Shown in pieces: positions 1-49,559 of a stretch of 49,559 nt of DNA; position 1 is the stretch's first letter, and each line of letters opens with the position of its first letter. The position numbers and the translations under genes are program-made. The DNA is from Bryobacterales bacterium (lineage in GTDB: Bacteria; Acidobacteriota; Terriglobia; Bryobacterales; Bryobacteraceae). The notes under the pieces are model-generated. The model ran no database searches. It was not told the origin of the DNA and saw only the letters and a list, made by a program, of their open reading frames with translations. The stretch is from contig DAIDIH010000368.1 of the NCBI GenBank assembly GCA_027459465.1, positions 1-49,559 on the forward strand. Direction: 5' to 3'.

Positions 1-360
1 GCGAAAGACACGCTGAGCCGGCGGTTCGCGGCGTTCTGTCTTGCGGGAGCGGGGGAGATTCGGGTGCGGCTGGGCGAGACGCAGGTTGGGCTGGGAGAGT
101 TGACGGCCGCGCATGGCGAGTTTGAGCGGCTGGCCGCTGCGTCGCCGGGGAATTACTACATTCTTTCCGGGCTGGCGGACACGGAGGAGAGGCTGGGGCG
201 TGTGTGGCTCACGCTGGGCCACCGGCGCTCGGCGAAGGATTCGTTTCAGGAGAGTCTGAATCGCTGGCTGAAGGCGCAGGAGCGGGCGCCGCTGGCGCGG
301 AGTGATGAAGTCAAGCTGAGCAGGTTGCGGGAGGAGTTAGCTTCGGCGAGCGTGCCTTGA
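1..360 (+). CDS. C-terminal end of a TPR-repeat protein (partial)
   Basis: The frame is open from the first base of the window, so this is the 3' end of a longer gene; a GTG at 64 is probably internal. The roughly 119 visible residues form amphipathic helix pairs (for example around GELTAAHGEFERLAAASPG and GRVWLTLGHRRSAKDSFQES), which is typical of tetratricopeptide repeats. In Acidobacteriota such tails often end Ser/Thr kinases or CHAT/WD40 proteins, but no catalytic part is visible, so the full function is unknown. The TGA at 358-360 faces the stop of the next, convergent gene one base away, leaving no room for a terminator. Confidence 0.55.
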   Translation, partial: AKDTLSRRFAAFCLAGAGEIRVRLGETQVGLGELTAAHGEFERLAAASPGNYYILSGLADTEERLGRVWLTLGHRRSAKDSFQESLNRWLKAQERAPLARSDEVKLSRLREELASASVP

Positions 361-361
361 G

Positions 362-1549
362 TTACTTGGATTTCCATTCTTCAAGGATGGCATCTATGTC
401 CGCTTCGTCGTCGCCGATGCGCTGGAGTTTCTCGCCGGAGGGGCTGAAGAGGTAGTAGGGGTAATCGGCGTAGCCTTCGGAGGGTTCCATGGTGCGCTGA
501 TTGGCGATGAGGTAGCCTTTGTAGCGGCCAGTGGGGAGGACTTCGTAGTTCACGACGTCGGGAAGGAAGAGTTTGGCGGCGCCGGTGCCGGCGTCGAGGC
601 GGAAGAGGGCTCCGGTGATCTGGTCGATGTCGACGACGAAGTAGATGGAGCGGCCGTCGGCGGACCACTGCGGCCAGCGGATCTCGGCGGTTGCAGGCGC
701 GTCGGCACCGTTCCATCGGATGGGTCCGTGAAAGAGCTCGCGGAGGCCGGAGCCGTCGGTGTTGACTAGCCAGAGTTCGAACGCCGACCCGGGGCCAGGC
801 CGGCTCAAGAATACGACACGCTTGCCATCCAGCGAGAGCGAGGGTTCCGAATAGTCGCCGGGTTTGGTGAGACTGCGAATCTCGCCGTCAGGCGTGCGAC
901 AAATAACCGTCATCGTGCTGTCTTGGACGCGCACGGACACTGTGGAAGAGCCGGACTTTGGCTCCTTGTAAATGGGATTTCGGGGCGTCCCTCTCCTGGC
1001 GGGCCCGACCTGAACGAATTTGCCGTTTTCCAGTTGGTAGGTGACCCGGACGATACCAGCAGAACAGCACAGACCTTTCATCCTGGCTGGGTCCGAGAAA
1101 TCGACGACGAGACGGCGGGCGATGTGGATGTCTTCGAGTCCGCCGCGGCCACCGATTCCACTGCGTAGTATCGAAAGCAGCGAAACGCGTCCTTCGCGGC
1201 ATTCGAAGACAAAGATGTAGTCCCAAAATGCCGTGCCGCCGGTCTCGTAGGCTAGGTCGACGACCGCTTCGTCGTGCCCGTCGCCGGTGAGGTCGCCGTA
1301 ACTGACGTTTTTGAAGATTAGGTGCGGACTAGCTGGACCTCCCGGCGGAAACGTGTGACGGCTGTCGACAAGTTTGACGCGACTAGTGGCGCGAACAGTC
1401 AGCCAGGACCAACTCTCGGGAATGTCAGGCTCGCCCGGCCAGGGGTAGACGAAGTTTTTCCAGTCGACGGCGTGGATGGGGTCGGGTGGCGCGGCGGTGG
1501 CACTCAGGCAGATGGCGGTGGCGAGGAGAGCGAGCGACGGCCTGCGCAT
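362..1549 (-). CDS. Exported protein with FG-GAP-like segment and PD40/TolB-type beta-propeller repeats
   Basis: A 395-residue protein with a Sec signal peptide (MRRPSLALLATAICLSATA). The middle holds an FG-GAP/EF-hand-like motif, DLTGDGHDEAVV, seen in integrin-type propellers. The C-terminal half contains PD40-like repeats (SEPSLSLDGKRVVFLSRPG, then WPQWSADGRSIYFVVDID), as in TolB-like propellers. It probably acts in the periplasm as a binding or scaffold protein; no catalytic residues are recognised. It lies 44 bp downstream of cusA on the same strand and could be read through from the copper operon, but nothing in the sequence ties it to copper. Confidence 0.6.
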   Translation of the reverse strand: MRRPSLALLATAICLSATAAPPDPIHAVDWKNFVYPWPGEPDIPESWSWLTVRATSRVKLVDSRHTFPPGGPASPHLIFKNVSYGDLTGDGHDEAVVDLAYETGGTAFWDYIFVFECREGRVSLLSILRSGIGGRGGLEDIHIARRLVVDFSDPARMKGLCCSAGIVRVTYQLENGKFVQVGPARRGTPRNPIYKEPKSGSSTVSVRVQDSTMTVICRTPDGEIRSLTKPGDYSEPSLSLDGKRVVFLSRPGPGSAFELWLVNTDGSGLRELFHGPIRWNGADAPATAEIRWPQWSADGRSIYFVVDIDQITGALFRLDAGTGAAKLFLPDVVNYEVLPTGRYKGYLIANQRTMEPSEGYADYPYYLFSPSGEKLQRIGDDEADIDAILEEWKSK

Positions 1550-1593
1550 GAACTTTTAGTGTGCGACGTTTTGGTTGATTCGGCGGGCCGTGG

Positions 1594-4500
1594 TTAGCCG
1601 GCTTCGACCATCTCGCCGCGGCGGAGGGCTCGGGATTTCATCCAGACGAAGAAGACGGGGACGAGGATGAGGACGTGGATGGTGGAGGTGACCATACCGC
1701 CGACGATGGGGGCGGCGATGGGTTTCATGACGTCGGAGCCGACGCCGGTTTCCCAGAGGATGGGAGCGAGGGTGGCGAGGACGGCGGCGACGGTCATGAG
1801 TTTGGGGCGGAGGCGGTGCACGGCGCCTTCGATGGCGGCGGCGACTACGTCGTCATGGGACTTCACCTCACCCGCGGCGGCGCGGCGTTCGAGGGCCTCG
1901 TGGAGATAGACGACCATGACGACACCGGTTTCCACCGCGATGCCGAATAGGGCGATATAGCCGACCCAGACGGCGACGCTGAAGTTATAGCCGAGGAGCC
2001 ACTGGAGTAACAGACCTCCGGTCATGGCGTAGATGGTGGGAAAGATCAACACGAGGGCTTCGCCGACGGATTTGAAGACAAGATAGAGAAGCACGAAGAT
2101 GAGGAAGAAGACGACGGGGAGGATGAAGTTGAGGCGTTCGCGGGCGCGCATTTCGAACTCGTATTCGCCGGACCACTTCCAATGAAAGCCGGGCGGCGGG
2201 GCAAGTTCGTTGCGGAGCAGAGCCTGGGCGCGGTTGACGAAGCCACCGTAGTCGTGGGTGTTGAGGTCGACGAAGACGTAACCGGTGAGTTGGGCGTCTT
2301 CGTCGCGGATCATGGCGGGGCCTTTGGAGAAGGTGAGGCGCGCTACTTCGCCCAGGGGCACTTGCGCGCCACCGGGGGAGGAGACGAGGACGCGGCCTAA
2401 CTTGCCGAGATCGGAGCGAAAGTCGGAGGCGTAGCGTACGGCGACGGGGTAGCGCTCGCGGCCTTCGATGTTTTCGGCGATGGTTTCGCCGCCGATGCCG
2501 GATTCGATGGCCATCTGGACTTCTCCGACGGTGAGGCCGTAACGGGCGGCTTCGGCGCGGTCGACCTGGATGTTGACGTAGTTGCCCTGGGAGACCCGCT
2601 CGGCGAAGACGCTGCGGACTTCGGGCATCCCGCCGAGGACGCGCTGTATTTGGTTGCCGAGCGCCTCGATGCCTTGCACGTTAGGTCCTTGAATCTTCAG
2701 GCCGACGGGTGTTTTGATGCCGGTGAGTTCCATGTCGAGGCGGTTTTGAATCGGCATAGTCCAGGTATTAGTCAGGCCGGGGAATTGTAACTTGGCGTCC
2801 ATATCAGTGATTAACTGTGAATAAGTCATGCCGGGGCGCCACTTATCCATGGGTTTCAAGACGATGGTGGTGTCGTACATGTCGAGGGGCGCGTTGTCGG
2901 TGGCGCTATCGCTGCGGCCGACGGCACCGAAGACGGATTCGACTTCGGGGAAGGAGCGGATGACGCGGTCCTGCTCCTGCATGAGGCGGGAGGCTTCGGT
3001 GACCGAGATGCCGGGCAGGGCGCTGGGCATATAGAGGGCGGCGCCTTCATTGAGAGGAGGCATGAACTGGCTGCCGATGCGGAAGGCGAGGGGGGCGCAG
3101 ACGGCGAGGAAGGCGAGGTTGAGCGCGACGGTGACCCAGGGATGGCGGAGGCACCAGCGCAGCACAGGCAGATAGAGCATCTGGGTGAAGCGCGAAATCG
3201 GGTTGGCGGATTCGGGCTTGAGGCGTCCGCGGAGGAAGAGGACCATGAGCGGCGGGACGACGGTGATGGCGAGGAGGGAGGAGAAGCCGACGGCCAGCGT
3301 TTTGGTCCAGGCGAGGGGACGGAACAGGCGGCCTTCCTGGGCCTCGAGCAGAAACACAGGGAGGAAGGAGACGACGATGATGAGGAGCGAATAAAACAAG
3401 GCGGGGCCGACTTGTTTCGCGGCGCCGATGAGGATGCTGCGGCGCGCACGGCCGTTGATTTCTCCGCCCGAGGCCACCTGAGCCTCCGACAGATGGCGGT
3501 AGCCGTTTTCGACCATCACGATGGCGGCGTCGACGAGGACTCCGATGGCGAGGGCGAGGCCGCCGAGGGACATGATGTTGGAACTTACGCCGAGCCAGTA
3601 CATGGGAAGGAAAGAGGCGACGACGGCGACCGGCAGGGTGAGGACGGGGATGAGGGCGGAACGGAAATGAAACAGGAAAACGGTGATGACGAGGCTGACG
3701 ATGATGGCTTCTTCGAGCAGGTCACGTTCGAGAGTGGCGATGGAAGCGCGGACGAGGCCGGAGCGGTCGTAGGCGGTTTCGACTTCGACGCCGGGCGGGA
3801 GGGAGGCGGCGATTTCCCGGAGTTTCGCTTTTACGCCGGAGATGACATTCAGGGCGTTCATGCCGTATCGCATGACGACAATGCCGCCGACGGTTTCGCC
3901 TTCGCCGTTCCACTCGGCGACGCCGCGGCGAATGTCGGGGCCGAAGGTGACGGTACCGATATCTTTGACCATGACCGCGGTTCCGTTTTTGGCGGCTACA
4001 GGAATGTTTTCGAGATCGGAGAGGGAGCGGAAGTAACCCATGCCGCGGATCATATACTCGGCTCCGCCGAACTCGATGAGACGTCCGCCGACTTCGTTGG
4101 TGCTTCCGCGGATTTTGTCGATGATGGTTTCGAGAGGGATGTTATAGGCGCGTAGCTTATCGGGGTCGAGCCGGACTTGGTACTGGCGCACGAAGCCGCC
4201 GATGGTGGCGACTTCGGCGACGCCGGGGACGGACTCAAGCTGGTAGCGCAGGTACCAATCCTGGAGGGAGCGTAAGTCGGCGAGGCTATAGCGGTGGCCG
4301 CGATCGACGAGAGCGTATTCGAAAACCCAGCCGGCGCCGGTGGCGTCGGGGCCGATGACAGGACTTACTCCGCGGGGCAGCCTGCCTTGGATTTGCTCGA
4401 GATACTCGAGGACGCGGCTGCGGGCCCAGTATAAGTCGGTTCCGTCTTCGAAGACCACGAAGACGTAGGAGTCGCCGAACATAGTTTGGGCGCGGACGGC

Positions 4501-4740
4501 TTTGACGCGGGGCGCGGCGAGCATGGCGGTGACGATGGGGTAGGAGACCTGATCCTCGATGAGGTTGGGCGGTTGGCCGTTCCACTCGGTATGAATGATG
4601 ACCTGGACGTCGCTGATGTCGGGAAGCGCGTCGAGGGGGATACGGCCGATGGCCCAGAAGCCGGCGATGGCGAGAGCGACGACGGCGGTGAAGACGAGGA
4701 AGCGATTCCGCGCGCAAGCTTCGATCCAACGGGCGATCAT
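1594..4740 (-). CDS. cusA: CusA-type Cu(I)/Ag(I) RND efflux permease
   Basis: A 1048-residue inner-membrane proton-driven RND pump of the heavy-metal efflux family, normal length for CusA/CzcA. Twelve membrane segments in two halves can be traced. The proton-relay region in TM4 reads AIGVLVDAAIVMVEN. The three methionines that line the metal cleft in E. coli CusA (M573, M623, M672) are matched here by M571 (ALYMPS), M621 (PLDMYD) and M670 (RLDMEL), with the same 50- and 49-residue spacings. This supports monovalent Cu/Ag rather than divalent Zn/Co/Cd as substrate. The ATG directly follows the cusB stop with no intervening base, so the two are surely co-translated. It pumps metal through the CusB adaptor into the TolC-like channel. 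Confidence 0.93.
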   Translation of the reverse strand: MIARWIEACARNRFLVFTAVVALAIAGFWAIGRIPLDALPDISDVQVIIHTEWNGQPPNLIEDQVSYPIVTAMLAAPRVKAVRAQTMFGDSYVFVVFEDGTDLYWARSRVLEYLEQIQGRLPRGVSPVIGPDATGAGWVFEYALVDRGHRYSLADLRSLQDWYLRYQLESVPGVAEVATIGGFVRQYQVRLDPDKLRAYNIPLETIIDKIRGSTNEVGGRLIEFGGAEYMIRGMGYFRSLSDLENIPVAAKNGTAVMVKDIGTVTFGPDIRRGVAEWNGEGETVGGIVVMRYGMNALNVISGVKAKLREIAASLPPGVEVETAYDRSGLVRASIATLERDLLEEAIIVSLVITVFLFHFRSALIPVLTLPVAVVASFLPMYWLGVSSNIMSLGGLALAIGVLVDAAIVMVENGYRHLSEAQVASGGEINGRARRSILIGAAKQVGPALFYSLLIIVVSFLPVFLLEAQEGRLFRPLAWTKTLAVGFSSLLAITVVPPLMVLFLRGRLKPESANPISRFTQMLYLPVLRWCLRHPWVTVALNLAFLAVCAPLAFRIGSQFMPPLNEGAALYMPSALPGISVTEASRLMQEQDRVIRSFPEVESVFGAVGRSDSATDNAPLDMYDTTIVLKPMDKWRPGMTYSQLITDMDAKLQFPGLTNTWTMPIQNRLDMELTGIKTPVGLKIQGPNVQGIEALGNQIQRVLGGMPEVRSVFAERVSQGNYVNIQVDRAEAARYGLTVGEVQMAIESGIGGETIAENIEGRERYPVAVRYASDFRSDLGKLGRVLVSSPGGAQVPLGEVARLTFSKGPAMIRDEDAQLTGYVFVDLNTHDYGGFVNRAQALLRNELAPPPGFHWKWSGEYEFEMRARERLNFILPVVFFLIFVLLYLVFKSVGEALVLIFPTIYAMTGGLLLQWLLGYNFSVAVWVGYIALFGIAVETGVVMVVYLHEALERRAAAGEVKSHDDVVAAAIEGAVHRLRPKLMTVAAVLATLAPILWETGVGSDVMKPIAAPIVGGMVTSTIHVLILVPVFFVWMKSRALRRGEMVEAG

Positions 4741-6261
4741 TTACATGCCCCCTTCGGCGGTGACGGAGAGATCGCGGCGGGCGAGGGACTGGCCTCCTCG
4801 GGCGGCTGTTACCGTGATGCGCCACGCGCCGCCGGAGGGAAGGCGGGCGGTACCGACGTAGATGCCGTTGCCCGCGGGCTTGAGCGTGACGACGAAACGG
4901 GTGGCCGCCATGCCCATTTCGGGCATTGCGGGTTGGAAGAAGGTAACGGCGACATCGGCCCCTTCGAGGGGCTTGCCGTCGACGCCTCGGAGGACGACGC
5001 GGACGGTGTTGTCGCCCTTGCGCGGCGTGGCGGGGTTAGTTGCAAAGTCGATCTGAACACCTTGAGAGGCGCCAGAGGTTGGCGCAGAGGCGGCGGTGGG
5101 CGGCGCGAAGTCGTTCATCGCCGACTGGATTTGGCTTTCTGAGTCGAGGAGGAAGTTGGCGGAGGTGACGATGCGGTCACCGGCTTTCAAGCCGCTGAGA
5201 ACCACTAGGTCAGCGCCGGCGCGCGGGCCGACCTGGATCTCGCGAGGGATGTAGTGGCCGCCGCCGGAATCGAGGAAGGCGATCCAGCGGGTGCCCGTTT
5301 GATATGCGCCGGTGGCGGGGATGATGAGGCGGCGGCCCATGGGCAGGACGATGCGGACGTTGACGAACATACCGAGCGACAGCGTCATGCCGGGATTGGC
5401 GACCTCGATCCGGACCTTAGCGGTACGGGTGGCTGCGTCGACTTCGGGCCAGATGAAACCCACGCGACCGTGGAATGTGCGGCCGGGATAGGCGTCGACG
5501 GTGATTTCGGCGGGGTCTCCGACTTTTACGCGGCCGAGGTCGTCCTGAAAGACCTGCGCGTAGACCCAGACGCGGCTGAGATCGGCGACCGAGTAGAGCG
5601 GGGTTCCCGGCTGGACGTACATGTTGGGCAGGGCCGAGCGACGAGTGACATAGCCCTCGGCGGGGGAATCAATTTCGAGTTCCTGCTGGACGGCGCCGGT
5701 TTCGCGAAGGCGGGCGATGTCGCGGTCCGGGACTTCGAACTGGCGCAGACGGGCCTCGGCGGCGGCGATGAGGCTTTTGGCGCCGGTTGAAACACCTTCC
5801 ACAGTGCTGCCGAGGAGCAGTCCTCCGTTCTGGCGGGCGAGTAAGTATTCCTGTTCGGTAGTTACTAAGTCCGGACTGTACACGGTAAGTAATGGCTGGC
5901 CTTTGTGGACGCGTTGATAGGTTGAGTTGACGAAGACCTGGCGCACCCAGCCGGCGAAGCGGACCTGGACGTCGGCTAGCCGGGTTTCGTCGGCTTCGAC
6001 GTTACCCGTGGTGCGGACTTCGTCCTGGACGTTGCGGAGGGCCGCCTCACCGGTTTTCACGCCGATGGTTTGGATGCGCTGGGGAGTGAGGTCGACGGGT
6101 GCGAGTTTCGGTTCGACCTCGGCGGCCGTGTGGGTGACGGCCGGCGGATTCGTTACGAGAGGCTGGGGTTTTTGGCCGCGCCAGAGCACGTAGGCGAGCG
6201 AGGCCGCCAGGGCGAGGGCGAGGGCTGCGGTGAAGAAAAACGCGGTTCGATATCGTTCCAT
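4741..6261 (-). CDS. cusB: CusB-type periplasmic adaptor with extra C-terminal FixH/YtkA-like domain
   Basis: A 506-residue membrane-fusion (HlyD/CusB) protein. It has one N-terminal membrane anchor (about residues 8-28), a barrel-sandwich hybrid around residues 85-160, a short helical hairpin (residues 160-205), a beta-barrel and membrane-proximal domain to about residue 385, then a low-complexity linker (TAASAPTSGAS). The last ~105 residues are an immunoglobulin-like YtkA/FixH-type domain (RVVLRGVDGKPLEGADVAVT, then MPEMGMAATRFVV, with a Met-rich MPEMGM stretch). Typical CusB ends near 400 residues, so this is a fusion. The Met cluster may bind Cu(I); that is inference. It links the CusA pump to the outer-membrane channel and starts 13 bp after the channel gene. 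Confidence 0.9.
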   Translation of the reverse strand: MERYRTAFFFTAALALALAASLAYVLWRGQKPQPLVTNPPAVTHTAAEVEPKLAPVDLTPQRIQTIGVKTGEAALRNVQDEVRTTGNVEADETRLADVQVRFAGWVRQVFVNSTYQRVHKGQPLLTVYSPDLVTTEQEYLLARQNGGLLLGSTVEGVSTGAKSLIAAAEARLRQFEVPDRDIARLRETGAVQQELEIDSPAEGYVTRRSALPNMYVQPGTPLYSVADLSRVWVYAQVFQDDLGRVKVGDPAEITVDAYPGRTFHGRVGFIWPEVDAATRTAKVRIEVANPGMTLSLGMFVNVRIVLPMGRRLIIPATGAYQTGTRWIAFLDSGGGHYIPREIQVGPRAGADLVVLSGLKAGDRIVTSANFLLDSESQIQSAMNDFAPPTAASAPTSGASQGVQIDFATNPATPRKGDNTVRVVLRGVDGKPLEGADVAVTFFQPAMPEMGMAATRFVVTLKPAGNGIYVGTARLPSGGAWRITVTAARGGQSLARRDLSVTAEGGM

Positions 6262-6274
6262 TTTTTCCGTTCCC

Positions 6275-7519
6275 TTAGTGAATCTGCGCGCCGGTCCATT
6301 GTTCGATGCGGGCGAGGGAGGTTTCGCGATCGGCCACGAGCTTCCAGTACTCTTCGTCGAAGTTGACGACGTCGCGGAAGGAGTTCAGCAGGGTCTCAAA
6401 GTCTTCCCGATTCGTTTCGTACGCGGCGAGGCCGGCGCGGTAGGCGGCCATGGCCTGGGGCATCAGCCCCTGGCTGTAGATTTTGAGGACGCGTTCGGTG
6501 GTTTGGGCGGAGATGAGTTCGCTACGCACATTGAACAAAGTGGTCTGCACCTGGCTTTCGTATTGCTGTTTCGACTGATGGAGTTCGTCGACGGCCTGGC
6601 TCATTTCGGGGTCGAGCTTGCGTTTGCGGTAGATGGGCAGCCTGGCGCCGAAGGTGAGCATGTAATAGTCGCGGTAGCCGGGGCCGGTGGACTGCCACAT
6701 GTACTGGACGTTGAAGTCGGGGTAACGGTCCTTGCGGGCGAGTTCGACCTGGAGGCTCTGGCGGTTTACGAGGTCGCGGCGCGCGGTTACTTCGGGGTTA
6801 TCCTGGCGGATGCGATCGAGTAACTGGTCCTCGGTGAGGGTAAGTGGGGTTTCGGTGAGCGGTTCCGTGACGATGGGCGGCGTGTTGCCCGGGCGGTTGA
6901 GTAACTGGCGGAGGCGGGCCTGTTCGGTGCCTTCGATCATGTTATGGTGTTCCATTTCGCGGAGGATGCGGGTCTTTTCGAGCTGGGCCTTCAGGACGTC
7001 CTGCTGGCTTCCCTGCCCCACGCGGTAGCGCGCTTCGACGATCTTTTCGATCTCGCCGAGCAGGTCTTCATCGCGCATGAGGAGGCCCATGGTGCGCTGG
7101 ACGTAAGCGATCTGGTAGTAAGCTTCCTTGACCTGCTCGAAGACGGCGCGGCGGGCGGTTTCAAGCTGCTGGCGGGTGACGGAGGCCTGGGTGCGGGCCG
7201 CCTCGGCGCGGAGTTTGAGTTTGCCGGGATAGGGGAGGTCCTGGGAGACGCCGAAGCCGATGTAGGCCATATCGCTGTTCGTGATGCCTGCGAAGGGGCG
7301 CGGACTTCCGACGGCGAACTGCTGTACGGTGACTTCGGGATCGGGGGGAGTGGCGGCCTGGGAAGGGAGTTGTTCGGCGGCCTGCCAGGCGCGGCGGGCG
7401 GCGAGGATGTCGGGGTTAGTCGCGGCGGCCTCGGCGAGTAACTTATCGAGAGGCGTTGACGCTTCGGCGGCGTGGATGACGGGGAGAAGCAGGGCGATGG
7501 CGGCAAGAGCGGATTTCAT
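6275..7519 (-). CDS. TolC/CusC-family outer-membrane efflux channel
   Basis: A 414-residue outer membrane efflux protein with a Sec signal peptide (cleavage near VIHAAEA). It contains two OEP-type helical repeats; the first starts at LDKLLAEAAATNPDILAARR, which is characteristic of the family, and the second follows around residue 215. No lipobox cysteine is seen, unlike E. coli CusC. It forms the trimeric exit duct for the CusBA pump encoded immediately downstream. Its ATG overlaps the TGA of the preceding gene (ATGA), indicating translational coupling. Confidence 0.88.
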   Translation of the reverse strand: MKSALAAIALLLPVIHAAEASTPLDKLLAEAAATNPDILAARRAWQAAEQLPSQAATPPDPEVTVQQFAVGSPRPFAGITNSDMAYIGFGVSQDLPYPGKLKLRAEAARTQASVTRQQLETARRAVFEQVKEAYYQIAYVQRTMGLLMRDEDLLGEIEKIVEARYRVGQGSQQDVLKAQLEKTRILREMEHHNMIEGTEQARLRQLLNRPGNTPPIVTEPLTETPLTLTEDQLLDRIRQDNPEVTARRDLVNRQSLQVELARKDRYPDFNVQYMWQSTGPGYRDYYMLTFGARLPIYRKRKLDPEMSQAVDELHQSKQQYESQVQTTLFNVRSELISAQTTERVLKIYSQGLMPQAMAAYRAGLAAYETNREDFETLLNSFRDVVNFDEEYWKLVADRETSLARIEQWTGAQIH

Positions 7520-8163
7520 TGGCCGGCCTCCGCGTAGAGGCGGTCCCAGAGTTTTTCGAAGATGGCGCGGTTGAGAGGGGTTTTTAAGTCGAAGGCGACG
7601 ATTTCGCGGTAGCCGGTGAGACGGAGTTCGTAGGGGTTGGGGTTGGCGAGGGTTTGGAGGTCTGCCCAGCGCCAGGCGCCGCTGTGGCGGCCGTCGGCGG
7701 AAACAAAGTCGATGCCGTCTGTTTTGAGGCGGAGGAGGCCGTTACTGCCACCGAAGCGGGCGCGGCGGTGGGCGGGGATGACGGCGAGGGCGGAGGATTC
7801 GGGCTCAGGCAGGCCGTTGCGCAACGGCTTGCCGATGCGGGCCGTAAGTTGGCGGGCTACGTCCGGGGGCATCGGCTGTGAGAGACGGAAGTGGTAAGAG
7901 CGCTGGCCGGGGGTGTTCCAAAGGCGGTTTTCGTAGGCGCCAACGACTAACTCGCGAGCCGAGAGATCGACGGTGCGGATTTGCTCAAACGACCAGTGCA
8001 TGCCGTCCCGAGCGGTCTTGAACGTGACGCCTTCGCCATCCACGACGATTGTGCCGCGGACACCGGGGTGCACCGTTCGTTCCCATTTCGCGCTGGTTTG
8101 CCAGGCGGCGGAGGCGCTCAGGCACACTCCGGCCAACAATGCAGTTATTCGGATCCAATTCAT
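7516..8163 (-). CDS. Exported hypothetical protein in the copper efflux operon
   Basis: A 215-residue protein with a signal peptide (MNWIRITALLAGVCLSASAA). The remainder contains two similar beta-rich segments: one around GVRGTIVVDGEGVTFKTARD and one around GGSNGLLRLKTDGIDFVSAD, each followed by a W-x-x-x-x-[IL]-x-[TL] stretch (WSFEQIRTVDL and WRWADLQTLA). This suggests an internal duplication of a PH- or lipocalin-like fold. I do not recognise a named family. A good ribosome site (GGGAG, 7 nt spacing) precedes the ATG. The 4-bp overlap with the TolC-like gene places it in the efflux operon, so a periplasmic accessory role is possible but unproven. Confidence 0.65.
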   Translation of the reverse strand: MNWIRITALLAGVCLSASAAWQTSAKWERTVHPGVRGTIVVDGEGVTFKTARDGMHWSFEQIRTVDLSARELVVGAYENRLWNTPGQRSYHFRLSQPMPPDVARQLTARIGKPLRNGLPEPESSALAVIPAHRRARFGGSNGLLRLKTDGIDFVSADGRHSGAWRWADLQTLANPNPYELRLTGYREIVAFDLKTPLNRAIFEKLWDRLYAEAGQ

Positions 8164-8257
8164 GCAAATCTCCCGACTCAGTCATGCCGCGGCTATGGGG
8201 CCGCGAATCCGCGAGCACACAAGTGCGCACGCAAAACGACTTACGATGACGGGGGAA

Positions 8258-8623
8258 CTAGATGCGGAGAGGGAGGGGTAAGGCGGCGGCGCCGGGTGGT
8301 TGTCCGGCGTGAGAGTCGCGGGCGGCGAACCATGCCCGAGAGGTATCGGGCAAGCAGGAGGCAAGCGGGGCGACTGTGGCGGGCAGAGGTGTCACGAGGG
8401 ACGCGGGGCGAACGAGCGAAACTTTTTCCCGGTCGTGCAGTGCCTTTGGGGTGGTTTGGGGGGAAACCTGGGAGCAGGGGCTGGATTTTTGCGGCGCGCA
8501 GTGGCCCATGCGGCAGCAGGCGCGCATTTGCGAGGTAGTTACTCCCGCGGCGAAGCAGCCGGCGGAGTTGGTGAGGAAGAGAGACACCACGGCCAAGAGA
8601 ACCAACAGGCGCCGTGCCGTCAT
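8258..8623 (-). CDS. Small Cys-rich exported protein at the head of the copper efflux operon
   Basis: A 121-residue protein starting at the ATG at 8621-8623; the longer open frame upstream is an antisense shadow of the epimerase gene. It has a hydrophobic signal segment (RRLLVLLAVVSLFLTNSAG). A cysteine/histidine cluster follows (ACCRMGHCAPQKSSPC), which is a plausible soft-metal ligand set. The rest is Pro/Ala-rich with no recognised domain. Codons end mostly in C, as in other minus-strand genes here, supporting real coding. Its place directly upstream of a CusCBA-type operon suggests a copper-binding or sensing periplasmic peptide; that is inference from composition and context. Confidence 0.65.
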   Translation of the reverse strand: MTARRLLVLLAVVSLFLTNSAGCFAAGVTTSQMRACCRMGHCAPQKSSPCSQVSPQTTPKALHDREKVSLVRPASLVTPLPATVAPLASCLPDTSRAWFAARDSHAGQPPGAAALPLPLRI

Positions 8624-8667
8624 GTTTTCACGATGGCAGAAGGGGTAAGGGCGTGTCAATAGAAGCG

Positions 8668-9468
8668 TTACACTACGTGCTCTTCGAAGCGGGCGGCGCA
8701 GAGGCGGAGGGTTTCTTCGACGGGTTTGCGCCAGAGGGATTCGTTGAAGATTTCGACTTCGATGGGGCCGGTGTAGCCGGCCGCGTCGATGGCGGCGCGG
8801 ATGCGGCGGAGTTCGATGGAGCCGTCGCCCATCATGCCGCGGCTCATGAGGGGGTCGGCGAGGAGGGGGATCCAGTCGGAAACGTGGAAGCCGGCGATTT
8901 TGGCGCCGGCGCGCTCGATCGACGCGTATAAGTTCGGATCCCACCAGACGTGGTAGGCGTCGATGACGACGCCGACTTCGGGGCCGAAGGGTTCGGCCAT
9001 GTTGAAGGACTGTTCGAGGGTGACGACGACGGAGCGGGAGGCGGCGAACATGGGGTGGAGGGGTTCGATGCCGAGTTGGATGCCGGCGGCGCGGGCAACG
9101 GGGGCGAGGATGGCTATCGAGTCTTCGACCATGCGGCGGGCGCCGTCGAGGTCGCGATCGGGTGCGGGGCCGCAGACGAGGACCAGGACGCCCGCGCCGA
9201 GAGTGGCTGCTTCCTCGATGGCCCGGCGGTTGTCGTCGATGCGTTCGCGGCGTTCTTCGGCGGTTGCGGCGGGAAACATGCCGCCGCGGCAGAGGCTGGA
9301 GATTTTCAGGCCGGCATCGCGGATGCGGCGCGCGTCTTCGGCAGGCTTTGCGCTGAGTTTGTGGCGCCAGGGAGCGATCCATTGGACGCCGTTTTTGCGG
9401 CAGGCATCGACGACTTCGGCGAGGGAGGCGTGGCCGGAGGTGATCTGGTTGAAGCTGAGGCGGCTCAT
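8668..9468 (-). CDS. Sugar phosphate isomerase/epimerase (AP endonuclease-2-like TIM barrel)
   Basis: A 266-residue TIM-barrel protein starting at MSRLSFNQIT. The start overlaps the stop of the DUF993 gene (ATGA); an in-frame extension upstream is an antisense shadow. Family features include the N-terminal strand LSFNQIT, IAPWRHKLS, the central LGIEPLHPMF (metal-ligand Glu and His), VVIDAYHVWWD (Asp and His), FHVSDW and a C-terminal PIEVEIFNE. These match the xylose-isomerase-like metal-dependent epimerases acting on keto sugars or inositol derivatives. It is the last gene of the four-gene minus-strand operon. The substrate is unknown. Confidence 0.82.
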   Translation of the reverse strand: MSRLSFNQITSGHASLAEVVDACRKNGVQWIAPWRHKLSAKPAEDARRIRDAGLKISSLCRGGMFPAATAEERRERIDDNRRAIEEAATLGAGVLVLVCGPAPDRDLDGARRMVEDSIAILAPVARAAGIQLGIEPLHPMFAASRSVVVTLEQSFNMAEPFGPEVGVVIDAYHVWWDPNLYASIERAGAKIAGFHVSDWIPLLADPLMSRGMMGDGSIELRRIRAAIDAAGYTGPIEVEIFNESLWRKPVEETLRLCAARFEEHVV

Positions 9469-10634
9469 GCGAAGCCTCCTAGTTCGAGCAGAGGTTTCAT
9501 GCGGCGGGCGGCGAGGGAGGGGTCGCGGAGGAGGCCGGCGTTGGAGGCGAGGACGAGCAGGTCGCACAGGTGGAGGAGCGAGCGGGCGCTCTCCTGGCCG
9601 CCGAGCATGCGGAAGTGGTTCTGGTGGCCGTTCAGATAGGCGAGGAAGACGATGCCGGTTTTGTAGGCATAAGTGGGGGCGCGGAAGATGTGGCGGGAGA
9701 GAGGGACGGTGGGCGCGAGTAAGTTCTGGTAGTTAGTAAGATCGCCGGAATCGAGAGCGCGGAGGGCGGCGGCGGCGACGGGGGCGATTGCGTCGAAGAT
9801 GCCGAGGAGGGCGTGGCTGTAGCCGAGGTCATCGCCGGCGATCAGTTCGTCGTAGTGGAAGTCGTCGCCGGTGTACATACGAACGCCCTCGGGGAGGCGG
9901 CGGCGCATTTCAATTTCGCGGTTTTTGTCGAGGAGGGAAATTTTGATGCCGTCGATTTTGTGGCGGTGTTCGGCGATGATGGCGAGGAAGGTGGACATGG
10001 CTTCGTCGATGTTAGAGGAGCCCCAGTAGCCGGCGAGTTGGGGATCGAACATTTCGCCGAGCCAATGGAGGATGACGGGGCGGGAGGACTGGCGGAGGAG
10101 GCGGCCGTAGACGCGGGCGTAATCCTCGGGGCCGCGGGCACAGGCGGCGAGAGCGCGGCTGGCCATGAGGATGGCCTGCGAGCCGGCGGTTTCGGTGACG
10201 GCGAGTTGTTCTTCGTAGGCGGCGATGACCGAGTCGAGGTTGGCGCCGGGGGAAAGCTGGTCGGTTCCGACGCCGCAGGCGATGCGGCCGTTGCAGGCTT
10301 TGGCATCGGCCGAGGCGCGGAGGATCAACTCGCGGGCGTTGGCCCAACTTAGTCCTCCGCCGCGTTGGGCGGTGTCCATGGCTTCGGCGACGGCGAAGCC
10401 GAGCGACCATAAATAGCGGCGGTAGGCGAGGGTGGTTTCCCAATCGATGACGGGGGCGAGGGCGGGTTCGCATTCGGCGAGGGCATCGACGGTGACATGG
10501 GCGGCGGCGAAGGCGATGCGTTTTTGAAACGGGGCTCCGCGCGGATCGGCGGAGGGGGCGGGGCGGAGTTCGATGCGGCGGCGGCCACCGTCTTTTGCCG
10601 GCAGTTCGATGGTTACGCTCATGGGTTCAGGCAT
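9465..10634 (-). CDS. DUF993 family protein (dihydrodipicolinate-synthase-like barrel)
   Basis: A 389-residue protein that I assign to DUF993, a family distantly related to class I aldolases of the DapA type. It contains conserved-looking blocks RIACGVGTDQL, PVILHWLGEMFDP, IDGIKISLLD (with a lysine in the position expected of a Schiff-base strand) and YTGDDFHYDELIAGD. The start could be the ATG at 10634, overlapping the oxidoreductase gene by 8 bp, or the ATG at 10622. DUF993 genes commonly sit beside Gfo/Idh oxidoreductases and TIM-barrel epimerases, exactly as here, which suggests a retro-aldol or dehydration step on an oxidised sugar. The reaction is not established. Confidence 0.75.
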   Translation of the reverse strand: MPEPMSVTIELPAKDGGRRRIELRPAPSADPRGAPFQKRIAFAAAHVTVDALAECEPALAPVIDWETTLAYRRYLWSLGFAVAEAMDTAQRGGGLSWANARELILRASADAKACNGRIACGVGTDQLSPGANLDSVIAAYEEQLAVTETAGSQAILMASRALAACARGPEDYARVYGRLLRQSSRPVILHWLGEMFDPQLAGYWGSSNIDEAMSTFLAIIAEHRHKIDGIKISLLDKNREIEMRRRLPEGVRMYTGDDFHYDELIAGDDLGYSHALLGIFDAIAPVAAAALRALDSGDLTNYQNLLAPTVPLSRHIFRAPTYAYKTGIVFLAYLNGHQNHFRMLGGQESARSLLHLCDLLVLASNAGLLRDPSLAARRMKPLLELGGFA

Positions 10635-11775
10635 CTTTCAACGCGGGCACGTCGACCCAGCGGCGTTCCTGCCAGGAGCGCAGGGCGAGTTCGGCGAGCT
10701 GCACGCCTTTGGCGCCTTCAAGGAGAGTGTGGGGGAACGGGGCGTCTTCGGCGATGTGGCGGAGGAACATCTCCCACTGGACTTTGAAGGCGTTGTCGAA
10801 TTCCTGGTTGGCGGGGACGTCTTGCCAGGCGGCGCGATAGTCGATGGTGGAGGGGAGGTCGGGGTTCCAGACGGGCTTGGGGGTGAAGGAGCGGTGCTGG
10901 ACTTTGCAGTCGCGGAGGCCGGCGACGGCGGTGCCGTGGGCGCCGTCGACCTGGATGACGAATAAGTCGTCGCGGTAGACGCGGAAGGCCCAGGAGGCGT
11001 TCAACTGGACCGTGATGCCGCCTTCGATTTCGAACATGCCGTAGGAGGCGTCATCGGCGGTGCAAGCGTAGGAGCGGCCCTGTTCGTCGACGCGCCGCGG
11101 GATGTGGGTGGCGGCGTGGCAGAGGAGGGATTTTACGGGTCCGAAGAGGCCTTCGAGGACATATTGCCAGTGGGCGTACATGTCGAGGACGATGCCGCCG
11201 CCGTCTTCGGCGCGGTAGTTCCAGCTTGGGCGCTGGGCGGGCTGCCAATCGCCTTCGAAGACCCAGTAGCCGAACTCGCCGCGGACGGAGAAGATGCGGC
11301 CGAAGAAGCCGCTGTCGATGAGGCGCTTGAGCTTGCGCAGGCCGGGGAGGAAGAGTTTGTCCTGGACGATGCCGTTTTTGAGATTGCGCTCGCGGGCGAG
11401 GCGGACGAGACTCATGCACTCTTCCACCGTACCGGCGAGGGGCTTTTCGCAGTAGATATGCTTGCCGGCGAGGAGAGCGGCGCGGACGGATTCGGCGCGG
11501 CGGGAGGTGACCTGGGCATCGAAGTAGACGGGGAAGTCTTCTTCGGCGAGGCTCGATGCGAGGCTGGTGCTGAAGCGATCGACGCCGTAGCGGGCGCATA
11601 ACTCGCGGAGCTTCGATTCGTTGCGGCCGACCAGCAGGAGTTCGGGGTAGAGGCGTGTTCCGTTGGATAAGAGCACGCCGCCTTCGGCGCGGATGGCGGC
11701 GAGGGAGCGGGCTAAGTGCTGGTTGGCGCCCATACGTCCGGTGACGCCGTTCAAGATGATTCCGATTCGATTCAT
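10627..11775 (-). CDS. Gfo/Idh/MocA-family NAD(P)-dependent sugar oxidoreductase
   Basis: A 382-residue protein. The ATG at 11773-11775 overlaps the stop of the regulator gene (ATGA); the frame continues open upstream only as an antisense shadow. The N-terminal Rossmann fold starts IGIILNGVTGRMGANQHL. The EKP motif typical of the family is present (GKHIYCEKPLAGTVEE). The second domain holds the catalytic region VLDMYAHWQYVLEGLFG (Asp and His). It probably oxidises a sugar, sugar acid or inositol at a ring carbon, feeding the DUF993 and epimerase products encoded downstream. Confidence 0.85.
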   Translation of the reverse strand: MNRIGIILNGVTGRMGANQHLARSLAAIRAEGGVLLSNGTRLYPELLLVGRNESKLRELCARYGVDRFSTSLASSLAEEDFPVYFDAQVTSRRAESVRAALLAGKHIYCEKPLAGTVEECMSLVRLARERNLKNGIVQDKLFLPGLRKLKRLIDSGFFGRIFSVRGEFGYWVFEGDWQPAQRPSWNYRAEDGGGIVLDMYAHWQYVLEGLFGPVKSLLCHAATHIPRRVDEQGRSYACTADDASYGMFEIEGGITVQLNASWAFRVYRDDLFVIQVDGAHGTAVAGLRDCKVQHRSFTPKPVWNPDLPSTIDYRAAWQDVPANQEFDNAFKVQWEMFLRHIAEDAPFPHTLLEGAKGVQLAELALRSWQERRWVDVPALKDA

Positions 11776-12908
11776 ATAGCCGTCTGCGCCATGAGCGCGT
11801 CGTTGGGATAGAAGTGGTCCACGGTGTCCGAAGTTACCAGATGGTGCTTGACAAAGACCGCGGGCGGAACGGGCTTGCGGTTGAGAAGATCCAAAGCTAC
11901 GCGGACCAGATCGGCGCCGTATTTTTCCGGGAAGTAGGCAACGGAGCCGGCGAGGCGCGTGCCGGGTTCGCGCAATTCGCGCCGCGCTTCCGGTGAGGCG
12001 TTGTGGCCGACGACGACGCAGTGTTCGAAGCGTCCGGCTTCCTGATAGGCGCGCAGGGCGCCGAGGGCGCTGGAGTCGTTGATGGCGCAGACAAGCTGGC
12101 GGCGGGAACGGGACGTGCGCAGATGTTTGCGGACAACGTCGAGCGTGGCGCCGAACTGGCCGTCGCCGTCGAGGTGAGTTACGGGGCAGGAGTCGAGATG
12201 CGGAAGGACCTCTTTCAGTCCGACGAGCATGCCGGTGAGACGCATGCGGGGGAGTGCGCCGGCGCGCGGGAGTTCGAGGAGGACGATATCGTCGACTTCG
12301 CCCTGCCAATGCAGCTTCGCCCAGCGGCCGAGGCAGCGGCCTCCGAGCAAGCCGGCGCCGTAGTTATTGGCGCCGTAGTAAGTGGCGCCGGGATGGGGGA
12401 TGTCGATGGCGATGAGAGGGATGTTGGCTTCGCGGTACTTGGCGGCGATGATGGGGGCGATGTTTTCGTCGGTCTGGAATTCGATGACGAGGTCGACCTT
12501 GTCGCGGATGAGGAGATCGGCGTTGCGCTGGGCGATTTTCGGGCTGTAGCGGTTGTCGACGCAGATAAGTTCGATGCCTTCGGCGCGGGCGGCGGCTGCG
12601 AGACCTTCGGAGACGTCGCGGGAAAAATCGTCGTCGGCGCCCTGGGCGGCGTAGCCCAAGCGGAAGCGGCGCTGGCGGAGGGGACGGATGCAGGATTGGT
12701 ACTGATTTTCGCCGATTTTTTCGACCATGCCGCATTTTTCGAGCGTGTAGAGGAGGCGGAAGGCCATGCCCTTACTGAGGCCGGAGCGGGCGGCGACGTC
12801 GCGGAGGCGGAGGGTTTCGCCGGAGGCCTGAAAGGCGGAGAGGAGCTTCGAGGCGTGGAGGAGGGATTTGACTAAGTAAGGATCGCGAGCTCGGGCCGGG
12901 GTGCTCAT
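11772..12908 (-). CDS. Transcriptional regulator: IclR-type HTH fused to type-1 periplasmic-binding-protein-like sensor
   Basis: A 378-residue protein. Residues ~10-70 resemble the winged helix of IclR regulators (VKSLLHASKLLSAFQ, then LRLRDVAARSGLSKGMAFRLLYTLEKCGMVEK). From about residue 80 on it resembles a LacI/ribose-binding type-1 sensor: GLAAAARAEGIELICVDN, VDLVIEFQTDENIAP, IPLIAIDIPHPGATYYGANN and CAINDSSALGALRAYQEAG. LacI proteins normally carry a different HTH and IclR proteins a GAF-like effector domain, so this is an unusual pairing. It lacks a signal peptide, consistent with a cytosolic regulator. It heads its own operon and is divergent from the rhamnose genes, which it may also control. 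Confidence 0.78.
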   Translation of the reverse strand: MSTPARARDPYLVKSLLHASKLLSAFQASGETLRLRDVAARSGLSKGMAFRLLYTLEKCGMVEKIGENQYQSCIRPLRQRRFRLGYAAQGADDDFSRDVSEGLAAAARAEGIELICVDNRYSPKIAQRNADLLIRDKVDLVIEFQTDENIAPIIAAKYREANIPLIAIDIPHPGATYYGANNYGAGLLGGRCLGRWAKLHWQGEVDDIVLLELPRAGALPRMRLTGMLVGLKEVLPHLDSCPVTHLDGDGQFGATLDVVRKHLRTSRSRRQLVCAINDSSALGALRAYQEAGRFEHCVVVGHNASPEARRELREPGTRLAGSVAYFPEKYGADLVRVALDLLNRKPVPPAVFVKHHLVTSDTVDHFYPNDALMAQTAI

Positions 12909-12985
12909 ATTGCCGATCTACATGGTGAAGTTGGAATGCGAGAAAGGATAGCACAGGATGGGGCGCGAAGTGGCGTTCCGGAGGG

Positions 12986-12999
12986 CGAAACAGTTTTCG
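12986..12999. promoter_or_regulatory. Candidate operator in the divergent regulator/rhamnose region
   Basis: CGAAACAGTTTTCG is a near-perfect palindrome lying in the 287-bp gap between the divergent regulator and rhamnose isomerase genes, 78 bp upstream of the regulator ATG. Its shape is what a dimeric HTH would use. A 10-bp direct repeat, TTGTCAGCGA, also occurs in this gap at 13059-13068 and 13139-13148. Assignment to the regulator is inference. Confidence 0.4.
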
Positions 13000-13138
13000 G
13001 GCGGGAGCGCGGCGCGGGGGGAGGGGTTTGCGTGGAGTTGGTTTTGCTAAGCCGCCGGTTGTCAGCGAGGTGCGCTGGCGGCGCGTGAGTGGGACGTGTT
13101 TTGCAATGCGAAATCCCAGGTGCGGGCGGCGACGCGTG

Positions 13139-13167
13139 TTGTCAGCGATGCGGGGCGAGGGTATGCT
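13139..13167 (+). promoter_or_regulatory. Sigma70-type promoter of the rhamnose operon
   Basis: TTGTCA at 13139-13144 and TATGCT at 13162-13167 are separated by exactly 17 bp, a good match to the -35/-10 consensus. A ribosome site GGAGGGG at 13182-13188 and the ATG at 13196 follow at suitable distances. The -35 box lies inside the second copy of the TTGTCAGCGA repeat, so a repressor on that repeat would block transcription. Confidence 0.6.
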
Positions 13168-13195
13168 GGTGGTCTGCCCGGGGAGGGGCAGCATC

Positions 13196-14386
13196 ATGCC
13201 GGATCAACAGATGGAATCGGTGTTTGAGGCACTCGACCGCTTCCAGATTGAGATTCCTTCCTGGGGTTTTGCCAACACCGGGACACGGTTCGGGAAGTTC
13301 CTGCAGGCGGCGGCGGCGACGAACCTGGCCGAGAAGATGAGTGATGCAGGGATGGTGCATTCGCTGACCGGGGCTTGCCCGACGATTGCGTTGCACGTGG
13401 AGTGGGATTTCCCGCGCGGGGAGGCGGACGTTGCGGAGGCGGCGAGATTGGCGGCGGAGCATGGGATCGCGCCGGGGTCGATCAATCCGAATCTGTTTCA
13501 GGACCAGATATATAAGTTAGGTTCGTTCGGGAATCCGAGCGCGGAGGTGCGGCAGGCGGCGCTGGCGCACGTGTATGAGAGCATCCGGATTGCGCAGCGG
13601 TTGGGGAGCAGGGATATATCGCTGTGGTTTGCGGACGGATCGAATTATCCCGGCACGGCGAACATCCGGCAGCGGAAGCGATGGTTCGAGGAGTGCCTGC
13701 ACGCCTGCCATGAGAGGCTGAGCGCGAACCAGCGGATGCTGGTGGAGTACAAGCCGTTCGAGCCGGCGTTTTATCACACCGATATTGCGGACTGGGGGAT
13801 GGCGCTGCTCGTGGCGCGGGCGGCGGGCGAGCGGGCGAAGGTGCTGGTGGACACCGGGCATCACTATGCGGCGCAGAACATCGAGCAGATTGTGGCGTGG
13901 CTGCTTGAAGAGAAGATGCTGGGGGGGTTCCACTTCAACGACCGGCGGTATGCGGACGACGACCTGACGCTGGGGTCGATCGATCCATATCAGGTGTTCC
14001 GGATTTTCCACGAGATTCTGATGTTCGAGTGGGAGCGCGGGAGCGTGACGGGGATCGCGTACATGATCGACCAGAGCCACAACCTGAAGGGCAAGATGGA
14101 GGCGATGATCCAGACGGTGATGACGGCGCAGGAACTGATGGCGAAGGCGGCGCTGGTGGACCGGGCGGCGCTGGCGGTGCATCAGGCGAGCGGGGACCTG
14201 GTGCGGGCCGAGCAGTGCCTGAAGGACGCGTTTTCGACCGATGTGCGGCCGGCGATCCGGGCGTGGCGGTCGGCTCACGGGTTGGCGGAAGACCCGATGG
14301 AAGCGTTCCGGCAGAGCGGATATCTGGAGCGGGTGACGCGCGAGCGGGCGGAGAAGAACGCGGCGCAGGCAACGAGCTACGCCTGA
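13196..14386 (+). CDS. rhaI: L-rhamnose isomerase (Pseudomonas stutzeri-type)
   Basis: A 396-residue xylose-isomerase-like TIM barrel that interconverts L-rhamnose and L-rhamnulose. It matches the Pseudomonas-type L-rhamnose isomerase family rather than E. coli RhaA: IEIPSWGFANTGTRFGKF, then TIALHVEWDFP, ISLWFADGSNYPG, MLVEYKPFEPAFYHTDI (metal-ligand Glu), VLVDTGHHYAAQNIEQIV (Asp, His, His) and GGFHFNDRRYADDDLT (His, Asp). The ATG at 13196 is preferred over upstream in-frame codons because it has a strong GGAGGGG ribosome site 7 nt away and starts at the family's N-terminus. It is the first gene of the rhamnose operon; no kinase or aldolase gene is in the window. Confidence 0.87.
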   Translation: MPDQQMESVFEALDRFQIEIPSWGFANTGTRFGKFLQAAAATNLAEKMSDAGMVHSLTGACPTIALHVEWDFPRGEADVAEAARLAAEHGIAPGSINPNLFQDQIYKLGSFGNPSAEVRQAALAHVYESIRIAQRLGSRDISLWFADGSNYPGTANIRQRKRWFEECLHACHERLSANQRMLVEYKPFEPAFYHTDIADWGMALLVARAAGERAKVLVDTGHHYAAQNIEQIVAWLLEEKMLGGFHFNDRRYADDDLTLGSIDPYQVFRIFHEILMFEWERGSVTGIAYMIDQSHNLKGKMEAMIQTVMTAQELMAKAALVDRAALAVHQASGDLVRAEQCLKDAFSTDVRPAIRAWRSAHGLAEDPMEAFRQSGYLERVTRERAEKNAAQATSYA

Positions 14387-14397
14387 GCGAAGAAAAC

Positions 14398-14733
14398 ATG
14401 ATGGAACGAGTTTGTTTTACGCTGCGCGTCCGCAAGGAGCGCATGGAGGAGTATCGCGCGCGGCACCGGGCGGTGTGGGCGGAGATGCTCGATGCGCTGC
14501 GGGAGGCGGGTTGGGAGAACTACTCGCTGTTTCTGCGGCCGGACGGATTGCTGGTGGGTTACTTCGAGACGCGGGATTTCGAGCGGGCGATGCGGGTGAA
14601 CGCGACGGAAGTGAACGACCGGTGGCAGCGGGAGATGGCTCCGTTTTTCGAGTTTGACGAGGACGACGGGCGGCCGGACCGGTCGTTTCAGCGGCTGGAG
14701 CAGGTGTTTTATCTGGGCCGGGAGACGGAATGA
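14398..14733 (+). CDS. rhaM: L-rhamnose mutarotase
   Basis: A 111-residue protein of the RhaM/YiiL family, which equilibrates alpha- and beta-L-rhamnopyranose. The catalytic region EEYRARHRAVWAEML contains the family histidine, and the conserved blocks GWENYSLFL, LVGYFET and EVNDRWQREMAPFFE follow. Two consecutive ATG codons (14398 and 14401) can start it; there is only a weak ribosome site, as expected for a gene 11 bp downstream of its partner. Its stop overlaps the start of the glycosidase gene (ATGA). Release, anomer exchange and isomerisation of rhamnose are thus encoded together. Confidence 0.9.
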   Translation: MMERVCFTLRVRKERMEEYRARHRAVWAEMLDALREAGWENYSLFLRPDGLLVGYFETRDFERAMRVNATEVNDRWQREMAPFFEFDEDDGRPDRSFQRLEQVFYLGRETE

Positions 14734-17390
14734 GGCTGCCGGCCGCGCTGCTCATATTGCTGCTGCCGATGGCGGCCGCGCAGGACGTTGCGGCGGTTCG
14801 GCGAGGGTTCGCGGCGCCGCCGGACGATGCGCGGATCCTGATGCGGTGGTGGTGGTTCGGGCCCTCGGCGACGCACGCGGAACTGGAGCGCGAGTTGCGC
14901 GCGATGAAGCAGGGAGGGATCGGCGGAGTGGAAGTGCAGGCGGTGTATCCGCTGGCGCTGGACGATCCGGCGACGGGGTTCCGGAACTACCGGCATCTTT
15001 CGGACGAGTTTCTCGACGCGCTGCGATTCACGCGGCAGATGACGGCGGAGTTGGGGATGCGGATGGACGTGACGCTGGGGAGCGGGTGGCCTTTCGGGGG
15101 GCCGACGATCCGTGTGACGGAGGCTTCGGGGGAGTTGAAGGTAGTGCGGACGGAGATTCCGGCGGGCGCGGCTTCGGTGGCTGTACCGAGTACGGGGGCG
15201 GGCGAGAGTCTGGTGGCGGCGTTTGTGGCGGAGGGGGATGCGAAGGCGTTCCGGAAGCCGGTGGAGGTTGCGCTCGAGGTGCGGGGCGGACGGATCGCGT
15301 GCAAGGCGGCGCCGGAGCAGCGCGTGGCTTTGCTTTTTGTGGCGAGCCGGACGGGGCAGCAGGTGAAGCGGGCGGCGTATGGGGCGGAAGGTTTTGTTTT
15401 CGACCATTACAGCCGGGCCGCGACGGAGCGGTATTTGGCGACGACGGGGGCGCGGTTTGCGGAGGCATTCGGGCCCAAGCCGCCTTATGCGATTTTCAGC
15501 GACAGCCTGGAGGTTTACGGGGCGGACTGGACGCCGGACTTGCTCGCGGAATTTCAGAAGCGGCGGGGCTATGATTTGAGGCCGCATTTGCCGGCGCTGG
15601 TGGCGGACGTGGGTCCGGAGACGGCGGCGATCCGGCATGACTGGGGCGAGACGCTGACAGAACTGGTGGAGGAGAATTACCTGCGGCCGATTCGGGCGTG
15701 GGCGGCGGCGCATGGGGTGAAGTTCCGGAGCCAGACGTATGGGTATCCGCCGGTTTCGCTTTCGAGCAACGCGCTGGTGGATCTGCCGGAAGGCGAAGGG
15801 CCGCGATGGCGGGAGTTTTGCGAGACGCGGTGGGCGTCGTCGGCGAGCCATCTGTATGGGCGGCGAGTGACGTCGTCGGAGACGTGGACGTGGCTTCATT
15901 CGCCGGCGTGGCGGGCGACGCCGCTCGATATGAAAGCCGAGGCGGACCGGCATTTTCTGCAAGGGGTGAATCAGCTTGTCGGGCATGGGTGGCCGTATTC
16001 GCCGAAGGAGGCGGGCGAGCCGGGGTGGGCGTTTTACGCGGCGGCGGCGTTCAGCGATCACAACCCGTGGTGGATTGTGATGCCGGATCTTACTAAGTAC
16101 TTTCAGCGGGTGAGTTACCTGCTGCGGCAGGGCGAGCCGGTGAACGACATTGCGTTGTATCTGCCGACGGACGATGCGTGGGCGCGGTTCAAGGCGGGGC
16201 CGGTTTCGCTGAACCGGACGATTGCGAAGCTGCTGGGGCCGGACGTGGTTCCGGCCATTCTGGACGCGGGGTATAACTTCGACTTCATCGATGACGAAGC
16301 TATGCGTAGGACTTCCCTGCCCTACCGCGCGATTGTGCTGCCGCATATTGAGCGGATTCCAGTGGCGACGTTGGAAAGGCTGGAAGAGTACGAGAAGCGC
16401 GGGGGCAAGGTGATTGCGACGGAGCGGGCGCCGGCAGTGGCGCCGGGATTTGTGGATGCGGCACGGGAGACGGCGGAGGTGGCGGCGCTTTCGCAGCGTT
16501 TGTTTGGCGGGCGAGTGGCGGGGGATGAACGGGGCGCGCTGGCGGCGGCGCTGCATGGGGTGGTCTCGCCCGATGTGACGTTCGACCCTCCGGCGCCGGA
16601 GATTGGGGTGGTGCATCGGAGGTTGGCGGATGGGGATCTGTATTTCCTCGCCAATACCGGGAACGAGGCGCGCGAGGAGAGGATTGCGTTTCGGGCGCAG
16701 GAAGGGCGGGCCGAGAATTGGGATGTTTTTGCGGGGAAAGCGACGGGGTTGGATTTATCGGAGCCGGTCTCGTTTGCGCCGTATGAATCGCGGGTGATTG
16801 TTTTCTCGCGCGCGGGTGCGCCTGTCGCGCGGGCCGGCGGCGCGGCGCGGCGGATGCAGTTGAGTGGGGATTGGCGGGTGGCGTTTCCGGGGCTACATAT
16901 CGAGGAGAAACTGGCGGCGCTGCGGTGGTGGACGGAAGATGAGGCGACGAAGTATTTTTCGGGGGTTGCGACTTACTCGAAGCGGGTGGATGTGCCGCCG
17001 GGTTTTCTTGCGGGCGCGCAGGAGGTCTATCTCGATTTCGGGGAGGGCCGGGCGATTGAGGCGCCCAAGCCGGCGCCGGAGAATGGGATGCGGGCTTTGT
17101 ACGAGGGGCCGGTTCGGGAGGCGGCGGTGGTTTGGGTGAACGGGCAGAGGATCGGCGGGGTGTGGCGGCCTCCGTATCGGATCGAGGCCACGCCGGCGTT
17201 GCGCGCGGGCGCGAACGAGATCCGGATCGAAGTGGCGAACACGGCGATCAACGAGATGGCGGGCCGGGCGCTTCCGGATTACCGGCTGCTTTACAGCTTA
17301 TACGGGCGGCGGTTTGAGCCGCAGGACTGGGACAAGATCAGGCCGGTTCCCTCCGGCATCGCCGGCCCCATCGAGCTGATCGCGAAGTAA
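14730..17390 (+). CDS. Secreted GH106-like alpha-L-rhamnosidase
   Basis: An 886-residue glycosidase with a signal peptide (MRLPAALLILLLPMAAAQ). The N-terminal catalytic region matches the alpha-L-rhamnosidase/GH106 group: PPDDARILMRWWWFGPSATH, ELRAMKQGGIGGVEVQAVYP, MRMDVTLGSGWPFGGPTI and FSDSLEVYGADWTPD (an acidic residue in the expected active-site loop). The end carries a beta-sandwich jelly-roll with VWVNGQRIGGVWRPPYRIE, typical of a galactose-binding-like domain. It likely cleaves terminal L-rhamnose from pectic or bacterial glycans outside the cell, feeding the two rhamnose genes upstream with which it overlaps. Its TAA directly abuts the stop of the convergent TonB receptor gene. Confidence 0.82.
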   Translation: MRLPAALLILLLPMAAAQDVAAVRRGFAAPPDDARILMRWWWFGPSATHAELERELRAMKQGGIGGVEVQAVYPLALDDPATGFRNYRHLSDEFLDALRFTRQMTAELGMRMDVTLGSGWPFGGPTIRVTEASGELKVVRTEIPAGAASVAVPSTGAGESLVAAFVAEGDAKAFRKPVEVALEVRGGRIACKAAPEQRVALLFVASRTGQQVKRAAYGAEGFVFDHYSRAATERYLATTGARFAEAFGPKPPYAIFSDSLEVYGADWTPDLLAEFQKRRGYDLRPHLPALVADVGPETAAIRHDWGETLTELVEENYLRPIRAWAAAHGVKFRSQTYGYPPVSLSSNALVDLPEGEGPRWREFCETRWASSASHLYGRRVTSSETWTWLHSPAWRATPLDMKAEADRHFLQGVNQLVGHGWPYSPKEAGEPGWAFYAAAAFSDHNPWWIVMPDLTKYFQRVSYLLRQGEPVNDIALYLPTDDAWARFKAGPVSLNRTIAKLLGPDVVPAILDAGYNFDFIDDEAMRRTSLPYRAIVLPHIERIPVATLERLEEYEKRGGKVIATERAPAVAPGFVDAARETAEVAALSQRLFGGRVAGDERGALAAALHGVVSPDVTFDPPAPEIGVVHRRLADGDLYFLANTGNEAREERIAFRAQEGRAENWDVFAGKATGLDLSEPVSFAPYESRVIVFSRAGAPVARAGGAARRMQLSGDWRVAFPGLHIEEKLAALRWWTEDEATKYFSGVATYSKRVDVPPGFLAGAQEVYLDFGEGRAIEAPKPAPENGMRALYEGPVREAAVVWVNGQRIGGVWRPPYRIEATPALRAGANEIRIEVANTAINEMAGRALPDYRLLYSLYGRRFEPQDWDKIRPVPSGIAGPIELIAK

Positions 17391-20300
17391 CTAAAAGACG
17401 AACTTGCCGGCAATCTGGACCTCGCGGTTGTTGTTCGAGGTGGAGCCGATGTCGCCGAAGCTTGCGGTGGTGAAGGTGGCCGCGGGATTCGAGAACGAGG
17501 GGTGGTTCAGCGAGTTGAAGACCTCGAGGCGGAGTTCGAACTGGGCGCGTTCCTTGATGGGGAAGTTCTTGAACAAGGATGCGTCGAGGTCGACGAGATC
17601 GGGGCCGTGGAGTAAGTTACGTCCGGCGGTGCCATAGGTGTACAGAAGCGGGAGGGCGAAGGCGCCGGGGAAGATACAGGCGGTGAGGTTGCCGTCGCCG
17701 CAGGAGGCCGAGGGAGTGCCGATGAGATTGGGGCGCTGGGCGCCGACACCGGTGTTGGCGTAGTCGCCAGGGACGGTGACGTTGAAGGGCAGGCCGGTTT
17801 GGGCGGTGATGATGCCGTTGACCTGCCAGTTGCCGAGGACGAAGCGTTCGATGGGGTTGGAGGCGTGCTGGAGGAACGGGATCTGGTAGTTGAAGCTGCC
17901 GGTGAGGCGGTGGCGGATGTCCCAGTTGCTGTTGCCGTAGTCGCCGGCCCAATTATACGGGTTCATCGGAGCGCCGCCGCCGTTGGAGTCTGTGCTGACG
18001 TCGATGTCGTGAGACCAGGTGTAGGACATCAGCATGGTGAGGCCATGGTTGAAGTTCTGGCGGAAGACAACGTTCATAGCTTCGTAGTTGGCGACCTCGT
18101 CGTTCTGGATGGTGCGGATGACGCCGAATAACTGATTCGGGCGGCGGGCCTGGATGTTACCCGGGCCGGGGAGCGGGGTGTTGTTGTAGTAGCTGCGGTC
18201 CAGGTGGTACATGTGTGAGCCGAGGTATTGGACGTCGAGGGCAGCGCCGGACCATAGGGCGCGTTCGAGGTCGCCGCTCCACTGGCTCATGGTGGCGGTG
18301 GGCAGGTTCGGGTTCATGGTGAAAGCGTTGGGGACCGCCGGGCCTTTGCCGAGGGCGGCGGCGGGGGTGGGATTAGAGAAGGAGAGAATGGGGTTTGAGG
18401 GAGTGGCGTTGTAGGTGTAAATGGAGCTGAAGGGCGGGTTGGTGGTTGTAAGTGTGTAGGTATTGAGCTGATTGGGGTTGTAATAGAGGCCCCAGCCGCC
18501 GCGAGCGACCCACTTATCGCTCAGGCGATACGCAAGGCCGATGCGAGGGGCCCAGTCGTTGTGGGTGGGATAGTTGAAGGGGATGACCTGGGGGACGGTG
18601 GAGGGGATGAAGGCCGTCTGCTGGGGGTTGAGGATGGTGCCATTGCCGGTAGTGGATTCGGGCACGGTGGGCAGTTCGTAGCGGAGGCCAAGGTTGAGGG
18701 TGAGGCGGGACGAGATCTGCCATTTGTCGACAACGAAGAAGCCATCACGGTACTCGATGGCGCCACCGGGGTAGAGGGCGCCGGGAGTGGTGACCGAGAT
18801 GGGGAGGCCGAGCATGTAATCGGCCGGAGCGAAGCCGGAGATGGAGCCGGCGAAGTTGAAGAAGCCGCGGGGATTGTTGTTGGCGGTGCGGTCCGTGACG
18901 AGGCGGCGGATTTCGAAGCCGGTCTGGAGGGTATGGGCGCCGTGGGTCCAACTTAGTAAGTCGTTGCCCTGGAGGGTCGAGTCCGTTTCGTACCAGTTAC
19001 TGCTGGCCATGTTCTGGCCGCCGATGGACATGTAGCCGGCGATGGCGATATCGGGGAGGCCGGAGTTGGATAGGTTGGTGGTGAAGCCGGGGATGCCGAG
19101 GGCGGTGCCGGCGTTGGCGAGGGCGGGAGTATGGAAGAAGTTAATCGAGTCGATGGTGGTGTACTGGCGGCCGAAGCGGAGGTCATTGACGAGGTTCGGG
19201 GTGATGACCTGGGTGTAGCCGATGGCGAAATTGCGGTCCTGGACAGGTTGGTTGTAGCCGTTGTAGGGGTTAGTGTTGCCGTTTTCGAGCGTGGTGTTTT
19301 CCCAGGCGTAGCGGAAGAAAAGGCGGACCTTTTCGCCGAAGTTCTGGTCGAGGCGTTCGAGGGTCTGGTTGGTGGTGTCGGTGTTGAGGACGCTGGCGAG
19401 GTAGTTATTCGAGATACCCGGGAGGTTGGGCAGCGGCATGTATTTCAGGGCGTTCTGGGCCTGGGAAGAAAGTAAGTTGGCCGGAACGATATTACCGGGG
19501 AAAGTTCCGAAGCCGGCGAGGCTGATGGGCTTAGAGTATTGGCTGAAGTTACCCTGGCGCATGAGCGGCGTGAGGACGCTGTCGAGCTGGTCGAGGACCT
19601 GGGACTGGCGGAGTCCTTCGTAGTCGGCCATGAAGAAGGTGCGGTCGCGGCCGTTGTAAAGCTTGGGGATGACTACGGGGCCGTCGACTTCGAAGCCGAA
19701 CTGGTTCTGGTGGAAGGGGGCCTGGGGTGCGGTGGGTTTTTCGAAGTAGCCGCGGGCGTCGTAGTAGTCGTTGCGGTTGAATTCAAAGAGGGCGCCGTGG
19801 AGGGAGTTGGTGCCGCTCTTGGTGACGAGGTTCATCTGGAGGCCGATGTAGCCGCCGTACTGGGCCTGATAGGTGCCGGTTTCGATCTGCGTTTCCTGGA
19901 TGGAGTCGACCGAGGGGCGGAAGGTGGTGGTGGTGATGAGGTTGTTCATCAGGCTGACGCCGTCGAGGGAGACGGAGTTTTGGATTTCGCGTGTGCCGGC
20001 GGCGATGAAGTCTTCGCCACCGCCGGGGTTGCCGGCCGGGGATTTGAGGCCGGGGGTGACGCCGGGGGTGATGACGGCGAGTTGGAGAGGATCGCGGCCG
20101 TTCAACGGCAGATCGACGGTCTGGCGGCTGTTGATGATCTGGCTGATGCTGGCTTCGTCGGTGGTGATGGGCGGAGGCGTTGCGTTGACGGTGACCTGCT
20201 GGCTGACCTGGCCGACTTTCATAGCAAAGTCGGTGCGGACGGTCTGGTTGGTCTCGACGAGGATGTTGGACTTGGTGAAGGCCTCGAAGCCCGGGTGGGT

Positions 20301-20540
20301 GACGGTGATTTTGTAAGTGCCGATTTTGACGAACTGGATGTTATAGAAGCCTTCGCTGTTTGTAGTGGCGGTGTAGGCTTCCTGGGTGCCGGTGTTGACG
20401 GCGGTGACGGAAGCGCCGGCGATGGCGGCGCCGCCGGGGTCGGTGATGTTGCCGACGAGAGAGGTGGTGGTGGCAAGCTGCGCCAGGATGGAGGCGGCGA
20501 GCAGCGAGGCGAGTAGAGAGACGCGGAGCGCGAGACGCAT
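17391..20540 (-). CDS. TonB-dependent (Oar-like) outer-membrane receptor with carboxypeptidase-regulatory domain
   Basis: A 1049-residue outer-membrane protein. A signal peptide (MRLALRVSLLASLLAASILA) is followed by a transthyretin-like carboxypeptidase regulatory domain (about residues 27-100, SLVGNITDPGGAAIAGASV). A TonB plug follows with the hallmark VDLPLNGRDPLQLAVITPGV, then a long beta-barrel ending in KFVF, the terminal aromatic residue needed for barrel insertion. Such Oar-like receptors are multiplied in Solibacter-type genomes and are thought to import glycans or peptides. A clear ribosome site (AAGGAAAGGG) precedes the ATG. It is convergent with the rhamnosidase gene and divergent from a second receptor. 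Confidence 0.92.
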   Translation of the reverse strand: MRLALRVSLLASLLAASILAQLATTTSLVGNITDPGGAAIAGASVTAVNTGTQEAYTATTNSEGFYNIQFVKIGTYKITVTHPGFEAFTKSNILVETNQTVRTDFAMKVGQVSQQVTVNATPPPITTDEASISQIINSRQTVDLPLNGRDPLQLAVITPGVTPGLKSPAGNPGGGEDFIAAGTREIQNSVSLDGVSLMNNLITTTTFRPSVDSIQETQIETGTYQAQYGGYIGLQMNLVTKSGTNSLHGALFEFNRNDYYDARGYFEKPTAPQAPFHQNQFGFEVDGPVVIPKLYNGRDRTFFMADYEGLRQSQVLDQLDSVLTPLMRQGNFSQYSKPISLAGFGTFPGNIVPANLLSSQAQNALKYMPLPNLPGISNNYLASVLNTDTTNQTLERLDQNFGEKVRLFFRYAWENTTLENGNTNPYNGYNQPVQDRNFAIGYTQVITPNLVNDLRFGRQYTTIDSINFFHTPALANAGTALGIPGFTTNLSNSGLPDIAIAGYMSIGGQNMASSNWYETDSTLQGNDLLSWTHGAHTLQTGFEIRRLVTDRTANNNPRGFFNFAGSISGFAPADYMLGLPISVTTPGALYPGGAIEYRDGFFVVDKWQISSRLTLNLGLRYELPTVPESTTGNGTILNPQQTAFIPSTVPQVIPFNYPTHNDWAPRIGLAYRLSDKWVARGGWGLYYNPNQLNTYTLTTTNPPFSSIYTYNATPSNPILSFSNPTPAAALGKGPAVPNAFTMNPNLPTATMSQWSGDLERALWSGAALDVQYLGSHMYHLDRSYYNNTPLPGPGNIQARRPNQLFGVIRTIQNDEVANYEAMNVVFRQNFNHGLTMLMSYTWSHDIDVSTDSNGGGAPMNPYNWAGDYGNSNWDIRHRLTGSFNYQIPFLQHASNPIERFVLGNWQVNGIITAQTGLPFNVTVPGDYANTGVGAQRPNLIGTPSASCGDGNLTACIFPGAFALPLLYTYGTAGRNLLHGPDLVDLDASLFKNFPIKERAQFELRLEVFNSLNHPSFSNPAATFTTASFGDIGSTSNNNREVQIAGKFVF

Positions 20541-20604
20541 GGAGACCCTTTCCTTACAGTGAAGCTAGGCCGGCCGTGCGAGGACGGCGGCCGGTTTGGA
20601 TGAG

Positions 20605-20610
20605 AGTATA
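20605..20610 (-). promoter_or_regulatory. Candidate -10 element for the minus-strand TonB receptor gene
   Basis: Read on the minus strand this is TATACT, a five-of-six match to the -10 consensus, 65 bp upstream of the receptor ATG. The position 17 bp further upstream (TAGTAA) is a poor -35 element and lies inside the 10-bp-phased array described separately, which suggests a regulator-dependent promoter. Confidence 0.4.
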
Positions 20611-20660
20611 TCATCGAAAAGAATCGTTTACTATCGTTTTTTATCGAACAGTTTCGAATG
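20611..20660. repeat. Array of five 10-bp-phased TCG boxes between divergent TonB receptor genes
   Basis: Five consecutive decamers, each with TCG at positions 4-6: TCATCGAAAA, GAATCGTTTA, CTATCGTTTT, TTATCGAACA and GTTTCGAATG. ATCG recurs at 20613, 20623, 20633 and 20643, and TTCG at 20653. The period equals about one DNA turn, so the boxes and the A/T runs between them lie on one face of the helix. This can mean a multi-site operator, an intrinsic bend, or both. The array covers the -35 region of the minus-strand receptor gene and lies 230-280 bp upstream of the plus-strand one. Confidence 0.7.
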
Positions 20661-20887
20661 CGGGCTTCTTGGGAAAGCGGGAATGGGTAGTTTCTCCCTG
20701 TGAAACCGTCGGGAGAAAGCGCCTCCGGCGAGGCGGGGAGTCCTCGAGTCTGATGTTCCGATAAGTCTCATCGTTTTAAGAACATATCCGGATGGGCGCC
20801 GCACCTCTGCGTTTTGCATTGCGGAACGCCTTGGTTTGTTTCGGAATTTGCTTGCCGGTTTGGCGCGGTTGGTATAGAAACGGGGGC

Positions 20888-23800
20888 ATGTCCCTACGCC
20901 TCCTCGACTCCGTGCGCTCGCGGTTGGATTCCGATGCTCCGGTTGAACCGGAAGGGTTCGTGAGGAGACGGAGGTATTCGGGATGCGCCGTAGCGGCCGC
21001 CGTCGTGTTTGCCACGAGGCTTTTCGGGCAGGCGACGCTCGGGAGCGCAACGATTGGGGGAACGGTTACGGACACGACCGGGTTATCCGTGCCTGAAGCG
21101 TCGGTTGTGCTGACCGAGATCGCCCGGGGTTCGACGCGCCAGACATTTACCAATGATTCCGGGGCTTATTTGTTTCCGAATGTTCCGGCAGGACAGTATC
21201 GGATCGACGTTTCTAAATCAGGCTTTGAGTTGAAGAGGGTGACCAGCATCGATCTGCGGGTTGGGCAGGTGGCGACGGTGGATGTGGTGTTACCAGTGGG
21301 CACGATCTCAACGGTGGTTTCCGTTTCGGGGGCGCAGAGTACGATTCTCGACACCGAGTCGAATGTCATCGGAACGGTCGTAAACTCGACACAGGTTCAG
21401 GAGTTGCCGCTGAATGGTCGGGACTTTCTACAACTGGCGCTGACCGCCGCAGGTTCGAGTCCGGTGACGGGCGGATCGGACGTTTACTCGTCGCAGATCG
21501 GGCATCCCGACCGTGCCGTTGTGATCGATGGCAACCCGCCGACGACTACTGGCTATACGATCAACGGAATCGCGACCCGCGGCGAGAGGCTGGGAGAGAG
21601 CGCGCTGAATCTTTCGATTGCGGCAATCGATCAATTTAAAGTGCAGGAGAGTTTTTTCATGCCGGATCAGGGGCCGGACCCTGCGCTGGTGAACGTGACG
21701 ACGAAGGGCGGAACGAACCAGATCCACGGACAGGCCTTCGATTTTCTGCGCAACAGCAGCCTGGACGCGAGGAGTTTTTTTGCGCCGGCCCCGGAAGATC
21801 TAAAACGGAACCAGTTTGGCGTTGCAATCGGCGGGCCGGTGATCCACGACCGGGTCTGGTATTACGGTTACTATGAGGGACTTCGCCAGGTGTCGGCATT
21901 CTCCGCCAGCGCGTATACGCCAACGCAAGCGATGTTCGGGGGTAATTTTCAGTCACTAGCGTCGACGATCTATGACCCCGCGTCTTACTCATCCGCGACA
22001 GGGACGCGTACGCCGTTTCCCTCCAACACTATTCCGCAAAACCGTCTTAACCCGGTGTCGCTTAGACTGTTGAAGTACTACTTACCGGGGGCTTCGCTTA
22101 CGGAGTATCCCAGTAACCTATTTGTAAACCCGAGTGACACGCTTAACGACGATCAGGGTGGGCTACGCATCGATGCGCTTTTGACGTCTAACCAGATGAT
22201 GTTTGCGCAGGTGCTTCACGAGTCCGGCAATGCTATCAACGACGGTATTTTCCCTGTGTCGGGCGCTTCGTACCCAAACTCCAGCACGTTGGCGATGGTT
22301 CAGCACACATGGACGTTGAGTCCGACGTTGATCAACACGGCGCGAATCGGGTTTACGCGAGACGAGGCGCTGTTTACGAACCAGGGCATCAGCGCGGGTC
22401 ATATCCTCGGCGGCATCGGGATCACGAATACGTTAGATGACCGCGGGGTGACGTCGGTGTCATTACAAGGATATTCAGGCTTTGGCCGGGCGAACGGGAA
22501 TCTCGGAAATATAGACAACAATTACCAGGCGGACGATGGAATGAACTGGGTTCATGGGAGTCACAGCGTGCAGTTTGGGGCAAGTGTGCGATACCGGCGC
22601 ACGTGGGAGCAGAATGCAAACGCGGGTGCACTTGGCTCGCTGCAGTTCCAGCCGGATTTCACGGCCCAGTTGGGGTTGAACGCGAAGGGGATTGCGGCTC
22701 CTCTGCCGGGCACAGGGAGCTCATTCGCCGATTTTCTGCTAGGTCTGCCGTTTAACGCTTCGCTCGCCGGGCTGCCGATGTTCCAGTACAGGTCCACTCA
22801 GTTTCTCCCATACTTCGAGGATACCTGGAGAATCACTTCCCGGTTAACTTTGAACTACGGGATTTCCTGGGATCTTACGACCGTGCCGGACCCGCAGGGC
22901 ACGGCTCGCGAATACGTTCACGGATTCGACTATCAGAGCGGCCTGCTCACGTATGCGGCTCTAAACCAAATTTCGCCGCAGGTACTCACTCTTCAGACGC
23001 ATAACTTCACGCCGCGGGTCGGTCTGGCATGGCAGCCTTCGTTCTTGCCCAACACGGTGATCCGGGCGGGCGCGGGAACGTACTTTGACGACGAGGCGCT
23101 GTCTGAGGCGCAGTTCGCGATGGTCGGGCCTCCGTTCAATACCCCCTTGCAATTGTTCAACACCGGCCCGACACCGCAGTACACGCTCGGCAAGAATGTT
23201 TTCCCCGCGTCCTCGTTCCCTGCTCTGTCGGCGAATTTCGCTGCGTCGCTACCCAATGGGACGACGTCGTTTTTGCTGAGGGGGCCCGGTCCGATTCCTT
23301 ACGTGAATCAGTGGAATCTGTCGATCGAGCATTCGATTACGCCGAACGACTCGGTGGAACTGGACTATCTTGGCGCGTCGTCTCACGACCTACAGAACCG
23401 GTATGATTCAGACCAGTGCGTGCCGACGGCGGCGTTGTTCTGCAACCCGGCGACGAAGCCGTATCCGAGGTATGCGGGTTTGCTGACGGCTGATTTCAAC
23501 GGCAATTCGTCGTACGAGGCACTATACGCGAAATACTACCATCGCATCAGGCAGGGCTTGGATTTCCGATTCGAATACTCGTTGTCGAAGGTGCTGACCG
23601 ACGCCTTTGAAGGACCAAACGTAGCGACGAGCTCGCAGATCGCGGACTGCCGGCGGTGTGACAAGGGGTACGCCTCGTTCGACCAGTTCCAGAGGGCCGT
23701 GGCGAGCGTGGTATATGAGGTGCCGTTTGGGCGTGGCCGGGAGTTTGGAGCACATCTGCCGACGGCGGTGAATTTGCTTGCGGGCGACTGGGTGGTTACT

Positions 23801-24241
23801 GCCATCGGGACATTTGCGTCCGGGTTTCCGATTTTCATAACTTCCCCGAGTACGACGGCCAGCATCTACATCGCTGAACGTCCGAACCGCGTATGCAACG
23901 GAGCGGACGGCGCATTGTCAGGGAACTTGAGGACCGACGGGTTCCTCGATTTCAACACCGCGTGCTTCGTTGCTCCGGGCGCGGGTTACTTCGGGAATTC
24001 CGGGAGAGCGCCTTTGTTCGGTCCGGGAATCGACAACTGGGACATCGGGCTTCAAAAGCAGTTTCCGGTTCCGATCACCGAAGCGGCGCTCGTCGAGTTC
24101 CGGGCCGAAATGTTCAACGCTTTCAACCATGCGCAGTTTCTGAATCCAAATCCGAACACCGGCGCAGGTCCGAATTTCGGGCGAGTTTCTGCGACCGCTC
24201 CGCCGCGTCTGATTCAGTTGGCGATGAAATTGGACTGGTAG
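20888..24241 (+). CDS. Second TonB-dependent Oar-like receptor, atypical base composition
   Basis: A large outer-membrane receptor (1117 residues from the ATG at 20888; the frame is also open from an ATG at 20792, and a GTG at 20960 would start directly at the signal peptide RRRRYSGCAVAAAVVFATRL). The exact start is unresolved. After the signal come a carboxypeptidase regulatory-like domain (GGTVTDTTGLSVPEASVVL), a plug with VQELPLNGRDFLQLALTAAG and a beta-barrel ending in KLDW. Unlike its neighbours it is not G-rich on the coding strand (15 G and 22 C in 21961-22020) and uses codons more evenly, suggesting a different history. The sulfatase gene follows 36 bp downstream, so it may import sulfated ligands or their products. 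Confidence 0.88.
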   Translation: MSLRLLDSVRSRLDSDAPVEPEGFVRRRRYSGCAVAAAVVFATRLFGQATLGSATIGGTVTDTTGLSVPEASVVLTEIARGSTRQTFTNDSGAYLFPNVPAGQYRIDVSKSGFELKRVTSIDLRVGQVATVDVVLPVGTISTVVSVSGAQSTILDTESNVIGTVVNSTQVQELPLNGRDFLQLALTAAGSSPVTGGSDVYSSQIGHPDRAVVIDGNPPTTTGYTINGIATRGERLGESALNLSIAAIDQFKVQESFFMPDQGPDPALVNVTTKGGTNQIHGQAFDFLRNSSLDARSFFAPAPEDLKRNQFGVAIGGPVIHDRVWYYGYYEGLRQVSAFSASAYTPTQAMFGGNFQSLASTIYDPASYSSATGTRTPFPSNTIPQNRLNPVSLRLLKYYLPGASLTEYPSNLFVNPSDTLNDDQGGLRIDALLTSNQMMFAQVLHESGNAINDGIFPVSGASYPNSSTLAMVQHTWTLSPTLINTARIGFTRDEALFTNQGISAGHILGGIGITNTLDDRGVTSVSLQGYSGFGRANGNLGNIDNNYQADDGMNWVHGSHSVQFGASVRYRRTWEQNANAGALGSLQFQPDFTAQLGLNAKGIAAPLPGTGSSFADFLLGLPFNASLAGLPMFQYRSTQFLPYFEDTWRITSRLTLNYGISWDLTTVPDPQGTAREYVHGFDYQSGLLTYAALNQISPQVLTLQTHNFTPRVGLAWQPSFLPNTVIRAGAGTYFDDEALSEAQFAMVGPPFNTPLQLFNTGPTPQYTLGKNVFPASSFPALSANFAASLPNGTTSFLLRGPGPIPYVNQWNLSIEHSITPNDSVELDYLGASSHDLQNRYDSDQCVPTAALFCNPATKPYPRYAGLLTADFNGNSSYEALYAKYYHRIRQGLDFRFEYSLSKVLTDAFEGPNVATSSQIADCRRCDKGYASFDQFQRAVASVVYEVPFGRGREFGAHLPTAVNLLAGDWVVTAIGTFASGFPIFITSPSTTASIYIAERPNRVCNGADGALSGNLRTDGFLDFNTACFVAPGAGYFGNSGRAPLFGPGIDNWDIGLQKQFPVPITEAALVEFRAEMFNAFNHAQFLNPNPNTGAGPNFGRVSATAPPRLIQLAMKLDW

Positions 24242-24277
24242 CATCCTGGAACTGACACCGTTAGGAATCCGATTGTA

Positions 24278-25723
24278 ATGGAACGACGAAATGCTTTGAC
24301 GCGAAGAGATTTTCTGGAGATGAGCGGCATGGGGGCGGCGGCGGCGCGGGCGGGTACGGACCGGGCGCCGAACATCCTTTTGATGCTGGGGGACGATCAC
24401 CGGTGGGAGGCGTTGGGATGCATGGGGAATGGGGTGATCCGGACGCCGGAGTTGGACCGGTTGTCGGAGGCGGGGGTGACGTTTGAAAACCACTTCACGA
24501 CGACGGCGATCTGCTGCGTGAGCCGGGCGAGCATTTTCCTGAGCCAGTATGCGGCGGTGCATGGGATCAACGATTTCGACAAGCCGCTGGATGCCGGGCA
24601 GGTGCGGCGGATGTATCCGGCGCTGCTTCGCGCGGCGGGGTATCACACGGGGTTCATTGGGAAGTTCGGGGTGGGTAAGACGATGCCCGAAACGGCGTTC
24701 GATGTGTGGAACGGGTTTGGCGGACAGGGGCAGTATTTTCCCCAGGGGCCGGCGGGGCCGCATTTGACCGACATCATGCGGGACCAGGCGGTGGAATTTT
24801 TGGAGAACGCGCCGAAGGAGAAGCCGTTTTGTCTTTCGATGAGCTTCAAGGCGCCGCATGTGCAGGATGAAGACCCGCGGCAGTATCTGCCTTCGCGGGA
24901 GACGCTGAGTTTGTACCGGGATGAGACCATTCCGGGCCCGGCTGGCGCGGCGGAGAGCGACATTGGGCGTTTCCCGCTGGCGTTTCAACATTCGGAGAAC
25001 CGGCGGCGGTGGGGCGTGCGGTTTTCGACGGAGGCTTTGTATCAGGAGTCGATGAAGGGGTACTACCGGCTGATCAGCGGGATTGACGCGGCGGTGGGGG
25101 CGATTCGGGGCGCGCTGGCGCGGCTGAAACTGGATGAGAACACGATTGTGATTTACTCGGCCGACCATGGGATTTTTCTTGGTGAGCACGGGTTCGCGGG
25201 GAAGTGGCTGATGCACGAGGAGTCGATTCGGATGCCGCTGATTATCTATGACCCGCGGGAGGCGGGTGCGGCGCGGGGAGCGCGGCGGCGGGCGATGACG
25301 CTGAATCAGGATTTGCCGGCGACGGTGGCGGATTTTGCTGGGCTGGGGCATCCCACGTTTTATCAAGGGCGGAGTTTGCGGGGGCTGCTTCGGCGGGATG
25401 AGCCCGAGTGGCGGGCGAGTTGGTATTACGAGCACAACTTTCCGTACCGGGGATGGATTCCTTCGAGCGAGGGGGTGCGGACTCGGCGGTGGAAGTATGT
25501 GAGGTACACGGACGTGGCGCGGCCGTATGAGGAGCTTTACGATTTGCGGGAGGATGCGCACGAGACGCGGAACCTGGCCGGGAGCGCGGCGCATGAGCGG
25601 GTGAAGCGGGCAATGGCTGCGTATCACGGGAAGTGGAAGGGGAGTCTGTCGGGTTGGGATGGGCGGAGTCCGTGGGTGGATCCGGTGACGGAGGAGGAGT
25701 TGAAGCGGGACGATATGGGGTGA
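24278..25723 (+). CDS. Tat-exported sulfatase (formylglycine type)
   Basis: A 481-residue arylsulfatase-family enzyme. The N-terminus has a twin-arginine motif (TRRDFLEMSG). Metal ligands are at GDDH (D39/D40), and the formylglycine site is CCVSR with C79 as the residue expected to be oxidised; V81 replaces the usual proline. The second metal site is YSADHGIFLGEHG, and GKW further on matches the substrate-sulfate lysine. The C-terminal RTRRWKYVRY and YEELYDLREDAHETRNL are typical sulfatase ends. It hydrolyses sulfate esters, probably from a carbohydrate. It is next to the second TonB receptor on the same strand. No formylglycine-generating enzyme gene is seen nearby. Confidence 0.88.
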   Translation: MERRNALTRRDFLEMSGMGAAAARAGTDRAPNILLMLGDDHRWEALGCMGNGVIRTPELDRLSEAGVTFENHFTTTAICCVSRASIFLSQYAAVHGINDFDKPLDAGQVRRMYPALLRAAGYHTGFIGKFGVGKTMPETAFDVWNGFGGQGQYFPQGPAGPHLTDIMRDQAVEFLENAPKEKPFCLSMSFKAPHVQDEDPRQYLPSRETLSLYRDETIPGPAGAAESDIGRFPLAFQHSENRRRWGVRFSTEALYQESMKGYYRLISGIDAAVGAIRGALARLKLDENTIVIYSADHGIFLGEHGFAGKWLMHEESIRMPLIIYDPREAGAARGARRRAMTLNQDLPATVADFAGLGHPTFYQGRSLRGLLRRDEPEWRASWYYEHNFPYRGWIPSSEGVRTRRWKYVRYTDVARPYEELYDLREDAHETRNLAGSAAHERVKRAMAAYHGKWKGSLSGWDGRSPWVDPVTEEELKRDDMG

Positions 25724-25751
25724 GCAGAAGTTTCGGGCGCGGCGGAGGGGT

Positions 25752-25786
25752 ACACTGACAGTGTTTCGAACCGCGGTGTTGGTTCG
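25752..25786 (+). promoter_or_regulatory. Two adjacent inverted repeats upstream of the molybdenum hydroxylase genes
   Basis: ACACTGACAGTGT (25752-25764) is a perfect 6-bp inverted repeat around a central A. Two bases later CGAACC (25767-25772) pairs perfectly with GGTTCG (25781-25786) across an 8-nt loop. Both lie in the short gap between the sulfatase stop and the hydroxylase ATG at 25813, which has its own ribosome site (AGAGGAG). The first palindrome resembles an operator; the second could be an RNA hairpin or a second site. TACACT at 25751 could be a -10 box. Confidence 0.45.
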
Positions 25787-25812
25787 AGTTTACCCAGAGA
25801 GGAGTAGCGCCG

Positions 25813-26268
25813 ATGGTGAGCTTGACGGTGAACGGGGCCGAGCGGCGGTTCGAGGGCGATCCGGAGATGCCGCTGTTGTGGTATCTGCGGGATGAGCTTC
25901 GGATGACGGGGACGAAGTACGGGTGCGGGATCGGGCTGTGCGGGGCGTGCACGGTGCATCTGGACGGGGAGGCGACGCGGAGCTGCTCGGTGACGATGGG
26001 TCAGGTCAGCGGCAAGGCGGTGGTGACGATTGAGGGGTTGGACCCGCGGGGCGCGCATCCGGTGCAGGAGGCGTGGAAGGAGCTGAGCGTACCGCAGTGC
26101 GGGTATTGCCAGGCGGGGCAGATCATGCAGGCGGCGGCGCTGCTGAAGGCGAAGCCGCACCCGAGCGATACCGATATCGACGAGCTGATGCAGGGAAACT
26201 TGTGCCGGTGCGGGACGTACATGCGGATCCGGGAAGCGATCAAGAAGGCGGCGGGGGTGCGGGCATGA
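25813..26268 (+). CDS. (2Fe-2S)-binding small subunit of a xanthine-dehydrogenase-family enzyme
   Basis: A 151-residue iron-sulfur subunit of the molybdenum hydroxylase family (isoquinoline 1-oxidoreductase/aldehyde dehydrogenase type). The N-terminal plant-ferredoxin-like domain carries [18 protein letters not shown] and a fourth cysteine at RSCSV. The C-terminal four-helix domain binds a second cluster through [10 protein letters not shown] and [12 protein letters not shown]. No signal peptide is present, so export would be by hitch-hiking with the Tat-targeted large subunit. It carries electrons from the Mo centre to an unidentified acceptor. It overlaps the large-subunit gene by ATGA. Confidence 0.92.
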
Positions 26269-28505
26269 TCCGGATTGAGGGAGTGAGCCGGCGGGGATTT
26301 CTGGAGGGTTTGTTTTCGGCCGGGGCGCTGATTCTGAGCGTGCGGGTGCTGCCGGGGGCGGAGAGCGAGGCGGATGCGGCGGCGTTTCATCCGAGTGTGT
26401 ATCTGGGAATTGAGACGGATGGGACGGTGCGGATTGTGGCGCACCGGTCCGAGATGGGGACGGGGGTGAAGACGTCGCTGCCGATGATTGTGGCCGAGGA
26501 ACTGGACGCGGACTGGAAGCGGGTGAAGGTGGAGCAGGCGGTGGGCGATCCGAAATACGGGTCGCAGGACACGGACGGTTCGGCTTCGATCCGCGACTTT
26601 TACGAGGCGATGCGGGAGGCGGGCGCGACGGGGCGGCTGATGCTGGAGCGGGCGGCGGCGGGGATGTGGGGAGTAAGTCCGGGCGAGTGCCGTGCCGAGT
26701 TACATACGGTTGTAAGTGCGACGGGCGGGAAGAGAGCGGGATTCGGCGAGTTAGCGGCGCTGGCGGCGAAGCAGCCAGTTCCGGCGAAGAGCGAATTGCG
26801 ATTCAAGAAGAAGAGCGAATACCGGTATGTGGGCAAGGGCGTGCGGATTGTGGACATCGACGATATCGTCACAGGGAAGGCGATGTTCGGGCAGGACGCG
26901 GCGATGCCGGGGATGGTGTACGCGTCGATCGAGCGATGTCCGGTGATCGGTGGCGCGGTGAAAGGCGTGGACGATAGCGAGACATTGAACGTTGCCGGCG
27001 TGCGGCAGACGGTGGCGATCGACCCGTTCCAGCCGCCGTGCGGGTTCCAGCCGCTGGGCGGGATTGCGGTGATCGCGGGTAACACATGGGCCGCGATGCA
27101 GGGGCGGAAGAAGCTGAAGGTGGAGTGGGACCTGGGAGCGAACGCGTCGTACGACTCGGCGGCGTTCCGGCGGGAGATGAGCGAGACGGCGCGGAAGCCG
27201 GGCAAGGTGGTGCGCAACGCCGGGGACGTGGAGAAGGCGTTTGCGGGGGCGGCGAAGGTACACGAGGCGGAGTATTACACGCCGCTGCTTTCGCACGCTC
27301 CGATGGAGCCGCCGGCGGCGGTGGCGCATTACCGGGACGGGAAGGTGGAGACGTGGACGGCAACGCAGAATCCGCAGGCGGTGCAGGAGACGGTGGCGGC
27401 GGCGGTGGGAGTTAAGAAAGAGGACGTGCTGTGCCACGTGACGCTGCTGGGCGGAGGGTTCGGGAGGAAGTCGAAGCCGGACTACGTGGCCGAGGCGGCG
27501 GTGCTTTCGAAGAAGGTTGGCAAGCCGGTGAAGGTTGTCTGGAGCCGCGAGGACGATATTCAGTTCGACTATTATCATTCGACGGCGGCGATGTATCTGA
27601 AGGCCGGTTTGGATAAGAGCGGGAAGCCGGTGGCGTGGTTGAACCGGAGCGTGTTTCCGACGATCAGTTCGACGTTTGTGAACGGGGCCGAGTATGGCGG
27701 CGACGGCGAGATGGCGATGGGCTGGACGGACGTGCCGTTCGCGATTCCGAATCTCCGGACAGAAAACGGGGCGGCGAAGAACCATGTGCGGATCGGGTGG
27801 CTGCGGTCGGTGGCCAACATTTATCATGTGTTCGGCGTGCAGTCGTTCATCAACGAACTGGCGCACGAGGCGGGACAGGATCCGCTGGAGTATTGGCTGA
27901 AGGCGCTGGGTCCGGACCGGCGGCTGGATTTTTCCTCGCAGGGCGTGAAGGACTGGAACTACGGCAACCCGGTGGAGAAGTATCCGTTTGAGACGGCGCG
28001 GTTGCGGCGGGTGATGGAGTTAGCGGCGGAGCGCGGCGGATATGCGAAGTTCAAGAGCGGCGGCGGGCGCGGAATGGCCGTGGCCGCGCACCGGAGCTTT
28101 CTGTGCTACGTGGCGGCGGCGGTGCAGGTGGAGGTAGATCAGAACGGGCAGGTGACGATTCCGCGCGTGGATTATGCGGTGGATGCCGGGCGGATTATTC
28201 ATCCGGAGCGGGTGCGGAATCAGTTTGAAGGGGCGGCGGTGTTTGGCGTCAGCGCGGCGATGATGGGGGAAGTTACGGCGACGAATGGGCGGATTGTGCA
28301 GAGTAACTTCCATAATTACCCGGTGGCGCGGATCCACCAGGCGCCGCGGGAAGTGCATGTGCACTTAGTCAATTCGGACGCGATTCCGGTTGGGACGGGC
28401 GAGCCGGGGGTGCCTCCGATCGCGCCGGCGCTGTGTAATGCGATTTTCGCGGCGACGGGGAAGCGCGTGCGGGAGCTGCCGGTGAAGCGGGTGAGGTTGG
28501 GGTAG
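26265..28505 (+). CDS. Tat-targeted molybdopterin-binding large subunit, xanthine-dehydrogenase family
   Basis: A 746-residue protein with an N-terminal twin-arginine signal ([19 protein letters not shown]). It belongs to the IorB/aldehyde-dehydrogenase-like branch: STKEMG-type loops ([20 protein letters not shown]), [38 protein letters not shown] and the C-terminal [19 protein letters not shown] with the catalytic glutamate of the family. It should bind the molybdenum-cytosine-dinucleotide cofactor and hydroxylate an aldehyde or N-heterocycle in the periplasm. The start is the ATG at 26265 within the small-subunit stop; the open frame before it is a shadow. No separate FAD subunit is encoded here, consistent with a two-subunit enzyme feeding a respiratory acceptor. 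Confidence 0.9.
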
Positions 28506-28526
28506 CGGTTCGCCACCCTGGAGCCG

Positions 28527-28988
28527 TTACCAGTTCGAGCGGCCCAAGGAGTCGCGGAGGGCGAGAGTTTTCTCGCCTTTCTGGACCTGGGTGGCGACGA
28601 GGAGGTCGCCTTCCATCGCGGAGACGGCGTAGCCTTTGATGGTGACCGTGTCGCCTTCGCGGATGAGGAGTCCGTTGTCCTTCAGGTAGCCGGAGGGGGC
28701 GAGGCGGACGAGCTGCGGCTTGCCGGAGGCGGCCTGGAGGCGCAGTTCGACCATGGAGGCTCCCGCGGAGGGACCTGGAAGGTAGACGACCTCGGCGACC
28801 TTGCCTTCCAGAGTCTCGACCGCGAGAGTTCCCCAGCGGCCGGCGTTGGGCCCCATGGGGGCATAGGAACCGCAGTCCGCGCAGCCGTTGCAGGAATGTT
28901 GATGATGGCAGCAGTGCTGAGCGAGGGACGGGACGGCCGGGAAGAGGATAAGCGCCGCAGCCGCGCCGAGTCTGGCGAAAAGTATCAT
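28527..28988 (-). CDS. Exported Cys/His-rich protein with OB-like C-terminal domain
   Basis: A 153-residue protein. The ATG at 28988 is chosen because it begins a clean signal peptide ([20 protein letters not shown]) and has a ribosome site (AGAGG, 5 nt spacing); an upstream ATG at 29033 would add 15 polar residues. Right after the signal is a dense metal-ligand stretch, [16 protein letters not shown]. The rest ([13 protein letters not shown], then [27 protein letters not shown]) looks like a small beta-barrel of the OB/DUF5666 kind. It probably binds a metal in the periplasm. It is divergent from, and shares a control region with, the PadR gene. Confidence 0.65.
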
Positions 28989-29010
28989 AAAGGCCTCTTT
29001 CAAAGTTGGC

Positions 29011-29057
29011 AGGTTAATAAGCGCTTCTTGCACCTAGGTTAACATAGCTGCTATTCT
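29011..29057. promoter_or_regulatory. Shared divergent promoter region with AGGTTAA direct repeats
   Basis: Plus strand: TTGCAC (29028-29033), an 18-bp spacer and TATTCT (29052-29057) point toward the PadR gene. Minus strand: TTAACC (29042-29037), a 17-bp spacer and TATTAA (29019-29014) point toward the Cys/His-rich gene. AGGTTAA occurs at 29011-29017 and 29036-29042, overlapping the minus-strand -10 and -35 boxes and the plus-strand spacer. A single regulator, plausibly PadR, could switch both genes. Confidence 0.45.
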
Positions 29058-29074
29058 GAAGCAAGAGGACAACG

Positions 29075-29509
29075 ATGGGCAAGCGAGCGTGTCCGCGGCA
29101 TGGGGGGGAGCATCCGTGTACGTGCGCGATGGGGAATCTGTACCGGTTTGTTGAGCCGGTGGTGCTGCTGTTGTTGAAGAAGAAGGGGAGCTCGTACGGG
29201 TATGAGTTGAAGGGGGAGTTGGCGGAGTATGCGCTGACGGACGCGGAGGTGGAAGGGGCGGCGTTGTATAAGACGCTGCGGCAGTTGGAGGAGAACGGGT
29301 GTGTGCGGTCTGAGTGGGATGTAGGAGGAAGCGGGCCGGCGCGGCGGGTATATGGGTTGACGGCGAAGGGGGAGCGGCATCTGGAGGAGTGGACGGAGGT
29401 GCTGGAGCACGTTGCGGGGGCGATGGGAAGGTTTGTACGGGCGTCGCGCGATGCGGCGCGAATGACGATAAAGGAGATGGAGAATGCGAATCGCGGTTCC
29501 GACGAATGA
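29075..29509 (+). CDS. PadR-family transcriptional regulator with Cys-rich N-terminus
   Basis: A 144-residue regulator. The PadR winged helix is clear: NLYRFVEPVVLLLLKKKGSS, YGYELKGELAEYAL, EGAALYKTLRQLEENGCV and RRVYGLTAKGERHLEEW. It has an unusual N-terminal extension with C6, C15 and C17 plus two histidines (ACPRHGGEHPCTCAMG), a plausible metal- or redox-sensing site. PadR proteins usually repress their own and adjacent promoters. The 3' end overlaps the NifX-like gene by 26 bp, so the two are coupled. Confidence 0.87.
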   Translation: MGKRACPRHGGEHPCTCAMGNLYRFVEPVVLLLLKKKGSSYGYELKGELAEYALTDAEVEGAALYKTLRQLEENGCVRSEWDVGGSGPARRVYGLTAKGERHLEEWTEVLEHVAGAMGRFVRASRDAARMTIKEMENANRGSDE

Positions 29510-29885
29510 TGGCGAGATGGTGTCCGGGCATTTTGGCCGGAGCAGGAAGTTTTTGGTGTACGAGGTGGAAGGCGGGCGAGTGGCCGGGCGGTCCGTGATG
29601 GAGAACGCGGGGCCGAATGGCGAGCACTCGCATGGAGGGGTGCTCGAAGCGCTAGCTGGGTGCGATGTGGTGATCGCACAGCGGATGGGCGACGGGATGG
29701 CGCAGGCGCTCGGAAGACGCGGGGTGAAGCGGGTGAACGCCGGGCGTGCGCGGACGGCGGAAGAGGCGGTGCGGTTGTATCTGGAGGGCGAGTTGGCGTC
29801 GGAACCGGCCGGGGGGTGCGGACACGGCCACTCTCACGAGGGCGGACACGGGGACGGGCACTGTGACGGATCCCACTGCAGCTAA
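29484..29885 (+). CDS. NifX/NifB-like (dinitrogenase Fe-Mo cofactor domain) protein with His/Cys tail
   Basis: A 133-residue protein. Residues 1-105 form the ribonuclease-H-like NifX/NifB/VnfX domain (MRIAVPTNDGEMVSGHFGRS, then GVLEALAGCDVVIAQRMGDG and GVKRVNAGRARTAEEAVRLY). The last ~22 residues are a run of Gly, His and Cys ending GHCDGSHCS, a typical metal-chelating tail. No nitrogenase genes are present, so this belongs to the broad family of metal-cluster carrier proteins rather than nitrogen fixation. With the PadR and Cys/His-rich proteins it suggests handling of a metal or metal cluster. Confidence 0.85.
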   Translation: MRIAVPTNDGEMVSGHFGRSRKFLVYEVEGGRVAGRSVMENAGPNGEHSHGGVLEALAGCDVVIAQRMGDGMAQALGRRGVKRVNAGRARTAEEAVRLYLEGELASEPAGGCGHGHSHEGGHGDGHCDGSHCS

Positions 29886-29990
29886 TCGCCGGCCGGTATC
29901 CGCGAGTTCGCTGACCCTTGCCGCGCCGGTAATGGTGCGGCCGCAGTTACTTGGAACGCCAGGACGGCGATTCGCGTAAATCTGGAGGAG

Positions 29991-30533
29991 ATGACGCAGG
30001 CTTGGTTCGCCGCGGTGTGGCTGGTGTGGTTGGGGGTGTGGATCGTGGCGGCGTTCTGGTCCAAGCGGACGGTTCGGCGGGAACGGGCGGCGGGGTTGTT
30101 GCACCGGATTCTACTGATGGCGGCCTATGTGATGTTGTTCGGGCTGAAAGGACACCGGGTGTTCGGCGGGAATCCGGCCTGGGAGTGGATGGGGTTCGCG
30201 CTCACTCTGGCGGGGGCGGGATTGGGGATCTGGGCGCGGTTTACGATCGGGCGGAACTGGAGCGCGGCGGTGACGATCAAGGAAGGACACACGCTGGTGC
30301 GGGAGGGTCCGTACCGGGCGGTGCGGCATCCGATTTACTCGGGGCTGCTGCTGGCGATGTTGGGGACGGCGATGGGGTATGGGACGCTGACCGGATGGCT
30401 GAGTTTGCCGGTGGCGTTTGTGGCGCTGTGGTTCAAGCTGCGGATCGAGGAGGGGTACATGCGGGCGCAGTTCGGGGAGGAGTATCTGGCGTACCAGCGG
30501 GGGGTGAAGGCGCTGGTACCGGGGGTGTTATAA
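29991..30533 (+). CDS. Isoprenylcysteine carboxyl methyltransferase (ICMT)-family membrane protein
   Basis: A 180-residue integral membrane protein with about four to five membrane segments. The conserved C-terminal SAM-binding signature of the ICMT/PEMT group is visible: GRNWSAAVTIKEGHTLVREG, PYRAVRHPIYSGLLLAMLG and RIEEGYMRAQFGEEYLAYQ. Bacterial members methylate small or lipid substrates; the target is unknown. It starts 105 bp after the NifX-like gene with a GGAGGAG ribosome site abutting the ATG. It converges with the aldo/keto reductase gene with only 12 bp between stops. Confidence 0.85.
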   Translation: MTQAWFAAVWLVWLGVWIVAAFWSKRTVRRERAAGLLHRILLMAAYVMLFGLKGHRVFGGNPAWEWMGFALTLAGAGLGIWARFTIGRNWSAAVTIKEGHTLVREGPYRAVRHPIYSGLLLAMLGTAMGYGTLTGWLSLPVAFVALWFKLRIEEGYMRAQFGEEYLAYQRGVKALVPGVL

Positions 30534-30545
30534 GTGGGTAGTAAG

Positions 30546-31532
30546 TCAGCGCTCGCTGTCGAGAGCGGCCATGGCTTCGGGGTTGTAGCGAGCGCCGGCG
30601 ATGGTGGAGGGGTCGACGGTTTGCTCGAGTAAGTGAGTTTCTTCGGGAGTAAGTTCGAGATCGAGGGCGGCGAGGGCGGCGTGGAGCTGGGGGCGGGTGC
30701 GAGCGCCGAGGACGGGGACGATGTCCGGGCCTTGGGCGAGCGCCCAGGCGATGGCGAGTTGCGCGGGTGTGACGTTGCGCTGCGCGGCCAAGTGGGCGAG
30801 CGCGGCGACGGCCTTCGCGTTTTGGGCTTCGTTGGCGGGGGTGAAGCGGGGGAAGTGGGTGCGGATATCGCCCTTGGCGGCGGGTTTGGAACCAGCGAGA
30901 AGACCGCGGGAGAGGACGCCGTAGGCGGTGATGGCGATCGAGAGCGAACGGGCGGTGGGGAGGATTTCGGCTTCGATGGCGCGGGAGGCGAGGGAGTATT
31001 CGATCTGGAGGTCGACGATGGGGTGGACGGCCTGGGCGCGGCGGAGGGTGGCGGCGCCGGCTTCGGAGAGGCCGATGTAGCGGACGCAGCCGGAGCGGAC
31101 AAGATCGGCGATCGCGCCGATGGTGTCTTCGATGGGGACGGCGGGGTCGACGCGGGCCGGGCGGTAGATGTCGATGTAATCGGTGCTCAGCCGCCGGAGG
31201 CTGTAGGAGAGGAAATTCTTGACGGCTTGGGGGCGGCCGTCGAAGCCCAGGAAGGCGCCGTGTGGGTCGCGGAGGGCTCCGAATTTGACGGAGAGAAGGG
31301 CCTGATGGCGGCGGCCGTGGAGGGCGCGGGCGAGGAGGAGTTCGTTGTGGCCCATGCCGTAGAAGTCGCCGGTGTCGAGGAGGTTTATGCCGGAGTCGAG
31401 GGCTGCGTGGATGGTGGCGATGGATTCGGCCTCATCGGCGGGGCCGTACATGCCGGACATGCCCATGCAGCCGAGGCCGAAGGGGAAGACGGAGGGTCCG
31501 TGGGCGCCGAGTTGGCGGAAGGGCAGAGGCAT
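30546..31532 (-). CDS. Aldo/keto reductase
   Basis: A 328-residue TIM-barrel NADPH-dependent oxidoreductase of the AKR13-like group. Catalytic Asp and Tyr are in LLDTGDFYGMGHNELLLARA and Lys in LLSVKFGAL. The usual catalytic histidine position (QHRVD in relatives) reads YRPARVDPAVPIED, so His is replaced by Ala, a change found in a subgroup of the family that may alter activity. NADPH-binding elements follow (IGLSEAG, SLASRAIEAEI and VPVLGARTRPQL). The substrate is unknown. The cytochrome gene on the same strand lies 19 bp upstream. Confidence 0.88.
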   Translation of the reverse strand: MPLPFRQLGAHGPSVFPFGLGCMGMSGMYGPADEAESIATIHAALDSGINLLDTGDFYGMGHNELLLARALHGRRHQALLSVKFGALRDPHGAFLGFDGRPQAVKNFLSYSLRRLSTDYIDIYRPARVDPAVPIEDTIGAIADLVRSGCVRYIGLSEAGAATLRRAQAVHPIVDLQIEYSLASRAIEAEILPTARSLSIAITAYGVLSRGLLAGSKPAAKGDIRTHFPRFTPANEAQNAKAVAALAHLAAQRNVTPAQLAIAWALAQGPDIVPVLGARTRPQLHAALAALDLELTPEETHLLEQTVDPSTIAGARYNPEAMAALDSER

Positions 31533-31551
31533 GCAATTCAGGGTAGCGGGG

Positions 31552-33111
31552 TCATTCGTCTCCGAGCAAGGAGCGGAAGCGCAGGCTCTGGGGCATCACG
31601 GTCAGATACTCCTCGATCACGCCCTGGCGCTCGCCGGCCATGCCGGCATTTCCGTATGTCTCCGCCAATTTCTCGTACGCGGCCACAAAAGAGGGGTCGA
31701 TCAAAATACTAAGCCGGAGAGCGCGAATCGCCGCTTCCTGGTTTCCCGTTTTCAGCAGCGCCATACCGTCGTCGAATGCTAGCCGCGGATTCCCCGGATC
31801 CAATCGGCAGGCCTCCTCAAATAGCGCCGCGGCTTTCCCCGCATATCCCGTTGCGTACAGGACGGAGCCAAGTGCAGCCAGCACCCGCGGATCCCGCGGA
31901 TTTCTTTCGGCAGCCTGCCGCAGCAGATCGTAGGCGCGCCCGAGCGACTCGCTCCGCTGCGCGGACGGCTGCGCTGCCGCGGCATCAAACCATGCCAGAC
32001 CCTCATCGCGCACCGCGAATTCCGCCGGCGCGGCCCGCCAGGCTCGCAAAGTGACGCTTTCCTTCCCGGCGCTCTTAGCTTGCCGCCAATCCTCCTTCCG
32101 GACGATGCGATGATCCGTAATCGCCGCGTGCGAGACGTTCGAGGGCCGTATCCGTGGCATATGACAACTCACGCATTCCTTTTCCACAGGGTGTCTTCCG
32201 CCGGCGGCCAGACTCCGATGACACGACAGGCATACCGTAGTGATCCGGCCGGCTTCGCTTCCGGCTTCTCCGTGCGGATCATGACATGTGCCGCACCAAA
32301 GCCGCCCGCCGCTTTCGCGCGCGCACCGGCTTGCCGATAACTCCTCCTCCTCGCTCACAGCCGGTATTCCCGCGGCGGAACTGAAGTCCTCGACGTAGGT
32401 GACAAACACTTGTTCGCAGGGTTGGCCGGGGCGGAAGTCCCACCAATCCTTGCCCGGGTTGAGCACGCGCGTCACTCCTTCCAAATGGCACTGTTCGCAA
32501 ACGCTGTCTCGTTCCCGGATTCCGAGTTTTGCGGGATTCACTATTGTGCCGGCCACGGGATTGTTTAAGTGCGCTTCCTCGGGACCGTGGCAGCGCTTAC
32601 AGGAAATCGCCTCCAGTGCGTCCTTCTGGTACTGGTTCGCCGACCCAGGCAGCAAGCGGATTGCTCCGGTGTGACAGAACAGACATCCGCTGACAACCGG
32701 CTGGTCGACATCGAGATCCCGTTCTGACTCGTAGCCCGGCGTAAGATCCCAACCGTTCTTATGAACATAGAAGGACGCCGGAGACTGCAGCAAGTAAGAA
32801 CGAACGGAAATCAAGTAAGTGTAGCCGACAATACCTGCGCCGATCTGCCAGGAGAGCGCGTATTTCGCTCTTAGTCTGCCGCGTTCGAGAGACTGGTAGA
32901 TCGCGCCGTCTCGAGACGTGATTCGGATGCCGGTTCCGGCTGCGGTGTCCTTCACCTCACCGCCGCGCCTAGCCTCGACTTTCCCCGCGGAGCGTCCCAT
33001 TGGCGACGCCTCAAACGTTGCAACTTCTTTCGGATGGCATCGCGCGCACACCATCTGCGGCCCGGCGGTCGACAGCGAAGGAAGAACAACGAGTATAGCT
33101 ACCGCGCGCAC
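31552..33111 (-). CDS. Exported seven-heme cytochrome c with C-terminal TPR repeats
   Basis: A 519-residue protein starting at a GTG (a stop lies immediately upstream in frame). A signal peptide (MRAVAILVVLPSLSTAG) precedes seven CxxCH heme sites: CARCH, CLFCH, CKRCH, CEQCH, CGTCH, CLSCH and CVSCH. After about residue 390 come TPR repeats (RVLAALGSVLYATGYAGKAA, then LAFDDGMALLKTGNQEAAI). It is probably a periplasmic electron carrier or docking protein. Its base composition is reversed relative to all neighbours: the plus strand here is C-rich (14 G and 23 C in 31801-31860), so this minus-strand gene uses G-rich codons. That suggests recent inversion or import. Confidence 0.88.
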   Translation of the reverse strand: MRAVAILVVLPSLSTAGPQMVCARCHPKEVATFEASPMGRSAGKVEARRGGEVKDTAAGTGIRITSRDGAIYQSLERGRLRAKYALSWQIGAGIVGYTYLISVRSYLLQSPASFYVHKNGWDLTPGYESERDLDVDQPVVSGCLFCHTGAIRLLPGSANQYQKDALEAISCKRCHGPEEAHLNNPVAGTIVNPAKLGIRERDSVCEQCHLEGVTRVLNPGKDWWDFRPGQPCEQVFVTYVEDFSSAAGIPAVSEEEELSASRCARESGGRLWCGTCHDPHGEAGSEAGRITTVCLSCHRSLAAGGRHPVEKECVSCHMPRIRPSNVSHAAITDHRIVRKEDWRQAKSAGKESVTLRAWRAAPAEFAVRDEGLAWFDAAAAQPSAQRSESLGRAYDLLRQAAERNPRDPRVLAALGSVLYATGYAGKAAALFEEACRLDPGNPRLAFDDGMALLKTGNQEAAIRALRLSILIDPSFVAAYEKLAETYGNAGMAGERQGVIEEYLTVMPQSLRFRSLLGDE

Positions 33112-33240
33112 TCATCTGTTGAAACGCAAAGCGAAGAAAATTTGTTTCCGGAAGACGAATCTAGAATTATCCAGTTAGCAACTAGGGGAGTGTGTGTTGC
33201 GACACGGTGCTGCGCGGCGGAGATGCTGTGATGGAAGCAA

Positions 33241-34812
33241 TCAGTGGGCGGCGATGTTGCCGCGGCCGCTTTGCGGGGGGCGTTTCATGATGAGGACGAG
33301 GGGGACGACGATGACGAACAGGACGGTGAGGATGCGGAAGGTGTCAATGAAGGAGAGGATGGAGGCCTGGCGCTCGATGGCGCCGTAAAGTTGGGCGAAG
33401 GACTGGAGGCGGGCGGTGGCGGCGTCCGAGCCGGCGGCGTGGAGGAGGGACTGCATGCCGCCGAGGGCCTGGGCGGCGGGGAGGCTGGAAGGGGTGACAT
33501 GGGCGACCAGATAGTTCGTGTGGACCTGGGCGTAGTGGGCGACCATAGCGGTGGAAGCGGCGATGCCGAAGCTGCCTCCTAAGTTGCGGAGTAAGTTGAA
33601 GAGGCTGGTGGCGTTTCCCATGCGTTCTTTGGAAATGAGGCCCATGGTGATGGTGGTAAGCGGGACAAACAAGCAGGCGAGGGTTATGCCCTGGATGAAC
33701 TGGGGCCAGAAGAAGTCCCAGTAGCCGGATTCGAGGTTCAGCCGGGCGAAGGCCCACAGGGTTCCGGCGCCGCCGAGGAGGCCGAAGGCGAGAAGTTTCC
33801 GCGCGTCTACTTTCGGCATAATGATGCCGACGATGGGCATCATGAGGAAGGAGCCGAGGCCGCGCGGGGCCAGCGCCCAGCCGGCCTGGAGCGCGGGGTA
33901 ACCGAGGAGGGTCTGGAGCCAGATGGGGAGAAGGACGAGGCTGCCGTAGAGGACGAAGCCGACGATGGTCATCAGAAAGACGCCAGTGGCGTAGGTGCGT
34001 TCCTTGAAGACATGTAAGTCGACGACGGGATGGGCGGTCCGGAATTCGCGGATGATGAAGGCGATGAGGGAGAGGATGGCGGCGACCAGCAGGGCGGTGA
34101 TGAAGCGGGAGCCGAACCAGTCGTCCTCCTGGCCCTTGTCGAGCATGATTTGGAGCGAGCCCATGGCGACGGCCAGCATACCCATACCCCAGTAATCGAT
34201 GCCGCCTTCGGAGCGGCGGATGTAGGGCGGGTCGAAGATGAAGAACTCGGTCATGATGATGGAGGCGATGCCGACGGGGATGTTGATGTAGAAGACCCAG
34301 CGCCAGGAGTAAGAGTCGGTGAGCCAACCGCCGAGGACGGGGCCGAGGATGGGGGCGACGACGATGCCGAGACCCCAGAAGGCCATGGCCTTGCCGCGCT
34401 CTTCGGGGCGGAAGGCTTCGAGGAGGACGGCTTGCGAGAGAGGCTGGAGCGAGCCTCCGGCGGCGCCCTGGATGACGCGGAAGACGATGAGGAGGGCGAG
34501 GTTGGGGGCGAGGCCGCAGAGGAAAGAGGCGGCGGTGAAGCCGACGACGCTGGTCATGAGGAGGCGCTTGCGGCCGAAGTGGTTGGCGAGCCAACCGGTG
34601 ATGGGGAGGACGATGGCGTTGGAGACGAGGTAAGACGTGAGGGCCCAAGTGGCTTCATCGACGCTCGCGGAGAGGCTGCCGGCGATGTGAGGGAGCGAAA
34701 CGTTGACGACCGTGGTGTCGAGCACCTCCATGAAGGTGGCGAACATCACGGAAATGGCTATGATCCAGGGGTTGACATGCCGGTGCGCCCGGGCGGCGGG
34801 GGCTATAGGCAT
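33241..34812 (-). CDS. DHA2-family (EmrB/QacA-like) MFS drug exporter
   Basis: A 523-residue protein with about 14 membrane segments, as expected for the DHA2 group. Signatures include FMEVLDTTVVNVSLPHIAG in TM1, WLANHFGRKRLLM (motif A) and the antiporter motif region GPVLGGWLTDSYSWRWVFYI in TM5. It should expel hydrophobic compounds by proton antiport. In other bacteria it works with an EmrA-like adaptor and TolC, but none is adjacent here. Transcription is divergent from the glycosidase-like gene at 34907, with a 94-bp gap. Confidence 0.9.
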   Translation of the reverse strand: MPIAPAARAHRHVNPWIIAISVMFATFMEVLDTTVVNVSLPHIAGSLSASVDEATWALTSYLVSNAIVLPITGWLANHFGRKRLLMTSVVGFTAASFLCGLAPNLALLIVFRVIQGAAGGSLQPLSQAVLLEAFRPEERGKAMAFWGLGIVVAPILGPVLGGWLTDSYSWRWVFYINIPVGIASIIMTEFFIFDPPYIRRSEGGIDYWGMGMLAVAMGSLQIMLDKGQEDDWFGSRFITALLVAAILSLIAFIIREFRTAHPVVDLHVFKERTYATGVFLMTIVGFVLYGSLVLLPIWLQTLLGYPALQAGWALAPRGLGSFLMMPIVGIIMPKVDARKLLAFGLLGGAGTLWAFARLNLESGYWDFFWPQFIQGITLACLFVPLTTITMGLISKERMGNATSLFNLLRNLGGSFGIAASTAMVAHYAQVHTNYLVAHVTPSSLPAAQALGGMQSLLHAAGSDAATARLQSFAQLYGAIERQASILSFIDTFRILTVLFVIVVPLVLIMKRPPQSGRGNIAAH

Positions 34813-34906
34813 CGTGGGGGTCCCAAGAAGTCATTAAAACATCTCCGGTGAGCGGGGCGAGGACTGCGATAGAGTTTGGAGCAGCGGATTAAGGAGACGA
34901 GCGCGG

Positions 34907-37087
34907 ATGGAGAGCACGCGGAGAGAGTTTGTGGCGCAGGTTGCGGGAACGGCGGCGGCGTGGGCGCAGGGCGGGACGGCCGCGGCCGGTGGCGCGGATT
35001 GGTACGACAGGCCGATGCGGTGGGCGCAGTTGGCGTTCGTCGAGGACGACCCGGGGAATTACGATCCGAATTTCTGGCTGGATTATTTCGGGCGGATTCA
35101 TGCGGAGGCGGCGTGTTTGAGCGCGGGCGGGTGCGTGGCGTTTTATCCGACTCGAGTGCCGCTGCATTACCGGAGCCGGTGGCTGGGCAGCACGGACCCG
35201 TTCGGGGATATGGTTCATGGGTGCCGGAAGCTGGGGATGAACGTGGTGGCGCGGACGGATCCTCACGCGGCGCACCAGGATGTGTATGACGCGCATCCGG
35301 ACTGGATCGCGGTGGACGCGGAGGGGAACAAGCGGCGGCACTGGGCGGACAAGGATTTTTGGGTGACGTGCGCGCTGGGTCCGTACAACTTCGAGTTCAT
35401 GACGGCGGTGACGGAAGAGATTGTGCGGATGTACGGCGTGGACGGGGTGTTCAGCAACCGGTGGTCGGGGTCGGGGATGTGTTACTGCGAGCACTGCCGG
35501 GAGAACTTCCGGAAATTTTCGGGGATGGAGTTGCCGCGGACGCTCGATCCGCAGAATCCTGCGCGGCGGGAGTATATCGTGTGGCGGCAGGCGCGGTTGT
35601 TTGAGCTGTGGCGGCTGTGGGATGGGCGGATCAAGGCGATCAATCCGCACGCCGCGTTTCTGGCGAATGCGGGCGGCGGGGCGCTGAGCACGCTGGACAT
35701 GAAGACAATCGGGGAACTGGCGCCGACACTGTTCGCGGACCGGCAGGGGCGGAGCGGGCTGATGCCTTCGTGGGCGGCGGGGAAGAACGGGAAAGAGTAC
35801 CGGGCGGCGCTGGGGCGGAAGGCGATCGCGGGGATTACGAGCGTTGGGCTGGAAGACGAGTTCCGGTGGAAGGACTCGGTGCAGAACGGGGATGAGATCC
35901 GGTTGTGGATGGCGGATGGCGTGGCGCAGGGGCTGCGGCCATGGTTTGTGAAGTTCAACGCGAAGCCGATTGACAAGCGATGGCTGCCGGTGATCGAGCA
36001 GATGTATGTGTGGCATGCGAAGCACGAGCAGTATCTGCGGAATGAGCGGCCTTTGGCGCGGGTGGGGATGGTGTACTCGCAGCAGACGGCGGAGTTTTAT
36101 GGCGGCGAGCGGGCGCGGGAGAAGGTGGAGAACGAGATTCTGGGGTTTTACCAGGCGATGGTGGAGGCTCGGATTCCGTTCGAGATGGTGCATGACGGGC
36201 TGATGGATCAGGATCATTTGGCGGGATTCCGGACGCTGATTCTGCCGAACGTCGCGGCTTTGACGGAGGCGCAGTGCGCGCAGATCCGCGACTTTGCCGC
36301 GCGGGGCGGGAGCGTGGTGGCGTCGTATGAGACGTCGCTTTACGACGAGTGGGGCAAGGGGCGGAAGGACTTCGGGTTGGCGGAATTGTGGGGTGCTACG
36401 TTCGACGGGCGGCGGGAAGGGCCGATGCGGAATTCGTACCTGACGCTGGAGCGCGAGGCGGCGGGGAAGTTTCATCCGATGCTTGCGGGGTTAGAAGACG
36501 CGACGCGGATTATCAACGGCGTGAACCGGGTGGGAGTAAGTGAGAGTGGGACGAACCGGGTGTGGCCACTTACTGTGGTGCCGAGTTATCCGGACTTACC
36601 GATGGAGGAGGTATTTCCGCGGCCGGCGAAGCGGCGCGATCCGGGGGTGGTGGTGCGGGAGAGGGGGGCCTCGCGGGTGGTGTATTTTCCGTGGGACATC
36701 GGGCGGACGTACTGGCAGGTGCTGAACGTGGATCATGGGAAGTTACTTGGGAACGCGATCCGGTGGGCGACGGATGAAGCGCCGGTGGTGACGGTGGAGG
36801 GGCCCGGGGTGATCGATCTCGCGGTGTGGGAGCAGAAGGATTCGATGACGGTGCATCTGGTGAACCTGACGAATCCGATGATGATGAAGGGGCCGGTGCG
36901 GGAGGTGGTTCCGCTGGCGGGGCAGAAGGTGCGGGTGCGGATTCCAAAGGGGCGGCGGGCGGCGGGGGCGCGGTACTTAGTGGCGGATCGCGCGGCGCAG
37001 TACCGAAAGAGTGGGGATGCTTTGGAGTTCGAGACATCTCAGATCGGAGTGCATGAAGTGCTTGCGGTGGATTTGGCGCGGGGCTAG
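34907..37087 (+). CDS. Glycosidase-like protein (hypothetical glycosyl hydrolase 6 plus beta-galactosidase trimerisation domain)
   Basis: A 726-residue protein. The N-terminus (STRREFVAQVAGTAAAWAQG) looks like a twin-arginine signal. Residues ~40-350 form a TIM barrel of the hypothetical-glycosyl-hydrolase-6 kind: MRWAQLAFVEDDPGNYDPNF, VVARTDPHAAHQDVYDAHPD and GVDGVFSNRWSGSGMCYCEH. The segment from ~385 to 560 resembles the GH42 beta-galactosidase trimerisation domain (RVGMVYSQQTAEFYGG, then FRTLILPNVAALTEAQCAQI). A beta-rich C-terminal domain follows. A ribosome site (AAGGAGACG) precedes the ATG. The substrate is unknown. Its TAG shares bases with the stop of the convergent esterase gene. 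Confidence 0.78.
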   Translation: MESTRREFVAQVAGTAAAWAQGGTAAAGGADWYDRPMRWAQLAFVEDDPGNYDPNFWLDYFGRIHAEAACLSAGGCVAFYPTRVPLHYRSRWLGSTDPFGDMVHGCRKLGMNVVARTDPHAAHQDVYDAHPDWIAVDAEGNKRRHWADKDFWVTCALGPYNFEFMTAVTEEIVRMYGVDGVFSNRWSGSGMCYCEHCRENFRKFSGMELPRTLDPQNPARREYIVWRQARLFELWRLWDGRIKAINPHAAFLANAGGGALSTLDMKTIGELAPTLFADRQGRSGLMPSWAAGKNGKEYRAALGRKAIAGITSVGLEDEFRWKDSVQNGDEIRLWMADGVAQGLRPWFVKFNAKPIDKRWLPVIEQMYVWHAKHEQYLRNERPLARVGMVYSQQTAEFYGGERAREKVENEILGFYQAMVEARIPFEMVHDGLMDQDHLAGFRTLILPNVAALTEAQCAQIRDFAARGGSVVASYETSLYDEWGKGRKDFGLAELWGATFDGRREGPMRNSYLTLEREAAGKFHPMLAGLEDATRIINGVNRVGVSESGTNRVWPLTVVPSYPDLPMEEVFPRPAKRRDPGVVVRERGASRVVYFPWDIGRTYWQVLNVDHGKLLGNAIRWATDEAPVVTVEGPGVIDLAVWEQKDSMTVHLVNLTNPMMMKGPVREVVPLAGQKVRVRIPKGRRAAGARYLVADRAAQYRKSGDALEFETSQIGVHEVLAVDLARG

Positions 37088-38580
37088 TTGGCCGAGTGGA
37101 TGGGCATCGGGCCGAACATGGGGACGGCCATGTCGAGTTCGTCGGTGAGGTTGCAAAACGGGTCCTTGCCGTAGCCGTAGTAGAGGGCAGCGCCTTGGGG
37201 GAGTTTGCCCTGGATGTGGAGACGGACGGTGCTGGCCTCGGCGGGGTCGATGGTGACTTTGTAGATGAGGGGGACTTCGGCGCCGTCGGGGGTGTGGACG
37301 GAGAAGCCGGCGATGCGGCCTGGGGCGGTGAGGCGGCCGTTGACGCCATAGAAGCCGACAGCGATGACGCCGCCGCCCGAGAAGGCGCTGACGGGGTGGG
37401 GGCCGGGCTTGAAGGCGCCGCAGCCTCCGAGGGCGGGATAGAGATCGTGGCAGGCTCGGCGGGCCAGGCGCATGCCGAGGCGCTTGAGATCGGGGGTGCT
37501 GATGTGGATGCCGTCGTCGAGGGAGAGGTCGACGGAGGCGACCATGCCGGAGTGAGGGATGCGGGATTCGGCCTGAAGCTGGGCTTCCTGGATCTGGTTC
37601 CACGGAACGACGTTGGTGGCGTTGACATGGCGGCCGATTTGGACGTAGTAGAAGGGGAGGTTGGGATCGCCGAAGTCGCTACGGACGGCGGCTACGAATT
37701 GCACGAAGCGGGTTTCAAAGTTCGGGGCGGCGCTGGGGGTCGAGTCGGATTCTCCCTGATACCAGAGGACGCCTTTGACGTGGCCGCCGACGGCGCGGAA
37801 GCGGCGAAGCATGGAGCCGTAGAGGCTCTGGCCGGCGCGGTCGCGGAGCGAGGGAGACCACTCTTCGATCGAGGTGCCGCCGTGGGCGCAGGGGATGAGG
37901 CCGACGGGGATGCCGGTGAATTTCAGCATATCGACGGCGAAGGGGAGGCCGAGGCCGGCGCCCTTTTTGCGGCTGGCGATGTAGGCGGCGAGTTTGTCGC
38001 CGGTGAAGCGTTCGGGCACGCGGTTGGCGTTGAGGGGCCAGTGGATGGGGTCGACTGCGTTGACGGTGGTGTGGAGGGGTTCCTGGGCGATGGCCCAGGT
38101 ATCGGTCATGTCGAAGGTGTGGACGAGGGGGTCGGGGGGCTGGACGTCGATGAGGTCGCCGTGGCCTTCCATGTTGGACTGGCCGGCGAGGATCCAGAGG
38201 TCGCCGACGAGGAGGTCGTTGATGGTGAGGACGATGGGGGAGTCGCGGAGGCGGATTTCGATGCGATAGGGGCCACCGGAGGGGACGTTGTGGAGGGTGC
38301 CGGACCAGTTGCCGCGCTGGACGCGGGCGAAGGAGATCCAGTCGAAGCCGGCGACGGGACCGGTGCGGGAGCTGAGGCGGAGTTCGACGAATTTGCCGTT
38401 GGCTTTGCGGCTGGCGGCGGCGCCGTTGAGGGGGATGTCGGCGAGGCCGGCGGAGTTACGCTGGAAGACCTGATGATCGGCAGCGCCTCCGGTGACGCGG
38501 AGTTCCTGGCCGGGGAGCGTGGGGAGAAACAGCGCGGCCAGAGCCGCGAGGGGGAGGACGGACTTCATGGCGGGCTTCAT
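37084..38580 (-). CDS. Sialate O-acetylesterase-like SGNH hydrolase
   Basis: A 498-residue exported esterase of the SASA (sialate O-acetylesterase) family. The start is placed at ATG 38580 (MKPAMKSVLPLAALAALFLP), with a second candidate ATG at 38568; the longer frame is unlikely. Catalytic elements are the serine block LWILAGQSNMEGHG, the conserved GVLWYQGESDS and the C-terminal Asp/His block DGIHISTPDLKRLG. An insert with PHTVSAFSG-type beta structure lies near the end. It probably removes acetyl groups from sialic acid or from plant-glycan sugars outside the cytoplasm. It converges with the preceding gene, stops overlapping in CTAG. Confidence 0.87.
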   Translation of the reverse strand: MKPAMKSVLPLAALAALFLPTLPGQELRVTGGAADHQVFQRNSAGLADIPLNGAAASRKANGKFVELRLSSRTGPVAGFDWISFARVQRGNWSGTLHNVPSGGPYRIEIRLRDSPIVLTINDLLVGDLWILAGQSNMEGHGDLIDVQPPDPLVHTFDMTDTWAIAQEPLHTTVNAVDPIHWPLNANRVPERFTGDKLAAYIASRKKGAGLGLPFAVDMLKFTGIPVGLIPCAHGGTSIEEWSPSLRDRAGQSLYGSMLRRFRAVGGHVKGVLWYQGESDSTPSAAPNFETRFVQFVAAVRSDFGDPNLPFYYVQIGRHVNATNVVPWNQIQEAQLQAESRIPHSGMVASVDLSLDDGIHISTPDLKRLGMRLARRACHDLYPALGGCGAFKPGPHPVSAFSGGGVIAVGFYGVNGRLTAPGRIAGFSVHTPDGAEVPLIYKVTIDPAEASTVRLHIQGKLPQGAALYYGYGKDPFCNLTDELDMAVPMFGPMPIHSAN

Positions 38581-38708
38581 TCTAACATCCGGGTTTCGCC
38601 GTCTGGCGTCAAAACGGCGGATGGTCCGCCCCATGGAGATAGTTCGGCGGGCGGATGGGTTTGCTGCCGACTGCGATTCCCGTCGGGGCTGGTAGGCTGG
38701 GAGCGAGG

Positions 38709-39422
38709 ATGATGACGAGCCTGTGGTACGGGGCGGCGCCCGCGGCGGGGGTGGCGTGGTTTGGCTGGGCGGTGCGTGGGCGGACGTCGCAGGTATTTGC
38801 GCCGTCGGTCTACCGGGGCGCGAGGGACCGGAAGTCGGTGGCGCTGACGTTTGACGACGGACCGTCGGAGTCGACGCCCCGGCTTCTGGAGCTATTGGCG
38901 CGCGAGGGCGTCAAGGCGACGTTCTTTTTTTGTGGGAAGAATGTGAGGAGGCTGCCGGGGGTGGCGCGGGATGCGGCCGCGGCAGGGCACGAGATCGGGA
39001 ACCATACGGAAAACCACGCGCGGCTATGGCTGCGAAGCGCGGCGTTCGTGCGCGAAGAGGTGATGGGCGGGCAGCGGACGATGGAAGAGGTGTGCGGCGT
39101 GAGGCCGCGATGGTTTCGGGCGCCGTATGGAGTGAGATGGCCGGGGCTTGCGGCGGCGCAGAGGGAAGCGGGGTTGACGGGGGTGATGTGGACGGTGCTT
39201 GGTCGGGATTGGAAGTTGCGGGCGGAAGGAATTGAGGAGCGGTTGCTCGGCGGGGCGTGCGGAGGCGCGATACTCTGTTTACATGACGGCCGGAGCGTTG
39301 TGCCGGATCCGGACATTACGCAGACGCTCGAAGCCGTGCGGCGCGTGATACCGGCGCTTCGCGACCGCGGATTCCAGTTTGAGACGGTGACTCAAATCTT
39401 ATGCCCGACCAAGACGACGTAA
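38709..39422 (+). CDS. Polysaccharide deacetylase (NodB-homology domain), membrane-anchored
   Basis: A 237-residue protein starting at ATG 38709 or 38712, both just after a GGGAGCGAGG ribosome site. One hydrophobic N-terminal segment (about residues 5-22) anchors or exports it. The carbohydrate-esterase-4 motifs are intact: VALTFDDGP (D49, D50), GHEIGNHTENH (H99, H103), RWFRAPYGVRWPG and the late LCLHDG. It should remove N- or O-acetyl groups from a sugar polymer or oligomer in a metal-dependent reaction. It overlaps the acyl carrier protein gene by 22 bp, tying deacetylation to an acyl-transfer pathway. Confidence 0.88.
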   Translation: MMTSLWYGAAPAAGVAWFGWAVRGRTSQVFAPSVYRGARDRKSVALTFDDGPSESTPRLLELLAREGVKATFFFCGKNVRRLPGVARDAAAAGHEIGNHTENHARLWLRSAAFVREEVMGGQRTMEEVCGVRPRWFRAPYGVRWPGLAAAQREAGLTGVMWTVLGRDWKLRAEGIEERLLGGACGGAILCLHDGRSVVPDPDITQTLEAVRRVIPALRDRGFQFETVTQILCPTKTT

Positions 39423-39673
39423 CCCAGCGCGTGATGCAAGTGATCGCGACGGCGCAGCATCTGGAGCCGGCGGCGGTGACGGAGGCGAGCACCTTCGAGG
39501 AACTGCATATCGATTCGCTCGATGGGATCAACATCCTGTTCGCGCTCGAAAACGAGTTCAACGTGAACATTCCGGACGAGGAGGCGCAGAAGCTGCGCTC
39601 GGTGAGCGAGATTGCGGAGGGGATCCGCAAGCTGCTCGAGGCGAAGGCCGGAAGCGCGGGCGCGGCGGTCTGA
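39401..39673 (+). CDS. Acyl carrier protein (specialised)
   Basis: A 90-residue acyl carrier protein. The phosphopantetheine attachment site is IDSLDGINILFALENEFNV with S39. The helix pattern VTQRVMQVIATAQHLEPAAV and EAQKLRSVSEIAEGIRKLL is standard for ACP. The length and its position between a deacetylase and a ketosynthase, rather than in a fab cluster, indicate a pathway-specific carrier. It overlaps the deacetylase gene and stands 2 bp before the ketosynthase GTG. Confidence 0.9.
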   Translation: MPDQDDVTQRVMQVIATAQHLEPAAVTEASTFEELHIDSLDGINILFALENEFNVNIPDEEAQKLRSVSEIAEGIRKLLEAKAGSAGAAV

Positions 39674-39675
39674 GC

Positions 39676-40884
39676 GTGCGGCGCGTAGTGGTCACCGGGC
39701 TCGGCGCGGTGACGGCATTCGGCGTGGGGGTGAAGCCGCTGTGGGAAGCGCTTTCAAGCGGGCGGCCGGGGTTTGCCGAGATCGAGGGCGTGGACTTAGC
39801 GAGGCTGCGGTTCCGGTTCGGGGCGCAGGTGCGGGGCTGGAACGGGGAAGAACATTTCGACCCGCGGGAGGCAACGCTACTCGACGTGTTCGCGCAGTAT
39901 GGCGCCGTGGCGGCGCGGGAGGCGATCCGGGCGGCGGGGGTGGAGTGGACGGGGGAGTTGCGGGAGCAGACGGCGATTGTGACGGGATCGTGCGTGGGCG
40001 GGCAAGGGAGCGAGGACGAGGAGTTCGTGGCGTTGTACGGGCGCAACAGTCCGCGAGTCAGCCCGCTGACGATTCCACGCATCATGGAGAATGCGGCGGC
40101 GAGCCGGATATCGCTCGAGCACGGGATTGTGGGGCCGGTGTATACGATTTCGACGGCGTGTTCGTCTTCGAATCATGCGCTGGGGCAGGCGTTTCATCTT
40201 GTGCGGTCGGGCGCGGTGGAGATGGCGGTTGCGGGCGGGAGCGAGGCGGTATTCAGCCTGGGCTTTTTGAAGGCGTGGGAGGCGATGCGGGTGGTGGCGC
40301 CGGACACGTGCCGGCCGTTTTCAGCGGACCGCAAGGGGCTGATCCTGGGCGAGGGGGCGGCGATGTTGGTGCTGGAGCCGATGGAGGCGGCGAAGGCGCG
40401 GGGCGCGACGATCTACGGGGAGATTGTGGGCTTTGGGATGTCGAGCGACGCGCATCATGTGACGCAACCGAGCGCGGAGGGGGCGGTGCGGGCGATGCGG
40501 GCGGCGCTGAAGGACGCGGGGCTGGCGGCGGAGGCGATCGAGTATGTGAACGCGCACGGCACGGGCACGCAGGCCAACGACTCGACCGAGACCGCGGCGC
40601 TGAAGTGCGTGTTTGGCGCTCACGCGGAACGGCTGCGCGTGAGTTCGACGAAGTCGATGCACGGGCACGCGCTCGGAGCGGCGGGGGCGATTGAAGCGGT
40701 AGCGACGCTGCTGGCACTGCGCGAGGGCGTGCTGCCGCCGACGGCGAATTACACGGCGCCGGACGCGGCATGCGACCTGGATGTGATTCCGAACGAGGCG
40801 CGGGCGGCGAAGTGCGAGTACGCGCTGTCGAATTCGTTCGCGTTCGGCGGGTTGAACGCGGTGGTTTGCTTCCGGGCGGCTTAG
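39676..40884 (+). CDS. Beta-ketoacyl-ACP synthase (KAS II/FabF family)
   Basis: A 402-residue condensing enzyme starting at GTG 39676. The Cys-His-His triad is intact: C162 in STACSSSNHALGQAF, H294 in NAHGTGTQANDSTE and H331 in STKSMHGHALGAAG, with K326. The N-terminal RRVVVTGLGAVTAFG and the C-terminal YALSNSFAFGGLNAVVCFR are standard. It elongates an acyl chain on the adjacent ACP. It may make an unusual fatty acyl group for a lipid or glycolipid rather than bulk fatty acids. Its TAG overlaps the stop of the convergent permease gene (TTAG). Confidence 0.92.
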   Translation: MRRVVVTGLGAVTAFGVGVKPLWEALSSGRPGFAEIEGVDLARLRFRFGAQVRGWNGEEHFDPREATLLDVFAQYGAVAAREAIRAAGVEWTGELREQTAIVTGSCVGGQGSEDEEFVALYGRNSPRVSPLTIPRIMENAAASRISLEHGIVGPVYTISTACSSSNHALGQAFHLVRSGAVEMAVAGGSEAVFSLGFLKAWEAMRVVAPDTCRPFSADRKGLILGEGAAMLVLEPMEAAKARGATIYGEIVGFGMSSDAHHVTQPSAEGAVRAMRAALKDAGLAAEAIEYVNAHGTGTQANDSTETAALKCVFGAHAERLRVSSTKSMHGHALGAAGAIEAVATLLALREGVLPPTANYTAPDAACDLDVIPNEARAAKCEYALSNSFAFGGLNAVVCFRAA

Positions 40885-42173
40885 TCCGGCTCGGTGGGGT
40901 GGAGTTCGAGCGGGGTGACGGGGTCGATGAACGGCCAGCAGAAGGCGCCGCAGAGGTAGACGGCGGCCATCGAGTAGAGGAAGATGTTCCAGTTGCCGTG
41001 GGTCAAGTGGAGGATGTAGCCGCCGGCGACGGGGGCGACGAAGCCGGCGAGGTTGCCGACCATGTTCATGGAGCCGGAGACGGTGCCGGCGAAGCGGCCG
41101 CCGATGTCCATGCAGGCGGTCCAGGAGGGGGGCATGACGAGGTCGTTGCAGAAGCTGGCGAGGCCCATGACGATCATGGCGAGCGGGGGGCTGTTCAACT
41201 GGCTGCAGAGAGCCATGAGGACGGAAGCGCCGACGAAAGCGGAAGTGGCGACGAGGCGGCGGGCGCGGGCGGTGCCGCCGATGTGGCGGGCCAGCGGCGC
41301 GAGGAGGAAACCGCACAGCAGAGCGCCGGTGCCGCCGAGCAGCAGTGGGAGAACGGAGTAGTTGGCGCTGGCCGCCTCAGACAGGTGGTGGCGCTCCTGG
41401 AGCCAGGTGGGCAGCCAGGTGATGTAGAAGTACCAGGGGTAGGTGAGGCAGAAGTATTGCAACCACAGGAGGAGCACATTGCGAGAGGTGGCGATTTTAC
41501 GCCAGGGGACGTGCGCATGTGTTGACGGCTGGGAAGCGCCGTGGTGGATGAGCGCGAGTTCGGCGGCGTTGACGCCGGGGTGGTCGGCCGGATTGTTGCG
41601 GTACCAGCGGGCGAAGAGGATGGCCCAGGCGATGCCGAGGATGCCGAAGACGGTGAAGGCCCAGCGCCAGTTCATCCAGGTGAGGCAGAGGACAACGAGT
41701 GGGGGCGTGAATGCCCCGCCCCAGCGGGCGAAGGTCCAGAGGATGCCCTGGGCGCGAGTGCGTTCGCCGTGTGGGAGCCAGGTGGCGAAGGCTTTGGTGA
41801 GATTGGGGAAGCAGCCGGCTTCGCCTGCGCCGAACAGGAAGCGGACGGTCACCATGGGGATGAAGGAGAACATCCAGCCCGAGAGGGCTTTGAAGGCGCT
41901 CCACCAGAGCACGATGCGGAGCAGGACGCCGCGGGCGCCGAGGCGGTCGCCGAGCCAGCCGCTGGGGACTTCGAACAGAGCATAGGCGAGGGCGAAGGCG
42001 CCGAAGACGTAGCCCATCTGCTCCTTGCTGAGGTGCAGGTCGCGCATGACGAGGGGGGCGGCCTGGGAGATGGAGACGCGGTCGATGTAGGACAGGATGG
42101 CAAGGGTGACGGCGAAGACGATGACCCAGTAGCGGGCGCGTGTTGGCGTTTCGGTGGCGTGGACGGGCGTCAC
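40881..42173 (-). CDS. MFS permease, anion:cation symporter type
   Basis: A 430-residue, roughly 12-segment permease. The start is a GTG at 42171-42173 overlapping the TGA of cutA (GTGA); the longer frame is a shadow of cutA. Family features are YIDRVSISQAAPLVMRDLHL in TM1, PSGWLGDRLGARGVLL (motif A) and GAGEAGCFPNLTKAFATWLP, typical of hexuronate/galactonate/phthalate symporters. It probably imports an organic acid such as a sugar acid. Coupling to cutA looks like operon economy rather than function. Confidence 0.88.
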   Translation of the reverse strand: MTPVHATETPTRARYWVIVFAVTLAILSYIDRVSISQAAPLVMRDLHLSKEQMGYVFGAFALAYALFEVPSGWLGDRLGARGVLLRIVLWWSAFKALSGWMFSFIPMVTVRFLFGAGEAGCFPNLTKAFATWLPHGERTRAQGILWTFARWGGAFTPPLVVLCLTWMNWRWAFTVFGILGIAWAILFARWYRNNPADHPGVNAAELALIHHGASQPSTHAHVPWRKIATSRNVLLLWLQYFCLTYPWYFYITWLPTWLQERHHLSEAASANYSVLPLLLGGTGALLCGFLLAPLARHIGGTARARRLVATSAFVGASVLMALCSQLNSPPLAMIVMGLASFCNDLVMPPSWTACMDIGGRFAGTVSGSMNMVGNLAGFVAPVAGGYILHLTHGNWNIFLYSMAAVYLCGAFCWPFIDPVTPLELHPTEPD

Positions 42174-42505
42174 TGGGCCGCCTCGGTGGGCTTCAGTTCG
42201 CTGGCAAGCCAGGTGAGGTAGGGTTCGGATCCGGTGTCGATGGGCACGGCGATGATCTCCGGTGTGGTGTAGGGATGGAGGACAGCGAGGCGGCGGCTCA
42301 GTTCGGCGAATAGCCGGCGGTCGGACTTGATAAGGAGCAGGGTCTCCGGGCTGTCCTCGATGGCGCCCTGCCAGCGATAGATGCTGCGGGCGCCGCCGAC
42401 GATGTTGACGCAAGCGGCCAGGCGGTCTTCCACGAGAGCGCGGGCGATTCGCGCAGCCTCGTCCACGTTGGGCGCGGTGCTGAGGATGAGGAGCGGCTGC
42501 GGCAT
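42170..42505 (-). CDS. cutA: Divalent-cation tolerance protein CutA
   Basis: A 111-residue CutA1-type trimeric protein starting at ATG 42505 (MPQPLLILSTAPN); an in-frame TTG further upstream is less likely. Conserved blocks are NVDEAARIARALVEDRLAACVN, IYRWQGAIEDSPETLLLIKS and YTTPEIIAVPIDTGSEPYLTW, each typical of the family. The precise role of CutA is debated; copper/divalent-cation binding is described for E. coli. It overlaps the permease gene by 4 bp. Confidence 0.92.
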   Translation of the reverse strand: MPQPLLILSTAPNVDEAARIARALVEDRLAACVNIVGGARSIYRWQGAIEDSPETLLLIKSDRRLFAELSRRLAVLHPYTTPEIIAVPIDTGSEPYLTWLASELKPTEAAQ

Positions 42506-42590
42506 TGCGTGGGACGTACCGGGAGCGGGCGGCTTGGCCAATAGGGGATTATACGAAATCCTGCCGCGTTCGCACTCCAGCCGCTCCGGG

Positions 42591-43577
42591 TTACCTCGAT
42601 TTTTGAGTTGACAGGAAGAGTCTGCCCCATTCGGTGTCGAGCGCGCGCCTGACCCTGGCGCGGCCGACGAAGTTGTACCCGTAGACGTCGTGGTACAAGA
42701 CGACGTGGAAGTGGAAGTCGACTCCTTCGATACTGTCGCCGACGACTTCGATGTCGCGTGGATCGCCGCAACCCAAGCCTTGTTCGTGCGCCAGGCGGAT
42801 GAAGGGGATGGACAGCGGATCGAAGCCCCTCATCTTCGCCGCGATCGCGTCGATTGCGACCATGTCCCCGGAGGCGAGGATGTAGTTCTTCACGAGGGGC
42901 TCCATGCAGCGCGGACCGGGGCCGTCGCCCGCGAAGGTTCCGTCCATCACCGCGAACAGGCCGGGATGGATTTCCTTTTGAATGGCGAGCAGGTCGACGA
43001 GGGTCTCATGAATCACCGCATGAGTCCAATGGCGTTTCTCGAAGAGGAGGCCGCCGAAGGCGTTCTTCCTCGCGCCGGTGATGGTGGGGAACACGTGGGT
43101 TTTCATGGTCGGCAGGTGGATGACGTTCGAGCCGACGAGCCGCTTGGGAATGCGGGTCCCTTCCGGGTAGACCTTGTCCAGGACGCGCATCTTCGCCTTC
43201 GGCGTGTATCGAATCCACTCCTCGCCTGCCTCGTATAAATGCACGTTGCGGAGGCCATACTTCCCGACCAAGACCTGCTTGTGCTTGTTGGCCACCTCGC
43301 CGCGGCGGGCGCTTACGCCGACGGTGCGGTTGTGGCAGCCGAAGAGGCTCTCTTTCCGATAGCCGTCTTCGAGGAGGGTTGCAATGACACCGTCAAGCTG
43401 CCAGGGGGTGGTGGAGCAGGCCGGATAGAAGAAGTGCCAGGAAATGTTGATCTTGAGCGCGGTTTCGTGGTTCTTCGGGACGAACTGCCTATAATCGGCG
43501 AGGCGCATGAGTCGCGGATCGTCGTGGAGGACGGTGGAAGGGGACGTTTTCAGAACCGCGACACGGGGCCGGGTCAT
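42591..43577 (-). CDS. DUF362 family protein
   Basis: A 328-residue protein with DUF362 features: ALKINISWHFFYPACSTTPW near the N-terminus, VIHLPTMKTHVFPTITGARKN and GLLFEKRHWTHAVIHETLVD centrally and FAVMDGTFAGDGPGPRCMEP, then ILASGDMVAIDAIAAKMRGF. No ferredoxin cysteine motifs are present, unlike many relatives. Function unknown. The segment 43201-43260 has 15 G and 19 C on the plus strand, unlike the G-rich surroundings, so the gene may be acquired. The exported small protein gene ends 6 bp upstream. Confidence 0.8.
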   Translation of the reverse strand: MTRPRVAVLKTSPSTVLHDDPRLMRLADYRQFVPKNHETALKINISWHFFYPACSTTPWQLDGVIATLLEDGYRKESLFGCHNRTVGVSARRGEVANKHKQVLVGKYGLRNVHLYEAGEEWIRYTPKAKMRVLDKVYPEGTRIPKRLVGSNVIHLPTMKTHVFPTITGARKNAFGGLLFEKRHWTHAVIHETLVDLLAIQKEIHPGLFAVMDGTFAGDGPGPRCMEPLVKNYILASGDMVAIDAIAAKMRGFDPLSIPFIRLAHEQGLGCGDPRDIEVVGDSIEGVDFHFHVVLYHDVYGYNFVGRARVRRALDTEWGRLFLSTQKSR

Positions 43578-43583
43578 GGGGCA

Positions 43584-43973
43584 TCACCTCTGCCTGACGT
43601 GCACGCGAACCGTGACGGAGGCGCAGGCGAAGGAGGTGGACCCTTCGCAGCTAATGATGTAGGAGGTTGTCGACTCGGGCTTGACCTCAAGCGTGCCGCT
43701 GGAGCCGTCGAACGTGCCAAGTTTTTTCAACGCGACGTCGCCGGAGCGGGTTTCTTCTGCCTCCTCGATGGTGACTTTGGTGGCGCCCTTGATGGACCAG
43801 CGGAGCACCACGGCTTCTCCGGCCGTGATTTCCTTTGGCTTCGCTTCGAAGATGAAGTCTCTTGACGCCTTGTCTTTTTGTTTCTGGTCGACGCGGGGGG
43901 CGCCCGGGGCCAGGCCGGCGGCCATTCCCAGAACCAGGAGGGAGAACGGCCAGAGACGGCGATGCAGGCACAT
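43584..43973 (-). CDS. Small exported Ig-like protein
   Basis: A 129-residue protein. ATG 43973 is chosen because it has GAGG with 7-nt spacing and starts a signal peptide (CLHRRLWPFSLLVLGMAAG). The mature part, from about FIFEAKPKEITAGEAVVLRW to YIISCEGSTSFACASVTVRV, resembles a single bacterial Ig-like domain as found in surface adhesins: a tryptophan in strand C, an STTSY motif and two cysteines. Function unknown. It precedes the DUF362 gene by 6 bp and shares its atypical, less G-skewed composition. Confidence 0.65.
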   Translation of the reverse strand: MCLHRRLWPFSLLVLGMAAGLAPGAPRVDQKQKDKASRDFIFEAKPKEITAGEAVVLRWSIKGATKVTIEEAEETRSGDVALKKLGTFDGSSGTLEVKPESTTSYIISCEGSTSFACASVTVRVHVRQR

Positions 43974-44045
43974 GTCGAATCCTCGATTCACCATGAGCCA
44001 GTGCAATCGCCGTGCCAAGCCGTGTTCGGGCGCTGCCCGACGGGC

Positions 44046-44222
44046 TTACTGATTGAGCAACTGCAACGCTGCCGCCGCGACCAATTGGGGGCCGGCGGTG
44101 GTGGGGTGGAGTCCGTCCCAGAACAGGTGCTTGTTCGGATTCGAGCAGATGGCGTGGCCGATGACGCGAAGGTGAGGCAGTGCCCGGTGGCGTCGGGCAA
44201 TCCTTTCCGCAAAAGGGATGCG
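44046..44222 (-). pseudogene. C-terminal remnant of a GDSL/SGNH esterase
   Basis: Read on the minus strand, the last ~58 codons before the TAA at 44046-44048 encode a clear GDSL-esterase C-terminus: CSNPNKHLFWDGLHPTTAG with the catalytic Asp-x-x-His pair, then QLVAAAALQLLNQ. The frame upstream runs straight into the antisense of the enolase-superfamily gene and has no catalytic serine block. About 80% of a typical esterase is therefore missing. It fills most of the 312-bp gap between 43973 and 44286 and marks a rearrangement point; the remainder of the gap shows nothing else recognisable. Confidence 0.65.
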
Positions 44223-44285
44223 CTTGGGCAGTGGCGGGGGAATTGGGATAAGATCTTGGCCTGACGGGAACCGGGAGAGACGACG

Positions 44286-45683
44286 ATGAAGAGACGACGG
44301 AGAGCTGGGATCACGCGGCGGTCGATGATGCGGAGCGCCGCGGCGGCGGCGATGTTCGGGCCGCTGTTTCAGGCGACGGAGGGTTCGGTGAGCGGGCAGG
44401 AGCGGGTGAACAAGAACTCGGCGCCGAGCACGCTCAAGATTACCGATATGCGGGCGTGCCGGGTGGCGGCGAACTACGATTACCCGCTGATCCGGATTGA
44501 CACGAACCAGGGCGTGTACGGGTTGGGCGAGGTGCGGGACGCGGGCGTGGAGGGGATCGCGCTGATTTTGAAAGCGCACCTCCTGGGCAAGAATCCGCTG
44601 AACATCGAAGCGAATTTGCGGACGGCCCGCCAGTTCGCCAATCACGGGCGGATGGGCGGCGGATACAGCGCGTTGGACATGGCGCTGCACGATATTGCGG
44701 GAAAAGTTTACGGCGTGCCGGCGCATCGGCTGATCGGGAATAAGAACCACGACCGGGTGCGGATCTACGCCGATACTACGAGCCATCCGGATCCGAAGGT
44801 GTACGCCGAGCGGATGCGGAAGCGGCGGGCGATGGGGCTTACGTTTTTCAAGATGGACTTGCAGTCGAGCATGTTGAAGGACCGGCCGGGGGCGTTGAAC
44901 GAGCGGGGCGTGTGCACGGAGAAGGGGCTCGGGTATCTGTGCGAATATATCGCCGCGATCCGCGATGTGCTTCCGCCGGGCGCGCCGCTGGCGGCGGACC
45001 ATTTCGGACGGCTGAACGTGAACGACTCGATCCGGTATGCGCGGGCGTTCGAGCCGTATCAGCTTTCCTGGGCGGAGGATCTGCTGCAGATTTCCGAGGG
45101 AGCGATCCATCCGTATCTGAACTGGCAGGCGTACAAGACGATTTCGGATGCGACGGTGACGCCGGTGCTGACGGGGGAGGACATCTTCGGACTGCAGGGA
45201 GGGTTTCAGGAGTTACTCGACCATCACGCGGTGGACGCGATTCATCCGGACATTGAAACGTCGGGCGGGTTGCTGGAGACGAAGAAGATCGCCGATTACG
45301 CGACGATGCGGGGGATTCAGGTGGCGATGCACCATGCAGGGTCGCCGATCGGAGGGTTTGCGGGATACCACTGCGCTTCCACGTTCGGGGACAATTTCCT
45401 GGCGATGGAGAACCATGCGCTCGATATGCCGTGGTGGCAGGACCTGGTGACGGGCGTGCCGAAGCCGATTATCGAAAACGGGTATGTCAAGGTTCCCGAC
45501 GACCGGCCGGGGCTGGGACTGGAGTTGAACGATGCGGTGGTGAAGCAGCATCTGCGGCGGCCAGGATACTTCGAGCCGACGCCGATGTTCGACGATCTCA
45601 TTGTTTCCGGATTCCACACCGGCGGCGCGTGGCCGCATTACGACGAAACGGGGAAATGGTGTAACTGTGTGACCTATGAGTAA
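44286..45683 (+). CDS. Tat-exported enolase-superfamily (mandelate racemase/muconate lactonizing) enzyme
   Basis: A 465-residue protein with a twin-arginine signal (ITRRSMMRSAAAAAMFGPLF). It has the capping domain (LKITDMRACRVAANYDYPLI, then GYSALDMALHDIAGKVYGVP) and the (beta/alpha)7-beta barrel: K-x-D at K189/D191 (FFKMDL), metal ligands D238 (AADHFG), E264 (SWAEDL) and E298 (TGEDIFG), then HPDIETSGGL and VAMHHAGSP. It should abstract a proton alpha to a carboxylate, probably as an acid-sugar dehydratase or epimerase, but outside the cytoplasm. The next gene overlaps it by 8 bp. A GGGAGAG ribosome site precedes the ATG. Confidence 0.87.
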   Translation: MKRRRRAGITRRSMMRSAAAAAMFGPLFQATEGSVSGQERVNKNSAPSTLKITDMRACRVAANYDYPLIRIDTNQGVYGLGEVRDAGVEGIALILKAHLLGKNPLNIEANLRTARQFANHGRMGGGYSALDMALHDIAGKVYGVPAHRLIGNKNHDRVRIYADTTSHPDPKVYAERMRKRRAMGLTFFKMDLQSSMLKDRPGALNERGVCTEKGLGYLCEYIAAIRDVLPPGAPLAADHFGRLNVNDSIRYARAFEPYQLSWAEDLLQISEGAIHPYLNWQAYKTISDATVTPVLTGEDIFGLQGGFQELLDHHAVDAIHPDIETSGGLLETKKIADYATMRGIQVAMHHAGSPIGGFAGYHCASTFGDNFLAMENHALDMPWWQDLVTGVPKPIIENGYVKVPDDRPGLGLELNDAVVKQHLRRPGYFEPTPMFDDLIVSGFHTGGAWPHYDETGKWCNCVTYE

Positions 45684-46554
45684 GAGTCGAGTGAAGTACC
45701 TAGTTAGCGGACTGGCCGCGGTGTTGCTGGCGTTTGCGGCGGACCCGACTTACATGCACCGGTATTTTCCGCTGATCTCGCCGGCGCAGGACGACTTAAC
45801 GTTCCGGACGCAGGGAGTGACTTACCAGCCGGCGTTCGGGGCCGATGATGCGCAGGCCGGGCAACTGAAGAGCATTGCGCGGTACGGGATGTTGACGGTG
45901 GACCCGAAGGCGGAGACGAGGCTGGTAAGTTATCCGGCGGAGGAGCAGATTTACTATGTGCTGAGCGGCAACGGCGTGCTGATTTACGGCGGGCAGAGGG
46001 TTCCGGTGAAGGCGGACGACTATCTGTATCTGCCGGTGGGGCTGGAGCACGGGATGGCGAACGAGTCGGATGCGCCGGTGAAGGTGCTGGTGATGGGGTT
46101 TCGCATTCCGAAGGGCGTGACGGTGAAGCCGACGCCGAAGCTGATGATGGCGAACTCGGGCGACGTGCCTTATGTGAAGGTGGAGGGGCACGGGGAGACG
46201 GTGCATTTCAAGCTGCTGATGGGGACGACGGCGAGCAAGCGGGACAAGCTGGCGGCGGCGAGCCAGATGGTGAGCCTGTTTATTATGGACTTCGCGCCGG
46301 GCGGGACGAACATTCCGCACCACCACGAGATGGCGGAGGAGATTTACTACATTCTTCGCGGTCACGGCGACATGGTGGCGGGCGGAGGGTTGGACGGCAA
46401 TGAGGGCCGACATCCGGCGGGCGTGGGCGATACTTATTTCATCCGTCTGAACGCGACGGTAGGATTTTATAGCGGATCGCGGACCGGCGAGCACGATGAA
46501 GTGCTGGCGGTGCGATCGCGGTATCCGTTTCCGAAAGATCAAGGGGAGGAATAG
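45676..46554 (+). CDS. Exported bicupin
   Basis: A 292-residue protein with a hydrophobic N-terminal signal (VKYLVSGLAAVLLAFAADP). It contains two cupin barrels: the first around residues 70-140 (EEQIYYVLSGNGVLIYGGQR, then YLPVGLEHGMANES) and the second around 190-285. The second carries the metal-binding motif IPHHHEMAEEIYYILRG and HPAGVGDTYFIRLNATVGFY. The second barrel looks catalytically competent for a metal-dependent isomerase, dioxygenase or epimerase; the first lacks the HxH pair and may be structural. It is translationally coupled on both sides and belongs to the exported-enzyme operon. Confidence 0.85.
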   Translation: MSKSRVKYLVSGLAAVLLAFAADPTYMHRYFPLISPAQDDLTFRTQGVTYQPAFGADDAQAGQLKSIARYGMLTVDPKAETRLVSYPAEEQIYYVLSGNGVLIYGGQRVPVKADDYLYLPVGLEHGMANESDAPVKVLVMGFRIPKGVTVKPTPKLMMANSGDVPYVKVEGHGETVHFKLLMGTTASKRDKLAAASQMVSLFIMDFAPGGTNIPHHHEMAEEIYYILRGHGDMVAGGGLDGNEGRHPAGVGDTYFIRLNATVGFYSGSRTGEHDEVLAVRSRYPFPKDQGEE

Positions 46555-47832
46555 ATGGAAGGGACGTATTTGAGCCGGCGCATGGCGTTGAAGTGGGCGG
46601 CGGCTTTGCCGGTGATGGGGACGATTGCGGCCGATTCGCTTTTGGCGGCGGCGAAGGAGGCCGTGAGCGGGAAGGCGCCGGGGAACATTTACTCGACGAT
46701 CGGCGTGCGGACGTTTATCAACGCGCGCGGGACGTGGACGTACTTGAGCGGGTCGCTGGAGCTGCCGCAGGTGCGGACGGCGAAGTTCGAGGCGTCGAAG
46801 CATTTCGCTGATATTTTCGAGCTGCAGCACGCGGCGGGGAAACGGCTGGCGGAGTTGTCGGGCGCGGAGTCCGGGATGGTGACTTCGGGGGCGGCGGGAG
46901 CGATGGCGTCGGCGACGGCGGCGTGTTTGGCGGGAACGGATCCGGCAAAGATCTGGCAACTTCCGGACACGACGGGGATGAAGAACGAAGTGGTGATGCA
47001 CGGCGGGCGGAGCGCGTTTGACAGCGCGATCCGGCTGGCCGGGGCGAAGCTGGTGGTGGCGCGGTCGGCGGAGGAGTTGAAGGCGGCGATCGGTCCGAAC
47101 ACGGCGATGGTTTATACGACGTCGCTGGGGGACACGCTGAAGGAGACGCTGGCGATTACGAAGGCGGCGGGCGTGCCGATGCTGCTGGACGATGCGGCGG
47201 GGATTCCTCCGATATCGAATCTGCGGCTGTATGCGCAGATGGGGATCGATCTGTTTTGTTTCAGCGGCGGGAAGGGACTGGGCGGGCCGCAGTGCTCGGG
47301 CTTGCTGCTGGGACGAAAGGATCTGATCGAGGCGGCGCTGAAGAACACGAGTCCGTGGGAAGGCGCGGTGTGCCGGGCGATGAAGGTGGGCAAGGAAGAA
47401 GTGATGGGCGCGCTGGCGGCGGTTGAGGCGTGGGAGAAGATGGACCTGGCGTCGCTGAACCAGGAGTGGAACCGGCGCGTGCAACGGATTGCGCGGTTGG
47501 TGGAACTGGTGCCGGGGGTGACGACGGACATTCAGATTCCCACGGATGGGAACCGCTATCCGACGCTGACGGTGAACTGGGATGTGGACAAGTGGAACTT
47601 CAGCGTGCAGGATTGCGACCGCGAGTTGCGGGCGGGCGAGCCACGGATTGAAGTGCTGACGGACACGAACCCCAGCATGGTTTCGGCGGTGGAAGAGCAT
47701 CACGACAACAAGACGCCGCGCGAGAACAAGCTGCAGATCATTTCGATGACGATGCAGCCGGGGGAAGAGATTATTGTCGGGCGGCGGCTGCGGGCAATTC
47801 TCGAAGGGGCTCGGAAGCGGGCGAAGGCGTAG
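46555..47832 (+). CDS. Tat-exported SelA-fold PLP enzyme (D-glucosaminate ammonia-lyase-like)
   Basis: A 425-residue fold-type-I PLP enzyme of the SelA/DgaE group. The N-terminus is a twin-arginine signal (LSRRMALKWAAALPVMGTIA), unusual for a PLP enzyme. Family features are YSTIGVRTFINARGTWTYLS, FELQHAAGKRLAELSGAESG, VTSGAAGAMASATAACLAG, MLLDDAAGIPP (PLP Asp) and the Schiff-base lysine K240 in FSGGKGLGGPQCSGLLLG. Relatives eliminate ammonia from 2-amino sugar acids or cleave amino acids. It has a strong GGGGAGGA ribosome site and abuts the bicupin gene directly. The partner RidA gene follows 18 bp later. Confidence 0.85.
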   Translation: MEGTYLSRRMALKWAAALPVMGTIAADSLLAAAKEAVSGKAPGNIYSTIGVRTFINARGTWTYLSGSLELPQVRTAKFEASKHFADIFELQHAAGKRLAELSGAESGMVTSGAAGAMASATAACLAGTDPAKIWQLPDTTGMKNEVVMHGGRSAFDSAIRLAGAKLVVARSAEELKAAIGPNTAMVYTTSLGDTLKETLAITKAAGVPMLLDDAAGIPPISNLRLYAQMGIDLFCFSGGKGLGGPQCSGLLLGRKDLIEAALKNTSPWEGAVCRAMKVGKEEVMGALAAVEAWEKMDLASLNQEWNRRVQRIARLVELVPGVTTDIQIPTDGNRYPTLTVNWDVDKWNFSVQDCDRELRAGEPRIEVLTDTNPSMVSAVEEHHDNKTPRENKLQIISMTMQPGEEIIVGRRLRAILEGARKRAKA

Positions 47833-47850
47833 GAACGGGGGGCAGGACCG

Positions 47851-49071
47851 ATGAGAGCAATGGCGATGGCGGTGGTGTGCGCGCTGGCGGCGTGCGCGGC
47901 GTACGGGGCGGAGGTGAAGCAGATTTTCCCGCCGGGGACGAAACCGGCGGGGCCGTACAGTCCGGGAGTGCTGGTGGGCGAGTATCTCTACGTGGCTGGA
48001 CAGGGGAGCCAGTTGGCGGACGGGACTTTGCCGCAGGGCGAGGAGGAACAGATCCGGCAGTGTTTGCGGAACGTCGAGACGGTGGTGAAGGCCGCGGGGC
48101 TGACGATGCGGCACGTGGTTTACGTCCAGGTGTATCTGACGGATTATTCGAGCGAGGCGGCGCTGAACCGCGTGTGGAGGGAGTTTTTCCCGGCGGCGCC
48201 ACCGGCACGTTCGACGATTGGCGTGGCGGCTCTGCACGCGACGAACGTGGAGATGAGCGCGGTGGCGGTGAAGGACCTGGCGTTGAAGAAGACGGTGGCG
48301 GTGGATGGGTACGACACGCCAAGCGTGCCGATTTCAGCGGCGGTGCGTGTGGGGGACCGGCTGTTTGTTTCGGGGCATCTGGGGCGGGATATCCGTACGG
48401 GCGAGATTCCGGTGGATCCGGGCGAGCAGGTGACGCTGGCGATGAAACGGCTGGAGGGGACGCTGAAGGCGGCCGGCGCGGGGTTCGAGAATCTGGTGTT
48501 TGTGAACCCGTATCTGACTTCGAAGATACCGATGGGGGTGATGAACCACATCTACGCGAGCCATTTCGAGTTCGGGAATACGCCGGCGCGGGCGACGATT
48601 GAAGTGGCGGGGTTGCCGGGCGGGGCGAACATCGAGTTTACGGGCGTGGCTGTGATGGATCTGGGGAAGCGGCGCGCGGTGCGTCCGAAGAACATGGCGC
48701 CGAGTCCGACGGCGAGCCCGTGCGTGTTTGCCGGCGATACGTTCTATTGCTCGGCGAAGTCGGGCTTCATTCCGGGCGTGAACGGCGGCGTTTATGCGTC
48801 GACGGTGGAGACGCAGATGCGGCAGACGATGCGGAACCTGCTCGACGGACTGGAAGAAGCGGGGATGGATTTTTCGAACGTGGTGGCGAGCAACGTGTAT
48901 CTGGACGATGCCCGGGATTTCACGCGGATGAATGGCGTGTATGCGGAGTATTTTGGGGCCGTTCCGCCGGCGCGGACGACGGTGCAGCAGATTGCGCCGG
49001 GGGTGCGGGCGGCGGATGCGAAGGGGCATTGGCCGGAGCTTGAGCAGGTTTCGATTGTTGCCGTGAAGTAG
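47851..49071 (+). CDS. Exported protein of three tandem RidA (YjgF/UK114) domains
   Basis: A 406-residue protein with a Sec signal (MRAMAMAVVCALAACAAYGA). Three RidA domains follow, at about residues 21-147, 148-275 and 280-406. Each keeps the arginine of the PAR motif that is needed for imine hydrolysis in RidA: PPARSTIGVAAL, TPARATIEVAGL and PPARTTVQQIAPG. The downstream acidic residue is visible in domains 1 and 2 (NVEMSAVAV, NIEFTGVAV). Free-standing RidA is ~130 residues and trimeric, so one chain may mimic a whole trimer. It probably hydrolyses the unstable enamine/imine made by the neighbouring PLP enzyme. Confidence 0.9.
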   Translation: MRAMAMAVVCALAACAAYGAEVKQIFPPGTKPAGPYSPGVLVGEYLYVAGQGSQLADGTLPQGEEEQIRQCLRNVETVVKAAGLTMRHVVYVQVYLTDYSSEAALNRVWREFFPAAPPARSTIGVAALHATNVEMSAVAVKDLALKKTVAVDGYDTPSVPISAAVRVGDRLFVSGHLGRDIRTGEIPVDPGEQVTLAMKRLEGTLKAAGAGFENLVFVNPYLTSKIPMGVMNHIYASHFEFGNTPARATIEVAGLPGGANIEFTGVAVMDLGKRRAVRPKNMAPSPTASPCVFAGDTFYCSAKSGFIPGVNGGVYASTVETQMRQTMRNLLDGLEEAGMDFSNVVASNVYLDDARDFTRMNGVYAEYFGAVPPARTTVQQIAPGVRAADAKGHWPELEQVSIVAVK

Positions 49072-49151
49072 GGCGAAACGCAGGGATCCGACAGGAAAGA
49101 TAAGCTAATCGACAATTGAAAAAAGTTGTGCCATACTAGCGCGCATACTTT

Positions 49152-49180
49152 GCGGCCGGGCGTGGAAAGAGAACGGCCGC
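49152..49180 (+). promoter_or_regulatory. Inverted repeat just upstream of the last gene's start
   Basis: GCGGCCG (49152-49158) and CGGCCGC (49174-49180) form a perfect 7-bp inverted repeat with a 15-nt loop. It ends 11 bp before the ATG at 49192, where the ribosome site would be expected, and no good Shine-Dalgarno sequence is visible otherwise. It could be an operator or an RNA hairpin limiting translation. The AT-richer stretch before it (49107-49150) is the likely promoter region, but I see no convincing -35/-10 pair. Confidence 0.35.
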
Positions 49181-49191
49181 GGAATAAGCCT

Positions 49192-49559
49192 ATGACGCTG
49201 AAGATCGCCGTTTTGCTTGTGTCCGGACTTGCCTCGGGATTGGCCGCCGCTCAGAATGCGTGCGTGGCGTCGCCGCCGTTGGCGACGATTTCGGCGCCGC
49301 ACGAGGCGGGGTCGCCGGAGTTGACGGTGGACCCGGGGGCGGCGATTTGGAAGAAGGCGGCGCGGGCGGAGATTGTGAAGGACTGCTCGCAGGAGCTGGA
49401 TTATCCGGGGATCCGGAGCGAGGTGCGGGCGTTCTGGACGGACGACGATTTATACCTGCTGTTTCAGTGCCCGTACACGGTGCTGAACCTGTGGCTGCCT
49501 CCGATGGGCGGCGGGCCGCGGGTTAAGCTGTGGGACCGGGACGTGGTGGAGATGTTTCT
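49192..49559 (+). CDS. Secreted CBM9-like domain protein (5' part)
   Basis: The frame starts at ATG 49192 and stays open to the end of the window, giving 122 residues. A signal peptide (MTLKIAVLLVSGLASGLAAA) is followed by a segment of the carbohydrate-binding-family-9-like type: AIWKKAARAEIVKDC, then VRAFWTDDDLYLLFQCPYT and KLWDRDVVEMF, the usual order of the early strands. Such domains bind sugar ends or heme-like ligands in exported Acidobacteriota proteins. It lies 120 bp after the RidA gene and probably has its own control region. Confidence 0.75.
   Translation, partial: MTLKIAVLLVSGLASGLAAAQNACVASPPLATISAPHEAGSPELTVDPGAAIWKKAARAEIVKDCSQELDYPGIRSEVRAFWTDDDLYLLFQCPYTVLNLWLPPMGGGPRVKLWDRDVVEMF

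Follow-up and report, generated by a model that had tools for sequence, protein, structure and literature searches.

This study revealed a block of four genes in a Bryobacterales bacterium, a soil-type acidobacterium, encoding an enolase-superfamily enzyme, a bicupin, a SelA-fold PLP enzyme and a triple-domain RidA, all of which plausibly appear to be exported. We assign a probability of roughly 55% to the reading that the four enzymes are exported and encoded in one operon, in which two older modules were joined, with the lyase and RidA acting on an amino-sugar acid in the periplasm. As a genomic pattern, the exported lyase-RidA module is real.

The gene block and its export signals

The window, which is the whole stretch of 49,559 nucleotides that was analysed, corresponds to contig C368 of a 6.58 Mb assembly (410 contigs, 94.6% complete, 7.3% contaminated). 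The block comprises four intact ORFs (Table 1), whose spacings of -8, 0 and +18 bp agree with the description in the earlier note of genes that overlap or lie at most 18 bp apart. When genome contigs were scanned with the PLP protein, three loci were retrieved, all near-identical; two sister genomes that carry near-identical copies are Acidobacteria MAGs. In the three sister copies, a cytochrome c-quinoprotein dehydrogenase (acido-empty-quinoprotein group A) comes after the CBM9-like gene. As variable inserts separate the CBM9-like gene from the block, it was regarded as a neighbour rather than as a member.

Table 1. Genes of the block and of its surroundings in the window.
Feature	Position	Strand	Remarks
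Enolase-superfamily (MR/MLE) enzyme, Tat-type leader	44286..45683	+	465 aa; Pfam MR_MLE_N/C
Bicupin, Sec-like leader	45676..46554	+	292 aa; two Cupin_2 stretches (Pfam)
SelA-fold PLP enzyme, DgaE/DGL-related, Tat-type leader	46555..47832	+	425 aa; Pfam SelA
Triple-domain RidA (3x-RidA), Sec-like leader	47851..49071	+	406 aa; three Ribonuc_L-PSP stretches (Pfam)
CBM9-like protein, N-terminal part, putatively exported	49192..49557	+	truncated at contig end
MFS transporter, galactonate/anion-symporter type; candidate importer	40881..42173	-	upstream of block

The N-termini agree with the two twin-arginine and two Sec-like signals that had been proposed for the four products. The motifs ITRRSMM and LSRRMAL precede hydrophobic stretches in the enolase and the PLP enzyme, and the bicupin and the triple RidA show Sec-like leaders. 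For the PLP protein, the alignment to the NCBIfam DgaE models begins only at residue 44-45, and its signal is therefore a genuine N-terminal extension. According to home-made heuristic patterns, as opposed to SignalP, and with automatic starts, a Tat-like signal is present in 81% of 67 members of the PLP family versus 15% of 713 unlabelled genes at the same loci, and a Sec-like signal in 82% of 50 RidA-labelled genes versus 28% of the unlabelled genes, an enrichment beyond chance. With starts set by alignment and a loose pattern, a Tat-like leader was found in 63 of 65 PLP rows, a few of which represent a single gene listed under two locus ids. Orthologues and paralogues alike keep these leaders, of the Tat type in the PLP enzyme and of the Sec type in RidA. 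The genome also encodes TatC, and all three features sought for a Tat substrate were therefore found, the other two being the twin-arginine motif and the hydrophobic stretch. Judging from these leaders, a Tat-type signal appears to be near-universal among the DgaE-like PLP enzymes, which form a large family in acidobacteria.

It is highly improbable that the four proteins are cytoplasmic or membrane-associated, with N-terminal stretches that result from wrongly placed starts or have no function. The reliance on heuristic patterns and the high background of the Sec-like one (28%) speak for this view. Nevertheless, the twin arginine and the hydrophobic leader are conserved across PLP homologues of 37-98% identity whose N-termini are otherwise variable, this leader lies outside the DgaE models, and the conserved part of the bicupin relatives, corresponding to the mature protein, opens with ADPT directly after a variable hydrophobic leader.

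Linkage of the four genes in related genomes

Linkage was counted in 121 related genomes, for pairs at most 3 kb apart among the best matches listed. Compared with random placement in 6.2 Mb, for which the Poisson figures overstate independence because orthologous pairs are dependent, we found 18 enolase-bicupin pairs (0.06 expected), 9 PLP enzyme-RidA pairs (0.16 expected), 6 pairs of a PtaA-like aminotransferase with RidA (0.02 expected), linkage of the PLP enzyme to a deacetylase with an export signal in 9 genomes (0.55 expected) and one PLP enzyme-enolase pair, the window itself (0.12 expected). In view of these pairwise counts, a single conserved unit of four genes was rejected. The earlier note had treated the four enzymes as one conserved pathway; instead, they form two separate conserved pairs, united only in this genus. 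The expected co-occurrence in other genomes held for each pair (18 and 9 pairs), whereas the four-gene set scatters outside the genus.

Among the matches listed in these 121 genomes, the four-gene order is limited to genus g1, where it occurs in the window, in C277, in G001 (split across two contigs) and in G003 (in pieces). The C277 copy belongs to the same assembly as the window. It was rejected as a paralogue and is considered to derive from a co-binned sister strain, since synteny extends into its flanks, with a DNA identity of about 91%. Beyond this genus, the enolase-bicupin and PLP-RidA pairs are linked only through two cases in which bicupin homologues stand divergent beside PLP genes (G011 and G075).

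The pairing of the PLP enzyme with RidA is recurrent, not universal. Nine of 43 triple RidAs adjoin a DgaE-like gene and most do not, and PLP-RidA adjacency recurs in a number of distinct clades when mapped on the PLP tree, where the RidA-neighbour label needs about 5 changes, four of them forced by well-supported branches. In six genomes, a triple RidA lies directly downstream of a Tat-type PtaA-like aminotransferase unrelated to the DgaE-like enzymes, with gaps of 15-37 bp (the RidA match of G045 is in two pieces, which is why 417 is listed as its gap). Single-domain Tat-type RidAs are found beside other DgaE-like members (L081, L082 and L096), and contig C118 of the window's own genome carries a quinoprotein dehydrogenase and a divergent PLP-RidA-MFS set with a single-domain Tat-type RidA. 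Two PLP families are therefore paired with two RidA architectures, all with export signals, and this is the strongest evidence for a functional coupling. At the level of sequence, the proposed coupling between PLP elimination enzyme and RidA, both exported, is supported as recurrent and non-random.

It is a serious possibility, if short of even odds, that the block consists of two unrelated exported modules that became chance neighbours in this genus, the enolase and bicupin acting on a sugar acid and the PLP enzyme and RidA on another amino acid, with no shared intermediate. This would fit the separate conservation of each pair across the family, as well as G002, a member of the same genus with enolase-bicupin on C97 and PLP-RidA on C110. 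In contrast, the spacings of -8 and 0 bp are preserved in the sister copies, and the unrelated inserts of differing lengths found in the g1 copies lie solely outside the block, between it and its flanks, so that the four genes remain together. In addition, an independent operon in G006 again unites an exported PLP enzyme, here the PtaA-like aminotransferase, with a triple RidA and a Tat-type enolase that is non-orthologous to that of the window; a Tat-type DHDPS/KDG-aldolase-like protein completes this operon, whose genes overlap by 4 bp. The divergent bicupin homologues of G011 and G075, with their adjoining PLP genes, also argue against unrelated modules.

Catalytic residues and putative reaction

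With regard to the enolase, the metal ligands and the Lys/His-Asp set (K189, D191, D238, E264, E298, D322 and H349) are invariant in 21 sequences. Its nearest curated models are sugar-acid dehydratases, although it falls below every equivalog cut-off, the best score being 135.5 versus 311 bits for galactonate dehydratase. The second domain of the bicupin retains an HxH...E site (H215, H217, E221/E222), and the first a single-His site (E89, E90, Q91, H125). Because of their strong linkage, the enolase and the bicupin are likely to act together; the isomerase role suggested for the cupin in the earlier note is a candidate.

The closest solved relative of the PLP enzyme is DGL (7LC0; E 2e-31), yet the DgaE cut-offs are missed by far (153.8 versus 385.3 bits and 133.6 versus 600 bits). 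In an alignment of 64 homologues with DGL, the PLP lysine K240 and D212 are invariant, and R254, which is equivalent to the carboxylate-binding Arg226 of DGL, is kept in 57 of the 64 homologues. The phosphate-binding Arg301 aligns with T337, while two further residues tested lie outside the alignable stretch. The threonine at this position fits a non-phosphorylated substrate. D-glucosaminate-6-phosphate is disfavoured, given a periplasmic site without ATP and the missing Arg301.

His-162 and His-163 of DGL correspond to G192 and D193, and among the 64 homologues the histidine pair is kept only in three paralogues (L075_4, L076_6 and L088_7). The H163A variant of DGL is fully active, but it releases an enamine instead of an imine, and its authors tie this release to a toxicity that RidA relieves (PMC9529869). 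As the proton donor His-163 is absent, we infer by analogy that enamine release also applies to the window enzyme, which would be helped by the adjoining imine/enamine deaminase. A strict correlation between histidine loss and an adjacent RidA was rejected: the pair is gone in nearly all members, whereas a RidA gene lies within 5 kb at only 8 of 54 DgaE-like loci. Most members without the histidines thus have no adjoining RidA, and are therefore either served by a RidA encoded elsewhere or need none.

The triple RidA scored 226.7 bits over three stretches with Pfam and 209.3 bits with TIGR00004 (cut-off 106.25 bits). Its Arg105-equivalents R120, R247 and R375 are kept in 29/35, 35/35 and 34/35 sequences, respectively. 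An AlphaFold2 model, computed from an input of three near-identical sequences, reached a mean pLDDT of 40, too low to be usable.

The clusters of relatives provide clues to the substrate. That of G011 (L044) comprises an orthologous lyase, an enolase-family protein, an IolE-like protein and a triple RidA, together with two Tat-type lactonase-type amidohydrolases, a galactonate-type MFS carrier, an HpaI/GarL-type aldolase without leader, and an EF_0837-type amidohydrolase/deacetylase with an export signal that scores above the NF006689 cut-off. G023 combines a deacetylase, a paralogous lyase, RidA and a GarL-like aldolase. As a lead only, EF_0837-type deacetylases are usual neighbours of the cytosolic DGL system. 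In that system, the lyase is paired with an aldolase (PMC9529869). The common theme, and most likely the substrate if family and gene neighbours alone are taken as a guide, would be a non-phosphorylated 2-amino-2-deoxy-aldonic acid.

We propose that two older exported two-gene modules joined to give a four-enzyme exported operon. The DgaE-like lyase would be loaded with PLP in the cytoplasm, leave it folded through Tat, and eliminate water in the periplasm from a non-phosphorylated beta-hydroxy-alpha-amino acid, most likely a 2-amino-2-deoxy-aldonic acid, of which D-glucosaminate or a stereoisomer would be examples. Without the His-163 donor, the product released would be the enamine, and the Sec-exported triple RidA, presumably acting as a covalent trimer, would hydrolyse the imine that forms from it, giving ammonia and a 2-keto-3-deoxy acid. 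An MFS sugar-acid carrier may then import this acid for cleavage by an aldolase, as suggested by the carrier and the aldolase of the G011 cluster. The enolase-bicupin module probably turns a related sugar acid into a similar product in the same compartment.

The SelA-fold enzyme could also be an exported racemase, aldolase, desulfurase or an enzyme that tailors secreted metabolites or peptidoglycan, while RidA would quench stray imines in general. The scores far under the DgaE cut-offs and the absent histidines would be consistent with such a role, and Tat-exported PLP enzymes such as PvdN work on siderophores. We consider it rather unlikely, as the best solved relative is DGL itself, 2-keto-3-deoxy-acid aldolases and the deacetylase known from the DgaE triad recur as neighbours, and RidA is a partner of PLP eliminases.

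Comparison with known systems

The proposed lyase resembles DGL/DgaE in its SelA fold, PLP lysine, aspartate and carboxylate-binding arginine, and its relatives have the same classes of partners, a deacetylase and a keto-deoxy-acid aldolase. It differs from DGL/DgaE in its Tat-type leader, its RidA partner and the lack of His-162/His-163 and of the phosphate-binding Arg301, and in scoring far under the curated cut-offs. Triple RidAs were described in 2015 by Niehaus et al. (PMC4433059) as presumed covalent trimers, and the window protein shares their three tandem domains. In contrast to these, it has a Sec leader and shares operons with PLP enzymes that are themselves exported; neither signals nor the periplasm were mentioned in that paper according to a text search.

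In the ong oxidative chitin pathway of Pseudoalteromonas (OngA-OngD and KdgK cluster), the PLP-type deaminase OngC, annotated as a D-amino-acid deaminase, converts glucosaminate to 2-keto-3-deoxygluconate and ammonia, and the RidA-family protein OngD is essential, with no role assigned (PMC9537276). The likeness lies in PLP-type deamination of glucosaminate beside a RidA-family protein. At the level of the gene cluster, the comparison covers the RidA resemblance. OngC is not a SelA-fold DgaE-like enzyme, and OngB and OngC are predicted to be cytoplasmic (PMC9537276).

The view that such chemistry is normally cytosolic holds in part. A Tat-exported PLP enzyme that reaches the periplasm has a precedent in PvdN (PMC6085387); enzymes of the PvdN/PtaA type resemble the proposed lyase in their Tat leader and periplasmic action and differ in their role in pyoverdine maturation, and no RidA partner has been described for them in the literature searched. 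Neither an exported RidA nor an exported lyase-RidA pair was found in this literature, which comprised papers accessible without subscription. Taken singly, the triple RidA and the Tat-exported PLP enzyme are already known, and on the literature searched it is their exported combination that is new.

RidA is known for shielding PLP enzymes of the cytoplasm against enamines of the 2-aminoacrylate type. Should exported lyases require it as well, this cannot be its sole purpose, and it would become testable whether RidA finishes the reaction or guards Tat-exported PLP enzymes from self-inactivation. Tentatively, Acidobacteriota may degrade amino-sugar acids (or hydroxyamino acids) completely in the periplasm, with deacetylase, PLP lyase, RidA and sometimes aldolase exported. 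Reactive enamines would then arise and be quenched in a compartment separate from the cytoplasm and its PLP enzymes, and the loss of the histidine donor and the recruitment of an exported RidA could represent one coupled adaptation. As genomes hold many DgaE-like paralogues (up to 14 among the matches listed), the finding points to an unassigned catabolic capacity in this large, mostly uncultured soil phylum.

Surroundings and second copy of the block

The enzymes and TonB-type proteins encoded at window 14730-39422, upstream of the four-gene block, form a glycan-degradation neighbourhood (Table). The DUF362 and small exported-protein genes keep their upstream position in the sister copies of the block, where they are separated from it by inserts of approximately 0.3, 1.2 and 2.8 kb. 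The source assembly holds a second copy of the entire block on contig C277 (locus L042), with 93% DNA identity to window 44234-49072 and with flanks syntenic to those of the window. Contamination of this assembly was 7.3%, and the C277 copy probably belongs to a co-binned sister strain.

Table. Features of the window and of compared loci
Location	Feature
Window 14730-39422	GH106 rhamnosidase; sulfatase with SGSH C-domain; sialic-acid-type acetylesterase; polysaccharide deacetylase; two large TonB-type outer membrane proteins
Window 42591-44018	DUF362 protein; small predicted exported protein (upstream of block)
L042:1284-3605	Quinoprotein dehydrogenase, acido-empty-quinoprotein group A, N-terminal cytochrome c (near sister copies of block)
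L082:279-2630	As L042 (window's own genome)
L172:4846-9249 (G006:C393)	PtaA-like aminotransferase; triple RidA; enolase-superfamily protein; DHDPS-family aldolase (predicted exported)

The L082 quinoprotein dehydrogenase, 65% identical to those near the sister copies, is divergent from an adjoining Tat-PLP/Tat-RidA/MFS operon.

Related gene sets in other genomes

The G006 set, in which all four genes overlap, is an independent analogue of the window block. Triple RidA genes also lie directly 3' of an apparent ribosome recycling factor gene, identified as such by eye, in three genomes (L198, L205 and L206).

Tandem Tat-PLP paralogues

Tandem paralogues of Tat-PLP, the SelA-fold enzyme with a Tat-type leader, occur at L075 (G086), L076 (G085) and L088 (G084); predicted exported deacetylases adjoin those in L075 and L088. 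In all three tandems, one paralogue keeps the His pair of the solved relative DGL (His-162/His-163), whereas its neighbour has lost it. Such paralogues with and without the pair constitute a natural test pair for the role of His-163, the proton donor in DGL.
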